Of a stretch of DNA of 64,000 bases, positions 1 through 64,000 are shown in pieces. Position 1 is the first letter of the stretch; the number at the start of each line of letters is the position of its first letter. This DNA is from Candidatus Poribacteria bacterium (GTDB lineage: Bacteria; Poribacteria; WGA-4E; PCPOR2b): assembly GCA_003635265.1 (NCBI GenBank), contig PYIZ01000050.1, positions 1 to 64,000 of the forward strand. The letters run 5' to 3'. The position numbers were made by a program, and so were the translations under genes. The notes beneath the pieces are model-generated. The model did not search any database, was not told the origin of the DNA, and saw only the letters and a program-made list of their open reading frames with translations.

Positions 1-2
1 AG

Positions 3-941
3 CGATTTAACTCAGTAAAACGTGAGCAATATGAGTGGTGTGACGAGTTAAATCAACGTGCTGCTCATAATGCGATTTACTTTAATTTCCACAACGCAGT
101 CAAACGTTGGCAGTCAGGTGAGAGTCGGTTTCCGAAATTCAAGAAGCGTTCTAAGGGTCAAAGTTTCCAAGCAGACGCAGGTCGAGGCACAACGATTATC
201 GAAGGACAGCGTATAAAACTACCTAAAATCGGTTGGGTTCGCATGTTCCAAACACTTCGACACCTCGGCACTATCGTCAAAGTTGTCATCTCAAAGACAG
301 CTAACCGTTGGTTCGCTTCTATCCTTGTAGATACATTTACAGACGATCCTATACCTGATATTCGATGCACACCCGTTGTTGGTATTGATGTAGGTATCAA
401 GCACCTTGCAGTTACTTCCGAAGGTGTCTATTACGAAAATCCAAAAGCCTTAAAACGTTATGAGCGCAAGCTAAAACGGTTGCAACGTCAGTTAAGCAGG
501 CGAAAGAAAGGCAGTAGCAATTGGCGTAAAACGAAAGCCAAGATTGCCAAGCTGCACTACCGAATCATCTGTATCCGACAAGACGCTCAACATAAGGCAA
601 CAACGGGTATCGTTAACGGTGCGAGTCGAATTGGGATTGAGTCACTTAACGTTGCCGGTATGTTAAAGAATCATAGGCTTGCAAAGGCGTTATCGGACGC
701 TTCGTTGTCAAGTTTCCTATCTATGATCAAATACAAATCAGAACGGATAGGGGTTAAGATTGTAGAGGCAGATACATTCTACCCATCCAGTAAGACTTGC
801 TCGACTTGTGGTACAATTGATAGTGATTTATCCTTGTCAGATAGGACATACCATTGCAGTGTGTGTGGTCATACACAAGACAGAGACCTTAACGCTGCAA
901 TTAACCTACGAACCGTCGCCATGGGACACACGGAGACTTAA
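3..941 (+). CDS. tnpB: IS200/IS605-family TnpB (RNA-guided nuclease-type transposase accessory protein), 5' end outside window
   Basis: Frame is open from base 3 (RFNSVKREQYEW...). RuvC-like motifs GIDVGIKHLAV, GIESLNV and DRDLNAAINL; zinc finger CSTC...CSVC. The track ORF at 243 starts at an internal Met. Confidence 0.93.
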   Translation, partial: RFNSVKREQYEWCDELNQRAAHNAIYFNFHNAVKRWQSGESRFPKFKKRSKGQSFQADAGRGTTIIEGQRIKLPKIGWVRMFQTLRHLGTIVKVVISKTANRWFASILVDTFTDDPIPDIRCTPVVGIDVGIKHLAVTSEGVYYENPKALKRYERKLKRLQRQLSRRKKGSSNWRKTKAKIAKLHYRIICIRQDAQHKATTGIVNGASRIGIESLNVAGMLKNHRLAKALSDASLSSFLSMIKYKSERIGVKIVEADTFYPSSKTCSTCGTIDSDLSLSDRTYHCSVCGHTQDRDLNAAINLRTVAMGHTET

Positions 942-1025
942 AACGCTTGTGGAGATTTTGTAAGTCCTCACCTGCAACACGAGGCAAGAATCGTTGAAGC
1001 AGGAAGATAGCATGGAGATGATACA

Positions 1026-2447
1026 ATGTCTACCAATAAGTCTATTAAGAATCCCAATGTTTCAACTTTGGGAGCAGTCAATCTCATCGTTATTGTATTG
1101 GATAGTTTTCGTCAAGACCACGTTAGCGCTTATCACAAAGGCATCCCCGCATTTGAAGGCATCGCGCCGTGCCAAACCCCCAACATCGATCAGTTTGCCG
1201 AGGAGTGTGTCGTTTTCGAGAACGCTTACCCGGAAGCCTTACCTACAATCCCAATCCGTACCCAATTGATGACGGGACAACGGACGCTTCCGTATCGTCC
1301 TTGGCAGCCATTAACCCCAGAAGATGTGGCAATCGCACAGATCTTGAGCCAAGAGGGATACGTTTCTGGACTCATTTCGGATACCTATCACTACCGCGCA
1401 CCGAGAATGAATTTCCACCGCGACTTCCACGCTTACCGTTGGATTCGCGGACAGGAGTACGACCCGTATGTGTCCGCCCCTCTGAAACGGAACCTCAACG
1501 ACTATATCAACGAGAATTTCCCCGAACAATGGTGCAATCGAATCACTCAGTTTCTGGCAAACACCGATCGGTTCACAAGACCAGAAGATTGGTTTGCCCA
1601 TACGGTGGTGAGTGAAGCGGTTGACTGGCTTGAGGATAACCGTCCGCATGAGAAAATCTTCCTCTGGATCGATTCCTTCGATCCACATGAGCCGTGGGAT
1701 CCGCCGGATCCGTGGGATACCTACACCGATTCGGACTATAGTGGACCCCGTATCGTTATGCCGATGGGTGGCATAGCAAGCGATTGGGCGAGCGATGCAG
1801 AGATTAAGCATATTCAGGGGCTTTACGCCGGCGAGGCGGCTTTTGTGGATCACTGTCTTGGTCGACTCTTTGACCAATTAAAGCAGCTTGGATATTACGA
1901 CGATTCGTTAATTTTCCTGCTCGCAGACCACGGACATCCCCTCGGCGATCACGGGAAGTTCCTCAAGGGTGCAGATCGGATGTACAATGAACTGCTCAAA
2001 ATCCCCTTTATGGTGCGTCTACCGAAGGGCGAAGGTGCACGCCGAACCGGTGCAATCGTACAGTTCCAAGATTTCCTTCCGACGGTGCTCGAAGCACTTG
2101 GATTTGGGAATAACATCTCGTCTATGCACGGCGACAGCTTCCTCAATGTTCTCAAGGGTAACAGCGACTCGCATCGTGACACGATTATTACAGGATACCA
2201 TGAGGGGGCAGATCGGTGTATCCGGGATGCGACATGGAGCTATATCCAGCGTCCTGAAGACGAGCCTGATGAATTATACAACCTACTTCAAGATCCGCGT
2301 GAGCGAAATAACCTCGTCGATCAGCAGCCGAATGAGGCTATTCGTCTGGCATCACAGTTCGGGAATTACTTCTGGCATCACGGGGGTGTAACAGCCGTCA
2401 AGGGGATTCAGGGCAAGTATGAATTGGCTTCCGGGCGAGTGGAGTAG
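1026..2447 (+). CDS. Sulfatase / alkaline-phosphatase-superfamily hydrolase
   Basis: IVIVLDSFRQDHVSAY N-terminus, PTIPIRTQLMTGQR active-site region, LLADHGHPLGDHG, DPHEPWDPP. Confidence 0.9.
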   Translation: MSTNKSIKNPNVSTLGAVNLIVIVLDSFRQDHVSAYHKGIPAFEGIAPCQTPNIDQFAEECVVFENAYPEALPTIPIRTQLMTGQRTLPYRPWQPLTPEDVAIAQILSQEGYVSGLISDTYHYRAPRMNFHRDFHAYRWIRGQEYDPYVSAPLKRNLNDYINENFPEQWCNRITQFLANTDRFTRPEDWFAHTVVSEAVDWLEDNRPHEKIFLWIDSFDPHEPWDPPDPWDTYTDSDYSGPRIVMPMGGIASDWASDAEIKHIQGLYAGEAAFVDHCLGRLFDQLKQLGYYDDSLIFLLADHGHPLGDHGKFLKGADRMYNELLKIPFMVRLPKGEGARRTGAIVQFQDFLPTVLEALGFGNNISSMHGDSFLNVLKGNSDSHRDTIITGYHEGADRCIRDATWSYIQRPEDEPDELYNLLQDPRERNNLVDQQPNEAIRLASQFGNYFWHHGGVTAVKGIQGKYELASGRVE

Positions 2448-2484
2448 AGGACGACTTTCAAGAAAATAAGGAAGGATTTACATC

Positions 2485-3315
2485 TTGCAGTTCGCGTCCA
2501 ACTCCCACATTCCGACGCCGCCATTTTATGGTGCAAGGGTCGTCACTGATATTTCGTTGGAACAGGTCTACAACTATATCAATCCTGTGGTACTGTTCCG
2601 CGTTCAGTGGGGGTATCGCCGTCAGCAAGGTATGTTGCAGCATGAGTATGATCGCTTCATTGAGCGAGAAGTTGTACCGATATACCAACATTACAAGCAG
2701 CTCTGCATGGAGAACGATTGGTTGCGTCCGTTGGTGGTGTACGGCTATTTCCATGCCCAATCGGAGGGCGACGACCTCATCATCTACCACGCTGATGCCC
2801 AAACCGAATGGGTCCGTTTCACCTTTCCCCGTCAGGCGCACACCGAAGAGCGACGCTGTATTACAGACTACTTTGCTAGCGTTGATTCCATTCAGATGGA
2901 TGTCGTAGCATTTCAGATTGTCACGATTGGACCGACAATTACGGAGGTTATGCAACACACGAGGACTGAAGGAAATGAGGGGAGATTCCTGCATCTACGC
3001 GGGATGGCTATTGAGACAACTGAGGCACTGGAAGAGTATGCCCACAGACAGATTCGCCTTGAACTTGATATCGCCGCGGAAGATAGTCCGTACATCCTCG
3101 ATCTGTTTCATGGAAGTTACCAAGGGGCGCGTTTTCGGTTTGGGGATGCCGCTTGTCCAGACTTAACAGGGCTTGCCAAGCTCTGGCGGCTACTTGAGCC
3201 GGGGCGGATTGGTGTTGAGCTTTCAGATGACTTTCAATTGACACCGGAGGGTTCAGTCGCTGCGGTTATTGTGCCCCACCCGGAAGCGAGAATATTCAAC
3301 GTACAATCATCTTGA
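2485..3315 (+). CDS. Hypothetical protein
   Basis: 276-aa ORF (TTG start) in a co-oriented gene run; no family recognised. Confidence 0.6.
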   Translation: MQFASNSHIPTPPFYGARVVTDISLEQVYNYINPVVLFRVQWGYRRQQGMLQHEYDRFIEREVVPIYQHYKQLCMENDWLRPLVVYGYFHAQSEGDDLIIYHADAQTEWVRFTFPRQAHTEERRCITDYFASVDSIQMDVVAFQIVTIGPTITEVMQHTRTEGNEGRFLHLRGMAIETTEALEEYAHRQIRLELDIAAEDSPYILDLFHGSYQGARFRFGDAACPDLTGLAKLWRLLEPGRIGVELSDDFQLTPEGSVAAVIVPHPEARIFNVQSS

Positions 3316-3349
3316 CTTCAAAGTCCGTCCTCAAAAGAACGGAGAGACT

Positions 3350-4240
3350 ATGAGAACATCTCACAAATACTTAGATCCCACAGCACTTTCCCGCCTTGGC
3401 GGCATGGAACTGGTCGCTCGTCTTGTTGTGGAGGGTTTTATCACAGGACGGCACAAGAGCCCATATCAGGGCTTCAGCGTTGAATTTGCAGAGCATCGGC
3501 AATACATGCCCGGCGATGCCATCCGTTATATCGACTGGAAGGTGTACGGTAAATCCGATCGTTACTACATCAAAAAGTTTGAGGAGGAAACCAATCTTCG
3601 CGCCTATATCCTGCTTGATGCTAGCGGTTCGATGAACTACAAATATGACGACAGCGGCATCACCAAGTTTGAATACGCCTGTTACCTCGCCGCATCACTG
3701 ACGTACCTCATGCTCAAGCAGCGGGACTCTGCGGGTTTAGCGGTCTTTGACACACATATCAGGGAATACATCCCACCCCGCGGTGCTGCAACCCATCTGC
3801 ATGCCATCATGTCCACTTTAGAAAGTATTCAGCCGGGTGAAGAAACGAGCATCAGCGCTACTTTTAACGAACTTGCCAAACGGATTATTCGTCGTGGGTT
3901 GGTTATTGTAATCTCTGACCTCCTCGATCAACCGTCAGAAGTCCTCTCCGCCCTCAAACATTTTCGCCATCGCAAGCACGAAGTGATTGTGTTCCATCTG
4001 CTCGACAAAGCCGAGATGACATTTCCGTTTGAGGGGCCGGTTGTTTTTCGCGATATGGAGACGGATGGAACTCTCTCAACACAGGCAGAGGCACTCAAAG
4101 CTGGTTATCTGGAGCAGTTGAATGAGTTCATTCAAGCCTACCGCCGGGGGTGCGGAGCAAGTCTAATTGACTACGTACAAATTGACACAGCAACACCGTT
4201 TGATTATGCGTTGTCGTCCTATCTTTCACGACGAAAATAA
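3350..4240 (+). CDS. DUF58 domain-containing protein (vWA-like)
   Basis: GRHKSPYQGFSVEFAEHRQYMPGDAIRYIDWKVYGKSDRYYIKKFEEE...LLDASGSMNY is the classic DUF58 signature. ATG at 3350 preceded by ggagag. Confidence 0.93.
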   Translation: MRTSHKYLDPTALSRLGGMELVARLVVEGFITGRHKSPYQGFSVEFAEHRQYMPGDAIRYIDWKVYGKSDRYYIKKFEEETNLRAYILLDASGSMNYKYDDSGITKFEYACYLAASLTYLMLKQRDSAGLAVFDTHIREYIPPRGAATHLHAIMSTLESIQPGEETSISATFNELAKRIIRRGLVIVISDLLDQPSEVLSALKHFRHRKHEVIVFHLLDKAEMTFPFEGPVVFRDMETDGTLSTQAEALKAGYLEQLNEFIQAYRRGCGASLIDYVQIDTATPFDYALSSYLSRRK

Positions 4241-4256
4241 AAGGGATAGATATACA

Positions 4257-5300
4257 ATGGAAAAGGTATCACAACCGCGATACATCGGGGATTCAGAACA
4301 ACTTGAGGAAGTGATGTCTATACCTACGCCGGAGGTCGTTGAAGCGATGGGAGAAATGGAGGGCGACCTGCTCATACTCGGCGTGGGTGGGAAGATGGGA
4401 CCAACGCTCGCAAAACTGGCAAAACGTGCTATCGACGAATCAGGTTCAAGCAAGAGAGTGAGCAGCGTGTCCCGTTTCTCATCGCCGGGCTTACAGACGG
4501 ATCTAAATCGGGCGGGCATTGAGACTATTCCGTGTGACCTACTGGACGAAACCGAATTGCAAGGATTACCTGATGCCCCTAATGTGGTTTTCATGGCGGG
4601 CAGAAAGTTTGGTGCCACAGGGAATGAAGCCCTGACGTGGGCGATGAATACCTATATGCCCGGACGGGTTGCCGAAAAATATCGGAACTCCCGTATCGTC
4701 GTCTTTTCAACAGGAAACGTCTATCCACTAACACCTGTTTCCCACGGTGGTGCAACAGAAACACACCCTGTGGAGCCGATCGGCGAATATGCACAGTCCT
4801 GCCTTGGTCGTGAGCGGGTGTTTGAGCACGCCTCAAATCAATTCGGGACCCGCCTCGCAATTCTCCGTTTGAACTACGCCATCGATCTGCGATACGGCAT
4901 CTTGCTGGACATCGCAGAAAAGGTCTATTATGAGAAGCCTGTGGATGTGACAATGGGTGCCGCCAACGTCATCTGGCAAGGAGACGCAAACGCAGTCGTA
5001 CTGCGTGCCTTCATGCACTGCCAAAGTCCACCGATGCTTCTTAATCTCACAGGCCCAGAAATCGTTTCGATTCGCTGGCTCGCCACACGATTTGGTGAAA
5101 TCTTCGGAAAAGCACCCGCCTTTGAAGGGGTGGAGGCAGAAACTGCACTCCTGAGTAACGCCGCTCACTGTCATCAGCTTTTCGGTTATCCGCGAATTTC
5201 ACTGGAACAGATGGTGCAGTGGGTAGCGCATTGGGTAGAAATCCGGGGGATGACCCTTGGAAAACCAACCAAATTTGAAGTGCGAGATGGCAAATTTTGA
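4257..5300 (+). CDS. NAD-dependent epimerase/dehydratase family protein
   Basis: Rossmann motif LLILGVGGKMGPTLAKLAKRA; RIVVFSTGNVYP; EYAQSCLGRERVFE. ATG at 4257. Confidence 0.82.
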   Translation: MEKVSQPRYIGDSEQLEEVMSIPTPEVVEAMGEMEGDLLILGVGGKMGPTLAKLAKRAIDESGSSKRVSSVSRFSSPGLQTDLNRAGIETIPCDLLDETELQGLPDAPNVVFMAGRKFGATGNEALTWAMNTYMPGRVAEKYRNSRIVVFSTGNVYPLTPVSHGGATETHPVEPIGEYAQSCLGRERVFEHASNQFGTRLAILRLNYAIDLRYGILLDIAEKVYYEKPVDVTMGAANVIWQGDANAVVLRAFMHCQSPPMLLNLTGPEIVSIRWLATRFGEIFGKAPAFEGVEAETALLSNAAHCHQLFGYPRISLEQMVQWVAHWVEIRGMTLGKPTKFEVRDGKF

Positions 5301-5356
5301 GTTTAGGTCGAAACTTAGATAATAGAAAATCTCCTGCTCCTTCCTAATTTGCGGTA

Positions 5357-8300
5357 CTACTTGACAATCACCATCCGCCTTGTAGCAGTATAATCACCCG
5401 CCCGAAGTTGATAAAAATAGATACCGCTTGCGACCAGTTCCCCGTTTCCGTTGCGTCCATCCCAGTACGCCGCGCGGCTTCGAGTGGTGTAAAATCCCGC
5501 CGACTGATGCCCCAGATCTAGTTGACGAACCATCGCACCTGTTGCGTCGTAGATTCTGAGTGTCACCTCGGAAGCATACGCAAGATGATAGGGTATCCAA
5601 GTCTCTGGGTTGAACGGATTCGGATAATTGGGCAGCAGCCCTGTTTCTGTCGGTGTCAATGCAACAAGAAGCTGTTCAAGGAAGAAAATCCCTCTTCGCA
5701 ACCTTAAATCCGTGAGATCTAACTTCTGTGCTTGCGTGAGCCAACCCCGAACCTCCGCCGTAGTGAGAGATCCAAGTGCCACGGGCTGTGCGGCAGGTGC
5801 CGCTGCAGCCTCCCCTATCGCCCCGGCAACCGTAACGAGATCCAGAATATTTACCACGCCATCCCCGTTGAGGTCAGCGTCGTTCTGCCCTATCCTCCCA
5901 AAATCTGAGCCAACCTGCATCAAATCTTGGAGGTTCACCACACCATCACGGTTGACATCTCCGAACACCCTTGTGGGCGGGAGTTCCCACAGGAGCACCG
6001 TGCCATCCTCACTCCCGGTTGCCAGCGTCCGTCCATCCGGACTGAACGCTACATCACTGACCCAACCCGTATGTCCGGCGAGAGTCTCCTGCTGTTTCCC
6101 CGTGGCGACCTCCCATAGACGGGTGGTCTCGTCTAAGCCTCCACTTGCTAGCGTTTTCCCATCCGGACTGAATGCAAGGCTCAAGACATCATCCTCATGC
6201 CCGGTGAGAGTACGGATGTGTTCACCCGTGACGGCATCCCACAGACGGACGGTAGCATCATAACTGCTACTTGCTAGGGTCCGTCCATTCGAGTTGAACG
6301 CTACATCACTGACCCCACCCGCATGCCCGATGAGAGTCCTCTTTTTTTCACCTGTTGCAATATCCCAAAGACGGATAGTATTATCCCACCAACCCCCACC
6401 ACTCGCCAGCGTGCGTCCGTCTGGGCTGAACGCGACACTATCGACCCTAGACGTATGCCCAGTGAAAATCTGCCGGTATTCACCCGTGGCAACATCCCAC
6501 AAACGGATAGTACTGTCCGGATTTGCACTTGCTAACGTTCGTCCATCCGGACTGAACGCTATATCACTAATGCTCGTGTTCCCGGTGAGAATCCCTTTCC
6601 GTTCACCTGTCACAGCATCCCACAGGCGAATCTCGTCATAACTCCCGCTTGCCAGGGTCCGTCCATCTGGACTGAATGCTACGCTCCGGACCCACAACGT
6701 ATTCACTGTGAAAGTACGTGTGTGTGCACCTGTGACCGCGTCCCACAGCTGGACGGTCTCGTCTCGACTGCTAGTTGCTAGGGTACGTCCATCTGGGCTG
6801 AATGCTATACTCCAAATCAAATCCGTATGCCCGGTAAATCTGCGTTTATGTTCCCTTGTGGGCGGGAGTTCCCACAGGAGCACCGTGCCATCCCCACTCC
6901 CGCTCGCTAACGTCTCCCCGTCTGAACTGAACGCAAGACTAGTGACACTCCAGGTATGCCCCGTGAGAGTTCCCTTAGAGACACCTGTCACGACATCCCA
7001 CAGCCGGATAGTATAGTCCCATCGCCTCGCGCCACGTTGTCCTCCGCCACTGGCGAGCGTCCGTCCATCCGGGCTGAACGCAAGGCTCAAGACATCATCC
7101 CCATGCCCGGTCAATGTCCCCTTCTGTTCACCTGTTACGACATCCCAAAAACGAATGACTGCGTCACTACCCGCACTTACAAGCGTTCTCCCATCCGGGC
7201 TGAACGTAAGATCCCAGATGATTCCACCTTGGACGATGAGAACCTCCTTCTGTTCACCTGTGGCGACATCCCAAAAACGGATGGTATCGTCCCAGCTTCC
7301 ACTTGCAAGCGTTCCTCCATCCGGACTAAAAGCGAGGCTCTGGATACCTTCCGTGTGCCCGGCGAATACTTGCCTGTGTTCACCTGTCATAACATCCCAA
7401 AGATGCACTATATTATCACTGTCACTCGCTATCGTCTTTCCATCCGGACTAAATGCCACGTTACCAACAAAAGACGTATGCCTGATTATTAGCTTCTGTG
7501 CGCTTGTAGCGACATCCCACAGACGAACAGTATTGTCACTACCCCCACTTGCCAGCGTCTGCCCATCAGGACTGAAGGCGACGCTCCGGACCCAATCCGT
7601 ATGCCCGGTGAGGGCCCGCTTGTACCTTCCCGTCACCCCATCCCAAAGATATACCGCACCATTCTCCTCCCCACTTGCCAGTACCTTCCCATCTGGGCTG
7701 AACGCAACACTAGAGACCTCAGACACATGCCCCATGATCGCCCCCTGCTGTTCACCTGTTGCGACATTCCACAGATACAATGGACCCTCCGTCCCTTCAC
7801 TCGCAAGTGTCTTCCCATCCGGGCTGAACGCAACATTATAGACAAAACCCGGCTGCTTGATTATCAGCTTATATTCACTTGTTGCGATATCCCATAGACG
7901 CAACGTACCATCCCAACTGCCACTTGCGACCGTTTTCCCATCTGGACTGAAGATAACGCTACGGACCCTATCTGTATGTCCGGAGAGGGATTGTTTGTGT
8001 TTACCTGTCACGGCATCCCACAGACGGATGGTCGGGTCATACCCCCCGCTTGCTAATGTGCGTCCATCCGGGCTGAACGCGATGGTATAGATCGCAGTTG
8101 GATGGCCGTTTGTCCACTTGTGTTTACCCGTGGCGACCTCCCACAGTCGCAACGTACCGTCCGAGTATCCAGCTGCTATCGTTGCCCCATCCGGACTAAA
8201 TGCGACGCTAGAGACGCTAGACCTAGGTTCGTCGAAAGTTCGCTTGTGTTCACCTGTGACGACATCCCACAGACGGATGGTCTGGTCCCGACTTCCACTT

Positions 8301-8728
8301 GCCAGCGTTTGCCCATCCGGGCTGAAAGCGATGCTAGTGACCCAATCTGTATGCTCGGTGAGAATCTGTTTGTGTTCACCCGTTGTGACATCCCACAGGC
8401 GGATAATCGGGTCCTGCCGACCCTCACCACCGGCGAGAATTTGTCCGTCCGGGCTGAAGGCAATGCTAGTGACCCAATCTGTATGCTCAGTAAATAGGTC
8501 AATCTCTTGGAGGGTCGCCGTATCATAGATCCAAATACCGACGGAGCCAGTGATGGCAAGATGGGTGCCGTCCGGAGAATACTGAAACTCACTTATCCTG
8601 CCTTTACCGAGGCGTGCCCTGACATTCTCGGGTAAACGCCATTGCGGAGAATCTTGGGCAAAGTTGTCTTGTAGAAACAGAGTCAAAACGAATAAAAGGA
8701 TTAACTCGAAAAACAGTCCCTTTTTCAT
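5357..8728 (-). CDS. Secreted WD40-repeat protein with dockerin-like repeats and C-terminal FlgD/T9SS-like sorting domain
   Basis: Signal peptide MKKGLFFELILLFVLTLFLQ; 21 manually counted WD40 blades (xVxSVAFSPDGxTLASGSxDxTIRLWDxxTGE); dockerin-like DVNRDGVVNLQDL...DLNGDGVVNILDL; C-terminal NYPNPFNPETWIPYHL...GIYFYQLRAGDYTATRRMVIVK. Confidence 0.93.
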   Translation of the reverse strand: MKKGLFFELILLFVLTLFLQDNFAQDSPQWRLPENVRARLGKGRISEFQYSPDGTHLAITGSVGIWIYDTATLQEIDLFTEHTDWVTSIAFSPDGQILAGGEGRQDPIIRLWDVTTGEHKQILTEHTDWVTSIAFSPDGQTLASGSRDQTIRLWDVVTGEHKRTFDEPRSSVSSVAFSPDGATIAAGYSDGTLRLWEVATGKHKWTNGHPTAIYTIAFSPDGRTLASGGYDPTIRLWDAVTGKHKQSLSGHTDRVRSVIFSPDGKTVASGSWDGTLRLWDIATSEYKLIIKQPGFVYNVAFSPDGKTLASEGTEGPLYLWNVATGEQQGAIMGHVSEVSSVAFSPDGKVLASGEENGAVYLWDGVTGRYKRALTGHTDWVRSVAFSPDGQTLASGGSDNTVRLWDVATSAQKLIIRHTSFVGNVAFSPDGKTIASDSDNIVHLWDVMTGEHRQVFAGHTEGIQSLAFSPDGGTLASGSWDDTIRFWDVATGEQKEVLIVQGGIIWDLTFSPDGRTLVSAGSDAVIRFWDVVTGEQKGTLTGHGDDVLSLAFSPDGRTLASGGGQRGARRWDYTIRLWDVVTGVSKGTLTGHTWSVTSLAFSSDGETLASGSGDGTVLLWELPPTREHKRRFTGHTDLIWSIAFSPDGRTLATSSRDETVQLWDAVTGAHTRTFTVNTLWVRSVAFSPDGRTLASGSYDEIRLWDAVTGERKGILTGNTSISDIAFSPDGRTLASANPDSTIRLWDVATGEYRQIFTGHTSRVDSVAFSPDGRTLASGGGWWDNTIRLWDIATGEKKRTLIGHAGGVSDVAFNSNGRTLASSSYDATVRLWDAVTGEHIRTLTGHEDDVLSLAFSPDGKTLASGGLDETTRLWEVATGKQQETLAGHTGWVSDVAFSPDGRTLATGSEDGTVLLWELPPTRVFGDVNRDGVVNLQDLMQVGSDFGRIGQNDADLNGDGVVNILDLVTVAGAIGEAAAAPAAQPVALGSLTTAEVRGWLTQAQKLDLTDLRLRRGIFFLEQLLVALTPTETGLLPNYPNPFNPETWIPYHLAYASEVTLRIYDATGAMVRQLDLGHQSAGFYTTRSRAAYWDGRNGNGELVASGIYFYQLRAGDYTATRRMVIVK

Positions 8729-9079
8729 GGGATAATTCTCCTTTTGAGATAGAACCGGCTTCAATCTCAGAATGAAATTCACTAGTTTATCAATCCCACG
8801 CAATTTAGATACCACACTTATTTCCAATCACCTGAAGAGATTGTGTAGAGAACCGAGTTCGTCAACAAACGCTTTCTCTGGGGAACTTTACATCTGCTTT
8901 TGGCATGGATCGTCATTTCAAAGGGAACGTCGTGCTTACAAAGAAACTGTCGAAACTATGCCACACCGTCGTCGCAGAAATGCTACACCCGCTATGCTCA
9001 GTAATTGTCCTTAGATTTTTCTTGAACACTTCACATATATGTGCTATATTGGAATGCCATCTGGAAAGGAGACCGTCAA

Positions 9080-11005
9080 ATGATGGAATCGCAAGCCGCT
9101 GTCGAAAAACGCTATCGTGATGCGTTAGATTCCCTTGTCACAAAGGTCCAGAAAGATCGGAATATCATCGCTGCTATTCTGTGCGGTAGTATGTCCTACG
9201 ACCAAGTCTGGGACAAATCCGACATCGACCTCCTACTCGTTCAAAGAGAGGGAAAAGGTAATCCCAGAGGTTACACTCTATCAGAAAACGATGTCAACAT
9301 CCATGCAGAAGTCGTCCCAAGAGGTCAATTAAGGCAATGGCAGGAGGCAGCCCTGCAAGGTTCATTTGAACACTCCTTCTTTTCCCGTAGCACCCTTCTT
9401 TTTTGTAGTGATGAATCGGTCAAGACATGGTATCAGAATGCCAACCTACATAACATCGGTGAGAGGGATAGGGTGCTCCAACTGCTCATTGTCGCAACCG
9501 GATTGCTCCCCACATTCAGATATGCCGAAAAGCAGTTTTATGTCAACGGAGACATCAACTACAGTTTCCTATCCATCCTGCGTGCGGTGGAAAGTTTGGC
9601 GAGAATTGAAGTGATTCTGAACGATGAGGTGCCGTCACGAGAGGTCATCCAACCCGCACTTGAATATAATCCCGATTTTTTTCGTGTCACCTATTCAGAT
9701 CTGATTAACCGTGAGAAGAATGAAGAGGTCATCCAAAACGCCCTAGATACCATCAATGCCTACCTCAACGAGAAACTGTTTATCTTCCAACCGATCCTAG
9801 ATTTCTTAGCCGAAGCGAACGGTCCCCGATCCACGACAGAATTGAATAGCTATTTTCAAAAGAAGATCGGTGAAACTCGTCTTGACGCTGCCTATGAATG
9901 GTTAGCACAAAAGGGCATCATTCAGCAGGTATCTACGCCTGTGAGGCTTACGTTGAAAAGTCAGGTTGAGATGGAAGAAACCGCCTACTATTATGATCAG
10001 GAGGCAGCTGCCACACTGGGCGAATCGCCTCCCCCGCAACTGAAATTTGCTTTGAATCCCGATCTTCGCATCGGGGCGGACGCACACCCACAAATTATGG
10101 ATGCGCTAGATACCTTTGTGGATAAAGTCACAGATGATCGGTATATCATTGCGGCGATTCTCACAAGTAACCTCGCAGAAGATAATGTTTGGGAACATAC
10201 CAACATCAACCTCCTGCTCGTTGGACGCGATGACGCAAAATTCGATGAACATTACAGCCTAGTAGAAGATGGTGTGAATATCAATGTGACGATGCATCCA
10301 CGAAAACGATACCAACAGCTCCTAGAAGGTGGGTTGCAGGGGAATGAATTGCATTCGGTTCTCTCCAGAAGTCGAGTGCTTTTTACGAGGGATGAAGCCG
10401 TTGAGGAATGGCATAGCGACCTGAAATACATCGGTCAAAGAGACAGGGAAACACAATTCATAAACGCCGGGAATGGTATCTTCGCATTATTGACAAAGGC
10501 GGAAAAGTGGTTCTACCTAAAAAAGGATCTCAACTATAGCTTTTTATACATCATGTTTCTGGTTCAGCAGTTGGCGCGGGTTGAGACCATTATGCACGGA
10601 GAGGTGCCGAAGCGGAAAGCCATTTATCAAGCAAGGATGCATAACCCCGATCTCTTTGACGCAGTTTTTACAGACCTAATCAATAAAGAGAAGAATGAGG
10701 AGACCGTTCGCCGGGCACTTGAGACGATTGATCGCTATCTGGATGATCGGACCTTCGCCCTTTTTCGACCGCTTTTCGATTTCTTAGCGAGCGCAGGGGG
10801 TACGCGCACCGCCACTGAACTGAGTGACCACTTTAGAGTGCGGCAGACTTGGGTCGGTTTTGTCTGCGAATGGCTGGCTCAAAAGGGAGTTATCGAACAG
10901 TTCTCTTCCCCGCTGCGGCTCACCAAAGAAAGTCAAATCTCTGTTGAAGAGGCTGCATATTACTACGATGAAAACAATCCCTTCTTGGAAGAGATGAGGC
11001 AGTGA
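9080..11005 (+). CDS. Tandemly duplicated nucleotidyltransferase-fold protein
   Basis: Two homologous halves: AAILCGSMSYDQVWDKSDIDLLLV and AAILTSNLAEDNVWEHTNINLLLV, each followed by a matching helical region (EKQFYVNGDINYSFL / EKWFYLKKDLNYSFL) and a C-terminal winged-helix-like part (SQVEMEETAYYYD / SQISVEEAAYYYD). Confidence 0.8.
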   Translation: MMESQAAVEKRYRDALDSLVTKVQKDRNIIAAILCGSMSYDQVWDKSDIDLLLVQREGKGNPRGYTLSENDVNIHAEVVPRGQLRQWQEAALQGSFEHSFFSRSTLLFCSDESVKTWYQNANLHNIGERDRVLQLLIVATGLLPTFRYAEKQFYVNGDINYSFLSILRAVESLARIEVILNDEVPSREVIQPALEYNPDFFRVTYSDLINREKNEEVIQNALDTINAYLNEKLFIFQPILDFLAEANGPRSTTELNSYFQKKIGETRLDAAYEWLAQKGIIQQVSTPVRLTLKSQVEMEETAYYYDQEAAATLGESPPPQLKFALNPDLRIGADAHPQIMDALDTFVDKVTDDRYIIAAILTSNLAEDNVWEHTNINLLLVGRDDAKFDEHYSLVEDGVNINVTMHPRKRYQQLLEGGLQGNELHSVLSRSRVLFTRDEAVEEWHSDLKYIGQRDRETQFINAGNGIFALLTKAEKWFYLKKDLNYSFLYIMFLVQQLARVETIMHGEVPKRKAIYQARMHNPDLFDAVFTDLINKEKNEETVRRALETIDRYLDDRTFALFRPLFDFLASAGGTRTATELSDHFRVRQTWVGFVCEWLAQKGVIEQFSSPLRLTKESQISVEEAAYYYDENNPFLEEMRQ

Positions 11006-11199
11006 ATCACTGTTACGCTTGCAATGAGCAATGGTTTGTACAGCTTTCACTCGTTGTCCCATATTCAAGACGCATTTAGTAGTCGCTTTCGGTGTGAACT
11101 TGTGTTATAATGCCTCAATCCACACTTCCTTTAAGGTAAAGCAATCTCAGTACATTTGGATTTGCTCTGAACTTCTATCCATCATATATCAAGGCACGC

Positions 11200-12288
11200 A
11201 TGAAAATCACCGAAGTTAAAACCTACAATCTCAGCTATCCCTTGGTTGAGCCGTTTGCAAATGCACGATCGTGGTCAAAGACGAGAAATGCCGGTATCGT
11301 GGAGATTCGCACCGATGCTGGCATTATTGGCTGGGGCGAAGGTGCAAGTACACCGTCCCAAGCGGCAATTGATACCTGCCTGATTGGAAAGGATCCGTTT
11401 GATATAGAGGTCATCTGGAATACGATGCACCAAGGCAGGAGTAATGCTGCCGCCATAAGTGGGGTGGACATCGCATTGTGGGACATTGTGGGGAAAGCAT
11501 TGGATCAACCCATTTACCGCCTCCTTGGTGGTGCATTCAGAAATCAGATCCCCGCCTATGCCACCGGACTGTTCAAAAAAGATGTGCCTGACATCACCCA
11601 AACCTTGATGGATGAGGCAGAAAGTTATGTCGACCAAGGATTCTCCGCCATGAAAATGAAGATCGGATTTGGGGAAGCCTACGATGTTAAAAATGTAGCC
11701 GCTGTGCGGAAAGCGATTGGGGATACGATTATCCTTGCAGTTGATGCCAATTGCGGCTATGATGTTGGGACAGCAATCGATGTGGGGCAGAAAATCGCTG
11801 AGAATGATCTCTTCTGGTATGAGGAACCGATCACGACAGACGATGTGGAGGGCTACGTCGAAATCCGCCGTTCACTCAACATGCGAATTGCTGGCGGCGA
11901 AGGTTTACAGGGACGGTGGGGGTTCCGAGACCTTATCCAAAGGCGGGGATATGACATTGTGCAGCCCGATGTGAGTATCGCAGGGGGATTCACTGAATGC
12001 CGCAAGATCGCGGCGATGGCGAGTGCTAACCATCTCCGTGTGCTGCCGCACATGTGGGGCAGTAGCATCCGTCTGGCTGCCACATTGCACTGGCAAGCAA
12101 CGATTCCAGATTCGCCACAGGCGTTAAATCCCGTCCCTTCGTTGTTTGAGTTCGACATGACGGAAAATGGTCTGCGCACCGATCTCGCCAAAGTACCGAT
12201 TCACGCAGTCGATGGATACGTCCCCGTTCCGCAGGAGCCAGGCTTGGGAATTGAGATTGATCGAGCGGTTCTAGAGAAGTACGCATAG
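11200..12288 (+). CDS. Mandelate racemase / muconate lactonizing enzyme family protein (enolase superfamily)
   Basis: MKITEVKTYNLSYPLVEPF; AMKMKIGF (KxK); LAVDANCGYD; WYEEPI; IAGGEGL; LPHMWGSSIRLAA. Confidence 0.93.
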   Translation: MKITEVKTYNLSYPLVEPFANARSWSKTRNAGIVEIRTDAGIIGWGEGASTPSQAAIDTCLIGKDPFDIEVIWNTMHQGRSNAAAISGVDIALWDIVGKALDQPIYRLLGGAFRNQIPAYATGLFKKDVPDITQTLMDEAESYVDQGFSAMKMKIGFGEAYDVKNVAAVRKAIGDTIILAVDANCGYDVGTAIDVGQKIAENDLFWYEEPITTDDVEGYVEIRRSLNMRIAGGEGLQGRWGFRDLIQRRGYDIVQPDVSIAGGFTECRKIAAMASANHLRVLPHMWGSSIRLAATLHWQATIPDSPQALNPVPSLFEFDMTENGLRTDLAKVPIHAVDGYVPVPQEPGLGIEIDRAVLEKYA

Positions 12289-12296
12289 GATAAAAT

Positions 12297-13139
12297 GTGA
12301 TGAAATCAGCGATACGTTGGTTAATTGGCGGGGTTACTGTTTTATCTGTTCTAGGTATGTGGTTTCTGTATCCGCATCGGGTTGAAGGTGAAGCGCAGGG
12401 TGGCAAAGAAATTCAGGCGTTCACAACTGATGGGCAATTTAGCCACGAACTATTTGACCAAGTTTTACAAAAATATGTCGATTCGCAAGGACGGGTTGAC
12501 TACGCCGGGCTCAAAAACGATCCGGGAACGTTGCAATCTTATCTGGATCTACTTGCCGTGAACGCGCCTAGCGCTAAAGCGACTTTTCAAACTGGCCTCG
12601 CCTTTTGGATTAACGCCTACAATGCGCTGACAATTAAGGGCGTCCTTGACCACTATCCAACAACAAGTGTTCGTAAAATCAAGCTATTCGGTGGTTTCTT
12701 TTCTCGTATCAAGTTCCGGGTTGGTGGGCGCAGCTACACCTTGGATAACATTGAACATGACATCATTCGAGATGAATTTGGGGACCCGCGCATCCATTTC
12801 GCGCTGGTTTGTGCGTCGGTGGGATGCCCAATTTTGGAGAAGCGAGCGTTTGTTCCAGAAACGCTTGAAGAACGGCTCGACAATGCCACAGCGAATTTTA
12901 TCAATAATCCGGAAAAAGTACGTTTAGATCATGAAAACGGTGTACTGTACCTTTCACAGATTTTTGAGTGGTACGCAGAAGACTTTGAGGACACCCACGA
13001 TAGCGTCATCAATTTCATTTCAGAATATCTTCCGGAAGCAGATGCAGCATTTCTTGAAAGGGGAGAGGTACAGATTCAATATGTAGAATATGACTGGCGT
13101 CTTAATGCACAGGTGGGAGTGGAAACAAAGCAAAAGTGA
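12297..13139 (+). CDS. DUF547 domain-containing protein
   Basis: FWINAYNALTIKGVLDHYP; YTLDNIEHDIIRDEFGDPRIHFALVCASVGCPIL; LSQIFEWYAEDF. Confidence 0.9.
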   Translation: MMKSAIRWLIGGVTVLSVLGMWFLYPHRVEGEAQGGKEIQAFTTDGQFSHELFDQVLQKYVDSQGRVDYAGLKNDPGTLQSYLDLLAVNAPSAKATFQTGLAFWINAYNALTIKGVLDHYPTTSVRKIKLFGGFFSRIKFRVGGRSYTLDNIEHDIIRDEFGDPRIHFALVCASVGCPILEKRAFVPETLEERLDNATANFINNPEKVRLDHENGVLYLSQIFEWYAEDFEDTHDSVINFISEYLPEADAAFLERGEVQIQYVEYDWRLNAQVGVETKQK

Positions 13140-13275
13140 GCTGTAGGCTACATGAGTTTACGTTTTGCACATTGCGCCCGATTACTGGGGTTGGCTGGCG
13201 CTCGGTGCGGGTTGTATCATTTTACGCGATCTTTGCCAGAATAACTAAATTCTTTCAACAATTGGAAAGGGAAAG

Positions 13276-14097
13276 ATGGCAACACAATATCACTTTCTCG
13301 TTTCTTGCAAAAAAATAGCAGATACAGAATGGACGATGGAAATGCAAGCGGAGAGCGGCGACGTTCCTATGTCGATCGTTCAGCCGGACTCGGAGACAGA
13401 TGAGGTTCTAACAACGAATCCAATTGCCCGAACAATTGCGGAGGTAAAGGTTATGACACACTACCTTCGCCAATTAAACCGTCATAGCGGCAGAGGGACC
13501 GTTGGACACAACGACTCGGTGATCCGGAACATTAATCAACGTCTTTTGCAGTTACAACTTGGACAACAGATTACCGTAAAAATCTCGTTTTTTGAGCATA
13601 GAGGATTAAGGTCAGGACTTTATGAAATCAATTCGCTTGGCGTGTTTCCTCCGATTGACCGTGCTCGACCTCTGGCAGCAACGCTTTCACAGGAGCAGAA
13701 GACACGGGTTCCTCAAGTGCTCGTTGATGCAGTTACTAGCTTAGAAAATCACGTTGACACATTGCAACGGGAAATTCATGCGGCACAAAGAATTTTACGC
13801 GAATACGGTGCGCAATTAGAAGCGCAGGAAAGACAAATCCAGCAGCTATCAGTTGAAAATAACCAACTGAAGGAAAGCAGTAACTCAGAAACAGCGCCTA
13901 CCCAATCAAGTAACCCACACCCGCAGGAAGCCGATACATCGCAGCCAGATTCACCAGCTGAGGAGGCAGAGGAAGATAACATTGACACCGAAGCCCAAAG
14001 CCTGTTTCAGCAATTTATGAAATCCTCAAGGTCTTCAAAACCTCGGAACAAACTTCCTGCCAATAATCCCTCAAAAAACCGCAATAAAGGAAGCTAG
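13276..14097 (+). CDS. Hypothetical coiled-coil protein
   Basis: Coiled-coil (TLQREIHAAQRILREYGAQLEAQERQIQQLSVENNQLKE) with acidic then basic low-complexity C-terminus; aaagggaaag upstream of ATG. Confidence 0.65.
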   Translation: MATQYHFLVSCKKIADTEWTMEMQAESGDVPMSIVQPDSETDEVLTTNPIARTIAEVKVMTHYLRQLNRHSGRGTVGHNDSVIRNINQRLLQLQLGQQITVKISFFEHRGLRSGLYEINSLGVFPPIDRARPLAATLSQEQKTRVPQVLVDAVTSLENHVDTLQREIHAAQRILREYGAQLEAQERQIQQLSVENNQLKESSNSETAPTQSSNPHPQEADTSQPDSPAEEAEEDNIDTEAQSLFQQFMKSSRSSKPRNKLPANNPSKNRNKGS

Positions 14098-14152
14098 TGT
14101 TCTATTACTCACGCCATCAATCAAAATTCTCGCATGGCGCGCGATAGTACGG

Positions 14153-14920
14153 CTATTTATTTTCCTCGACTAATTTGCCAATAAATGCAACGATGTCAGC
14201 GATGTCCTGATCTGACAGCCGATCTTCGGAAAAGAAGGGCATGGTAAAACCACCCTTGCGCACGTAAGCGGCGATGTGGTGTTTCCGTTTCTCTAAGTCT
14301 CGCGGCGGTCTCCTTTTGACAAGTTGAGAACCGATACCCGCCTTTTTAGCCGTTGGATGGCAGACATTGCATGCCTGACCATATAATTTCCAGCCTTTCT
14401 GTGTATCGCCTTTCATCTCCATAATCTTATCGGCGGCTGCGCTCGCGGCGTCTTTATCCAGCATTGTGATCTGGAACTGCGGTCCCTTGTTATCTCCAGA
14501 GACATGCGCGAAATAAGCCATCAAAGCTGCAGCTTGTTCCTCTGGAATTGCAATCGGATCAACTTTATCGGAGGGAATCTTTTGCAGAAAGTGCTGGTAG
14601 CAGAAACCACCACCGCCGGCAGCCCGCTCGAAGATATCCGCTGTAATCATGCCACCTTTTGCCGTGCCACGGTGCGGTACACCGACGATGCTGTGTCCCG
14701 CTCGTATCCGACCATCGGGATTTGTTGCTTCGTCAAAATCTGCGTGACAGTCTGAGCAGGAGAGCCCACTGGCCTTGCCGGGGTCGAGCGTTCCACCAAA
14801 AGACGGATCGCTGAAGAGTTCCCTCCCCATCTTGGCTTTTTCAGACATTTCTGCGTTTGTTATAGTTACCAATGAGAGCGTTAAGAGGGCTGTTAAACCA
14901 AAAACAACAATTCTGTACAT
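14153..14920 (-). CDS. Di-heme c-type cytochrome
   Basis: Signal peptide MYRIVVFGLTALLTLSLVTITNAE; two CxxCH motifs (CSDCH, CNVCH); C-terminal QDIADIVAFIGKLVEE. Confidence 0.88.
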   Translation of the reverse strand: MYRIVVFGLTALLTLSLVTITNAEMSEKAKMGRELFSDPSFGGTLDPGKASGLSCSDCHADFDEATNPDGRIRAGHSIVGVPHRGTAKGGMITADIFERAAGGGGFCYQHFLQKIPSDKVDPIAIPEEQAAALMAYFAHVSGDNKGPQFQITMLDKDAASAAADKIMEMKGDTQKGWKLYGQACNVCHPTAKKAGIGSQLVKRRPPRDLEKRKHHIAAYVRKGGFTMPFFSEDRLSDQDIADIVAFIGKLVEENK

Positions 14921-15066
14921 CCAAAATCTCCTTTCGTGTGTCGTAAAGTTGCAATGAACTAAAACTGCCATAATGGTATCAGAATGGGTATTGGTCGTCA
15001 ACGAAAATCAATTCAACTCTAGGGGCATTTATAGTAAATTTTAGAATTAATAAGACACTCCAAATT

Positions 15067-15116
15067 GGTAGGCGCTGTTTCCAACTGCGCCGTTTCAACC
15101 GACCACGGCACCTACC
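15067..15116. repeat. Nested palindromic intergenic element
   Basis: Outer GGTAG (15067-15071)/CTACC (15112-15116); inner GGCGCtGTT-TCC-AACtGCGCC (15071-15091). Confidence 0.6.
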
Positions 15117-15207
15117 GGGGGCGAAAGTGTTCATTTATTTTTAGAATCCACCATAGTTCTCCTGTAGAAGAAATCTCCGAGTACCGATGTTCTGATTGCT
15201 CCAGTTG

Positions 15208-16203
15208 TTATGATGTAGCGTTCACCGCTTGGATGAGCGCAGTGATGTAGCCAAACTGGAATGCCCACGCTTGCCGTACCCGACTCGATACCCCCGGCGG
15301 GGAGACATCATCCGGATGATGTGGTGCATGATCCGGCATCAGCATGTAAGAGTATCCTACATCCGCAAGCACCTGCGCGACCTTGTACATGTCTACAGCT
15401 CCTTCATCGGGCCAAACCTCCTGAAAGTTGTGCAATCCACCGCGAATGTTACGGAAATGGATGTTAAACAACTTCCCTCTCTCCCCGAAGTACCGCACGA
15501 TCTCGTACAGTTCTTCACCGGGATTTTCTAACCCTTCGGAAGCGGTTCCACAGCAGAAGTTGAATCCGTGGTAGGAGCTATCTACCAACTCAACAAAACG
15601 CTTCAATCCTTCAAAGACCGGGTAATTCCACCCTTCAATACCCTTCAAAATCGGTGCCGGCGGGTCATTGAACTGACAAGCCATCTGCACATTGTTCGTC
15701 TCTGCCACCGGAATAACCCGTTCCAAAAAATAAGCCATCCGTTCAAACACTTCGTCCCGGTTCACCCGTCCAAGTCCGGTCAACGTTTCATTGTCAAACT
15801 TTGATATATCGAAGGTGCTGTATGTCGTTCCGCCGCGTCCGGCTGTACGCTCCGTCCGATAGATTGGGTAGTGAACCGTATGGAAGTTATAATTCAATCC
15901 ACGGAGTCCCGCCTTACCTGCGTTTTCAATATTTTGGCAAACTGTATCAAGGTCTCGGTCACGCTGTGGGTCTTGGGCGAGGGTGATACTTCTTGGAAGA
16001 TTGATATGAATCATATCAAGGCTAACGCCTTCGGCTGCAGCTTTTTCCTTGTGTCGGAGCAGCGTTTCGACCTCTGTGTTCTCGACAGGGGCATCCATGT
16101 GTGTCACACCGTGTCGGACGAGAAATTGCAATTCAGGTTTTGATGTTCCTATACCTTGAACGCCCACGTGCATTTTTGCTTTTCCGTATTGTGATTGATT
16201 CAT
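15208..16203 (-). CDS. Mannonate dehydratase-like TIM-barrel protein (copy 1)
   Basis: MACQFNDPPAPILKGIEGWNYPVFEGLKRFVELVDSSYHGFNFCCGTASEG...YFGERGKLFNIHFRNIRGGLHNFQEVWPDEGAVDMYKVAQVLADVGY resembles UxuA. Confidence 0.85.
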   Translation of the reverse strand: MNQSQYGKAKMHVGVQGIGTSKPELQFLVRHGVTHMDAPVENTEVETLLRHKEKAAAEGVSLDMIHINLPRSITLAQDPQRDRDLDTVCQNIENAGKAGLRGLNYNFHTVHYPIYRTERTAGRGGTTYSTFDISKFDNETLTGLGRVNRDEVFERMAYFLERVIPVAETNNVQMACQFNDPPAPILKGIEGWNYPVFEGLKRFVELVDSSYHGFNFCCGTASEGLENPGEELYEIVRYFGERGKLFNIHFRNIRGGLHNFQEVWPDEGAVDMYKVAQVLADVGYSYMLMPDHAPHHPDDVSPPGVSSRVRQAWAFQFGYITALIQAVNATS

Positions 16204-16311
16204 GGCTAAATTCTCCTTAAATTCGCACTAGTTCGTGTGATTCGTGGATGGAAGTCGCTTTCGCCCCGACTCTGATTAGGAAGAAAAAAGCTGTATACCT
16301 GTGATTGCTAT

Positions 16312-17304
16312 CTATGATGCTGCAGCATTCACCGCTTGGATGAGCGCAATGATATAGCCGAACTGAAACGCCCACGCCTGACGTACCCGACCTGACACTC
16401 CCAGCGGCGAGACATCATCCGGATGATGTGGCGCATGGTCAGGCATCAGCATGTAAGGATATCCTACGTCCGCAAGCACTTGTGCTACTTTGTGCATGTC
16501 CACATCGCCTTCATCGGGCCAGACCTCCTGAAAGTTGTGCAATCCACCACGAATGTTACGGAAATGGATGTTGAACAACTTCCCTCTCTCCCCGAAGTAC
16601 CGCACAATCTCGTACAGTTCCTCGCCGGGATTTTCTAAGCCTTCCGAAGCGGTCCCACAACAAAAGTTGAATCCGTGGTAGGGGCTATCTACCAACTCAA
16701 CAAAACGCTTCAACCCTTCAAAGACCGGGTAGTTCCACCGTTCGACCCCCTTCAAAACTGGTGCCGGTGGATCATTAAGATGACAAGCCATCTGCACATT
16801 GTTCGCCTCTGCCACCGGAATCACCCACTCCAAAAAGTAGGCAGCGCGTTCAAACGCTTCATCCCGGCTCACCCGACCCGCTTCAGTCAGCGTTTCATTG
16901 TCAAATTTTGACATATCAAAGGTGCTGTACGTCACTCCACCTCGTCCGGGTGTACTCTCCGTCCGCTGATGTTGAACAATGCAGAAGTTATAGTTCAATC
17001 CACGGAGCCCCGCTTTGCCCGCATTTTCGATCTCTTGACAAACTGTATCAAGGTCTCGGTCACGCTGTGGGTCTTGGGCGAGGGTGATACTTCTTGGAAG
17101 ATTGATATGAATCATATCAAGGCTAACGCCTTCAGATGCAGCTTCTTCTTTGTGTCGAACTAGCGTTTCGACCTCTGTGTTTTCGACAGAGGCGTCCATG
17201 TGTGTCACACCGTGTCGGACGAGAAATTGTAGTTCTGGTTTTGATGTTCCTATACCTTGAACGCCTACGTGCATCTTTGCTTTCCCTTGTTGTGCTTGAT
17301 CCAT
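16312..17304 (-). CDS. Mannonate dehydratase-like TIM-barrel protein (copy 2)
   Basis: Near-identical paralogue of 15208-16203; start at MDQAQQGKAKMHVG with an identical attctcctt upstream motif. Confidence 0.85.
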   Translation of the reverse strand: MDQAQQGKAKMHVGVQGIGTSKPELQFLVRHGVTHMDASVENTEVETLVRHKEEAASEGVSLDMIHINLPRSITLAQDPQRDRDLDTVCQEIENAGKAGLRGLNYNFCIVQHQRTESTPGRGGVTYSTFDMSKFDNETLTEAGRVSRDEAFERAAYFLEWVIPVAEANNVQMACHLNDPPAPVLKGVERWNYPVFEGLKRFVELVDSPYHGFNFCCGTASEGLENPGEELYEIVRYFGERGKLFNIHFRNIRGGLHNFQEVWPDEGDVDMHKVAQVLADVGYPYMLMPDHAPHHPDDVSPLGVSGRVRQAWAFQFGYIIALIQAVNAAAS

Positions 17305-17498
17305 GGCTAAATTCTCCTTTTTGAGGCGATGAGTGTGTCCTCTTCGACCTATACAAATTCGTGGGACATTGTAGCGAAGACGCATGATTGGCGTCAAGAG
17401 AAAAGAATTGACCTCGATTGTGGCGATATGATACACTCGTCTAGGACATTGTATGAAGGGGTGCGTGGGAGTTGAATCAAAACGGGGAGGAGATACGC

Positions 17499-18218
17499 AT
17501 GGACATTGAGAAATTGAAAGTCGAGCTAGAGGAATACGGTTTCGTCATTATACATAACCTAATCCCGACCGACCAAGCAGAGCACATGACGAACCGCTTG
17601 ATGGAAATCATGCGTCAGCAGCCGGATAAGGATATGCCGAATCAAAACCTACGCGGCGTGTTTAATTACGACGATCAAGATACATTCATCCCGCTCGTCA
17701 CCCACCCGGTCTACTTGGAATTGGCAGCGCACATGCTCGGTCCCGGCTTCCAAATGGCGGAGGTCGGTGCGCGATGGATTAAACCGGGAGCAGAAGCTCA
17801 AGGTCTCCACGCAGATGTGCCGATCGGCTGGTTCCCTCAATCCGGCTTGACAATACCGGACGCCTGCTTTCTCGTCAACTGTATCTGGATGTTAACCGAT
17901 TTTACACTCGAAAACGGTGCCACGCAGGTGATGCCATTCAGCCACCATTCCCGCCGAACCCCGCGATCCGGGGTGGAATACAATCATCTAGTAACCGCCG
18001 AAGGTCCTGCGGGTTCTATTGTTATCTTTCACGGAGCCATCTGGCATCGAGGGGGAGCCAACATCACTACGGACGAACACCGCATGGGTGTGTCGAGCGG
18101 ATTTCATGCCTCGTGGATGGATCCGGCAGCCGGAGGGTGGTATCTGATGAAGAGAAGTGTGCGTGACCGGATGCCGCCAGAAATCCAAGCAATGAATCGA
18201 CATGTGGTCGAGGACTAA
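17499..18218 (+). CDS. Phytanoyl-CoA dioxygenase (PhyH)-family protein
   Basis: EYGFVIIHNLIPTDQAEHM; HxD as LHADVPIG; distal His IWHRGGANIT. Confidence 0.9.
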   Translation: MDIEKLKVELEEYGFVIIHNLIPTDQAEHMTNRLMEIMRQQPDKDMPNQNLRGVFNYDDQDTFIPLVTHPVYLELAAHMLGPGFQMAEVGARWIKPGAEAQGLHADVPIGWFPQSGLTIPDACFLVNCIWMLTDFTLENGATQVMPFSHHSRRTPRSGVEYNHLVTAEGPAGSIVIFHGAIWHRGGANITTDEHRMGVSSGFHASWMDPAAGGWYLMKRSVRDRMPPEIQAMNRHVVED

Positions 18219-18271
18219 GGCCGATTTGCTCTAATAACTAAATTATGAGGTGAATCAACAAGGAGTGAGTC

Positions 18272-19330
18272 ATGGCGGAGAAGAAGGCGTGTTGGGGATT
18301 GTTAAGCACCGCCCGAATCAATGAGCGAGTGATCCCCGCCATCCGTGGTTCGGGACGGAGTGAACTCTTGGGGGTGGCAAGTCGCGGCAAAGAAAAAGCA
18401 CGGACTTATGCCAAACAGTGGAACATTCCCCGCGCCTACGGCACGTATGAGCAGATGCTCGCCGATCCAGCAATCAACGTAATTTACCTCTCTTTGCCCA
18501 ACCATCTGCACGCCGAATGGGCTGTCAAGTGTGCAGAGGCAGGAAAGCATATCCTGTGCGAAAAACCGATCGCCATCACCACCGAAGATGTGGCTCGAAT
18601 GGCGCAGGCAGCCGAGAAAAACGGTGTCATCATACAAGAAGCCGCAATGATGCGCTTCCATCCGCAGACCAAGTATCTGCGCGAGTTGGTCGCCAAAAGG
18701 GTCATCGGCGATATCCGTCTAATCCGGGGCGTTTTCGCCTTTACTCTTGACAATCCGGGGGATATCCGACTAGATACAAATATGGGCGGCGGGTCGCTGT
18801 GGGACTTGGGTAGCTATTGTGTGGGTTTTGCACGGACGGTGTTACAAGCAGAGCCTGTTGAGGTCAGTGCCTATCAGGTCAGCGGCGACACCGGCGTTGA
18901 TATGAGTTTCTCAGCGCAGATGCAATTCCCCACCGGCATACTCGTTCAGTTCTTTTCCAGCTTTCAATCGTTCGCTCATATTGAGGCAGACTTTCTCGGC
19001 ACCGAAGGGAGAATCTTTGCGGATATACCGTGGGCTAATCACATTGGTGCTTCAGCCAACGTGCAAGTTACCCGAAGTGGTGATGCCGAAGAGACATCAA
19101 CCTTCAGTGACGGCATGGAAGGTCATACAACTGATACAAAAGCGTATGAGAATATGAACGCCTATCAGTGCGAAGTTGATTCAATGGTGGAGAGCGTTCT
19201 GCATGGTACCAAGCCGGTAATTTCGCTGGCAGACAGTTGGAGCAATGTTGCAACGATAGTCGCGCTGCACGAATCGGCACGAACAGGCAAGCCTGTCCGA
19301 CCCGCGACGCAGAACGGAAAACTCACCTAG
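18272..19330 (+). CDS. Gfo/Idh/MocA-family oxidoreductase
   Basis: NVIYLSLPNHLHAEWAVKCAEAGKHILCEKPIAIT; GGGSLWDLGSYCVGFAR. Confidence 0.95.
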   Translation: MAEKKACWGLLSTARINERVIPAIRGSGRSELLGVASRGKEKARTYAKQWNIPRAYGTYEQMLADPAINVIYLSLPNHLHAEWAVKCAEAGKHILCEKPIAITTEDVARMAQAAEKNGVIIQEAAMMRFHPQTKYLRELVAKRVIGDIRLIRGVFAFTLDNPGDIRLDTNMGGGSLWDLGSYCVGFARTVLQAEPVEVSAYQVSGDTGVDMSFSAQMQFPTGILVQFFSSFQSFAHIEADFLGTEGRIFADIPWANHIGASANVQVTRSGDAEETSTFSDGMEGHTTDTKAYENMNAYQCEVDSMVESVLHGTKPVISLADSWSNVATIVALHESARTGKPVRPATQNGKLT

Positions 19331-19403
19331 CGTGGCTGCTGAGAGTAGGGTTCAACGATCGTTGTTCCTTACCACCCCATTAATATGTTGTTTAGAGGTT
19401 GTC

Positions 19404-20573
19404 ATGAAAATTAAAGAAATTCGCGCCGTTAACGTAAATATCCCACAGAGCCCACCAAAAACCAAATCACGCCGCCCGACGTGGAATAAGAGCGCACCGC
19501 GTGCTTTGCCTATTAACAAATATCCGGAGTTCTCCCGATTGCCTGGCCAAATGCCCGGCATGGGCGGAGGACAGGTGTGGGTGCAGGTCACCGCTGAGGA
19601 TGGAACGTGGGGACTGGGGTCGTGTAGTTTTGGTGATTCTGTGGCGGTCTTGATTGACCGTGTCTTTGCACCACTGTTAGAAGGTCGGGATTGCCTTGCC
19701 ACCGAATTTCTCAACGACCTGATATGGCGCTCAATGCAGCGACTTGGTGCAGCGGGCCATGCTGCGGTAGCACAGAGCGGCATAGATCTCGCGTTATGGG
19801 ACCTCAAAGGCAAACTGCTGGATTTGCCGGTGTATCGTTTGCTCGGCGGACCGTGCCGAGATAAAATTAAACTCTATGCTACGGGTGATGATTTAGACTG
19901 GAGTATGGAACTCGGCTTCAAGGCTTTCAAAGTGACAAACCCCGCACATTACGAGATGGGCATTGAGGGATTGAATCTGGTCGAGGAGAAACTTGCAAGG
20001 ACCAGAGAAACGATTGGGCCCAACGCCGAACTGATGCTCAATGCAGTTATGTCATACAATGTGGAGTTTGCAGTACAAATCGCTGAACGGCTGCGTCCCT
20101 GCCGGATGCGCTGGCTGGAAGAACCTTTGATTCCCACAGATCTTGAGGGGCACATTGAGTTGAAGAAATCGGTGCCTTGGATGCCGATTGCCACTGGTGA
20201 AGACCACCATGGACGACATGCGTTTCGACAACTCGTCGAACACCGGTGCGTAGATGTCGTACAACCCGACCTGAAATGGTGTGGTGGGCTTTCCGAGGCG
20301 GTCAAGATATATACCATCGCTGAGGCAGCAGGCATTGTAACAATTCCGCACGGCGGCGGGAATACGCCTTTCGGTCAGCATTTCGCTATGGCACTACCGG
20401 AGTCGCCGATGGCTGAATACTGGCTTGGGACAGACCCCGGTATTCCGCTCTCCGAGGTGTGTCCTATCCCCGGCATGGCGATGCCAAAAGACGGCTGCTT
20501 AGTTCCTTCGGAGATGCCGGGATTCGGTATGGAAATCAAAGAAGAATGGATAAAACCGTGGGTGCACAAGTAA
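19404..20573 (+). CDS. Mandelate racemase / enolase-superfamily dehydratase-like protein
   Basis: MKIKEIRAVNVNIP; DLALWDLKGKLLDLPVYRLLGG; GFKAFKV; RWLEEPLIPTD; ATGEDHHGRHAF; VQPDLKWCGGLSEAVKI. Confidence 0.93.
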   Translation: MKIKEIRAVNVNIPQSPPKTKSRRPTWNKSAPRALPINKYPEFSRLPGQMPGMGGGQVWVQVTAEDGTWGLGSCSFGDSVAVLIDRVFAPLLEGRDCLATEFLNDLIWRSMQRLGAAGHAAVAQSGIDLALWDLKGKLLDLPVYRLLGGPCRDKIKLYATGDDLDWSMELGFKAFKVTNPAHYEMGIEGLNLVEEKLARTRETIGPNAELMLNAVMSYNVEFAVQIAERLRPCRMRWLEEPLIPTDLEGHIELKKSVPWMPIATGEDHHGRHAFRQLVEHRCVDVVQPDLKWCGGLSEAVKIYTIAEAAGIVTIPHGGGNTPFGQHFAMALPESPMAEYWLGTDPGIPLSEVCPIPGMAMPKDGCLVPSEMPGFGMEIKEEWIKPWVHK

Positions 20574-20694
20574 ATCCGGTTGACCGTATAGATAACCCAA
20601 ACGACAATCTGCGTGAGTATATCAATTCTTCGTGGTTTGCTTGAAACCTGCAACAAATTACACCACGCAAGCCGCAGCGAAAGGAAACCTTGTC

Positions 20695-21921
20695 ATGAAG
20701 ATAGATCGTAATCAATTCCTTGAAGAGGGATATGTCATCCTACGCAACGTCATTCCGGCAGATGAGTTGGATGCGCTGCGCGCAAGCTACGAGATTCTAG
20801 TTGAACGGCAAAAAATAATTTGGGTGCAAGAACGCCAACCGGACGACCCGGCCGGCGGTGTGTGGGAGAGTTCCGCCCAACCGCGGCTGCTCCTCCACCG
20901 AAGTCCGCTCGCAGATTTGATAGACGAAGATACCGCCAGCGCTGTAGAGATCTGGCTTCATGAAAACACACAAGGTGCCAGCAGCGAGTTGTTGGGGGTA
21001 TCAGATGCAGCGGTCACGGAGATGATGTTGATGTGTAACCCGGTCCGAGATCGAGGTCCCGCCCATTGGCACCGTGATTTATATCCCCCTTACGGCGCCC
21101 CGTTGCAAGGTTATGTGGACGATATTATCGAATCGGGTCCTAGGTATGTGCAGTGGAATCTCTGCCTCTACGACGACGATGTGTTATGGGTGATACCCGG
21201 CAGCCATGCGCGTCTCAACACAGGGCGAGAAAACGAACTGTTGCGGACAAATCGTTATACTCCTTTTCCCGGTGGCGTTCAGACGCACCTCAATGCGGGT
21301 GATGGTGTGGCTTATATTCTGCCGATTTTGCATTGGGGCAGTAACTATAGCACCAAAATGCGACGCACGATTCACGGCGGCTTTTCAACCTTCACTCAGT
21401 ATGGAAACCAGAGTTACATGAAGTATCTGTCAACCTCTGCCCAAGAGACATTTGCGCGTTGGATACAGCGTAGTGATCAGATGATAACGCACACCGAGTC
21501 AATACTTCGAGCCGCTATCGAAAGGGATCCCGCCGCCTACCACGCGAGTCTCGAAAAACTCCATCCGGGCAGGGGCGAAAAGGGCAAAATGCTCTCGACA
21601 GTATACCTGAGCAAGATTGCTAGACGCGTGTATGAGTGTAAACAGCCCGACTTTGAAAATCTACCAGAGGAGAACCGCGCTTGGACGATTCGATCACATC
21701 CAATTACGCTCCAATGGGGGCTACCTCTTGCGGATCGATTTTCTTTCGAGGAAGCGCGAACCTTGTGGGACCGGTTCAAACCGGTTGATGCCCGTACCCA
21801 GTCCGATGTTGAGGGCGCCGCACCCGGATACGAGAATCGTCCGTCGCGATATTACTTTAATGAGATGCCCACCGATTACAGCGTGGAAGATTTTACCACT
21901 AGCTGGATGCAGTCAGGGTAG
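20695..21921 (+). CDS. Phytanoyl-CoA dioxygenase (PhyH)-family protein
   Basis: FLEEGYVILRNVIPADELDALR; HxD AHWHRDLYPP; VIPGSHARLN; C-terminal extension. Confidence 0.9.
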   Translation: MKIDRNQFLEEGYVILRNVIPADELDALRASYEILVERQKIIWVQERQPDDPAGGVWESSAQPRLLLHRSPLADLIDEDTASAVEIWLHENTQGASSELLGVSDAAVTEMMLMCNPVRDRGPAHWHRDLYPPYGAPLQGYVDDIIESGPRYVQWNLCLYDDDVLWVIPGSHARLNTGRENELLRTNRYTPFPGGVQTHLNAGDGVAYILPILHWGSNYSTKMRRTIHGGFSTFTQYGNQSYMKYLSTSAQETFARWIQRSDQMITHTESILRAAIERDPAAYHASLEKLHPGRGEKGKMLSTVYLSKIARRVYECKQPDFENLPEENRAWTIRSHPITLQWGLPLADRFSFEEARTLWDRFKPVDARTQSDVEGAAPGYENRPSRYYFNEMPTDYSVEDFTTSWMQSG

Positions 21922-21930
21922 CCCCACAAA

Positions 21931-22746
21931 TTGGTAAGTGTAGAGGAGAGTGCTTTGCGGAAGGAACTCGAAATCGCCATACAAGCCGCTAGAGAAGCAG
22001 GCGAAATCGCAATGAAATATTATCGGGGCAACTACGACATTCGTGAAAAAGGCTACAATAACCCCGTGACTACCGCTGACTTAATGGCGAATCAGCGGAT
22101 TCGAGAAATCATCTACCACACTTTCCCCGAAGATGGATGGCTTTCTGAGGAAACGGAGGATTCTCCGGATCGATTGGCAAAATCCCGTGTGTGGGTCATC
22201 GATCCCATTGACGGAACGGAGGAATTCATCGAAGGCACGCCTGAATTTGCGATTTCGATTGCCCTCGTGGTTGAAGGAACGCCGGTTATCGGTGTATTAC
22301 ACAATCCCGCTACAGCGGAACTCTTTTATGCTTATGCCGGCGGCGGTGCATTCTGCAACGGAACACCGATGCATTGTTCATCATGCCGAAGCCTCAAACA
22401 AGCGTCGATGCTTGTTAGTCAAACAGAACACCGAAAAGGTCTGTTAGCAGGACTGATCCCCCTTGTTGCAGAAATTCAGTATATTGGTAGTGTCGCCTAT
22501 AAACTGGCAAAGCTCGCGGCAGGCACGAGCGATCTTTATGTTACTGTGCGCCCTAAAAATGAGTGGGATTTCTGTGCCGGCGATCTCATCTTGCGTGAAG
22601 CCGGCGGTGTCTTGTGGGATAAGGCAGGTCAGACCATAAAGTATAACAAAAAAAGAGTTGGGCAACCTACGGGTCTGTTTGCTGGCAACCCAACTCTTGT
22701 AAAACAGGTGATCAATCATTACTCAGGCAAACCGGTCTATGTTTGA
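21931..22746 (+). CDS. Inositol monophosphatase family / 3'(2'),5'-bisphosphate nucleotidase-like
   Basis: WLSEETEDS; VWVIDPIDGTEEFIEGTPEFAISIALV; WDFCAGDLILREAGG. Start codon (TTG/GTG) uncertain. Confidence 0.9.
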   Translation: MVSVEESALRKELEIAIQAAREAGEIAMKYYRGNYDIREKGYNNPVTTADLMANQRIREIIYHTFPEDGWLSEETEDSPDRLAKSRVWVIDPIDGTEEFIEGTPEFAISIALVVEGTPVIGVLHNPATAELFYAYAGGGAFCNGTPMHCSSCRSLKQASMLVSQTEHRKGLLAGLIPLVAEIQYIGSVAYKLAKLAAGTSDLYVTVRPKNEWDFCAGDLILREAGGVLWDKAGQTIKYNKKRVGQPTGLFAGNPTLVKQVINHYSGKPVYV

Positions 22747-22868
22747 ATTTGCCGATTAAAATTGAGAAGCGTTGAATTTTCGATTGAAAATTGGAGTAAC
22801 GGAATAGAAGGAAAAGCGTGAAAGATTTTCCTTCTATTTCAGGCATGCAAATACTGTGTTTCAGGGAG

Positions 22869-22902
22869 GACCTTCCAAAGGTGAAGAACCTTCGGAAGGT
22901 TA
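22869..22902. repeat. Palindromic element at the 3' end of the sigma factor gene, related to 38396-38430
   Basis: Reverse complement taACCTTCCGAAGGTTcttcACCTTTGGAAGGTc compared with AACCTTGCGAAGGTTccatACTTTCGCAAGGTT. Confidence 0.55.
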
Positions 22903-24210
22903 GAGAAGCTCTTGAAGGTATTGCACTCGCGTATGGTGACGCAATTTCCGCAGTGCCTCGTCTTCAATTTGGCGCACCCTCTCCCGGCTGATGCCGAGTC
23001 GCCGTCCAATTTCGGCAAGGGTGTACTCCGTGCCATCGGTTAAACCGTAGCGCAGCTTGATTACGAGCGTTTCACGACCCGCTAATGTACCGAGGACCGT
23101 TTCAAGCGACTCTTTCTCTGAGTTAGAGAGCAATTCTTCTTCAGGGGTCACCTGCGAATCATCAGCCAGTAAGTCAGAAATCGTCGCATCGGGTGAAGAT
23201 TCACTCAATGGCGAATCCAGCGAAATTGTCCCCTTCGTGCTTTGGAGAATTTCGATGACACGGCTTTCAGGCATCCCTACCGCTTCAGCGACATCTTTGA
23301 TGCCCGGCTCGCGTTCGAGATCTCTAGCGAGTTTGCTCTGTGCCTGCTTAATAGATCGCCGAGTTTCCCCAACGTAACAGGGGATACGAATTGTCTGACT
23401 CTGCTGATCTAATGCACGCTTAATCGCTTGCATAATCCACCACGTTGCGTAAGTGCTGAAACGATACCCTCTTGCAAGATCGAATTTCTCCACAGCCTTC
23501 ATCAAGCCAACACTTCCCTCCTGCATCAGGTCGAGAAAGGAGAGTGATGATTTGTTGAAATTATGCTGTTTGGCAATACTTGCAACAAGCAGTAGATTCG
23601 CCTCAACAATCTTCCGTTTCGCTTTTTGGATGATTTCAACAGCGTCGTGCAAGTCGTCTTCCAGCGTCGCGAGGCGTTTGCACTCTTCAACCGGATCGCC
23701 TGATACCACTATAACGTCCGTCTCAACGTGCTTTTGGTAAACTTTAATTTCCTTTTGAATTTGTTCCAAAAGCGTGGCAACGTGCATTGGACTCCACCAG
23801 ATTCCGTTCGTTTCCTTCTGTTTGGCACCGCGCCGTCGACCGGTTTTTGGACGTACCTCCTCTAAAATACAAAGCGGCAGCTGATTCAGTAACGCCGTTA
23901 CCTTCTGTTTTCCCTCTTCAAACTTTTGAAACAGTTCAACCTCTTCTTGAGGGGTAAGCAGGGGTGTACGAGCAATCTCCTGCAAATAAGAAAAAGCTTC
24001 ATCTCGGTTGCCATCAGCAACGTCACTGCGTCGTCGAAAAGACGAAATCAGACTATCCTCTGTCGCATCTTCCGTCGTACTGTCTTCTTCATCAACCTCA
24101 TTCGTTCTATCGGTGGGTACTGACAGGAACTCATCGTTGTCTTCAAACTCCAACTCCTCCGTTTGTTCATCGTCAGTTCCACTATGTGTGAATTTATTTT
24201 CTTTACTCAT
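22900..24210 (-). CDS. RNA polymerase sigma factor, sigma-70 family (RpoD/SigA-like)
   Basis: LVASIAKQHNFNKSSLSFLDLMQEGSVGLMKAVEKFDLARGYRFSTYATWWIMQAIKRALDQQSQTIRIP; region 4 YTLAEIGRRLGISRERVRQIEDEALRKLRH. Confidence 0.96.
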   Translation of the reverse strand: MSKENKFTHSGTDDEQTEELEFEDNDEFLSVPTDRTNEVDEEDSTTEDATEDSLISSFRRRSDVADGNRDEAFSYLQEIARTPLLTPQEEVELFQKFEEGKQKVTALLNQLPLCILEEVRPKTGRRRGAKQKETNGIWWSPMHVATLLEQIQKEIKVYQKHVETDVIVVSGDPVEECKRLATLEDDLHDAVEIIQKAKRKIVEANLLLVASIAKQHNFNKSSLSFLDLMQEGSVGLMKAVEKFDLARGYRFSTYATWWIMQAIKRALDQQSQTIRIPCYVGETRRSIKQAQSKLARDLEREPGIKDVAEAVGMPESRVIEILQSTKGTISLDSPLSESSPDATISDLLADDSQVTPEEELLSNSEKESLETVLGTLAGRETLVIKLRYGLTDGTEYTLAEIGRRLGISRERVRQIEDEALRKLRHHTRVQYLQELL

Positions 24211-24525
24211 CTCTTGTTCATCTCCATTCTGCTAAACTCTCTCGAACCTTAAACAGGTCAAAAATATACAAAAAATCCATAAATCTCCTACTATTTATTA
24301 GTCACATTTATACAATGCACATGATGTATGAAACGTGATATGTTATAATAAGTATCAGAAAAAATTAAGTTAATCGTTAAAAATTGTACTAGTCTATCGT
24401 GTTCAACCGTGCAACATAAGAAATGGTCTTAGCTTGCCACTCAAGCTGCCGATGCCATGGGCATGACATATTAACATAATTTTATTCAACGACTTATATA
24501 ATCATTCATCAACTCGGAGGTCACT

Positions 24526-25062
24526 ATGAGTCAACTTACCAAAACCGATGTTCTCAGACGCCTTCAACAAGGTGAATCATTTATTGGAGAAGACTTGACG
24601 GGCATCGATCTGTCGGGGTCTTCCACTGATCTAACAGAAGCAAACTTCAACGCCGCGAATCTCTCCAATGCTAACTTTAAAGGCGCAATAATGAAAGGCG
24701 TTTTCCTTGTTGGAGCAAATTTAACCAACGCTGACTTTGAAGGTGCAGACCTTGAAGGCGCGTTTCTCAGTGGCGCGATGCTTTCTGGCACAAATTTTCG
24801 AGGCACAAATTTACGCAAGGCTACAATTGGTGCACCAGATTGGATCGTTTCGGATGCGTTTGGCAGCCTAACGACTTTTGAAAACGCTGACCTCGAAGAT
24901 GCTACTTTCGGTGAAACTGTGGTGAAAGGCGCTATTCTGTTTGGAGCTAACCTCAAGGGTGCCTATTTATACGAAGTGGATCTTTCAGAAGCCGTGTATA
25001 AATCTTCAGACCTTGAGGGGGCAGTTACCAAAAAAGCATTTCAAGAATCAATTTGGGACTGA
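24526..25062 (+). CDS. Pentapeptide repeat protein
   Basis: Repeats ANFNAANLSNANFKGAIMKGVFLVGANLTNADFEGADLEGAFLSGA. Confidence 0.92.
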   Translation: MSQLTKTDVLRRLQQGESFIGEDLTGIDLSGSSTDLTEANFNAANLSNANFKGAIMKGVFLVGANLTNADFEGADLEGAFLSGAMLSGTNFRGTNLRKATIGAPDWIVSDAFGSLTTFENADLEDATFGETVVKGAILFGANLKGAYLYEVDLSEAVYKSSDLEGAVTKKAFQESIWD

Positions 25063-25251
25063 ACACCGAAAATTCTCTCAAAGGGGTATATACTATCACA
25101 ACCTCCAATACTGATGTCAACTCCTAAATATTAACACGGGATCTATCTAACCATCATTGAGACGTTTTTTTTTCGATTCAGTTTACAATAAGTCACAAGA
25201 ATCTTTTAGACTATTGAATCGAAATCATATTAATACAACCAAAGATACGGT

Positions 25252-27063
25252 TTAGCCTCTAAACTGCATCTGGCACAGCTTCTGATATAGTCCTCCATTT
25301 TTTAATAACTCTTGGTGTGTACCGCTTTCAACAATCTTCCCACCATTCAGGACAAGGATTTTGTCCGCATGAACAACAGTCGAAAGCCGATGGGCGATAA
25401 CGAAGGTTGTCCTGCCCTTCATTAGATTTTCAAGGGAGGCTTGAACCAGCACCTCTGACTGACTATCAAGTGCTGAAGTGGCTTCATCAAGCACAAGGAT
25501 CGGAGGACCCTTCAGGATTGCCCGTGCGATTGCAAGGCGTTGCTGCTGACCGGTGGATAACTTGGCTCCAGATTCGCCAATCTGTGTTTCATATCCTTTG
25601 GGCATTTGAATGATGAAGTTGTGTGCATTTGCTTGCTTTGCGGCTTCAACTGCCCCCTCTCGTGTCGCTGCCGGTGCACCATAGATAATATTCTCCATTA
25701 CCGTCCCATCAAATAGGATAGTATCCTGTGGCACAATTGCGATGTGGCGTCTAAGATCTGCCAATGCCACTTCGGAGGTAGAGATTCCATCAATCAGAAT
25801 ATCGCCGGAATCCACCTCGTAGAATCGCGACAGCAGATTGAGTAATGTTGTTTTTCCACTTCCACTCCGACCAACCAATGCAATCACTTCGCCCGGTTTC
25901 GCATGAAAACTGATATGTTTAACGACCGGCTCATGCTCGTATCCGAAAGAGACATCCCGAAATTCTACCTCGCCACGAACCGATGGCAGCTTCAATTGCT
26001 TTTCGCGCTTGTATGCCTCTTCTTCAAAGTCAAGAACGTAGAAAATTCTTCTAGCAGAAGCGAGACTCTGCTGTAGCACATTGTTGAACAGTCCAATGGT
26101 TTTGATCGGCTTAAACATCAAGCTGACCATCCCAATGTAACCGATAAACCAGCCAGTTGTAAGCTTACCCTGAACAACCTGCCAGCAGCCAAGTCCAAAA
26201 ACAGTTGCGATCCCGATTGCGCTAATAAACTCCACAAGCGGAGGCAACATCGCTGTGAGTCGCACACGACGCATGGAAACGCGGTACTGTCCCTTATTTG
26301 TTGCGGCAAAGCGGTTACGCTCTATCTCCTCCGCAGTAAAACTCTTGATAATTTTAAGCCCGAAGAGCGTCTCTTTCAGTTGCGAAGAGATGTCCGCCGT
26401 CTGTTGTTGGATTTCCGAGCTAGTGCTGCGGACACGTCGTCCAAACCGGTTAATCAGATGAGCAAGCAATGGAAAAACGAGCAGCGCAAGTACCGTCATC
26501 TGAACACTTCGGAACAGCATGACCGAGATAAAAACAGGGATACAGACAGCTGCGCGGATAGTGTTTGCCGTAGATCCAACGGCATACTGCCATGTCCGGA
26601 CATCATCTGTGACGCGTGCCATCAAATCTCCTGTCCGATGCGCTTTCAGTACTCCCAAAGGTGCAAAAAGAATTCTCTCGTATAACTCGTTTCGCACTTG
26701 AGTAATCAGTTGATACCCGACGCGCGCCATTAGGTAATCGTTGCAATAAGTAAATCCTCCTTTTACCATGACGAGTATGAGTATGCCCGCCAAGATCCAA
26801 CCAATAAGTCTGAAGGCATCACTCGCGGTTGTAATAGTTATTTCGAGCCCATCAAATGCACCTTCAAAATGGAAATACCGGATCTGAATGGAACCATCTT
26901 CAAAGCGTCGAGTTTCAATCAGCTTGAGTGCATCAATTGTATCCGCTAAAATGTGAATATAGCCAGCTTCACAGAAGGCAATCAGGAGCGCACAAACGAC
27001 TGCTAGTATAATTGAACCGAAGTGCGGCGATAAATACCTTGCGAAACGTGAGAATGTGGACAT
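25252..27063 (-). CDS. ABC transporter, fused permease/ATP-binding protein (MsbA-like)
   Basis: Walker A ALVGRSGSGKTTLL; LSTGQQQRLAIARAIL; LVLDEATSALDSQSE; N-terminal TM region. Confidence 0.95.
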   Translation of the reverse strand: MSTFSRFARYLSPHFGSIILAVVCALLIAFCEAGYIHILADTIDALKLIETRRFEDGSIQIRYFHFEGAFDGLEITITTASDAFRLIGWILAGILILVMVKGGFTYCNDYLMARVGYQLITQVRNELYERILFAPLGVLKAHRTGDLMARVTDDVRTWQYAVGSTANTIRAAVCIPVFISVMLFRSVQMTVLALLVFPLLAHLINRFGRRVRSTSSEIQQQTADISSQLKETLFGLKIIKSFTAEEIERNRFAATNKGQYRVSMRRVRLTAMLPPLVEFISAIGIATVFGLGCWQVVQGKLTTGWFIGYIGMVSLMFKPIKTIGLFNNVLQQSLASARRIFYVLDFEEEAYKREKQLKLPSVRGEVEFRDVSFGYEHEPVVKHISFHAKPGEVIALVGRSGSGKTTLLNLLSRFYEVDSGDILIDGISTSEVALADLRRHIAIVPQDTILFDGTVMENIIYGAPAATREGAVEAAKQANAHNFIIQMPKGYETQIGESGAKLSTGQQQRLAIARAILKGPPILVLDEATSALDSQSEVLVQASLENLMKGRTTFVIAHRLSTVVHADKILVLNGGKIVESGTHQELLKNGGLYQKLCQMQFRG

Positions 27064-27064
27064 T

Positions 27065-27784
27065 TTAGCACTTTTCCGCAATTGTAATGAGCCGTCTCGA
27101 CTCGGTCAGAAACGGGCTATAGTCAAACTCGCCGTACATTGCACGCACTTTTAAACCTGCTGATGCTAACATCACTTCCAATTCCGTCGGGAAGTAGAAT
27201 CGAATGCGATTGACCGACTCCTGAACTGCACCGGTAGAAAGGTCTATCACCGTTCGATGGTCGGAGAGCCGTCCAGATGTCGAATCGTATTCAACCTCTG
27301 CGAGTGCTAGCAGTGATTCGGACATCCACCACCAATTGCGCGTTTGATCCAATTGAAACGCTGCATAGGGATTCCAATACTCCAGCAAAAATTTCCCGCT
27401 CGACTTGAGGGCTGCCGCAACCGCTGTAATAACCCTTTTATTCTCATTATCTTCAAAAAAACCGAAGCTGGTAAAGAGATTAATGACGGCGTCACAGACT
27501 GGCTTTAGGGGGATATTGCGTGTATCGCCTTCAATGAGATGTACCTTGCTCTGGCTTGAAGAGCCATTTTTCTGTGCTTCCGTTAAAAGAAAACGAGAGC
27601 TATCTAAACCGACAACCTTCATACCTCTGGCCGCCAAGAGTTGTCCATGCCTTCCCTGACCGCAGCAGAGATCTAAGACAGTCGCCCCTTGCATAAGCTC
27701 AAGTGCTTCACAAATGAATTCGACCTCTTCCGCTGTTTCTGCTGCCGGAGGGATTTCGGAAAGGAGATAAGTCTGGTCCCACAT
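27065..27784 (-). CDS. Class I SAM-dependent methyltransferase
   Basis: ATVLDLCCGQGRHGQLLAARGMKVVGLDSSRFLL; DAVINLFTSFGFFED. Confidence 0.92.
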   Translation of the reverse strand: MWDQTYLLSEIPPAAETAEEVEFICEALELMQGATVLDLCCGQGRHGQLLAARGMKVVGLDSSRFLLTEAQKNGSSSQSKVHLIEGDTRNIPLKPVCDAVINLFTSFGFFEDNENKRVITAVAAALKSSGKFLLEYWNPYAAFQLDQTRNWWWMSESLLALAEVEYDSTSGRLSDHRTVIDLSTGAVQESVNRIRFYFPTELEVMLASAGLKVRAMYGEFDYSPFLTESRRLITIAEKC

Positions 27785-27790
27785 CGTACG

Positions 27791-28837
27791 TCACATTCTA
27801 TACCGTCCAAACTGGATGGTTTTTGTCTTGGCTGCTGTTCCCACCTTGCAGCGTGATTGCAACTGCTTGGTATTGAAATCCACAGCATCAATTACTCCAA
27901 TTGAAATCGTTGTGCCCGATGCGTCGAGTAATCCGACCAAGCAACCTTCAAAGTATTGGGGAGTTGCAGTGACCAAATTCTTCAAACTTAAATGATTCTT
28001 CAATCGTGCTTGGATTAGACTCGGCAGTGCATCTAGCGTGACCAATACCAACGATCGATGCCCCCATTCGGCGTAAAAAACGTGGTCATCGACAAAATCG
28101 GAGAGCATTTCCTGTTCTTTGGGATTTGCCTGCCGCCCGTTGAAGAATGGGGTGCTTTGCCCACGTATCTGATCGAAAGGCAACATCTCCTGAACGCAAT
28201 CTGAAAAGTAGCGCGTGAAACTCGACTCACGGTACTTCCTGCGAAAGTCGTCGCTTTTAGAACTAACGCTTCTATGCGGCAAGAGTCGATGTGTCTGTAT
28301 TGTATCGTTACCCTCAAAAGGAGCGACAATCGCCTCCAACTCGCGTGACCGATGGAGGCAGATTAGGTGTGTTGGCTTAACCAACTCGATTTTATGCTGC
28401 TTGAGAACAACCGCGGTGTCCCCTTCTATATATCCTGTCGTATCAACGACAATGAGGTCTGCCCCCGTTTTCAAGGCAGCATCAACCATCAAACGCGTCC
28501 CTGCCACACATTGCAGCAGATGCCGTTCTGGTGAGGTCCAGCCTACAAAGTAAAGTGCATCAGGCTCGCCCTCAATCTCTGTAAGGTTGTCTGTCGAATC
28601 GTTTGGCGAAAAGACCTTCAACCCAATCGTGGTCGGCGGTCCGATCTGTGATTGCCCCACATCTGCATCAACGAAGCCAACCCTCAATCCGCTTGTCACG
28701 CCCTGCTCAATGAGAAACCGGCAGAATGTTGATTTGCCGACATCCGTTGCACCAATGACTAGCACAATCTGTTGAGGCTGTACCACTTTTCGCGCAAGGT
28801 TTTCCCAGTCACGATTCGGTTGGTAGAGGTCTGCCAT
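27791..28837 (-). CDS. Clp1/Grc3-family polynucleotide 5'-hydroxyl kinase-like P-loop protein
   Basis: Walker A VIGATDVGKSTFCRFLI; FVDADVGQSQIGPPTTIGL; VVDTTGYIEGD; RSRELEAI lid-like motif; C-terminal beta-rich region. Confidence 0.78.
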   Translation of the reverse strand: MADLYQPNRDWENLARKVVQPQQIVLVIGATDVGKSTFCRFLIEQGVTSGLRVGFVDADVGQSQIGPPTTIGLKVFSPNDSTDNLTEIEGEPDALYFVGWTSPERHLLQCVAGTRLMVDAALKTGADLIVVDTTGYIEGDTAVVLKQHKIELVKPTHLICLHRSRELEAIVAPFEGNDTIQTHRLLPHRSVSSKSDDFRRKYRESSFTRYFSDCVQEMLPFDQIRGQSTPFFNGRQANPKEQEMLSDFVDDHVFYAEWGHRSLVLVTLDALPSLIQARLKNHLSLKNLVTATPQYFEGCLVGLLDASGTTISIGVIDAVDFNTKQLQSRCKVGTAAKTKTIQFGRYRM

Positions 28838-28877
28838 TTACTTTATACAGCTATTGAGTATTAATCCCACAACAACC

Positions 28878-29744
28878 TTATTGGATGTGCAATTCATATC
28901 GGAAAGTGACACCGGCATTGTCAAGCAATCTATCTAAATTCTCTTTCCCTGTATGACCTAACAGCCTTTCAAGCATAGAGGTTTTGCGCTCTGTGCGAAC
29001 CACTTTCGGTTTCCCTTCAATACCGCCAAGTTCTCCTGCACGTTCAATCGCGTCGGATAGGTTGCCAAGTTGGTCTACTAGCTTATGTTCCAGCGCTTGT
29101 TGTCCCGAAAAAATTCGCCCATCGGCGAGTGCAACAATTTCCTCTCGCGCCAAATGTTCCTGTCGTCCTTCAAAAACGGCATCGATGAACTGATTGTGAA
29201 CATCGTCAAGCGTTGCTTGCAGGAGTTCACGCTCTTCGTCCGTCAGATCACGCACCGGTGAACCTGTATCCTTAAATCTACCGCTCTTAACAACTTGCTG
29301 TTCTAATCCAATCTTTTCGTAAAGTCCTTTTATCTTCGTAAACTGCATGATTACCCCAATGCTACCCGTCAAGGTGCCGGGATTTGCAAGGATTTCATCG
29401 GCAATAGCGGCGATATAATACCCGCCGGATGCGGCGGTGCTGCCCATCGAAGCGACAATCGGTTTTTCCAATTTTTTCAATTCGCTATAGATCTCTTGAA
29501 CGGGAGCGACACTGCCGCCGGGTGAGTTAATACGCAAGACGATTGCCTTAATGGTTTCATCATCACGATACTTATGAATCTGATCAATAGTTGTTTGTGT
29601 GCGCGAAATGGTCCCAGTGATATCGATGACTGCAACCTTATCTCCAATCGACCCACCTTGCACCAAGGTCCGAGCAATCAATACGAAGAATAATCCTATA
29701 ATGCCAACGATTACAATGATGATTATTTTTTTTCGACGAGTCAT
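28878..29744 (-). CDS. sppA: Signal peptide peptidase SppA
   Basis: N-terminal TM helix; VLRINSPGGSVAPVQEIYSEL; VASMGSTAASGGYYIAAIADEILANPGTLTGSIGVI. Confidence 0.95.
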   Translation of the reverse strand: MTRRKKIIIIVIVGIIGLFFVLIARTLVQGGSIGDKVAVIDITGTISRTQTTIDQIHKYRDDETIKAIVLRINSPGGSVAPVQEIYSELKKLEKPIVASMGSTAASGGYYIAAIADEILANPGTLTGSIGVIMQFTKIKGLYEKIGLEQQVVKSGRFKDTGSPVRDLTDEERELLQATLDDVHNQFIDAVFEGRQEHLAREEIVALADGRIFSGQQALEHKLVDQLGNLSDAIERAGELGGIEGKPKVVRTERKTSMLERLLGHTGKENLDRLLDNAGVTFRYELHIQ

Positions 29745-29794
29745 AAGTTATCTGATAAGTTGTTCACTTTGTTTTTTTTGCAATTGACTGCATA

Positions 29795-29992
29795 TTACGT
29801 TGCATCTGCTGGCATCTCCGCTTCGCTAATTAGCATGACTGGGATCCCATCGCGGATTGGGTAACGCCGCTTGCATTGACTGACGCAAATCAACTGCTGA
29901 TTTTCCTGATTATACTCAATATCGCCCTTGCAAGCCGGACATGCAAGGATCTCAAGTAATTCGCTGCTAATCTCTTGTGGCTGTGAACTCAA
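29795..29992 (-). CDS. Trm112-family small zinc-binding-like protein
   Basis: LLEILACPACKGDIEYNQENQQLICVSQCKRRYPIRDGIPVML. Confidence 0.9.
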   Translation of the reverse strand: MSSQPQEISSELLEILACPACKGDIEYNQENQQLICVSQCKRRYPIRDGIPVMLISEAEMPADAT

Positions 29993-30044
29993 GGGAATCC
30001 CCCATAATTATCTAACCCTTCATTGGAGTGCTTACCTTTACCTT

Positions 30045-32978
30045 CTACCTACCGTGACACTTTTTATACTTTTTACCACTTCCGCAGGGACATGGGGCGT
30101 TGCGCCCTACCTTCGGGAGTCCACCAGCCGCCTGACGGGAAGCAAATTCAGCGGTGTCACTCGCTGATTGCCCATCGAGCGTTCCTGCAATGGTGCCATG
30201 GGTGTTCATGGCTTCTCTACGACGGGAAGCCCGCCTTGGTCGATCGCTTGGAAGGGTTGTGGTTTCAATCCGTGCTTTGAAGATGTATTCACTGACCTCT
30301 TCTTCAATTCGTCGGTGCATCGCTTCAAAGACGCTGAAGGCTTCATTTTTGAACACAACAATCGGATCTTTACCAGCATAACCACGCAGATAAATTCCCT
30401 CTTCGATGTAATCAATATTGTACAGATGATCTTTCCAGTGGTGATCAATGCGGTCGAGCAGAATCAGTCGTTCAAGCGTACGCATCAAATCTGAACCCAT
30501 TTCGGCTTCACGCTGTTCATAAAGTTCGCGCAGCAGTTTAAGGAGATATTCCCGCAGTTCGGATTGCTCCATGTTCAACGGTTGCTGCAAATCTGTCGCA
30601 TCAATCGTGAAAATATTCGTCAGCCAAGTCTTAAAGCCTTCAATCGTACCGTCGTAAACATTTAGTTGGTTCCCTTCTTTCCTGATAACGTATGTATTCT
30701 GATCCTCATCATCGGAATCATCGGAGACCAACCATTCGCTACCCTTTTTGGACGTTGAAACGGATATATTTTCGGACAGAGCAAGACCATTAGTCCTAAG
30801 TTTCTGCAACGAATCCGTCGAGATCGGCTCGCTACTGTCTAACTGGTTTTGGAATTCTGGGCGAATACTGGATAACCTCTCATCATTGATATGTTCGGGC
30901 AAATATTCCTCAAGGTAATCATCCAGCACATTCTCGATCATTTCCCAGATAGTTTCTTTGAGGTCGTCCCCTTCCAAAATGCTATCGCGCAAACTGTAGA
31001 TGCTTTGACGTTGTGAATTCATCACGTCGTCAAACTTGAGCCGATTCTTCCGCATCTCGAAGAAAACTTGCTCAACCCGCTTCTGCGCTTTTTCAATCGC
31101 GTTGGTCACCGCTTTATGCTCAATTGGTATATCTTCCTCCATGCCCAACCGATCCATGATACCAGATAAACGCTCAGATCCGAACTTCCGCATCAAGTCA
31201 TCTTCAAGTGAGAGGTAGAAGCGAGACGACCCCGGATCACCTTGACGCCCAGAACGCCCACGCAATTGGTTATCAATCCGCCGCGCCTCATGCCGTTCCG
31301 TCGCAACAATATGCAAACCACCCGCCTTTATCACCTGTTCCCGACTTGGAGCGCAAATGGCTTCTGCTTCAGCAAGTGCCTCCTTCCATTCCGCTGACTC
31401 TTCGTCAATGGTGGATGGATCTACCTTCTTCTTCAGAAGGATCTCTTTCGCCAATCCCTCCGGATTGCCGCCGAGTAAGATGTCCACACCGCGTCCCGCC
31501 ATATTCGTTGCAATCGTTACATTGCCGGGGACTCCCGCTTGGGCGATGATTGTCGCTTCACGGGCGTGTTCTTTGGCGTTCAGCACTTGATGTTTGATAT
31601 CACGCCGCTTTTTGCGGAGCAGCTGACTCAATTTTTCAGAATTTTCGATTGAGATGGTGCCAACAAGCACAGGGCGTCCCTGCTCATGCTGCTCTATAAT
31701 ATCTTCGAGCACTGCCCGGTATTTTGCATCTTCTGTCTTATAGATAACGTCCGGGTGATCTATCCGAATCATCGGTTCGTTCGTAGGAACGACGACGACA
31801 TCCAAACCGTAGACATGCGCAAATTCTGCAGCTTCTGTCTCCGCTGTACCGGTCATACCCGCTAACTTCTCGTACATCCGGAAATAGTTTTGATAGGTGA
31901 TTGATGCGCCGGTTTGGTTCTCCTGCTTAATCTGCACACGCTCTTTCGCTTCGAGAGCTTGATGGAGACCTTCGTTAAAACGCCTACCCTCCTGCAGCCG
32001 TCCGGTAAACTCATCGACAATAATGACCTCCCCGCCCTGCACGACATAGTCCACATCACGTTTGTAAAGGGTATGTGCAATCAGTGCCTGATTGACGTGA
32101 TGCACCAAGTTCATGCTTTCGTGACCGTAAAGATCTTCCACCCCTAGGAGGCGTTCGATTTCTTCTACACCCTCCTCAGTGAGGGCGACGGTGCCGCGTT
32201 TGCTACTTTTTTCGTCACGCTCATAATGTCTTTCACTTTGCAGTCGTCGCACCGCAGCATCTATTTTTTTGTACAGTTCAACCGGCTCGCCTTGAGGTTC
32301 AGCGATGATCAGCGGGGTTCGCGCTTCATCAATCAGGATGCTATCGACTTCATCAACGATAGCATAATGGTGCCCGCGCTGTACCTTTTCCTCAAGCATC
32401 TGCCCCTTATTGTCCCATAGATAATCGAAGCCGAATTCACTGTGTACGCCGTAAGTAATGTCCGATTTATATCCCAGCGCTTTCAAATTATGGGGCAATC
32501 CGCTGTAAGTTAATCCTACACTCAGTCCGAGGAAAGTATAGATCTTTCCCATCCATTCTGCATCACGCTTGGCGAGATAATCATTGACAGTTACAACATG
32601 GACACCTTTACCCGCCAATGCGTTCAGATAAACGGCGAGCGTCGAAGTTAGCGTCTTTCCCTCGCCCGTTTTCATTTCGGCGATTTTGCCTTGATGAAAC
32701 ACAATCCCGCCCATGAGTTGAACATCGTAGTGGCGTTGGTTCAGGGTCCGCACCCCTGCTTCGCGCACAGCGGCGAACGCTTCGGGCAAAAGAGAATCGA
32801 GGGATTCACCGGCATCCAACCTCTCTCGAAAGTGCGGTGTCTTTGATTGGAGGGCAGCATCGGATAAACTTTGCATCTCCGGCTCCAATTGATTGATTCT
32901 ATCCACAATCGGTTGGAGCGACTTCATATCCCGGTCCTGTTTACTGCCGAAAACCTTAGTCAAAACTTTTTGAAGCAT
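30045..32978 (-). CDS. secA: Preprotein translocase subunit SecA
   Basis: [55 protein letters not shown]-terminal SEC-C motif [17 protein letters not shown]. Confidence 0.98.
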
Positions 32979-33070
32979 GAAACATCATCACCCTTTACAA
33001 TTTACAAATTTTCGAAGTTATCTGACCCTACTTAATGGTTTGACGTTTGATACACGATTTAGTTACATTA

Positions 33071-34246
33071 TCACTCAACTTTTTCTTCAGTCCCGGCTGT
33101 ATCGGGATTTGAAGTATCCTCAGAGGATGGTGCTTCCGGAGCTACCGGTTCTGAAACCTCCGCTTCATCCTCAACTTCTAATAAATTCGCCCCGTCAACC
33201 CGTCTTCTCAGTATCGTATAAATGAGGGTATTACCCGATGAAGCAATCGAAAAGAGGTAAGCAATAACCAAACCCGTGATAAATAACAGAGAAAACGTCA
33301 TAAAAATCGCAGCGATAGTAAGCGTAATTGGCAAATTGGCGGGTTCGGAGCCAATATCAAATACTTTGAAATACTCCATGTATGGTAACGCAGCAAGTTT
33401 AGTAATTGAGCCGCCAAGCCACCGATCAGCCTGCCACATAATATGCTGTATATCCGTAGGGATCAGAAGGTGGATTGGCAGCATCGCTAACGCAAACCCA
33501 ATCAAGCAAAAGATTATCCAAATCGGGGTGCAAATCACCTTCACGCCGAACAGAAGGGCTTCGTAAATGAGAACCCGCCACGATTGATTCCAAAGCATCG
33601 CAAGGTGTTGATACGCCGTTTCAAAAGCATCCGAGTCCGCAGCCGCAACCACAGAGGGCGCGAAAAACAGACTTACCCCCAAGCCGACAAGGAGATAAAC
33701 TATCAGCAATCCGAGAAAGAACGCAAAAGGGGTCAAGACCGATGCAAACATTAGAATGAAGCGACCCACTGTTGGAATCTTTCCCAACAAACCAACAAAG
33801 GTCGGTATTAATGCCAAAATCACGAGAATGGCAACTAAACCCACAAGCGTCCCGAAAACCGATTTCCAACGATTCTGCACAAAACCCCAAGATGCCTTCA
33901 TGGAAAAGAAATGGTCGCCTCGCAGTTGCTCGATTGTGATTTTCGAGACCATCGTGCTCGTTAAGAAAAATAACACGAACAGGACGAATGTACCGAGCCA
34001 CATCGCACCAATTGTAATGTCCTCAAAAGCATAATCGACAAGGGGACAGACAGGCAGGAATGCATAGGTGTCCCAAAATTGCTTGACCGCACTACCGCCT
34101 ACGATGAACAAGCTTGCATATACCAATAGTTCGTAGATGAGATAACCGAAAATAAGCCCGAAAAGATGAACTAAAATCTTCTTTATATCGAAACCGTAAC
34201 GTCCGACTCGGAAAATATCTCGGCAATCAAAATGTAATTCAGCCAT
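33071..34246 (-). CDS. Hypothetical multi-pass membrane protein
   Basis: Several hydrophobic segments; acidic C-terminal tail VEDEAEVSEPVAPEAPSSEDTSNPDTAGTEEKVE. Confidence 0.75.
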   Translation of the reverse strand: MAELHFDCRDIFRVGRYGFDIKKILVHLFGLIFGYLIYELLVYASLFIVGGSAVKQFWDTYAFLPVCPLVDYAFEDITIGAMWLGTFVLFVLFFLTSTMVSKITIEQLRGDHFFSMKASWGFVQNRWKSVFGTLVGLVAILVILALIPTFVGLLGKIPTVGRFILMFASVLTPFAFFLGLLIVYLLVGLGVSLFFAPSVVAAADSDAFETAYQHLAMLWNQSWRVLIYEALLFGVKVICTPIWIIFCLIGFALAMLPIHLLIPTDIQHIMWQADRWLGGSITKLAALPYMEYFKVFDIGSEPANLPITLTIAAIFMTFSLLFITGLVIAYLFSIASSGNTLIYTILRRRVDGANLLEVEDEAEVSEPVAPEAPSSEDTSNPDTAGTEEKVE

Positions 34247-34489
34247 TGTTTCATCCAGTTGTCGGACAATTTCCCAACGAATTATGAGACGGTATTAACC
34301 AACTACACATTAAATTTTAATCTGCCAAAACTTTGATATGTGGTGCATCGGCATATAATACATCAACTGCAATCTTCTGTCAACAACAGAAATCTCTGGA
34401 ATTTTAACTTGACTTTACGTGGTAATCCCAATACAATCCCATCGGGATATGGGCACTAAAAATAACTCAGTTTTTAGGGAGGTTATAAA

Positions 34490-34774
34490 ATGGCAGCCAC
34501 AAAACTAACCAACGCAGAAATCAACGCTCGACTTCAGGGAATTTCGGGTTGGACAGTCGAAAATGAAAAGCTACACAAAGAATTTCAGTTCGACTCGTTT
34601 GTAGAAGCCTTCGGCTTTATGGCGAGCGTTGCCCTGATTGCAGAATCAATGAATCATCACCCCGAATGGTTTAACGTTTATAATCGCGTGACGGTTGATC
34701 TCGCAACACACGACGCCGGAGGAATTAGCGCGTTGGATTTTGAATTAGCCAAGAAAATTGATGCGCTTTCGTAA
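34490..34774 (+). CDS. 4a-hydroxytetrahydrobiopterin (pterin-4a-carbinolamine) dehydratase
   Basis: LQGISGWTVENEKLHKEFQFDSFVEAFGFMASVALIAESMNHHPEWFNVYNRVTVDLATHDAGGIS; aggaggtt upstream. Confidence 0.95.
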   Translation: MAATKLTNAEINARLQGISGWTVENEKLHKEFQFDSFVEAFGFMASVALIAESMNHHPEWFNVYNRVTVDLATHDAGGISALDFELAKKIDALS

Positions 34775-34793
34775 AATCTAATGTGTAGGGGCT

Positions 34794-35732
34794 TTGATTA
34801 TCGACTGGTTTACTACTTTTATCATTCGCATATTGGGGGTAATCATCCGTCGGCTTCCCAAGCGGCAGGCCATGATGCTGGGGAGCAGTCTGGGAGGCCT
34901 CCTCTATATCGCCCTAAAGAAACGCCGTCGAATCGCCTTGGAAAATCTGCAAATTGCGTTCGGTGCTGAGATGTCCACCGATGAGCGTGCACAAATTTGC
35001 CGCAAAAGTTTCCAACAGATAGGGAAAACCGCAATTGAATTTCTCCGTTTTTCCAAATTAACCTTTGAAAATATCTGGGAAGAAGTGACCGTTGAGGGAA
35101 AAGAGCACCTGATAGACGCATTGAATCAGGGCAAGGGTGCCATCGTGTTTCTGCCCCATCTTGGGAATTGGGAACTGCTTGCCCTTGTCTATGGGGCACT
35201 TATCCCGGACCGAGCAAAGGCAATTGCGTTTCCGCTCAAAAACAGATACCTCAATGCGCTTGTCTCTCAATATCGGGAACGACTAAGTCTAAAGTTGATC
35301 ACGCGGCGGCAAGCAGTTAGAGAAACCCTCCGGGCGCTTAAAGGCGGGTATGCTGTCGGATTTTTTGCAGATCAGAATGCCGGGCGAGAGGGGGTTTTTG
35401 TCGATTTCTTCGGAAAACCAGCTTCCGCTGTCCGTGGACCTGCGACACTTGCTCTCAAGACGGGTGCACCGCTACTCTTGTCGATGGATATCCGTCAGCC
35501 TGATGACCGGCATCATGTAATCATCACGCCGGAGATTGACCTAGACATATCCGGTGATCTTGATCAGGACGTACAAACCAATACCGCGCACATCCTGAAA
35601 ATCCTTGAGACATATATCCGACAATATCCGGATCAGTGGCTCTGGACGCACAACCGGTGGAAAACGCAACCAGATCCGAAATGGCAGAGGCGGCGACAAA
35701 TCCGGAACAGCGGTGTGAAAAGTGGCACTTGA
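34794..35732 (+). CDS. Lysophospholipid acyltransferase family protein (LpxL/HtrB-like)
   Basis: FLPHLGNWELL; GYAVGFFADQNAGREGVFVDFFGKPASAVRGPATLALKTGAPLL; DQWLWTHNRWKT. Confidence 0.92.
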   Translation: MIIDWFTTFIIRILGVIIRRLPKRQAMMLGSSLGGLLYIALKKRRRIALENLQIAFGAEMSTDERAQICRKSFQQIGKTAIEFLRFSKLTFENIWEEVTVEGKEHLIDALNQGKGAIVFLPHLGNWELLALVYGALIPDRAKAIAFPLKNRYLNALVSQYRERLSLKLITRRQAVRETLRALKGGYAVGFFADQNAGREGVFVDFFGKPASAVRGPATLALKTGAPLLLSMDIRQPDDRHHVIITPEIDLDISGDLDQDVQTNTAHILKILETYIRQYPDQWLWTHNRWKTQPDPKWQRRRQIRNSGVKSGT

Positions 35733-35743
35733 ATTGTCCTGCT

Positions 35744-36808
35744 TCATGCTGTTGAGATTAGAAGTACTCCGATAACCATCACTACCGCCGCTGCCAATCG
35801 CAATTTCGTTTGTGATTCCTTCAGTAGATAGCCCCCAAGCAACACAGCGAAAATCACAGAACTCTGTCGGAGCGCAACGACATAACTAACGCTTTCGGTC
35901 ATATAAACATAAAGAATAAGCATATAAGAAAGCATACATAGTAATCCGGTTGCGATAACCTTTTTCCACTCCCGACGCCCAATATCTGCAACTTCCTGTA
36001 GTGGGGAGCAACGCAGGATATAGCCGCCATACAATACCATCGTAATCATGCTTTCCGACAAAAAATAACTTGCAGGTTGCCAAGGGTGTTGTTGGTTTGA
36101 ATGTGCATAAAATTTGGACATCCCCGCCTTATCAACTAGCGAGTAGGCGATCACCGTGCCGAGCGTCGCAAATGCCCAAATGGAAGCTGGTTGCCCGATA
36201 TACTGAAGCAATCCCTTGAATGTCAGTCCACCCTCCCGCTGCTGAAGCAGATAAATCGAGAATACAATTAAAAAAATACCAATCAATCCCTGTATAGAAA
36301 GCCGCTCATCTAAAAATAGAAAAGCAAAAAAGGGGATAAATCCGGGGGCAGATCGCGCAATCGGATAGACATAAGAAATTTCACCGGACATATAGGCGCG
36401 GCTCAAGCACACCCAGTATAAAAAATGGATAATACTCGACGCAGCGATATAACCCCAAACCGATTTTGGGGGGATTGGCAATTGCAACGCAAAGGCAAGT
36501 GCCGCCACACCCACCGTAAACACTCCAATCCAGAAGAAGAACAGCTGCGGCGAACGACTTGCTTTGCCGTAGTAGTTCCACAATGCGTGGAAGAGGGCGG
36601 ACAATAAGACCAAAACGATAGAAATTGGGGTCTGCACGGTGTCTGTAGAACGTGCTGCACGTTCTATTTTCTCCTCCATAGATTCCCAGATAGACTCGTC
36701 GAACACGAGCATACGCACAAGTATATCACATCTCAATTTAGTTTTGACAGTACCATCCGCTTGTGATATAATGGAAGTTGTAAAAAATTGGGTTCCCATC
36801 ACCAACAT
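35744..36808 (-). CDS. EamA/DMT-superfamily transporter
   Basis: ALFHALWNYYGKAS; YVYPIARSAPGFIPFFAFLFLDERLSIQGLIGIFLIVFSIYLL; VVALRQSSVIFAVLLGGYLLKESQTKLRLAAAVVMVIGVLLIS. Start uncertain (likely internal to the track ORF). Confidence 0.88.
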   Translation of the reverse strand: MLVMGTQFFTTSIISQADGTVKTKLRCDILVRMLVFDESIWESMEEKIERAARSTDTVQTPISIVLVLLSALFHALWNYYGKASRSPQLFFFWIGVFTVGVAALAFALQLPIPPKSVWGYIAASSIIHFLYWVCLSRAYMSGEISYVYPIARSAPGFIPFFAFLFLDERLSIQGLIGIFLIVFSIYLLQQREGGLTFKGLLQYIGQPASIWAFATLGTVIAYSLVDKAGMSKFYAHSNQQHPWQPASYFLSESMITMVLYGGYILRCSPLQEVADIGRREWKKVIATGLLCMLSYMLILYVYMTESVSYVVALRQSSVIFAVLLGGYLLKESQTKLRLAAAVVMVIGVLLISTA

Positions 36809-36853
36809 AATTTCAGAGTGCCGTATTCAATTGAACGAATGAGGTAAATTGCA

Positions 36854-38050
36854 TTGAAATCCACAAGCCAAATTATCGAAGAAGTAAAAAAAGAAATCCC
36901 TGAGATTTCTGCTGAAGAAGCGCAGAAAGAGAAAGCGGAAGGCGGAGATGATGTTGTGCTGCTTGATGTCCGCGATGAGGACGAATATCGAGCAGGATAT
37001 ATCCCTGATGCGGTTCATGTCACGCGGGGAATGCTTGAATTCTCGATAGAAGATGAAGTGCCAGATCGGGACAAGAGAGTGATTGTCTATTGCGCTGCGG
37101 GAATGAGATCCTTGCTCGCTGCCAAATCCCTACGAGAGTTAGGATACGCGGATTCCGTATCCATGGCGGGTGGATATCGAGACTGGTCAGCGTCAGGACT
37201 CCCGACCGCCAAAGATAAACAGATGACACCGGATCAGTTGGAGCGGTACAGTCGCCACTTTATGCTGACCGAAGTCGGCGAAAGGGGACAGTCGAAGCTG
37301 CTTGACGCCAAAGCGCTACTCGTCGGAGCAGGCGGTTTAGGTTCACCGGCAGGATTATACCTTGCAGCGACAGGCGTTGGCACGCTCGGTGTGGTTGATT
37401 CAGATGTCGTCGAGTTAAGCAACTTACAGCGACAAATCCTCCACCGCACGGAAACTGTCGGTAAGCCGAAGGCGGAATCTGCGGCTGAAACAATGGGTTT
37501 CCTGAACCCTGATGTCAATGTTGTCCCCTACAATATGCGACTGTCAGAAGATAACATCATCGACCTCTTTAACGAGTACGACTTGGTTGTTGACGGCTGC
37601 GATAATTTCGCAACACGCTATCTAGTCAACGATGCTGCAGTGCTGACAAATACCCCCATCGTACACGGCAGTATCTTCCAGTTTGAAGGGCAGGCAACCG
37701 TCCTCAAGCCACACGATGGACCGTGCTATCGGTGCATGTATCCAACCCCGCCGCCACCCGGCATGGTGCCTGGCTGAAACGAGGCTGGCGTCCTGGGCGT
37801 GCTCCCGGGCACAATTGGTCTTGTGATGGCAACTGAGGCGGTCAAGCTGCTGCTCGACGTTGGCGAACCGCTCATCGGTCGCTTGATGATGTATGATGCA
37901 CTCAGCATGAAGTTTCGTGAATTGAAAGTGAGTCGGGATGAGAACTGCCCGATCTGCGGCGAAGAACCGACGATTACCGAACTCATTAGTGATTACGTCG
38001 AGTTTTGCGAATTGGATCATTCCGAGCCGCTTGCAACTGCTGCCGACTAA
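36854..38050 (+). CDS. Candidate selenoprotein: N-terminal rhodanese + ThiF/MoeB-type E1-like adenylyltransferase with in-frame TGA (putative Sec) at 37775-37777
   Basis: Rhodanese VVLLDVRDEDEYRAGYIPDAVHV...IVYCAAGMRS; ThiF/MoeB GAGGLGSPAGLYLAATGVGTLGVVDSDVVELSNLQRQILH; CYRC and CPICG Zn ligands on either side of the TGA. Frame continues NEAGVLGVLPGTIGLVMATEAVKLLLDVGEPLIGRLMMYDALSMKFRELKV to TAA at 38050. Confidence 0.85.
37790..37812 (+). promoter_or_regulatory. Putative bacterial SECIS-like hairpin downstream of in-frame TGA
   Basis: CCUGGG (37792-37797) / loop CGUGCU (37798-37803) / CCCGGG (37804-37809), extendable by GU/AC across a bulged C. Loop starts 20 nt after UGA and has G at its second position followed by U. 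Confidence 0.65.
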
Positions 38051-38112
38051 AAAATAAAACGTAAATAACGTTTTTGCGCTACGCATACCCTTTATCTGAA
38101 AGGATCTAATTT

Positions 38113-38355
38113 ATGCTCCCTTGTCCAGGTTGTAATAATCCGCTTACGCAATTTCCGATCGAACGATCGGACGTGGATCTGATGAGTTGTGACGGCTGCC
38201 AAGGTGTTTTTCTCAATCGCCCCGGTGGAGAACTGGAGAACGTGGATAACGCAACATTTGACGAACTTGTTGAAGCCTATGGCACCGAATATCCAATTGA
38301 TGTAGATCCAAGCACCGTTACTCTACCAGAGGAAGTAGAAGAAGCCCTTGAATAG
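38113..38355 (+). CDS. Small zinc-finger protein (TFIIB-type zf-like)
   Basis: MLPCPGCNNPLTQFPIERSDVDLMSCDGCQGVFLNRPGG: CPxC...CxxC. Confidence 0.82.
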   Translation: MLPCPGCNNPLTQFPIERSDVDLMSCDGCQGVFLNRPGGELENVDNATFDELVEAYGTEYPIDVDPSTVTLPEEVEEALE

Positions 38356-38395
38356 AAAATGTTGCTGTCTTGTGCTCTTGATAGCCTAAGTTGAT

Positions 38396-38430
38396 CAACC
38401 TTGCGAAGGTTCCATACTTTCGCAAGGTTG
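38396..38430. repeat. Palindromic hairpin element, 12-bp perfect arms (CAACCTTGCGAA/TTCGCAAGGTTG)
   Basis: CAACCTTGCGAA-GGTTCCATACT-TTCGCAAGGTTG; related sequences at 22869-22902 (reverse orientation) and about 57458-57485. Confidence 0.75.
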
Positions 38431-38811
38431 TATACCAATAATTCCCCAAATAAACCTACAATGGGTCAATCCCCTCGGATTAAATGCCTGCCCCATCCGT
38501 GATGAATCCCATTTCTAACTTTGCCCAATCTCTTCGAGAATATCCTAGTAATCAAGGAACTATTCTCCGTTTTCCTGTCCCGTTTTGGTCAATCTACTTC
38601 TTTTTAATTCCTGTTAGATCTATTTTTGTCCATAACTTTGTGCAGCGCAACAGCCACGGCGGCGTGTGTTGAGTTTTGATGCTTACAGCCTGTCTTAATT
38701 TTGTCCGTTACTGTACTATAGCGAGCAAAACGTAAAAACGCCCCTTTTATACTTTATACCCCGAAATAAGCAGCGATTTCAAACGACTTGTCAGTGACTT
38801 AGAAAGTACGG

Positions 38812-39642
38812 ATGACCATTCTTGAAGCGATTGTGCTTGGTGTTCTACAAGGTATAACAGAGTTCTTGCCGGTAAGTAGTTCTGGGCATTTAGTTCTGAT
38901 GCAGCATTTCTTGGGGATAAAGGAATCAAAGGTCTTTTTTGAGGTTATGCTCCATTTTGGGACCTTGGGGGCTGTTATTATTGTTTATTATCAGTTAATC
39001 GGGTCTTTGGTGCAGACCGGGGTCTCCACGCTCTTTCAGGCAGATTTCTACCGACAACCTCGACTTACAATCGCCAACACCCCTGATCTTAGACTGATTT
39101 GGTTTCTTCTGCTTGGCTCAATTCCTACCGGACTGATCGCGCTATTGTTCAAAGATTCACTTGAGGCGATCTTTGGCAAACCGATGGTTGTTGCTGGTAT
39201 GTTAATTATCACGGGGCTAATCTTGCAACTGTCACGCCTCGGACAAAGGCGGCGAGAAACAGAAACTCCTTTACAGGTTTGGCATACACCGCTCATCGGG
39301 ATTGCCCAAGGACTTGCCATCATCCCCGGAATTTCCAGATCTGGGTCAACGATTTCTATCTCACTGTTGTTGGGTTTGTCTCCGCAGGTTGCAGCGCAAT
39401 ACTCTTTTCTGCTTTCCATTCCTGCAATCTTAGGTGCGGTCATCCTCAAGCTCAGAGATATAGGAGAGATTACAATTGCCCCAACCGTTATCGTCGCTGG
39501 AACATTGACTTCATTCATTATAGGTTACATCGCGTTACGCTTCCTGCTCGCGATGCTAAGTCGCGGAAAATTTTCTGTTTTTTCTTATTATTGCTTTGCG
39601 CTGGGGATAGTCGCGGTTGTGTCAATTTGGCGGGGTGCGTAA
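38812..39642 (+). CDS. uppP: Undecaprenyl-diphosphatase (UppP/BacA)
   Basis: EAIVLGVLQGITEFLPVSSSGHLVL; IAQGLAIIPGISRSGSTISISLLLGL. Confidence 0.97.
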   Translation: MTILEAIVLGVLQGITEFLPVSSSGHLVLMQHFLGIKESKVFFEVMLHFGTLGAVIIVYYQLIGSLVQTGVSTLFQADFYRQPRLTIANTPDLRLIWFLLLGSIPTGLIALLFKDSLEAIFGKPMVVAGMLIITGLILQLSRLGQRRRETETPLQVWHTPLIGIAQGLAIIPGISRSGSTISISLLLGLSPQVAAQYSFLLSIPAILGAVILKLRDIGEITIAPTVIVAGTLTSFIIGYIALRFLLAMLSRGKFSVFSYYCFALGIVAVVSIWRGA

Positions 39643-39694
39643 CCAAAACGTAGCGAAGCCCATAAACAGAACTAACTTGCGAGGAATCAATATT

Positions 39695-40684
39695 ATGCAA
39701 AAGAGAATAATTAAAACTTTTGTTTGTAGTTTCACACTCATCTTTCTGTTCGTCACACCAAGCGTTGCAAACACAAAAAGGATTGGGTTAATTTACGATG
39801 TAGGTGGCCGTGGCGATCTTTCGTTCTGTGATGCTTCCTACGCCGGTGCCAAGAAAGCGACAGATCAGTGGAAACTTGATCTCAAAGAAATCACACCCGG
39901 ACAGAGTACCGACATCGAGTTTGCTTTGAGGCAGTTGGCTCGATTGAAATATGACCTCATCATTGGAGTTGGTTTTCTCTTTCAAGAACCGATGGAGCGT
40001 GTAGCATCTGAATTTCCAAATGTCAAGTTTGCAATTATTGATGCTGAAGCCAAACAAGAAAACGTCGCCTCGCTAATTTTCAAGGCGCATGAAGGAACCT
40101 ACCTTGTGGGGGCAATCGCTGCACTAAAAACGGAGACAAATCGGATCGGGTTCATCGGTGGGATGAATGTCCCACTTCTGCACGCTTTTGAAGCAGGCTA
40201 TCACGCCGGGGCAAAGGCGGTCAATCCAAAGATTGAAGTCCTTATTGACTATGCTGGCGTCACACCGAAAGCCTTTAGTGACCCCGCCAAGGGAAAGGAA
40301 CTCGCACTGGCGCAGTATAACAAAGGTGCTGACGTAATCCTCGCGGCGGCGGGTGCAACGAGCTTAGGAATACTCGAAGCCGCGAAAGAAAAGCAGAAGC
40401 AGCTCATCTGGGTGGATGCGAACGGAAACCACCTCGCACCGGGACTTGTCCTGACGAGCATGATCAAAGGTGTCGAACTTGCTGTCTACCAAACAATCCA
40501 AGCTGTCGTTGAGGACAACTTCACCGGCGGAATAAAATTATACGGTCTCAAGGAAGGTGGAATTGAATACATCGTTGATGCCAACAATCAGGAAGTATTA
40601 TCTACGGAAATCCTGAAGCGCGTCGAAGAGCTCAAAAAGCAGATTATCGACAGGAAGATTATACCCCCGTCGGAAAGAGAATAA
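39695..40684 (+). CDS. BMP-family (Med/BmpA-like) ABC transporter substrate-binding protein
   Basis: IGLIYDVGGRGDLSFCDASYAGAKKA; EGTYLVGAIAALKTETNRIGFIGGMNVPLLHAFEAGYHAGAKAVNP. Confidence 0.94.
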   Translation: MQKRIIKTFVCSFTLIFLFVTPSVANTKRIGLIYDVGGRGDLSFCDASYAGAKKATDQWKLDLKEITPGQSTDIEFALRQLARLKYDLIIGVGFLFQEPMERVASEFPNVKFAIIDAEAKQENVASLIFKAHEGTYLVGAIAALKTETNRIGFIGGMNVPLLHAFEAGYHAGAKAVNPKIEVLIDYAGVTPKAFSDPAKGKELALAQYNKGADVILAAAGATSLGILEAAKEKQKQLIWVDANGNHLAPGLVLTSMIKGVELAVYQTIQAVVEDNFTGGIKLYGLKEGGIEYIVDANNQEVLSTEILKRVEELKKQIIDRKIIPPSERE

Positions 40685-40776
40685 TTTGCCACTAGACAGG
40701 GATACCCTTGTTGGCTTACTCAGATAAGGTAAATGCCCTATCGTGATTTCAACTGTCTTGAATGTGGAGTATAATT

Positions 40777-41652
40777 ATGAATGAACGCGAAAAATTCCTC
40801 TTCGATCTGCGGGGCTACCTCCGGGTCGAAAACTTCCTAACTCCCGAAGAGGTCCAAGCACTCAACGAAGCCGTTGACGCCAACCATGACAAATACACAG
40901 AGGACACCAAAATGTACGGTCTTGGCATGGATGGTGAGTACAATCGCCGATCTATGATGGGGATGTTGACGTGGGGGCAACCCTGGTGCCAACCGTTCCG
41001 AGATCTAATAGCCCACCGAAAACTCATTCCCTATCTCAATGCGCTTTTTGGTCGTGGCTGGAGAATGGATCATGAGCCTTTTTTGCTAATCTCTAGGAAA
41101 GGCACCGGTGGACACGGATTACACGGTGCGACCAGTAGACATTTCGATGGCACGCAGTATTATACCTATGCGAATGGCGAAATGCGCGTCGGTCTAATTG
41201 TCTGTCAGTTTCAGTTAGCCGACATCAACCCCGGAGATGGCGGGATTGCTGTTATTCCGGGCAGCCATAAAGCTAACTTCCTTTGTCCCGAAGATATCAT
41301 GCTGTACGACGCCAACCAAGAAGTTGTGTATAATGTGGAAAGTAAAGCGGGCGATCTTGTAATCTTTATGGAAGCCACCATCCACGGTGCGCTTCCTTGG
41401 CAAGCTGATCATGAGAGGCGTTCCCTACTCTACCGCTATTGCCCAAAGTCTATGCACACAAGCGGTGGCATCTATCAAACCAGCATGCCGACATGGGTTG
41501 GCGAGTTGACAGAAGCACAGCAGGCAGCACTTGAGCCGCCGTATATGTACAACCGGCCCCTCATTGAGGACGACGGAGTTACCCTAGTACAACCGGGTCA
41601 AGAGCCGGAACCACACAGACCGCGCGGCAAAGCCGAAATGGAAGAAAACTGA
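40777..41652 (+). CDS. Phytanoyl-CoA dioxygenase (PhyH)-family protein
   Basis: FDLRGYLRVENFLTPEEVQALN; TSRHFDGTQYY (HxD); GGIAVIPGSHKANF; ATIHGALPW. Confidence 0.93.
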   Translation: MNEREKFLFDLRGYLRVENFLTPEEVQALNEAVDANHDKYTEDTKMYGLGMDGEYNRRSMMGMLTWGQPWCQPFRDLIAHRKLIPYLNALFGRGWRMDHEPFLLISRKGTGGHGLHGATSRHFDGTQYYTYANGEMRVGLIVCQFQLADINPGDGGIAVIPGSHKANFLCPEDIMLYDANQEVVYNVESKAGDLVIFMEATIHGALPWQADHERRSLLYRYCPKSMHTSGGIYQTSMPTWVGELTEAQQAALEPPYMYNRPLIEDDGVTLVQPGQEPEPHRPRGKAEMEEN

Positions 41653-41878
41653 TCACAACAAATTCTTCGTTTCGGCGGCTTGTATATTGTTAAACTGTAC
41701 ATCACAGAGATCTCACTGACTAGCGTCGAAACATATCGAATAAGAAAAAACTTGAACTCGCGATTCAGTTAGATATACAATAGTAGGGTAGTGAGTGAAT
41801 TTAAGTCGTCTTAAAATAGCTTGAACTACTATATCCTATTCCTAAGAGTGTGTTTTCCGTGACTAAATAGATCCTCAG

Positions 41879-41905
41879 CTTGCGAATTGATACGCAAGTT
41901 TTTTT
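41879..41905 (+). terminator. Rho-independent terminator-like hairpin with T7 tract, 28 bp upstream of the next gene's ATG
   Basis: CTTGCG-AATTGATA-CGCAAG-TTTTTTT. Confidence 0.7.
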
Positions 41906-41933
41906 AATCGCTTTAGGCGAAAGGAGTTACATC

Positions 41934-42794
41934 ATGCTAACTCAGCAACAGCTTGACTTCTACCATGAGAACGGCTACATCGGCGTTGAAAATGTGCTTT
42001 CAGAGCAAGATATCATTGACCTTCGTCGCGTGACAGATGAATTTGTCGAAAAATCGCGTGAAGTCAACGAACATACTGACGTTTTTGATCTTGAACCCGG
42101 TCATTCCGCAGAATCTCCTCGCGTACGCCGGATCAAAAACCCGGCAGCTCAACACATTGTCTATGATCAGGTGCGAACTTACGAACCCATTATCGACATT
42201 GTTGAGCAATTAGTGGGGCCTGGTGTTCGCTCTATGGGCAGCAAACTGAATATGAAATACCCCGATTTTGGCAGCCCTGTGGAGTGGCACCAAGATTGGG
42301 CGTTCTACCCCCATACGAACGATGATGTGTTGGCAGTCGGTGTTGCCATTGACGATATGTTGGTCGAAAATGGTGCGCTGATGGTCATCCCCGGCTCCCA
42401 CAAAGGACCAATCTATGACCATCACCAGAACGGCCGTTTCGCGGGTGCGGTCACTGACCCCAATTTCACGCCAGATGGTGCCGTGCCGATTGAAGTGAGA
42501 GCCGGAGGCATCTCGATTCATCATGTCCGTACTCTCCACGGTTCCGCGCCCAACACCTCCAGTACGCCACGCCGTTTACTGCTCGCTGCCTACACCGCGG
42601 TTGATGCTTGGCCCTTGGGCGGAGGTGACTGGGATGCTTTAAGCGCGAATGTCCTGCGTGGTGAACTCACGAATCAGGTGCGTATGACTGATGCTCCGGT
42701 TCGCTTGGCTCTCCCCACCGCAGAGCGGGGCGGTTCAATCTACGAAACCCAGACCATTCTGAAAAACCCACTCTACGGCGGGAAAACCAAGTAA
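41934..42794 (+). CDS. Phytanoyl-CoA dioxygenase (PhyH)-family protein
   Basis: FYHENGYIGVENVLSEQDI; VEWHQDWAFYPHTNDDVLAVGVAIDDM; MVIPGSHKGP; TLHGSAPN. aaaggag RBS. Confidence 0.93.
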   Translation: MLTQQQLDFYHENGYIGVENVLSEQDIIDLRRVTDEFVEKSREVNEHTDVFDLEPGHSAESPRVRRIKNPAAQHIVYDQVRTYEPIIDIVEQLVGPGVRSMGSKLNMKYPDFGSPVEWHQDWAFYPHTNDDVLAVGVAIDDMLVENGALMVIPGSHKGPIYDHHQNGRFAGAVTDPNFTPDGAVPIEVRAGGISIHHVRTLHGSAPNTSSTPRRLLLAAYTAVDAWPLGGGDWDALSANVLRGELTNQVRMTDAPVRLALPTAERGGSIYETQTILKNPLYGGKTK

Positions 42795-42802
42795 ATCTCC
42801 AG

Positions 42803-42905
42803 TCCCGACGTTGACGAATCGGAACGATTTGATCAACGACGAGGATTCCGATAAATCGGAACCAGCGTGAAGAAGTGACGGGTGATAGGTGAGTCACTCG
42901 TCACT
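42803..42905. repeat. Cluster of three palindromic hairpin elements
   Basis: CGTTGA-cg-AATCG-gaa-CGATT-tga-TCAACG (42809-42838); TTCCGAT-aa-ATCGGAA (42846-42861); AGTGACGgGTGA...TCACtCGTCACT (42874-42905). Confidence 0.65.
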
Positions 42906-43003
42906 CCTCTCCCCTCACAAGGCACGTTTGATGTAGCCGCTGTCACGATATACCCCAAATATTTAGTGATGGCGCAACAACGACAGGAGGTCTCCCATCA
43001 TCC

Positions 43004-44971
43004 GTGCACCACACACCAAACCCTCCAGCCAAACCAAATCTAACCGCGCAGATCTGCAAGCTGCTTTTCATCGGTCTCATAGTTCTGCCAATCAACAGTC
43101 TCTGGGTCGTTGACACAGGCATCACAGGACACGGCGTGAACTTCACGCGGGTGTCGCTGTTCATGAATGCGATCTTCCTCATCTTCGTCTTGAGTCTGAT
43201 CAGTCCGTGGCTCAAGTGTTATGTTCCGAGGTTCGCGCTAGATTCAAGCGACATGGTGCTGATCTACGTGATGTTGTGTGTCTCGTCAGCCATTGCGGGC
43301 CACGACATGATTCAGCGGCTATTTCCGCTCATAGGGCACGCATTCTATTTTGCCGCGCCTGAGAATGAATGGCAGGAACTCTTCCATCGCTATGTGCCGT
43401 ATTGGCTCGTCGTCACAGACAAATCAGTATTGGCTGGTTACTACAAAGACCGCGGCACATTTTATGATAACACCTTTTACGTTGCTGAATACTTTAATGC
43501 GTGGCTAATACCGTGCCTCGCATGGTGTACTGTCATCATCGCGCTGTTGATTTGTATGCTGGGCATTAACCTCCTAGTGCGCAAACACTGGACAGCCCAT
43601 GAACGCCTTACCTACCCCCTTGCCCAAATACCGTTAGATATTATCAACAACGGTCCCCGTCTATTCAAAACACGCCTAATCTGGATCGGGTTTGCCCTGT
43701 CCGTAGCATTCAACCTTATCAACGGCATTCACACCCTATTCCCTGTCGCGCCAAGTATTTTTTATGGGCGCTACCTGCTGAGTCAGTATTTCACCGCGAA
43801 GCCGTGGAACGCACTCGGTTGGATTCCGATTGAGTTTCACCCATTCGCAATCGGGTTGGCATTCTTTATGCCGCTGGACCTCTCTTTCTCCTGTTGGTTT
43901 TTTTACTGGTTTTGGCGAATTGAACGGGTGGTAGGGACGACCTTTTCCGGTGGCAGTATGTTAGCCGGATTTCCCTTTACATGGGAGCAATCCATCGGTA
44001 CTTGCGCTGCGATTTTATTTATGACATTATGGGGATTGAGATTTACCGGGCGGGAAATTCTGCAGAGTTTTTTTGGAATGCGTACTACTACCCAAAGCAT
44101 TGGAGATCAACGACACGAGATTATGGAGAATCGGGCGGAGATGCGCCGCTATCGCTGGGCAGTTTTTAGCATTTTCGCGAGCGTGAGTTATCTCATCGGG
44201 TTCTGCTACGTTGCGGGGATGTCCGTGTGGGTTTCGGGCGTCTTTTTCCTCATCTTCTTTGGGCTTTCAACAGTTGTTACACGCATCCGTGTCGAAGCAG
44301 GCTACCCGATGCACGATTTTGCATTCCGCCCCGAGGACATTGTCGTGACGGGGTTCGGCACACAAGCGGTTGGGCCTACGAGCCTCACACTATTTTCGTA
44401 TCTCCACTTTTTTACTTACGCCCATCGTAGCAATCCGCAGCCACATCAATTAGAAGCATTTCGGCTTGCGGATCGGATGAATCTCTCCATCAACGGGATG
44501 CTGATTGCGGGTATCCTGATTGCCACGGTAGTTGGATCGATTGCCGCTTGTTGGGCTTACCTACACACCGCCTATCAATATCAAGGGAGCACGTGGCCCG
44601 GTTGGCCCATCTTTAATCGTTTGCAGAACTGGTTAAGCTATCCACGGGGGACGGATGTCAAATCACTAATTTTTATGGGTGGTGGATTCGGTATCGGGCT
44701 AGGGTTTCTGATTATGCGGCGGCTTTTTATCTGGTGGCCCTTTCATCCTGCGGGATACGTGATTGGTGGAACATGGTCGCTCAATCTCTTATGGTTTTCA
44801 ATCTTCATTAGCTGGTTGACCAAATTAATCATCCTTCGATTCGGTGGACTCAAGTTGTATCGACAGGCGAGTGCGTTTTTTATCGGTCTCGTTCTGGGAG
44901 AGTTTGTGACCGCGAGTTTCTGGGGTGTGATTGGAACAATTTTGGGGCAGGCAACCTATCGATTCATCTGA
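43004..44971 (+). CDS. DUF6785-like polytopic membrane protein (paralogue 1)
   Basis: Multi-TM; shares GLRFTGRE/GMSVWV/TRIRVEAGYPMHDFAF/RFLWWPFHPAGYVIG-type blocks with the paralogues at 51261 and 53214. Confidence 0.82.
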   Translation: MHHTPNPPAKPNLTAQICKLLFIGLIVLPINSLWVVDTGITGHGVNFTRVSLFMNAIFLIFVLSLISPWLKCYVPRFALDSSDMVLIYVMLCVSSAIAGHDMIQRLFPLIGHAFYFAAPENEWQELFHRYVPYWLVVTDKSVLAGYYKDRGTFYDNTFYVAEYFNAWLIPCLAWCTVIIALLICMLGINLLVRKHWTAHERLTYPLAQIPLDIINNGPRLFKTRLIWIGFALSVAFNLINGIHTLFPVAPSIFYGRYLLSQYFTAKPWNALGWIPIEFHPFAIGLAFFMPLDLSFSCWFFYWFWRIERVVGTTFSGGSMLAGFPFTWEQSIGTCAAILFMTLWGLRFTGREILQSFFGMRTTTQSIGDQRHEIMENRAEMRRYRWAVFSIFASVSYLIGFCYVAGMSVWVSGVFFLIFFGLSTVVTRIRVEAGYPMHDFAFRPEDIVVTGFGTQAVGPTSLTLFSYLHFFTYAHRSNPQPHQLEAFRLADRMNLSINGMLIAGILIATVVGSIAACWAYLHTAYQYQGSTWPGWPIFNRLQNWLSYPRGTDVKSLIFMGGGFGIGLGFLIMRRLFIWWPFHPAGYVIGGTWSLNLLWFSIFISWLTKLIILRFGGLKLYRQASAFFIGLVLGEFVTASFWGVIGTILGQATYRFI

Positions 44972-45005
44972 AATCCTGATTTTTTGCAGCTTAGTTTATT
45001 GGCAA

Positions 45006-45470
45006 TCATCTGTCGGCAATAATCCAGCCACCATCTATAAGTTCAGTGGTTGCACAACTAGGTCCACCATATTTATCTGTTCCCATATATCTTGCCATAA
45101 GCACCTTATTCGGGTTTTCGGATACTTCCTTCACCATATCCCAAGTCACCTCTTCTTGGCGGAGAGATTTGGGATAGCCCGTTGAAATCCAGATCTTCGC
45201 CCTTCTGCACCATTCACAATCCGGTTGACCTGCCAGCTCCCCGATATTGACGTAGAAAAACCGTTTCGAGGGAGTTCCCCGTGCAAATGCCCCTGTAAAG
45301 TTGGGGACGCCTGTGTTGCGCTGCGGTTTCACGAGCGCATCAAAATCAAACGTAATATCCTCGCCCGTAGATTGGGTAACTGAAACCAAAGTCCCGTTAT
45401 TTTCCAAAGCGAAATTGACTCCGATCGGAGGACTTACAACAACAATGCGCATTGGGATTTTATATTCCAT
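45006..45470 (-). CDS. DUF5990-like hypothetical protein
   Basis: MRIVVVSPPIGVNFALENNG...DFDALVKPQRNTGVPNFTGAFARGTPSKRFFYVNIGELAGQPDCEWCRRAKI; family name from memory. Confidence 0.65.
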   Translation of the reverse strand: MEYKIPMRIVVVSPPIGVNFALENNGTLVSVTQSTGEDITFDFDALVKPQRNTGVPNFTGAFARGTPSKRFFYVNIGELAGQPDCEWCRRAKIWISTGYPKSLRQEEVTWDMVKEVSENPNKVLMARYMGTDKYGGPSCATTELIDGGWIIADR

Positions 45471-45521
45471 AATTTTATTCCTTACATTTCCTTTGGATTT
45501 TGTAACTGAGTTGATGTCATA

Positions 45522-46736
45522 TCAGCGAACCGCCGCGCCCGTTGCCCTAAGTGGATATACAGGTCGATCTGCAATGGGAAGGTGAACGACGGAAGCCAGC
45601 ACACCGAGGATAATCGCAATTATCCATACAGGCGTGTACATCCCCGTTGCGTCATAAATTCTGCCACCAAGCCAAACCCCAAGAAAACTGCCCACTTGGT
45701 GGCTGAAAAATACAATTCCGTACAACGTCGCTAGGTAGCGGGGACCGAAAATTTGCGCCACTGTGCCGCTCGTCAACGGAACGGTAGCCAGCCACAAAAA
45801 ACCGATTGCAGCACCGAAAACCATCGCTGTGGTTTCCGTCACTGGAAAGATGAGAAACAAACTGATAATGATCGAACGACCAAAGTAAAGACCACTCAGC
45901 AGATACTTCTTGCGATAATGATCGCCTAGGTAGCCAAATAGCGTAGAACCAAATAGATTAAACAACCCCACCAGCGAGAGTGCGGTTGCGCCGGCTGTAC
46001 TTGATAATCCGTTATCAGTAAGATAGGCGGGTAGGTGGGAAGCAACATACGAAACGTGGAAGCCGCAGACAAAAAAGCCGATGGTCAGCAGCCAATACCC
46101 CGAATGATGACTTGCCTTCGCTAACACCTCAGTCAATGAATCGGAAGGCATATCCGTGGGGTCTCCGCTGGCAGCCGGTTGCTTTCGAGTTGGATATCCC
46201 ACTGCCAAGAGGGCAATTAACCCCACAACCCCCGCAAAAGTCGCAAAAGTGGCTCGCCAACCAAAGGCATTCAAGATGTACTGTGCTACCGGCACGACGA
46301 CAAACATCCCAACCGAACCAGCGGCTGTAATAAAGCCAAATGTCCTGCTACGCCGTTCAGGTGGGACCACCTGCACCACCGCACCCAACACAACGACATA
46401 CGACACACAACTCAGAGCCAGCCCCGATAACAAACCGAAACCGAGCATCAGACCTGTTCCATGCGTCGTAATCGACATCAGATACATTGATACAGCGAAT
46501 AGTAACCCACCGCCTATCGCCACCCATCGCGAACCGTAACGATCCGACAGCATGCCCGCAAGCGGCAAACCACCAATAATGCTTTGGATGGCTATAGCTA
46601 AACTAAACAGTTCACGCCCAATACCCAGTTCATTGGTAACCGGTTGCAGATAAATGCCAAATGTCTGCCGTGTTCCCATGCTAATCAGAATGATAAGGAT
46701 ACTACATCCGACAACATAGGTTTTACGTTGGAACAA
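45522..46736 (-). CDS. MFS transporter (monocarboxylate/oxalate-type)
   Basis: 12-TM-like; LAGMLSDRYGSRWVAIGGG; VPPERRSRTFGFITAAGSVGMFVVVPVAQYIL. Confidence 0.92.
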   Translation of the reverse strand: MFQRKTYVVGCSILIILISMGTRQTFGIYLQPVTNELGIGRELFSLAIAIQSIIGGLPLAGMLSDRYGSRWVAIGGGLLFAVSMYLMSITTHGTGLMLGFGLLSGLALSCVSYVVVLGAVVQVVPPERRSRTFGFITAAGSVGMFVVVPVAQYILNAFGWRATFATFAGVVGLIALLAVGYPTRKQPAASGDPTDMPSDSLTEVLAKASHHSGYWLLTIGFFVCGFHVSYVASHLPAYLTDNGLSSTAGATALSLVGLFNLFGSTLFGYLGDHYRKKYLLSGLYFGRSIIISLFLIFPVTETTAMVFGAAIGFLWLATVPLTSGTVAQIFGPRYLATLYGIVFFSHQVGSFLGVWLGGRIYDATGMYTPVWIIAIILGVLASVVHLPIADRPVYPLRATGAAVR

Positions 46737-46948
46737 TAACTACCTCCTATTTGCCGCTCCGTTAACTTATCAATTGAGTAGGGAATACGCCGTTTAGGCT
46801 TGGGTAAACAGAAGCGACAGACGTCATTTTTCAAGTATTCTTAATTTCCTATCCCTAAATAATATAACACAAGTTGCTAGTTGAATATCCATGGAATTTC
46901 TATTAGAGCATTTGTGCCCCAAACAAAACTCGTAAACAAGAGAATTCT

Positions 46949-47191
46949 ATGGACTTAATTATCGTAGCATTTTATACTCTTTGGGGCGATCTTTTAATTC
47001 AAGGCAGTCATCACGACCCTCCAAAAGCCAAGATGTCTACCGCTGAAATGACACAGGACATTCGCGAATTCTCGGAGTATACACCGGACCACTATAAAAA
47101 CAAAGCGCGCCTTGAAGAGTACGTGACCCTGATGGCGGAAGATCGCTTAATATTCTGTAGTCTCCAGCCCGATCTATCGGGATGGATTTAG
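46949..47191 (+). CDS. Small hypothetical protein whose C-terminus lies in a palindromic element
   Basis: 80-aa ORF; C-terminal QPDLSGWI is encoded by the hairpin at 47163-47186. Confidence 0.4.
   Translation: MDLIIVAFYTLWGDLLIQGSHHDPPKAKMSTAEMTQDIREFSEYTPDHYKNKARLEEYVTLMAEDRLIFCSLQPDLSGWI
47163..47186. repeat. Palindromic hairpin TCCAgCCCGAT-CT-ATCGGGaTGGA
   Basis: 11-bp arms with one mismatch. Confidence 0.75.
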
Positions 47192-47215
47192 CGATGCACA
47201 GCGGACAAGATTATC

Positions 47216-47255
47216 AAGTCCCGCGAATCCCGACTCGTCGGGACTTGCGGAACTT
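47216..47255. repeat. Nested double palindrome (TCCCGCG/TCCCGA family)
   Basis: Outer AAGTcCCGC (47216-47224)/GCGGaACTT (47247-47255); inner TCCCGAC-TC-GTCGGGA (47228-47243). Confidence 0.8.
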
Positions 47256-47306
47256 ATGTTGCTATGTACAACTCGACAATGTTAAGATTAGGAGGATTGC
47301 CAAATT

Positions 47307-48083
47307 ATGCAACCAATCAATGATAACCAGTGGCAGCAATTCGAGGAGGAAGGCTATCTCCGTCTCGGTAGAGTGATGGACGACGAAGAGCTTGCTACCT
47401 TGCAGCAGCGCATTGATGACATCATGATGGGTAAAGCCAAACTCCCCTACGACCAGATAATGATGCAACTCGATGGTAAGACCAGCGACTACAGTAAGAT
47501 GGAACCAATGACCAAGGGGCACAAAGGTCCGACCTTAAACTATCGTAAGATCACGGAACTTGAACTTGATCCATTCTTCCTGTCGTATATGCAAAAGCCT
47601 GCCTTCCGGGACATTTGTGCCAGAGCCTACGGTCCCTCTACCTCGATTGCTACCCCACGCGCAATGTTTATGAATAAACCGGCGGACACAGGAACTCACC
47701 TTCCTTGGCATCAGGATGTATTTCGGAACCTTGACAAATTTTCAGACATTATCATCTGGGCGGCGCTCGATCCTGCGACCCTTGATAGTGGTTGTCTCAG
47801 AGTAATTCCCAAATCGCATCACCGCGTCTATGAAGGAAACTTTCCTACAGAAGAACAACTAGAAGCCCTCTTCGCGGTGGCAGATCCTGTCACCCTTGAA
47901 TTACAGCCGGGCGAAGGGGTATTGCTGCACGTCAACCTGATTCACACCTCCGCGGTGAATGATACCGGTTTGCCACGACGGGCGTTCAGCGTCGCTTATA
48001 TAGATGCTGCGGCTAAAACCTCCGATGGTCAACCTCTCCCCACTATTTTCGGCGAAGGTGCCTTAAGCCCACAATTCAACTAA
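47307..48083 (+). CDS. Phytanoyl-CoA dioxygenase (PhyH)-family protein
   Basis: FEEEGYLRLGRVMDDEELATLQQRID; HLPWHQDVFRN; CLRVIPKSHHRVYEG; LIHTSAVNDTGLPRRAFSVAYID. Confidence 0.93.
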   Translation: MQPINDNQWQQFEEEGYLRLGRVMDDEELATLQQRIDDIMMGKAKLPYDQIMMQLDGKTSDYSKMEPMTKGHKGPTLNYRKITELELDPFFLSYMQKPAFRDICARAYGPSTSIATPRAMFMNKPADTGTHLPWHQDVFRNLDKFSDIIIWAALDPATLDSGCLRVIPKSHHRVYEGNFPTEEQLEALFAVADPVTLELQPGEGVLLHVNLIHTSAVNDTGLPRRAFSVAYIDAAAKTSDGQPLPTIFGEGALSPQFN

Positions 48084-48102
48084 CCAAACAGGTGTTCAGT
48101 TC

Positions 48103-48143
48103 CAATGGCGTAAGTTTTCTGAGACTCAAAACTTACGCCATTG
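48103..48143 (+). terminator. Long perfect inverted repeat (16-bp arms) just after the PhyH stop; terminator-like
   Basis: CAATGGCGTAAGTTTT (48103-48118) / AAAACTTACGCCATTG (48128-48143), loop ctgagactc; 20 nt after the stop at 48083. Confidence 0.75.
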
Positions 48144-48218
48144 TGACGCTACCATTCCGTAAAGGTCCGAAGCAGATCACAGTGCCTATCCGATGAAATC
48201 AGACTTTATTGCGCCTCC

Positions 48219-48563
48219 TTGAAGTTGTTCCATTATCAGGTCTCGCGGTTCCAGCATCAGTTCGCTAGCATGATGTGCTTCCAGAACTCCGAAAAGGAAG
48301 GTGAAAGCGGAGAACCTTTCCTCTACAACTGTCCTTGGACACCCGCCGTACAGGAATATATCACCGCGGGCACGTTTAGCGAATATGTCACTGAGCAAGG
48401 TATCCCCCGGATTCAAATTCAACTTGAACCCGGCGACCTTTACTTCTTTTTCTCTGAAAATATCCATGAAGTGCCGCCAGTGGTAGGTGAGAAGCCGTGA
48501 ATTGTGCTCGCTGCCTTCTTTGGCATGTCCCCGGATGATGAAGAAATTTTTGTCTGGTCGTGA
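48219..48563 (+). pseudogene. 2OG-Fe(II) oxygenase-like remnant with in-frame TGA at 48498-48500
   Basis: IQLEPGDLYFFFSENIHEVPPVVGEKP*IVLAAFFGMSPDDEEIFVWS*: frame continues after TGA to the next TGA at 48561-48563; no clear N-terminal part upstream. Confidence 0.65.
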
Positions 48564-48613
48564 TGTTACTACCCTCACTTTGCACCATTGTTAGCTACTG
48601 AAAGGACAAATAG

Positions 48614-49714
48614 ATGAAAATTACGAAAATCGAAACATTCCAGATTGAAACCCCACGCTATTACCAACGACACCCTGTTGACACAGGCGAGGCACCATCA
48701 GGCCACGTTATTATAAAGCTGCATGTGGCTGATGAACTCGTTGGGCTGGGGGAAGCCTCAGACAGCAAAGCTGATGATCTGGGGGCGCTAACAAAGCGCT
48801 ACAACGATTTGCTGGTTGGACGCGATGCCACCCGGATTACGGAGATTAATGAATTGATGCGGGCGCAGGACTTTGAGAGTACAGTCAGCAACTCGCACAT
48901 TACAGCTGCCATCGACATCGCACTGTACGACCTCAACGGCAAGGCACAGGGTGTGCCGGCCCACAATTTAATGGGTGGCAAGGTGCGAGACAGCATATAC
49001 TTTTGTTATCCAATCATCGGGGTGCACCTAGAGGACGGCTTTGAGCGGAACGCCAGCTACCTACAGCGATTGGTGGACTTGGGGCATCATCTGTTTCGCT
49101 ACTACGTTTCGGGGGACGCCGATCGGGACAACCGGTTCATCACCGAGATGAAAGATCGTTTTGGCGATAAGATCAAACTCAAAGCCTTCGATTTTTCTGG
49201 GCGTTTTTCAGATTGGGAGACCGCTCTGCGCTATGCAGATGTACTACGTCACCATAATCCGTATAACTTTGAACAACCATCAAACAATTTGCGGGTATGT
49301 GCGGACTTCGTCAAGCGGATGGATGTGCCAGTGAGTCTCCATATCAGCACGTTAGAAGAAGGTTACGAAGCGATTGAGCGCGGAGCGTGCACCGTCCTTA
49401 ACTTGGCGTGGGTCTGGTATGGACCAACCTACGTGCGTCGGATGTTCGCGCTAGCAGAAGCCGCGGGCTTGAAGACCTTGCTTTCGACTGATCAGGATTC
49501 AACTATAGGCACAGCCGGGGCTGTGCATCTAGGGGTTTCGGTACCCAATTTAGATATTCCTGCCGATCCTGCGGGTCCACTACTCTATACAGTTTCGCCT
49601 GCCAAAGTGCGCATCCGAGCGGAGGCAAGCCACCTGTATCCACCAGAGGGCCCCGGCTTGGGCATCGAATTAGACGATAACAAGATGAGGGAACTGACAA
49701 TCGCTTCCGCATAA
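48614..49714 (+). CDS. Enolase-superfamily (MR/MLE-like) protein, divergent active site
   Basis: MKITKIETFQIETPRYY; DIALYDLNGKAQGVPAHNLMGGKVRDSI; NFEQPSNNLR; C-terminal YPPEGPGLGIELDDNKM. Confidence 0.88.
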   Translation: MKITKIETFQIETPRYYQRHPVDTGEAPSGHVIIKLHVADELVGLGEASDSKADDLGALTKRYNDLLVGRDATRITEINELMRAQDFESTVSNSHITAAIDIALYDLNGKAQGVPAHNLMGGKVRDSIYFCYPIIGVHLEDGFERNASYLQRLVDLGHHLFRYYVSGDADRDNRFITEMKDRFGDKIKLKAFDFSGRFSDWETALRYADVLRHHNPYNFEQPSNNLRVCADFVKRMDVPVSLHISTLEEGYEAIERGACTVLNLAWVWYGPTYVRRMFALAEAAGLKTLLSTDQDSTIGTAGAVHLGVSVPNLDIPADPAGPLLYTVSPAKVRIRAEASHLYPPEGPGLGIELDDNKMRELTIASA

Positions 49715-49791
49715 ATATCACCAACGCCGAGCGCAGCGCTTATGGAAGTTGCTGGTCCGGAGGTCAAATATCTGAAATGCTACCTCCATAT

Positions 49792-49809
49792 AGGCAGCCG
49801 AAGCTGCCT
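49792..49809. repeat. Short hairpin AGGCAGC-CGAA-GCTGCCT
   Basis: 7-bp perfect arms, tetraloop CGAA; intergenic. Confidence 0.6.
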
Positions 49810-50015
49810 GCAAAACCGAATTGCCTGTTTAACAAAAGGTAGAGCCTGCCCATTTCACCGCCAGTTGCTTTTCCAAGGGAGTAGAATTGAAAGATATGGA
49901 ACAATATGGAGGTTAAGGATAACCAAGCTTAACAACTTCCGTAGCGGCAGGTGAAGGATGCGAAAATTGTCACACGAGAAAACGACTTCCGGTGCGTTGA
50001 TATGGAGGCTTTACT

Positions 50016-50855
50016 ATGCTCACCGACGAACAGATTGGTTTCTTTGACGAATTTGGATTTCTTGTCTTTCGTCAGCTGTTTAGTCCAGAAGAAATGGAGA
50101 CCATCGATAACGAGGCAGAGGTCGCCTTGGACGAAATTTACCAAGGCCGAGAAGGCGGTCCCCACGGCAGTTGGGTGCCACTTCTTGGTCCCTCCACTCC
50201 TTTCAATGCCTCCCTGCTTGAGGACAAGCGCTTCTACGGCATTGCCACCCAACTCTTTGACGAGAGCCTAATTGGTCTGAATACCGATATGCTCTGGTGG
50301 CAGGCTGATACGGGATGGCACCGTGATCTAGATGTGCCGGGCAACACAGGATTGAAATTCATCTATTACTTGGATGCCCTCCAAGCAGAGACTGGCTCTT
50401 TACGCGTCGTTCCGGGCTCCCACATAGAGCCGCACCACACCGATATTCCTGAAGTCGAGCCCCTACGCATCACGCCGAAGGATGAGGACTACATGCAAAA
50501 GGTAAGGGCACTAGAAAATCAACAGGGAGACAGCATGCTTCCTAGTGTAGCCGTGGAATCTGAGCCGGGTGATGTAATCGCATTTGCTATGCCTTTGTTA
50601 CATGCCAGTTTTGGAGGTGCTCCCAATCGGCGTTTCGGTGCTACTGTGTATTGGGTGCCATCAAAAACCCCGGAGCAGGCAGACGCCCGCCGCAAAGAGG
50701 CCCGCACTATACACACTAACCACTATCGTATGTTCAACTACCCTATTGATGCACCGTTTTGTCACCCGCACTGGATCGAAGGCGCTCAGGGAAATCCTGT
50801 GCGCGAACGTTGGATTAAATGTCTGCGTGATCTGGAGTGGATTAGCGCTCCATGA
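50016..50855 (+). CDS. Phytanoyl-CoA dioxygenase (PhyH)-family protein
   Basis: FFDEFGFLVFRQLFSPEEMETID; TGWHRDLDVPGNTGLKFIYYLDAL; LRVVPGSHIEPHH; LLHASFGGAPNRRFGATVYWV. Confidence 0.93.
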   Translation: MLTDEQIGFFDEFGFLVFRQLFSPEEMETIDNEAEVALDEIYQGREGGPHGSWVPLLGPSTPFNASLLEDKRFYGIATQLFDESLIGLNTDMLWWQADTGWHRDLDVPGNTGLKFIYYLDALQAETGSLRVVPGSHIEPHHTDIPEVEPLRITPKDEDYMQKVRALENQQGDSMLPSVAVESEPGDVIAFAMPLLHASFGGAPNRRFGATVYWVPSKTPEQADARRKEARTIHTNHYRMFNYPIDAPFCHPHWIEGAQGNPVRERWIKCLRDLEWISAP

Positions 50856-50880
50856 ATACCATCAGAGTAAATCCAAATGT

Positions 50881-50916
50881 TACGAAGATGGCTTCGTAGT
50901 AGCGACTTTGGTCGCT
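50881..50916 (+). terminator. Twin hairpins after PhyH gene, terminator-like
   Basis: TACGAAG-ATGG-CTTCGTA (50881-50898) then AGCGAC-TTTG-GTCGCT (50901-50916) followed by cttt. Confidence 0.55.
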
Positions 50917-51260
50917 CTTTCGGTGCAGTCCATAACCTAATAATCGAGAATTCGTATCAATTGCTACATCAAGTTGATGAATAGCTGACCCAAAAGAAAA
51001 TAATATAAAGTCCAAAAGATAATCGTTTTCTCGCTTCAACCCACAGTTGGAAATCCATTAGCGCATGATCTGGCTGGCATCGGCTGTTATCCCCTTTAAC
51101 ACCTACTGGTTCTACGTGATGCTGCGATAGGCACAAGATCTCCCAACAACCGTATCCCTTTTCTGCGCAGGGCTGTCTTTCGGCGGCCTCAAAACTGGCT
51201 CACCAACCCAATGTCCGTCGATATCCTGTCAATCTTGGCGATGCTCGGAGGTCTGATACG

Positions 51261-53180
51261 GTGCCCAACGCGACCTTCCAAAACGGTCTGACACTCAAAT
51301 CCTTTCTCATCACACTGTGCCTCATTCCGATCAATATTTTTTGGATTGTTCAGCTCGAAGTTATTCGCTACACATTTCCCACGCTCGTCCATCCCCTATC
51401 AAATGTCGTTTTCATTCTATTTTGGCTACTGTTGATTGGATGCAGTCTCAAGAAAATTTCTCCCAAGCTTGGGATTAGCTCGCCGGAACTTCTGACAATC
51501 TATGTCATGTTGGGTATCGTATCGTCCCTTGGCTCAGCCGACATGATGCAGATCTTGATTACGATTTTAGGGCATCCATTTCGCTTTGCAACACCTGAAA
51601 ACCAATGGCGCGAACTGTTCTGGAAGGAACTGCCTCCTTGGCTTACTGTTCAAGATGAAAAAGCACTAGTCCCCTATTACGAAGGCGGATCAAGTTTCTA
51701 TATCAAACGGCACCTGTATGCATGGCTCCGCCCTGCCTTGGCATACATCTCATTCATCTTCGTGCTGATGTCTGTCATGCTGTGCATCAATACGCTGTTA
51801 CGGATTCAGTGGACGGAACGGGAACGGCTAACTTACCCAATTATTCAACTTCCACTGGAGATGACAGACACCCGAAGCAGATTCTTCAAAAATAAACTGA
51901 TGTGGTTTGGCTTCAGCATTGCTGCGTTGATTAGTATAGTGAATCTGCTCAATTCGATTTACCCCGCCGTTCCCTATATTCCCGTCAAGCGTCAGAATTT
52001 GCACCAATACTTCACCGGCCACCCTTGGGAGGCAATGGGCTACTTCCGAGTCTCGTTCTATCCCTTTGTCATCGGCATTGGCTTCCTCATACCACTAGAT
52101 CTCCTCTTTTCATGCTGGATGTTTTACGGAGTTTATAAGATTGAACTAATGCTCGGTAACATAATGGGGTGGCGCAATCTGCCGCGTTTCCCTTATTTCA
52201 ACGAGCAGGGCTTTGGTGTCTATGTTGGCTTACTCGGATTTGCGCTGTGGACCGGCAGAATTCATTTCAAAGGATTAGTGCGCCATCTGTTACGTTCATC
52301 CTCACTCGATGATTCTCGTGAGCCGATGCCATATCGCTTGGCAGTTGCCGGCATATTAGCTGGATTGGTGCTCTTGACAATATTTTCCTACAGAGCGGGG
52401 ATGTCTTTGTGGGTTATCCCAATTTTTTTCGGGATTTATTTCCTATTAGCAATAATGATTGGAAGACTCCGTGCAGAATTGGGTTTTTTAGTACACGATT
52501 TGCATTATATTGACCCGCATAGCATGATCATCGCTGGATTTGGAACACGCCGACTGGGGGCGGGCACCTTGACCGTCTTTTCGATCTATAAGTTTTTCAA
52601 CCGTGCCTATCGGGCTCACCCAATGCCAGTGCAACTGGAAGCCCTGAAAATCGCTGAAAGGCGAAATATCAATCCACGTCATATAGCTGCGGCTATTCTA
52701 CTTGCTACCCTAATTGGATCGGTGAGTGTTTTTTGGGTGTTGTTAGATAACTACTACCGACACGGTGCAGAAACGGGGTACTATGGGCCATTTGCAGTAG
52801 GATTCGCACGAATCATCTATAGCCAACTTGAGAACTGGCTGAACTATCCCCAAGAGACAGATTTCCCAGCCATCGCTTTCATGGGAGGCGGACTCATTTT
52901 TACAGCGCTACTCATGTTCCTGAGAACACGCTTCCTGTGGTGGCCCCTTCATCCACTCGGCTATGCTATGGCGAACAGCTGGGGAATGTTCAACTTGTGG
53001 GCTTGTCTCTTTGTTGCGTGGGGCCTAAAAGCGATAATCCTACGCCACGGTGGACTTAAAGCGTATCGACAGGCGATTCCTTTTTTTCTAGGGCTTGCCC
53101 TAGGAGACTATATTTTAGGCAGTCTTTGGAGTATTATCAGTATTGTCACTAATACTACCCTATATCAATTTTTTCCTTAG
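51261..53180 (+). CDS. DUF6785-like polytopic membrane protein (paralogue 2)
   Basis: Strong co-linear similarity to 53214-55253 (LTLKSFLITLCLIPIN.WIVQLEVIRYTFPTLVHPLS; RLRAELGFLVHDL; RFLWWPLHPLGYAMANSWGMFNLW). GTG start assumed. Confidence 0.85.
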   Translation: MPNATFQNGLTLKSFLITLCLIPINIFWIVQLEVIRYTFPTLVHPLSNVVFILFWLLLIGCSLKKISPKLGISSPELLTIYVMLGIVSSLGSADMMQILITILGHPFRFATPENQWRELFWKELPPWLTVQDEKALVPYYEGGSSFYIKRHLYAWLRPALAYISFIFVLMSVMLCINTLLRIQWTERERLTYPIIQLPLEMTDTRSRFFKNKLMWFGFSIAALISIVNLLNSIYPAVPYIPVKRQNLHQYFTGHPWEAMGYFRVSFYPFVIGIGFLIPLDLLFSCWMFYGVYKIELMLGNIMGWRNLPRFPYFNEQGFGVYVGLLGFALWTGRIHFKGLVRHLLRSSSLDDSREPMPYRLAVAGILAGLVLLTIFSYRAGMSLWVIPIFFGIYFLLAIMIGRLRAELGFLVHDLHYIDPHSMIIAGFGTRRLGAGTLTVFSIYKFFNRAYRAHPMPVQLEALKIAERRNINPRHIAAAILLATLIGSVSVFWVLLDNYYRHGAETGYYGPFAVGFARIIYSQLENWLNYPQETDFPAIAFMGGGLIFTALLMFLRTRFLWWPLHPLGYAMANSWGMFNLWACLFVAWGLKAIILRHGGLKAYRQAIPFFLGLALGDYILGSLWSIISIVTNTTLYQFFP

Positions 53181-53213
53181 TGGACAGAGATAATTTTGAC
53201 CTGCTCGTAGTGG

Positions 53214-55253
53214 GTGTCAGTATGTATAATCACTGAGATGAAAAACATATCAATAGGACCTCAAAATATCGGTTTTGCCCGAATGGAAAATACTCCTGTG
53301 TCCTTCCAGAGTGGTTTAACACTTAAATCATTCATTATCGCTTTCCTGCTAATTCCGATCACTGTTGCTTGGATTATTCAGCTTGAAGTGGTTCGCCATA
53401 CCTTCCCAACGCTTGTTCATCCGCTCTCTCATGTCATTTTTACACTCCTCTGGCTCGTTCTGATCGGGTGGATATTCGGCAAAATCTCCCCCAAGCTCGG
53501 TCTTTCCCAACAGGAACTCCTTACAATCTACTTTATGCTGTGTATTGTCTCCACCCTCTGTTCGTACGACTGTATGGAGATCTTCGTACCAATCATGGCG
53601 CATGCGTTCCGGTTTGCCAGTCCGGAAAACGAATGGCGTCAGCTGTTTTGGCGACAACTGCCGGAGTGGCTCACCATTCACGACGAAAAAGCGGTGACGG
53701 CTCTTTATGAAGGCGGGTCAAGCCTTTACATCGAGAGGTATTTGAAGGCGTGGCTTGGTCCGGCGGTGGCGTGGATGGCATTTATCTTTGCATGGATGGT
53801 TGTGCTGCTGTGTATCAATGCGCTGTTGCGAATCCAGTGGATTGAGCGTGAGCGGTTGACCTATCCCCTGACTCAACTCCCGTTAGAGATGACCAATCCG
53901 AGGTTAGGGTTCTTCAGAAACAGGTTGATGTGGCTCGGTTTCGGTATCGCTGCCTTGATTAGTATTGTGAACCTGCTCCATTCAATCAACCCAATTGTTC
54001 CCTATATCCCTGTCAAACGCCAGAGCATCAGCCACTACTTTACCACCCGCCCTTGGAACGGGATGGGCGGCGTGCTGGTCGCTTTCTATCCTTTTGCGAT
54101 TGGGATTGGCTTTCTTATACCGCTGGATCTCCTATTTTCATGCTGGGCGTTTTTCTGGATCTACAAGATCGAACTGATGATTGGTAGCATCATGGGCTGG
54201 CGAGGTCTGCCGCGCTTTCCTTATCCCGCCGAACAGGCCTTCGGAGTATATATGGGGCTGCTAGGGTTCGTCCTCTGGACTGGCAGATCGCATATCAAAG
54301 GGTTAGTGCGTCATCTGTTCAGTTCCCGCGCCTCTCCCGATTCCATCGGGATCCTCGCTACGCGGGACCCATCACAACTAGATGATTCCGGCGAACCGAT
54401 GCCGTATCGCCTTGCTTTCGCAGGTATCTTCATCGGCCTGATTTTTCTGATGGTGTTTTCTTACAAGGCAGGCATGTCGCTGTGGGTGATTCCAATTTTC
54501 TTCACGATCTACTTCTTGTTATCAGTGATGGTTACGCGACTCAGGGCAGAGTTGGGGTTCCTAGTGCACGGTTTGAAATTCATCAGTCCACATAACATGA
54601 TTGTTGTCGGTGTTGGGACATGGCGACTTAATACCAGCACGCTGACCGTCTTTTCGCTGTACATGTTCTTCAATCGCGCCAACTGGGCAAATCCGATGCC
54701 AGAACAACTGGAAGCCTTGAAGATCTCGGAAAGACGCCAGATTAACCCCCGTCATACAGCTGTTGCTATTCTGCTTGCGACAGTGATCGGATCGGGGGTA
54801 ACCTTTTGGCTCTTGCTGGATATCTACTATCGACATGGCGCGGAATCAGGATACTTTGATCCCGCCGTATTGGGATTTGGGCGTGATGTCTATGTGCAGC
54901 TTGAGAATTGGTTGAACTCTCCTAAAGAGCCAGATCGTCCAGCACTCGCCTTCATGGGCGGTGGGCTTGTGTTTACGGTCTTGCTGATGTTTTTACGAGC
55001 GCGCTTTCTGTGGTGGCCCCTCCATCCACTCGGCTATGCCACAGCACAGAGCTGGGGGATGGCGAACCTTTGGTGTTGTCTCTTTGTCGCTTGGGTGTGC
55101 AAGGCTATCATCCTGCGTTATAGTGGGTTCAACACATATCGGCGCGCAATCCCATTCTTTCTCGGACTCGCTTTAGGAGACTATATCTTGGGTAGCCTCT
55201 GGAGTATTTTAGACATTCCAACGACTATCTCTTTATACCTATTTTTCCCGTAA
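53214..55253 (+). CDS. DUF6785-like polytopic membrane protein (paralogue 3) carrying an in-frame palindromic insertion
   Basis: Tandem paralogue of 51261-53180; ATG at 53283 (MENTPVSFQSGLTLKSF) also possible. Contains an extra ~15-aa segment absent from paralogue 2. Confidence 0.85.
   Translation: MSVCIITEMKNISIGPQNIGFARMENTPVSFQSGLTLKSFIIAFLLIPITVAWIIQLEVVRHTFPTLVHPLSHVIFTLLWLVLIGWIFGKISPKLGLSQQELLTIYFMLCIVSTLCSYDCMEIFVPIMAHAFRFASPENEWRQLFWRQLPEWLTIHDEKAVTALYEGGSSLYIERYLKAWLGPAVAWMAFIFAWMVVLLCINALLRIQWIERERLTYPLTQLPLEMTNPRLGFFRNRLMWLGFGIAALISIVNLLHSINPIVPYIPVKRQSISHYFTTRPWNGMGGVLVAFYPFAIGIGFLIPLDLLFSCWAFFWIYKIELMIGSIMGWRGLPRFPYPAEQAFGVYMGLLGFVLWTGRSHIKGLVRHLFSSRASPDSIGILATRDPSQLDDSGEPMPYRLAFAGIFIGLIFLMVFSYKAGMSLWVIPIFFTIYFLLSVMVTRLRAELGFLVHGLKFISPHNMIVVGVGTWRLNTSTLTVFSLYMFFNRANWANPMPEQLEALKISERRQINPRHTAVAILLATVIGSGVTFWLLLDIYYRHGAESGYFDPAVLGFGRDVYVQLENWLNSPKEPDRPALAFMGGGLVFTVLLMFLRARFLWWPLHPLGYATAQSWGMANLWCCLFVAWVCKAIILRYSGFNTYRRAIPFFLGLALGDYILGSLWSILDIPTTISLYLFFP
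54324..54367. repeat. Nested palindromic element inside CDS
   Basis: Outer TCCCGCG (54324-54330)/CGCGGGA (54361-54367); inner TCCCGAT-TCC-ATCGGGA (54335-54351). Confidence 0.82.
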
Positions 55254-55285
55254 GATGCGAGTACGTATCGTTTTCAAAGTCTTGG

Positions 55286-56191
55286 TCAATCGAGTCGCTT
55301 CAGATACTGTTTTACAATGTCTATTCCCACAAGATCACTATACGCTGTCTGTATTCGATCGGTAACCGGTCCTGGCACACTACCATCACCGATGGTTGAA
55401 CCGTTGACAGAGGACACAGAACAGAGGCAAAAACTGGTAGAGGTCACGAAAGCCTCGTCCGCTGTGTAGACATCATAGAGATCGATGTCTGCCTCTTGCA
55501 CCTCGATATTCAGACCTTGAGCGAGTTCGATGACAGTCTCACGGCTTATACCTACTAGGACGTACTGCTCCTTTGGTGTAATGATCACCCCGTCTTTGAC
55601 AATGAAGAAGTTGCTTCCAAGCCCCTCGGCGATATTACCGTTGATATCCAACAAAATAGAAAAAGCGTCCGGGTTCTGTGCCTTTGCCTCCTGATCGGCA
55701 AGTAAAAGGTTGATATAATTGTGCACCTTGACCCTAGGACTCATACACTCAGGCGGTGTTCGCCTTATCGAAGGGATGACGACGCTCAGACCGTCACGGT
55801 AATACCGTGCCCTTGCAGCGAACGGTAAAGGATTGCACTCGATGATCACCGTTGGCTTATATTCGCCGCCCCCTGTGGGCACACCTCTGCTGATCCGCTG
55901 TATCACCCAGTAGTCATCGTCTGGTCCTAACAGGGGTTGATTTGCCGCGAGCACCTGCATGGTCAACTCTGCCATCTGTTGTTGGGAAATCCTTGGATAT
56001 AGGCGCATATATTTTAGCGAATCGTACAACCGATCCAGATGTTCTTGCAGTTTGAATATCACCCCACCGAAAGTGCGGGTCGCATCGAAGACCGCATCCC
56101 CGGTCACAAATCCTTGATCGCGGAAGGATACCTTCCCTTCACTCTCTGGAACTATCTCTCCATTGATGTATACCATACGTTCTTGAGCCAT
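55286..56191 (-). CDS. Class IV aminotransferase (branched-chain / D-amino-acid aminotransferase-like)
   Basis: VYINGEIVPESEGKVSFRDQGFVTGDAVFDATRTFGG; MSPRVKVHNYINLLLADQEA; ILLDINGNIAEGLGSNFFIVKDGVIITP. Confidence 0.94.
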   Translation of the reverse strand: MAQERMVYINGEIVPESEGKVSFRDQGFVTGDAVFDATRTFGGVIFKLQEHLDRLYDSLKYMRLYPRISQQQMAELTMQVLAANQPLLGPDDDYWVIQRISRGVPTGGGEYKPTVIIECNPLPFAARARYYRDGLSVVIPSIRRTPPECMSPRVKVHNYINLLLADQEAKAQNPDAFSILLDINGNIAEGLGSNFFIVKDGVIITPKEQYVLVGISRETVIELAQGLNIEVQEADIDLYDVYTADEAFVTSTSFCLCSVSSVNGSTIGDGSVPGPVTDRIQTAYSDLVGIDIVKQYLKRLD

Positions 56192-56465
56192 GTTGTTTGC
56201 CTACTCCTTTCAAGTTGCTAGGGACTCTCCGAAAAGTCCGCTGCCCTGCTGTCGAAACTTCTAAATCTCAACAAACAGCAGAGTGCCAAAAAATCGTATA
56301 CTGCATGAGTGACGATTGGTGTCATCAGGTTGTCGCTAGCTTGCCACAACTAACCTTAGACCATTATGTGCTAAACGTCTTGATCGCGGGAATATTTTCT
56401 CGGAAGGTTACGATATCTATGGACTATGGTTTTCAGCTTAAAATGTACGCACTTCCCACACGCTA

Positions 56466-57431
56466 TCAGGACTTCCAGTCAAATATCACACCCAGCAGAG
56501 CGTCTGGCCTGTTCTTCATCGTCTCATAGATGCGCGGTGCTTCTGTTATCGAAACCCGATGCGTCACCAGCGGTGCAATTCGGATGGTCCCCAACCTGAC
56601 AAAATGTAGAAGAATCTGTAGATCTTCGAGTGTGAAGTGAGATGAGGATTCAATTGAGGCCCTTTTGGAATGAAGCATGCTTTGGTGGAACTTCGTCTCG
56701 GCCCGACCAGCTAGGGCACCGATGGCTCCATATAGGGCAAGCAGGTCATTCCTATAAATATCTTCAAATAACGACGGTGCCCCACAGGCATCAACGATGC
56801 GGTCATAGGGAGCTCCGTGCTTCAGTCCCTCGTCTTCAGATGGCTCTGAGATGTTTATCACCCGGTGTGCACCGAGCGTTCTGGCAATCTCAAGCCGCCG
56901 AGGATTGACATCTGTCACGGTCACATGAGCGCCGAGGGCGCGTGAGGCCTGTGCCACAGATTGACCAATAAGCCCCAAGCCTGCCACCCACACATTATGG
57001 GCGGGTTCAACACGGATGCGCCTGGAGTGCCGCATTCCTACGCCCGCTACACCAAAGAGGGCGCAGAACTCACGCTCGACATCGTCGGGAAGTTTGATGC
57101 AGAGTCGAGCTCTTTCGTTGGTAGTTTCAACGTTTACCAGATGCCATCCACGGTGGCCCCCGTGGACGCCGAGAAAGATGACGTCACCTACCGAAAACGC
57201 TTCGACCCGATTCCCTACACTGTCGACAACGCCGACGTGCTGATAGCCGGCACGAGTGGGATAATTTGTTCCACCAAAGTCATTCATCAACGCATGCCGC
57301 TCGGTACCATTGGTCACGCCTGAATAGAGGGTGCGAATTCGTATCTCTGTTGGGTCTGGGGTTAGTGGCGGGCCCAAATCAAAAAATGCCATTTCACCCT
57401 GTGCCGGAAACTCTATACCAATATTCTGCAT
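56466..57431 (-). CDS. Zinc-binding dehydrogenase / MDR-family oxidoreductase
   Basis: YPTRAGYQHVGVVDSVG; VWVAGLGLIGQSVAQASRALGAHVTVTDVNPRRLEIARTLGAHRVIN. Confidence 0.9.
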   Translation of the reverse strand: MQNIGIEFPAQGEMAFFDLGPPLTPDPTEIRIRTLYSGVTNGTERHALMNDFGGTNYPTRAGYQHVGVVDSVGNRVEAFSVGDVIFLGVHGGHRGWHLVNVETTNERARLCIKLPDDVEREFCALFGVAGVGMRHSRRIRVEPAHNVWVAGLGLIGQSVAQASRALGAHVTVTDVNPRRLEIARTLGAHRVINISEPSEDEGLKHGAPYDRIVDACGAPSLFEDIYRNDLLALYGAIGALAGRAETKFHQSMLHSKRASIESSSHFTLEDLQILLHFVRLGTIRIAPLVTHRVSITEAPRIYETMKNRPDALLGVIFDWKS

Positions 57432-57533
57432 TGCTTCAACCTTTTAATTGAACTGTGTGAAGGTTTGAAACTTTCGCAAGGTTGGATGCACTTGCCCTTG
57501 GAGGACAGTTCGGCATTCAACCGTCGACAATTT

Positions 57534-58325
57534 CTATCGCTCCGGAAGCAGCGATGTCAATCCACCATCAATCACAAAATTGGCGCCGGTGATGTTAGTT
57601 GCTCTCTCGCTGCACAAAAACAGTGCCAGTTCTGCAATTTCGTGCGGTGATGTAAAGCGTTGGGTTGGATATTGTGAACGCCAGACCTCCCATTGTTCGT
57701 CTTTGGTGCGGTTAAACAGTTGTGCTGCTTGGTCAACCGCTGCTTCCAATAGCGGTGTCTCCACCGATCCGGGCGAGATAGTGTTGGCGCGGATGCCGTA
57801 TTTCGCCAAATCAATAGCTTCGCTCCGGGTGAGCGACAGCAGGCCGGCTTTAGTCACTGAATAGACCATCGCATCCTCTTGGTTCGCCAAGCCCGACACC
57901 GAAGCGATGTTGAGGATGGCACCGCCCTGTCGTTTGATATGTGGCACTGAATACTTTGCCATCAGAAAAGCGGACGTGAGATTGACGGCAAGCGTCTGAT
58001 CCCACATTGACAGCGAGAGCTCTTCGACATCTCCCGGACAATCAACGATGCCGACAGTGTTGATTAGGCAGTCAATCGTCCCGAAGGTTCGAGCAACTGT
58101 TTCGCAGAAATTACGCACCGGGGATTCATCTGCGACATCAATGGCATCGCTATGAACGGTTGCGCCTGCTCGTCGGCATTGTTCAGCGGTCTGTGAGAGT
58201 TCATCTTGACGAATGTCACAAAGAGCTAACGTCGCCCCGGCAGCCGCAAACTTTTCAGCGATTACCTCTCCGATGCCACCGCACGCGCCGGTGATGATGA
58301 CTACCTTGTTCTTGTAGTTTTCCAA
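57534..58325 (-). CDS. SDR-family NAD(P)-dependent oxidoreductase
   Basis: VVIITGACGGIGEVIAEKFAAAGATLALCD; YSVTKAGLLSLTRSEAIDLAKYGIRANTISPGSVETPLL; ITGANFVIDGGLTS. Confidence 0.96.
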   Translation of the reverse strand: MENYKNKVVIITGACGGIGEVIAEKFAAAGATLALCDIRQDELSQTAEQCRRAGATVHSDAIDVADESPVRNFCETVARTFGTIDCLINTVGIVDCPGDVEELSLSMWDQTLAVNLTSAFLMAKYSVPHIKRQGGAILNIASVSGLANQEDAMVYSVTKAGLLSLTRSEAIDLAKYGIRANTISPGSVETPLLEAAVDQAAQLFNRTKDEQWEVWRSQYPTQRFTSPHEIAELALFLCSERATNITGANFVIDGGLTSLLPER

Positions 58326-58346
58326 TCGCTTCGCTCCGTTGTGCGG

Positions 58347-58823
58347 TTAGCTGTCCGCGTCATCGAAATTCTCATGCCAATAAATGGCCTCAATTGCACG
58401 ATACTTTCCCTCTGTTTCAAAATTCATGCTGTGTGCCTTGGGGACACGTTGATCCGTCCGATTACTGATTGCTTCCGCATCACCAATGTAAAATCCTGCG
58501 TGTCTACGAATACCACCGTCTGGAAATTCTGTCGGTTCCCAGACGATGACACTGCCAACTTTCGGTTCTTCTATCTTTTTCCAACCCGACCTCTGGAGAT
58601 TCGCCTCTAGCCCCCTGACCGTCGTGTGTAGATCGTCTATCAGTTTACAGTGGAAAAGCACTGATGAGACGAAATAGGCACAAGACAGTATTCCATCTCG
58701 TAGGATATCTGTTTCTTCCCCGTCAACAGAAGCGTAGAGATTTCGGAATAGATCTGAACCAATGCTGCGGTGAACCATCAACATATAATTCTTAAAACGG
58801 TTTAACTCAACTTTTTGCGCCAA
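58347..58823 (-). CDS. Hypothetical protein, possible NlpC/P60-CHAP-like cysteine hydrolase
   Basis: Candidate Cys/His pair ILSCAYFVSSVLF and GGIRRHAGFYIGDAEAISN; weak motif evidence. Confidence 0.5.
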   Translation of the reverse strand: MAQKVELNRFKNYMLMVHRSIGSDLFRNLYASVDGEETDILRDGILSCAYFVSSVLFHCKLIDDLHTTVRGLEANLQRSGWKKIEEPKVGSVIVWEPTEFPDGGIRRHAGFYIGDAEAISNRTDQRVPKAHSMNFETEGKYRAIEAIYWHENFDDADS

Positions 58824-58876
58824 AATACTCCTCCGATTAAAGGCTTATATGATCTCTCGAAAGCGTATCCCGCCCA

Positions 58877-59500
58877 TTACGTGAGACCTGACTTATATCC
58901 CCCAAACAAGGCACGACCCTCAGTCTGCCAAAAACATTCCACATCAACAAACCCAACATTTTTAAGCCAAACAACCTGATCCTCAACCGTTCCAAAAGGA
59001 TCGTGGCTGTCGCGTATCGGGTCATCGGGTTTTCGGACCAAATCGTGGTTGGCAAAGCAACCGCCCGGCTTCAGCAGCTGAAGGATTTCCGCATATAGTG
59101 CCTGTTTACGTTCATCAACCACATGGTGAATGGCTCGCGACGAGACCACCGCATCAAACTGTCGATCCGTAGGCAGGGTTGCAAGCCAATCTGGAGAATC
59201 AAAGTTCGATACAACAAAATAGAGTTGGTTGCTCCAATCTGCTAGCCGCGCTTGTCCATGCTTTAGCATTTCCCCCGACCCATCTAGACACACCACCTGA
59301 GCGTTTGGATAAGCAGTAAGAATCTCGCGTGTTACAATCCCGTATCCCGCACCGAGATCTAACACCTCAATAGGTTTTTCGGCACTGCATCGAATCAAAC
59401 CCACGAGCGCTGTAATTTGTTCCGCCCGTTCCGGGTCTGTTTTGTCGCCATCTTCTACCCACTTGCGAACATATTCGGGCGAGTCCCATTCGTGTGGCAT
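58877..59500 (-). CDS. Class I SAM-dependent methyltransferase
   Basis: IEVLDLGAGYGIVTREILTAYPNAQVVCLDGSGEML; FDAVVSSRAIHHV; LKPGGCFANHDLV. Confidence 0.93.
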   Translation of the reverse strand: MPHEWDSPEYVRKWVEDGDKTDPERAEQITALVGLIRCSAEKPIEVLDLGAGYGIVTREILTAYPNAQVVCLDGSGEMLKHGQARLADWSNQLYFVVSNFDSPDWLATLPTDRQFDAVVSSRAIHHVVDERKQALYAEILQLLKPGGCFANHDLVRKPDDPIRDSHDPFGTVEDQVVWLKNVGFVDVECFWQTEGRALFGGYKSGLT

Positions 59501-59570
59501 TGCATTTCTCCTCTCAATGAATCAGGAATTGCTATGTTAACATTATAAAGTCGAATCGGAGTCTGTGTGC

Positions 59571-60659
59571 CTAGCGCACCGCCGCCAATATACGCTTCAT
59601 CAATTGGTCAATATAATCTGACTCTATCCACCGTACCACGACTACCAAATCATTTTCCGGTTCAATCCAAATCATGTTTCGTCCAGCACCCAGAGCACAG
59701 AAACTCGTTTCTGGTGCGCTTGGGAATAGCTGCCTATCCGTATTGAGCCACCACATATAGCCATAATCCGGTTCGACCGGACACGGCGTGGTCGCTAAAT
59801 CTATCCACCGCTCAGAAAGTATCTGCTGTTCACCCCATCGACCACGCCGCAGAAATAGATAGCCGAACCGCGCATGATCCCGAGTACTAATCCACAGTCC
59901 ACCGCCCCAATGACCTCCCCCACTGACCGACTGCATCTTCCGTCCATCAATTGTCAGCCACGAATTTCGATAACCGTGCCATCGCCAACTATTGGAAGCG
60001 CCAATAGGGTCCATCACTTTGGCTTTTAGCAGCTGCGGCAACGGTTTGCGCCAGATACGCAGCAGAGAGAGTGCCAGTCGATTAACACGGACATCATTGT
60101 AAGCAAAGGTGCTGCCGGGTGCTGGCAGCGCATTATCGGGACCCCGCTCTCCCTGACTGTCGGCATAGTCGGGTTTGTCCCAAAGCGTCCCCTTCCACTC
60201 ACTCGTTTGTTGAAGCAGATGGTGCCAGGTAATTTGGGCGTTGTGTGGTGAATCGAATCCACCGTCGTTTACATAGTCTCGGACAGGTTGATGTATGTCT
60301 CGAATTAATCCACGGTCTAGCGCTAGTCCTGCTGTTGTAGACAGATAACTCTTGGTAATACTAAACGTCATATCAGCACGCTGCGTCTCGCCCCATTCAG
60401 CGATAATGTAGCCGTGCCGCAAGATAAGTCCGTTGAGCGCAGCCCGGTCTTTTATCGATCCAATGACCTCGGGATGGGACTCTTCCCTTTCCACCTCGGT
60501 ATAGTGCAACCGTAGTTTACGAGACCATGCGGTTTCGACCGTCTGGGCATAGTGAATTGCCTCATTAAGAGAGTCAGGGTCAATACCTACCTCCTCAGGT
60601 TTTCTGCGCTCCCAATCGTCCCCTCGTTCCGGATAGTATATATTTTGTGAAAATTGCAT
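59571..60659 (-). CDS. Serine hydrolase, beta-lactamase/penicillin-binding-like family
   Basis: SxxK motif FSITKSYLS; YNDVRVNRLALSLL; GGLWISTRDHARFGYLFLRRGRW. Confidence 0.9.
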   Translation of the reverse strand: MQFSQNIYYPERGDDWERRKPEEVGIDPDSLNEAIHYAQTVETAWSRKLRLHYTEVEREESHPEVIGSIKDRAALNGLILRHGYIIAEWGETQRADMTFSITKSYLSTTAGLALDRGLIRDIHQPVRDYVNDGGFDSPHNAQITWHHLLQQTSEWKGTLWDKPDYADSQGERGPDNALPAPGSTFAYNDVRVNRLALSLLRIWRKPLPQLLKAKVMDPIGASNSWRWHGYRNSWLTIDGRKMQSVSGGGHWGGGLWISTRDHARFGYLFLRRGRWGEQQILSERWIDLATTPCPVEPDYGYMWWLNTDRQLFPSAPETSFCALGAGRNMIWIEPENDLVVVVRWIESDYIDQLMKRILAAVR

Positions 60660-60673
60660 TTAAGATCTCCTAT

Positions 60674-62866
60674 TTAGTCTTGATACTCTACGAGAAGTAC
60701 CTCGTGGAGGTTTACCGCTGGCACTACGACCGTCGCAGGGTCTTCTGACGCCTCTAGATTTGTCTCCTGTAGCGGCAATCGTGCCGATTTCACCGCAAAA
60801 TCATTGAACTGAACCCGAATGTTGTGGATGGGGTTCACCTCGCGGAGCGACAAAAACGTGGTCATCTCCCCATCGTGTTTCTCACGACTGGTAATACGCC
60901 ACGGCAGGAGTGGGATGGGATTGTTGAGCAGATGAATCATCAATTCATTCGCACCTCGGTGGGCAGCGGTCACCTCAATAGCTTCCGGCATCTCAAACTC
61001 GATAGGTGGAGGTGTCCGTTTCACCAAGTCGACGATGAGCCGTTTCAGTGGCGGATACGGATTGTTCATATACGCTCCACCCACATCACCGCAGATATAA
61101 ATCGCTTTGCCTTTCCCATAACGGTTCATTGTGATAACTGGTTCGGGCGAATCGTAATCCATCCTTGGATCGAAATCCTTCAGTAACCGTTCCCCTTCTA
61201 GACAACTTCGTGTGCAAAGTACATGGATATCTGCATCCGGCAGAACGGATACCGCAGATTCTTGACCGTAAAAACAGATGACATAGCCGAATTTGCGCGA
61301 CAACTCTGCATCTTGCAGGATGTATATGATACCGTGATCATTTGTACCCCCACGCGATCCTTGGTACTCCACGCCTAATACATCGGAGAGGGCAAATTTG
61401 CCACGCTCACGTCCAAGTTCGTCGAGCAACGAGGTCTCATGGGTAGCGATGAGCGTGCCACCTTCATGGACAAATCTTCTGATAGCCTCACACTGTTCGT
61501 CGGACAAACACGCACTGTTTGAGAGAAAGAGTAAACGATATTGGGCTAACGTCTCGTAGTTCAACCGCTCGTCCAAAACGAAGTCGAACAGCAGGTGCGA
61601 CCGATTCAATATCTCGTAGGCACCGTAAGCGTCCTTCTGCCCAATCTCATGAAAATAGGTCTGCCCTGTGTTCTTGGGAATCTCGGACGGACGAAAATCC
61701 CGGTTCTGCTGTGAGTAGTGCAGTGCGACATATTTGACCGTATCACCTTTGATGTAATCAACCCGTTTCTTGAATTCGCTGAAGACAGACTTGACTGTGT
61801 CCTTATGGAGAATTGTGGGTCCGTCGAAGGGATTTCCACACGGCACCCCACCGTTAGCGATGGCAGCTAGTCCAGCGATGGCGGGAGAAAACGTTTCAGG
61901 ATAAGGTGCACCGCCAAATCCCTGTAGTGATTGAGTGACGTTTCGGAAGAGGCCGAAGGGCGTACCGGTTGACCGCAGAACCTTTGCTGTAAAGTTGGGT
62001 TCTCGTAAGGACCGAAATGTCTCTACGAAAAAATAGCCACCAACGTCTTCTAGATGAAAGGAGTTGAGCGGGTGACCGTCTGACCAATCCGCGGTCGGTC
62101 GAATGTATGAATTCATATCAAGAATAACATCCGGATATTTCGCCCTGATCTGCCGGAAGAGATGGTGCATAAAATCCTTCATCTTCTCGTAGCGCCAGTT
62201 GACAAAGTGTCGAAAATCCATAGAATCAAAGTCAACCTTTCGGGGAATTTCCAACCCTGTCTCTTCCCGAAATAGTCTTTCACAGTAACTACAACAGCAG
62301 GAGGGATAAAAAGGACGCTCCTCGTGGGAGCCGTAGTTGGTGTCGTCGAAATAGAAGCCGTCGAGATCAAGATTATCCAACCATTCAATGAGATATTCCG
62401 GCAACCAGTCCCGATAGGGTGAGTTAAAACAGAACCAGCCCAGATTCTCAATTTCAGACCTGCCATCATCTAAAAACTCCATTAACCACTCAGGCTGAAG
62501 CGGTTTGAGCGGCTTGGTGTATATGACGGGATAGTAGCTGAGGATGAGAATACCTCGTTGGTGTGCCAGTTCCAAAAATCTCGGCAGGCGATCGTTGTCA
62601 ACATTGGGATATGGCGGAATCATCTTTGAGCGAAAGCGGGGCGTACCTCTGTTAATCTCCCCATCGACCACCTGCACCTCGACACCAATTTCATCGATGA
62701 AGTCCACCCATTCCTCGACAGACAATCCGACGTACGACTCCCCCGGTTGGACACAACTTGGGTAGCACTCTATGCGACACACACGCTTTTCGTAGGGGTT
62801 TTCTGCCAGCCTTTGGGCAGTGGATCCGACTCTATTCACTCTTGATTGTCTATCCTCTGCATTCAT
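60674..62866 (-). CDS. Putative glycoside-hydrolase-like protein (TIM barrel + beta-galactosidase trimerisation-like domain)
   Basis: LIEWLDNLDLDGFYFDDTNYGSHEERPFYPSCCCSYCERLFREETG; LLFLSNSACLSDEQCEAIRRFVHEGGTLIATHETSLLDE. Confidence 0.78.
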   Translation of the reverse strand: MNAEDRQSRVNRVGSTAQRLAENPYEKRVCRIECYPSCVQPGESYVGLSVEEWVDFIDEIGVEVQVVDGEINRGTPRFRSKMIPPYPNVDNDRLPRFLELAHQRGILILSYYPVIYTKPLKPLQPEWLMEFLDDGRSEIENLGWFCFNSPYRDWLPEYLIEWLDNLDLDGFYFDDTNYGSHEERPFYPSCCCSYCERLFREETGLEIPRKVDFDSMDFRHFVNWRYEKMKDFMHHLFRQIRAKYPDVILDMNSYIRPTADWSDGHPLNSFHLEDVGGYFFVETFRSLREPNFTAKVLRSTGTPFGLFRNVTQSLQGFGGAPYPETFSPAIAGLAAIANGGVPCGNPFDGPTILHKDTVKSVFSEFKKRVDYIKGDTVKYVALHYSQQNRDFRPSEIPKNTGQTYFHEIGQKDAYGAYEILNRSHLLFDFVLDERLNYETLAQYRLLFLSNSACLSDEQCEAIRRFVHEGGTLIATHETSLLDELGRERGKFALSDVLGVEYQGSRGGTNDHGIIYILQDAELSRKFGYVICFYGQESAVSVLPDADIHVLCTRSCLEGERLLKDFDPRMDYDSPEPVITMNRYGKGKAIYICGDVGGAYMNNPYPPLKRLIVDLVKRTPPPIEFEMPEAIEVTAAHRGANELMIHLLNNPIPLLPWRITSREKHDGEMTTFLSLREVNPIHNIRVQFNDFAVKSARLPLQETNLEASEDPATVVVPAVNLHEVLLVEYQD

Positions 62867-62925
62867 GGCGCGTTTTCCTTAACACTCAACCTAATAGAGC
62901 GCCAAGCGTTATTTGTGTTATCTGG

Positions 62926-63339
62926 TTAGCCCCCTACGCTTGCTTTGGATACAATTGTCCCCTCAATAGCGTTCAGAAACTGGAGGACTTCACTGGTCGC
63001 TGGTGGGGCGTTCTGAAATTTGGATTGGTATTCTTTGAGAATCTGATTCAGTCGCATCAAATCTGTTCGACGATCTGTGGTCGCTTCTCTGACCCGCTCA
63101 AACTGAGAGCCGATTTCTTCAACGGATACACCATCCGGTTTCCGCAGCCAGCTGCCATCCGGGGCTTTCATCAACAGGTGTGCTTCGATAGCGTTCAAGG
63201 CACGCTCTGCCATCCAATATCGTGCCCCCTCAGGTCCACCCAACCTTTGATAAAGCAAGGCTCCGACTGCGGCGATAATTATCGCAACAACGAGCCCGGT
63301 CGTCACCACACGCCGGTAACAGCCCTTCCTCTGCACCAT
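62926..63339 (-). CDS. Hypothetical protein with N-terminal TM helix
   Basis: VVTTGLVVAIIIAAVGALLYQRL; remainder helical and unrecognised. Confidence 0.6.
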   Translation of the reverse strand: MVQRKGCYRRVVTTGLVVAIIIAAVGALLYQRLGGPEGARYWMAERALNAIEAHLLMKAPDGSWLRKPDGVSVEEIGSQFERVREATTDRRTDLMRLNQILKEYQSKFQNAPPATSEVLQFLNAIEGTIVSKASVGG

Positions 63340-63342
63340 ATA

Positions 63343-64000
63343 TCACAATTTCCCCTCACGGATTGTTAAATCTGCTTGCAACTTCTGGTTGGCAATAACC
63401 ATCGTACCGTGTGTGTCGAAAAGCTCGAATTCGCCTTCGATGACATCAAAAACAGCGATATCAGCAATCGTTCCGATTTTGAGATGACCGAGTTTATCCT
63501 CACGCCCAATTGCTCTTGCCGCCGCAATCGTCGATTTCTCAATGACCTCCTCAAGCGAGAGTCCAAGACTTAAGAATTTTGATAATGTTGTCGGGAGATC
63601 GTAGACAGGACCGTTGATATTGCCGGAGTGCAGATCTGTACTGATGACGTCGGAGATGAATCCCTGCTCCATTGCACGTTGGGCGACCTCGTAATTAAAA
63701 CTCCCGCCACCATGTCCAACATCAAAGATAACCCCATCTTCGCGGGCTGCCCACGCATCCGGGATAACCCTTCCTTTATCATCAACGATACAGTCACCAT
63801 TACCTTGAAAACAGTGGGTGACGACATCGCCGGGGCGCATCAGTTTCAGAACATCGGGGAGCGGAACCCCAGTCCCAATGTGCACCATGACGGATGTATC
63901 GGCAATTTCAGCCGCTTCAATTGCCAGCTTTAACGGTTCAACACCATTATCACCAACTTGGGATTTACCCTGACGCACTTTAACGCCGACAGTAATGTCC
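63343..64000 (-). CDS. Amidohydrolase/deacetylase-family protein, 5' end beyond window
   Basis: Frame stays open to the window edge (DITVGVKVRQGKSQVGDNGVEPLKLA); MVHIGTGVPLPDVLKLMRPGDVVTHCFQGNGD; VISTDLHSGNINGPVYDLPTTLSKFLSLG. Confidence 0.9.
   Translation of the reverse strand, partial: DITVGVKVRQGKSQVGDNGVEPLKLAIEAAEIADTSVMVHIGTGVPLPDVLKLMRPGDVVTHCFQGNGDCIVDDKGRVIPDAWAAREDGVIFDVGHGGGSFNYEVAQRAMEQGFISDVISTDLHSGNINGPVYDLPTTLSKFLSLGLSLEEVIEKSTIAAARAIGREDKLGHLKIGTIADIAVFDVIEGEFELFDTHGTMVIANQKLQADLTIREGKL

Follow-up and report, generated by a model that had tools for sequence, protein, structure and literature searches.

Gene structure and domains

The window analyzed here (64,000 nucleotides of contig PYIZ01000050.1) stems from a member of Candidatus Poribacteria, a sponge-associated type of bacterium; its closest named relative is a Candidatus Poribacteria MAG, with 96% protein identity. 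A single frame on the forward strand (36854–38050) encodes a protein of 398 amino acids if its only in-frame TGA (37775–37777) is read as selenocysteine (Sec, U308). The predicted selenoprotein gene starts with a TTG codon, which is preceded at a distance of 9 nt by a likely Shine-Dalgarno sequence (GAGG, 36841–36844, forward strand) that is present upstream of the same TTG also in the homologs L065, L017, and L018, and ends with a TAA codon (38048–38050).

The N-terminal part of the protein consists of a rhodanese domain (residues 20–113, 36911–37192; Pfam Rhodanese, 2e-19), whose active-site loop VYCAAGMRS contains Cys80 (TGC, 37091–37093). It is followed by a ThiF/MoeB adenylation domain with the nucleotide loop GAGGLG (residues 132–366, 37247–37951), and the corresponding Pfam ThiF match (5e-83) continues through the TGA without a break. 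The pairs of the zinc site, CYRC (residues 291–294, 37724–37735) and CPIC (residues 365–368, 37946–37957), are intact before and after the TGA, as stated in the initial annotation, and all four cysteines are invariant among 25 homologs. The nucleotide loop and the rhodanese Cys80 are likewise conserved, or nearly so, among the homologs. The protein displays the hallmarks of E1-like enzymes, namely, a GxGGxG loop, two zinc-binding Cys pairs, and a Cys or Sec residue in the crossover loop.

A small CxxC-rich ORF with two CxxC pairs, which resembles a zinc ribbon, is located directly downstream on the same strand (38113–38355). It has no NCBIfam match, but its family recurs near the selenoprotein gene in 16 poribacterial loci, and a functional link to this gene is only putative.

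Conservation of the in-frame TGA

In pairwise alignments, U308, which lies in the sequence PPPPGMVPG-U-NEAGVLG, coincides with the reactive Cys in the crossover loop of MoeB and ThiF of Escherichia coli and fungal Uba4, which corroborates the original proposal that the TGA occupies the position of the catalytic Cys. Among the best 80 relatives obtained from a scan in which each bacterial or archaeal species was represented by a single genome, the respective codon is TGA in 59 loci, TGC or TGT in 21, and TAA or TAG in none; because these are the top-scoring relatives, the proportion of Sec and Cys forms is not a census. The TGA forms originate from at least five phyla (Poribacteria, Nitrospinota, Tectomicrobia/Entotheonella, Methylomirabilota, and Planctomycetota) and are found also in MAGs labeled as Deltaproteobacteria and Proteobacteria. 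Within the same order as the window, a full-length or nearly full-length fusion with exactly one TGA is present in 66 of the 72 genomes, and a TGA-bearing fragment is present in one more. The fusion is absent from the 12 poribacterial genomes outside this order. No Cys version of the rhodanese–MoeB fusion is listed within the phylum Poribacteria, and none occurs among the 72 genomes of the order. On the protein tree, the Cys fusions form a single clade (support 100/99), and a single change of state accounts for the MoeB site when the paralog is left out.

Thus, close homologs retain the TGA together with the downstream domain instead of terminating at this site. The dN/dS ratio of the part that follows the TGA is 0.04–0.12 in comparisons with the four closest relatives, which argues that this part of the gene is under strong purifying selection and agrees with the earlier impression that it is constrained rather than decayed. 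The preservation of TGA at the same codon in most relatives, the lack of TAA or TAG at this position, and the low downstream dN/dS together exclude chance. By contrast, the open frame of 90 codons that follows the TGA is not sufficient as proof on its own, because a next gene in the same frame leads to 171 and 241 open codons behind a TGA in two other long ORFs of the window. These ORFs (27068–28837 and 45009–46739, both on the minus strand) each consist of two adjacent genes that share one frame and were rejected as further selenoprotein candidates.

SECIS element and selenium machinery

The TGA is followed by a hairpin (CCUGGG-CGUGCU-CCCGGG, 37792–37809, forward strand) with a 6-nt loop that has G at position 2, followed by U, a 6-bp stem, a spacer of 20 nt between the UGA and the apical loop, and an MFE of −15.8. 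These values lie within every numerical limit of the published model for bacterial SECIS elements (loop of 3–9 nt with G in the first two positions, stem of 4–16 bp, spacer of 16–37 nt, and MFE ≤ −7.5), so that the search for a SECIS element suggested in the initial annotation has a positive outcome.

Further evidence comes from the pattern of synonymous substitutions. When windows of eight codons are compared along the entire gene in 43 poribacterial Sec forms, synonymous diversity is lowest in codons 313–320, which contain the hairpin. In codons 314–319, synonymous diversity of the poribacterial Sec forms is only 0.09, compared with a gene mean of 0.48 (lowest 0.3% of windows), whereas that of the 21 Cys forms is 0.69 (92nd percentile), suggesting that the RNA is held constant only where a UGA must be decoded. 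The same signal was not seen among 10 diverse Sec forms of other phyla (0.61), although every non-poribacterial Sec gene tested has a hairpin whose loop contains G-U or G-G. The hairpin test alone is passed by 59 of 60 Sec forms but also by 11 of 21 Cys forms, because the peptide VLGVLPG favors a hairpin. Since this test separates Sec and Cys forms poorly, we relied on synonymous diversity, which is clear in Poribacteria only.

The genome also possesses the machinery for the synthesis and insertion of Sec, with all four components whose presence the initial annotation had left to be ascertained. The genes selA (599 bits), selB (372 bits), and tRNA-Sec (76.6 bits) are adjacent on contig C10, where ARAGORN calls a tRNA-SeC with the anticodon TCA. 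The selD gene (C21:43967–44884) itself has an in-frame TGA at the active site (CG-U-AAKV), followed by a hairpin, which implies that the synthesis of Sec in this genome depends on Sec. A strong tRNA-Sec (73–80 bits) was detected in all 10 non-poribacterial genomes with Sec forms but in only one of four genomes with Cys forms. Among the planctomycetes and the relative L066 discussed below, the search for tRNA-Sec covered the genomes of L066, L083, and L092. The presence of selA and selB has been reported for most genome bins of sponge symbionts from various phyla (PMC5649159).

Most of the sequences compared are metagenome-assembled, and the evidence comes entirely from DNA; on this basis, the UGA at 37775–37777 is almost certainly decoded as Sec. 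Standard ORF calling, which truncates or splits all TGA-bearing genes, yields a product of 307 amino acids and a second ORF of 83 amino acids, as would be the case if the TGA were a true stop and the sequence behind it were either degenerating or part of another gene that begins at GTG 37799. Such a truncation is highly improbable in view of the 59 relatives from different phyla in which both the TGA and a downstream domain of low dN/dS persist, the Sec machinery in the genome, and the synonymous constraint that is specific for the SECIS element. Even less credible is a sequencing or assembly error that converted TGC or TGT to TGA: a single base separates TGA from a Cys codon, but the TGA is shared by dozens of separately assembled genomes, and the hairpin is constrained only in the TGA forms. 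The in-frame TGA codons that are read through in the window gene and in selD would be compatible also with a recoded genetic code in which TGA is an ordinary sense codon. However, TGA terminates 16 of the 44 long ORFs of the window, and the genome encodes a dedicated tRNA-Sec together with SelA and SelB, which renders the use of a recoded code just as implausible as an error in the assembly.

Relationship to known MoeB-like proteins

The statement in the initial annotation that Sec-containing MoeB-like proteins are already on record for marine metagenomes is borne out by the 2008 survey of the Global Ocean Sampling data, which gives 19 Sec sequences and 2,262 Cys homologs of pfam05237 (PMC2398784). 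The Sec form of MoeB was catalogued again in 2022 and 2026 (PMC9312934, PMC13188914), with one Sec, no motif, and the example MBT7809913.1. Like the window gene, the published representatives are members of the MoeB/ThiF family that were predicted to be selenoproteins from DNA. However, the catalogue passages compared here name only the MoeB domain and give no position of the Sec, no rhodanese domain, no mechanism, and no form with two Sec residues. The Sec-containing MoeB is a kind of protein that is already known, and the window gene is a further member with much firmer support; what is new are details on the spread of these proteins, their RNA signal, and relatives with apparent Sec at both reactive sites.

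The N-terminal position of the rhodanese domain, which had originally been considered an unusual domain order, turned out to be that of an established family. The window protein matches the NCBIfam equivalog NF006444 (PRK08762, MoeB) with 535 bits (cutoff 449) and is collinear with the model over 382 residues (residues 5–386 to positions 4–384 of 387). NF006444 has the same domain order, but its description is not that of a family of selenoproteins, whereas the window protein has a predicted Sec at the reactive site. Uba4, MOCS3, MoeBR, and MoeZR also combine an adenylation domain and a rhodanese domain in one chain and share the reactive residues in the crossover loop and the rhodanese domain. 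However, their rhodanese domain is C-terminal and their reactive residue is Cys, whereas the rhodanese domain of the window protein is N-terminal (residues 20–113), which sets it apart from MoeBR/MOCS3, and its crossover loop carries Sec. E. coli MoeB and ThiF resemble the second half of the window protein in fold and residues but lack a rhodanese domain and have Cys at the Sec site. In an AF2 model of the window protein (mean pLDDT 87), the nearest solved folds are those of ThiF, MoeB, and Uba4, and among the internal parts, order is lowest in the loop with Sec308, which parallels the loop of apo Uba4.

Relatives with apparent selenocysteine at both reactive sites

The codon that corresponds to the rhodanese Cys80 is also TGA in four relatives, which are apparent double selenoproteins. 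In L066 (positions 1220–2410; JACPFL010000262.1), the motifs are Y-U-ASGLRS in the rhodanese domain and PN-U-NEAGVLG in the MoeB domain; in L189, L190, and L191, which fall into the planctomycete class of L083, they are U-GGGSRS and AP(G/N)-U-(N/E)EAGVLG. The TGA at the rhodanese site of L066 is followed by a hairpin (GCGGUC-CGUGCU-GGCCGC) with a spacer of 17 bases and the same apical loop as in the SECIS element of the MoeB site; among 80 contexts of the rhodanese site that lack the additional TGA, only one has a hairpin of this type. The corresponding hairpin of L190 (GCUGCUUGC-GGC-GCAGGCAGC) has a spacer of 26 bases. A single clade of the four relatives was rejected (p 0.007, for a group chosen after the tree had been seen), which points to at least two probable origins of the double-Sec form; within the planctomycetes that carry this form, the branches of the tree have moderate support (91/74).

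The sister lineages of the double-Sec planctomycetes (L083, L092, L185, L186, and L187) have Asp instead of the rhodanese Cys (YDAGGNRS) but retain the Sec codon at the MoeB site.

No double-Sec MoeB was found in the passages compared from the selenoprotein catalogues (PMC2398784, PMC9312934, PMC13188914), a search that covered part of the literature. Sec at the active site of rhodaneses of other families and proteins with multiple Sec residues, such as TsoB, are known (PMC13188914), but unlike in L066, L189, L190, and L191, none of the entries seen in that catalogue joins a Sec rhodanese to a Sec MoeB. A stand-alone rhodanese of Candidatus Tectomicrobia KatS3mg131 (L178, G087:C10:104859–105257) has a TGA at the active site (ILF-U-AGGGRSSL) that is followed by a hairpin (GCGGUCA-AGUU-UGGCCGC) and is likely a Sec rhodanese.

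Proposed function of the selenoprotein

The selenoprotein is very likely an E1-like activator of sulfur carriers that is equipped with its own sulfur-donor domain. The signals for Sec decoding, the position of the Sec, the domains, the catalytic residues, and the presence of carriers are shown at the sequence level. Directed by the hairpin at 37792–37809, SelB and tRNA-Sec would decode the UGA at 37775–37777 as Sec. In the cycle that we consider most likely, the ThiF/MoeB domain would adenylate the C-terminal Gly-Gly of a carrier of the MoaD/CysO type, which would be taken over as an acyl-selenoester by Sec308 in the flexible crossover loop. The acyl-selenoester would be attacked by the persulfide of the rhodanese Cys80, yielding an acyl-disulfide, and its reduction would release the thiocarboxylate of the carrier for the synthesis of molybdopterin or cysteine or for other sulfur transfers. 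Selenium would accelerate the acyl transfer and facilitate restoration of the enzyme after oxidation.

The identity of the carrier and the benefit of selenium are inferred, and so are the steps that follow adenylation, which are modeled on Uba4. In the latter, the adenylated carrier forms a thioester with C202 of the crossover loop, which is attacked by the persulfide of the rhodanese C397 to release the thiocarboxylate (PMC7527816). Sec308 matches the position of C202, and Cys80 takes the role of C397. Based on this correspondence and on the similarity of the AF2 folds and loops, the formation of an acyl-selenoester on Sec308 during turnover seems slightly more probable than its absence. That L066 and L189–L191, which represent at least two lineages, extend such a relay of the Uba4 type by passing sulfur between two Sec residues of a single chain, with the acyl-selenoester on the Sec of the crossover loop, is a more tentative proposal, to which we give not quite an even chance.

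Alternatively, Sec308 may have mainly a redox or protective role, blocking the self-attack of the enzyme by its own thiocarboxylated product or sensing oxidants, and may not carry the acyl group in each turnover. In Uba4, C202 also guards against self-conjugation in the presence of oxidants (PMC7527816), and the planctomycetes whose rhodanese Cys is replaced by Asp still keep their Sec, so that the Sec must have some role that is independent of the rhodanese persulfide. Moreover, nearly all genomes of the order possess, beside the Sec gene, a rhodanese-less, Cys-containing paralog without internal stop (in the genome of the window, a MoeB-like protein with about 62% identity, C31:17137–17922), which could accomplish the housekeeping activation of carriers. 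However, all other catalytic features are common to the Sec and Cys forms, and the residue equivalent to Sec308 is the known acyl acceptor of Uba4 (PMC7527816). We consider a mainly redox or protective role rather unlikely and favor Sec308 as the acyl carrier.

Most selenoproteins of known function are oxidoreductases, according to the 2008 survey (PMC2398784). If the proposed acyl transfer is true, selenium would instead take part in ubiquitin-like chemistry, as the residue of an E1-like enzyme that transfers the acyl group would be Sec. Because the TGA form is kept in almost all genomes of one order, its advantage is probably real. The combinations found at the rhodanese and MoeB sites (Cys/Sec, Sec/Sec, Asp/Sec, and Cys/Cys) constitute a natural series that may help to assign the role of each residue.

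Candidate sulfur carriers and gene neighborhood

A recurrent gene for a sulfur carrier or another sulfur-related function next to the Sec gene was not found among the gene neighbors of 81 loci; the most common recurring neighbors in this set are mostly confined to Poribacteria. A plasmid search returned only matches with less than 60% identity. Since no carrier gene adjoins the window gene, any choice of substrate is a guess; in Mycobacterium, MoeZR serves both MoaD and CysO (PMC3227635). The genome encodes four candidate carriers, including moaD, which adjoins moaE, thiS, which is located after a gene for a thiO-like oxidase, and a CysO/SAMP1-like carrier with Gly-Gly plus a short tail. The latter belongs to a cluster on contig C34 (near 317083–317343) that also contains cysK-like and cysH-like genes, a JAMM/desampylase-like protease, and a small protein, and which may represent a CysO-like route of cysteine formation or a system for carrier maturation.
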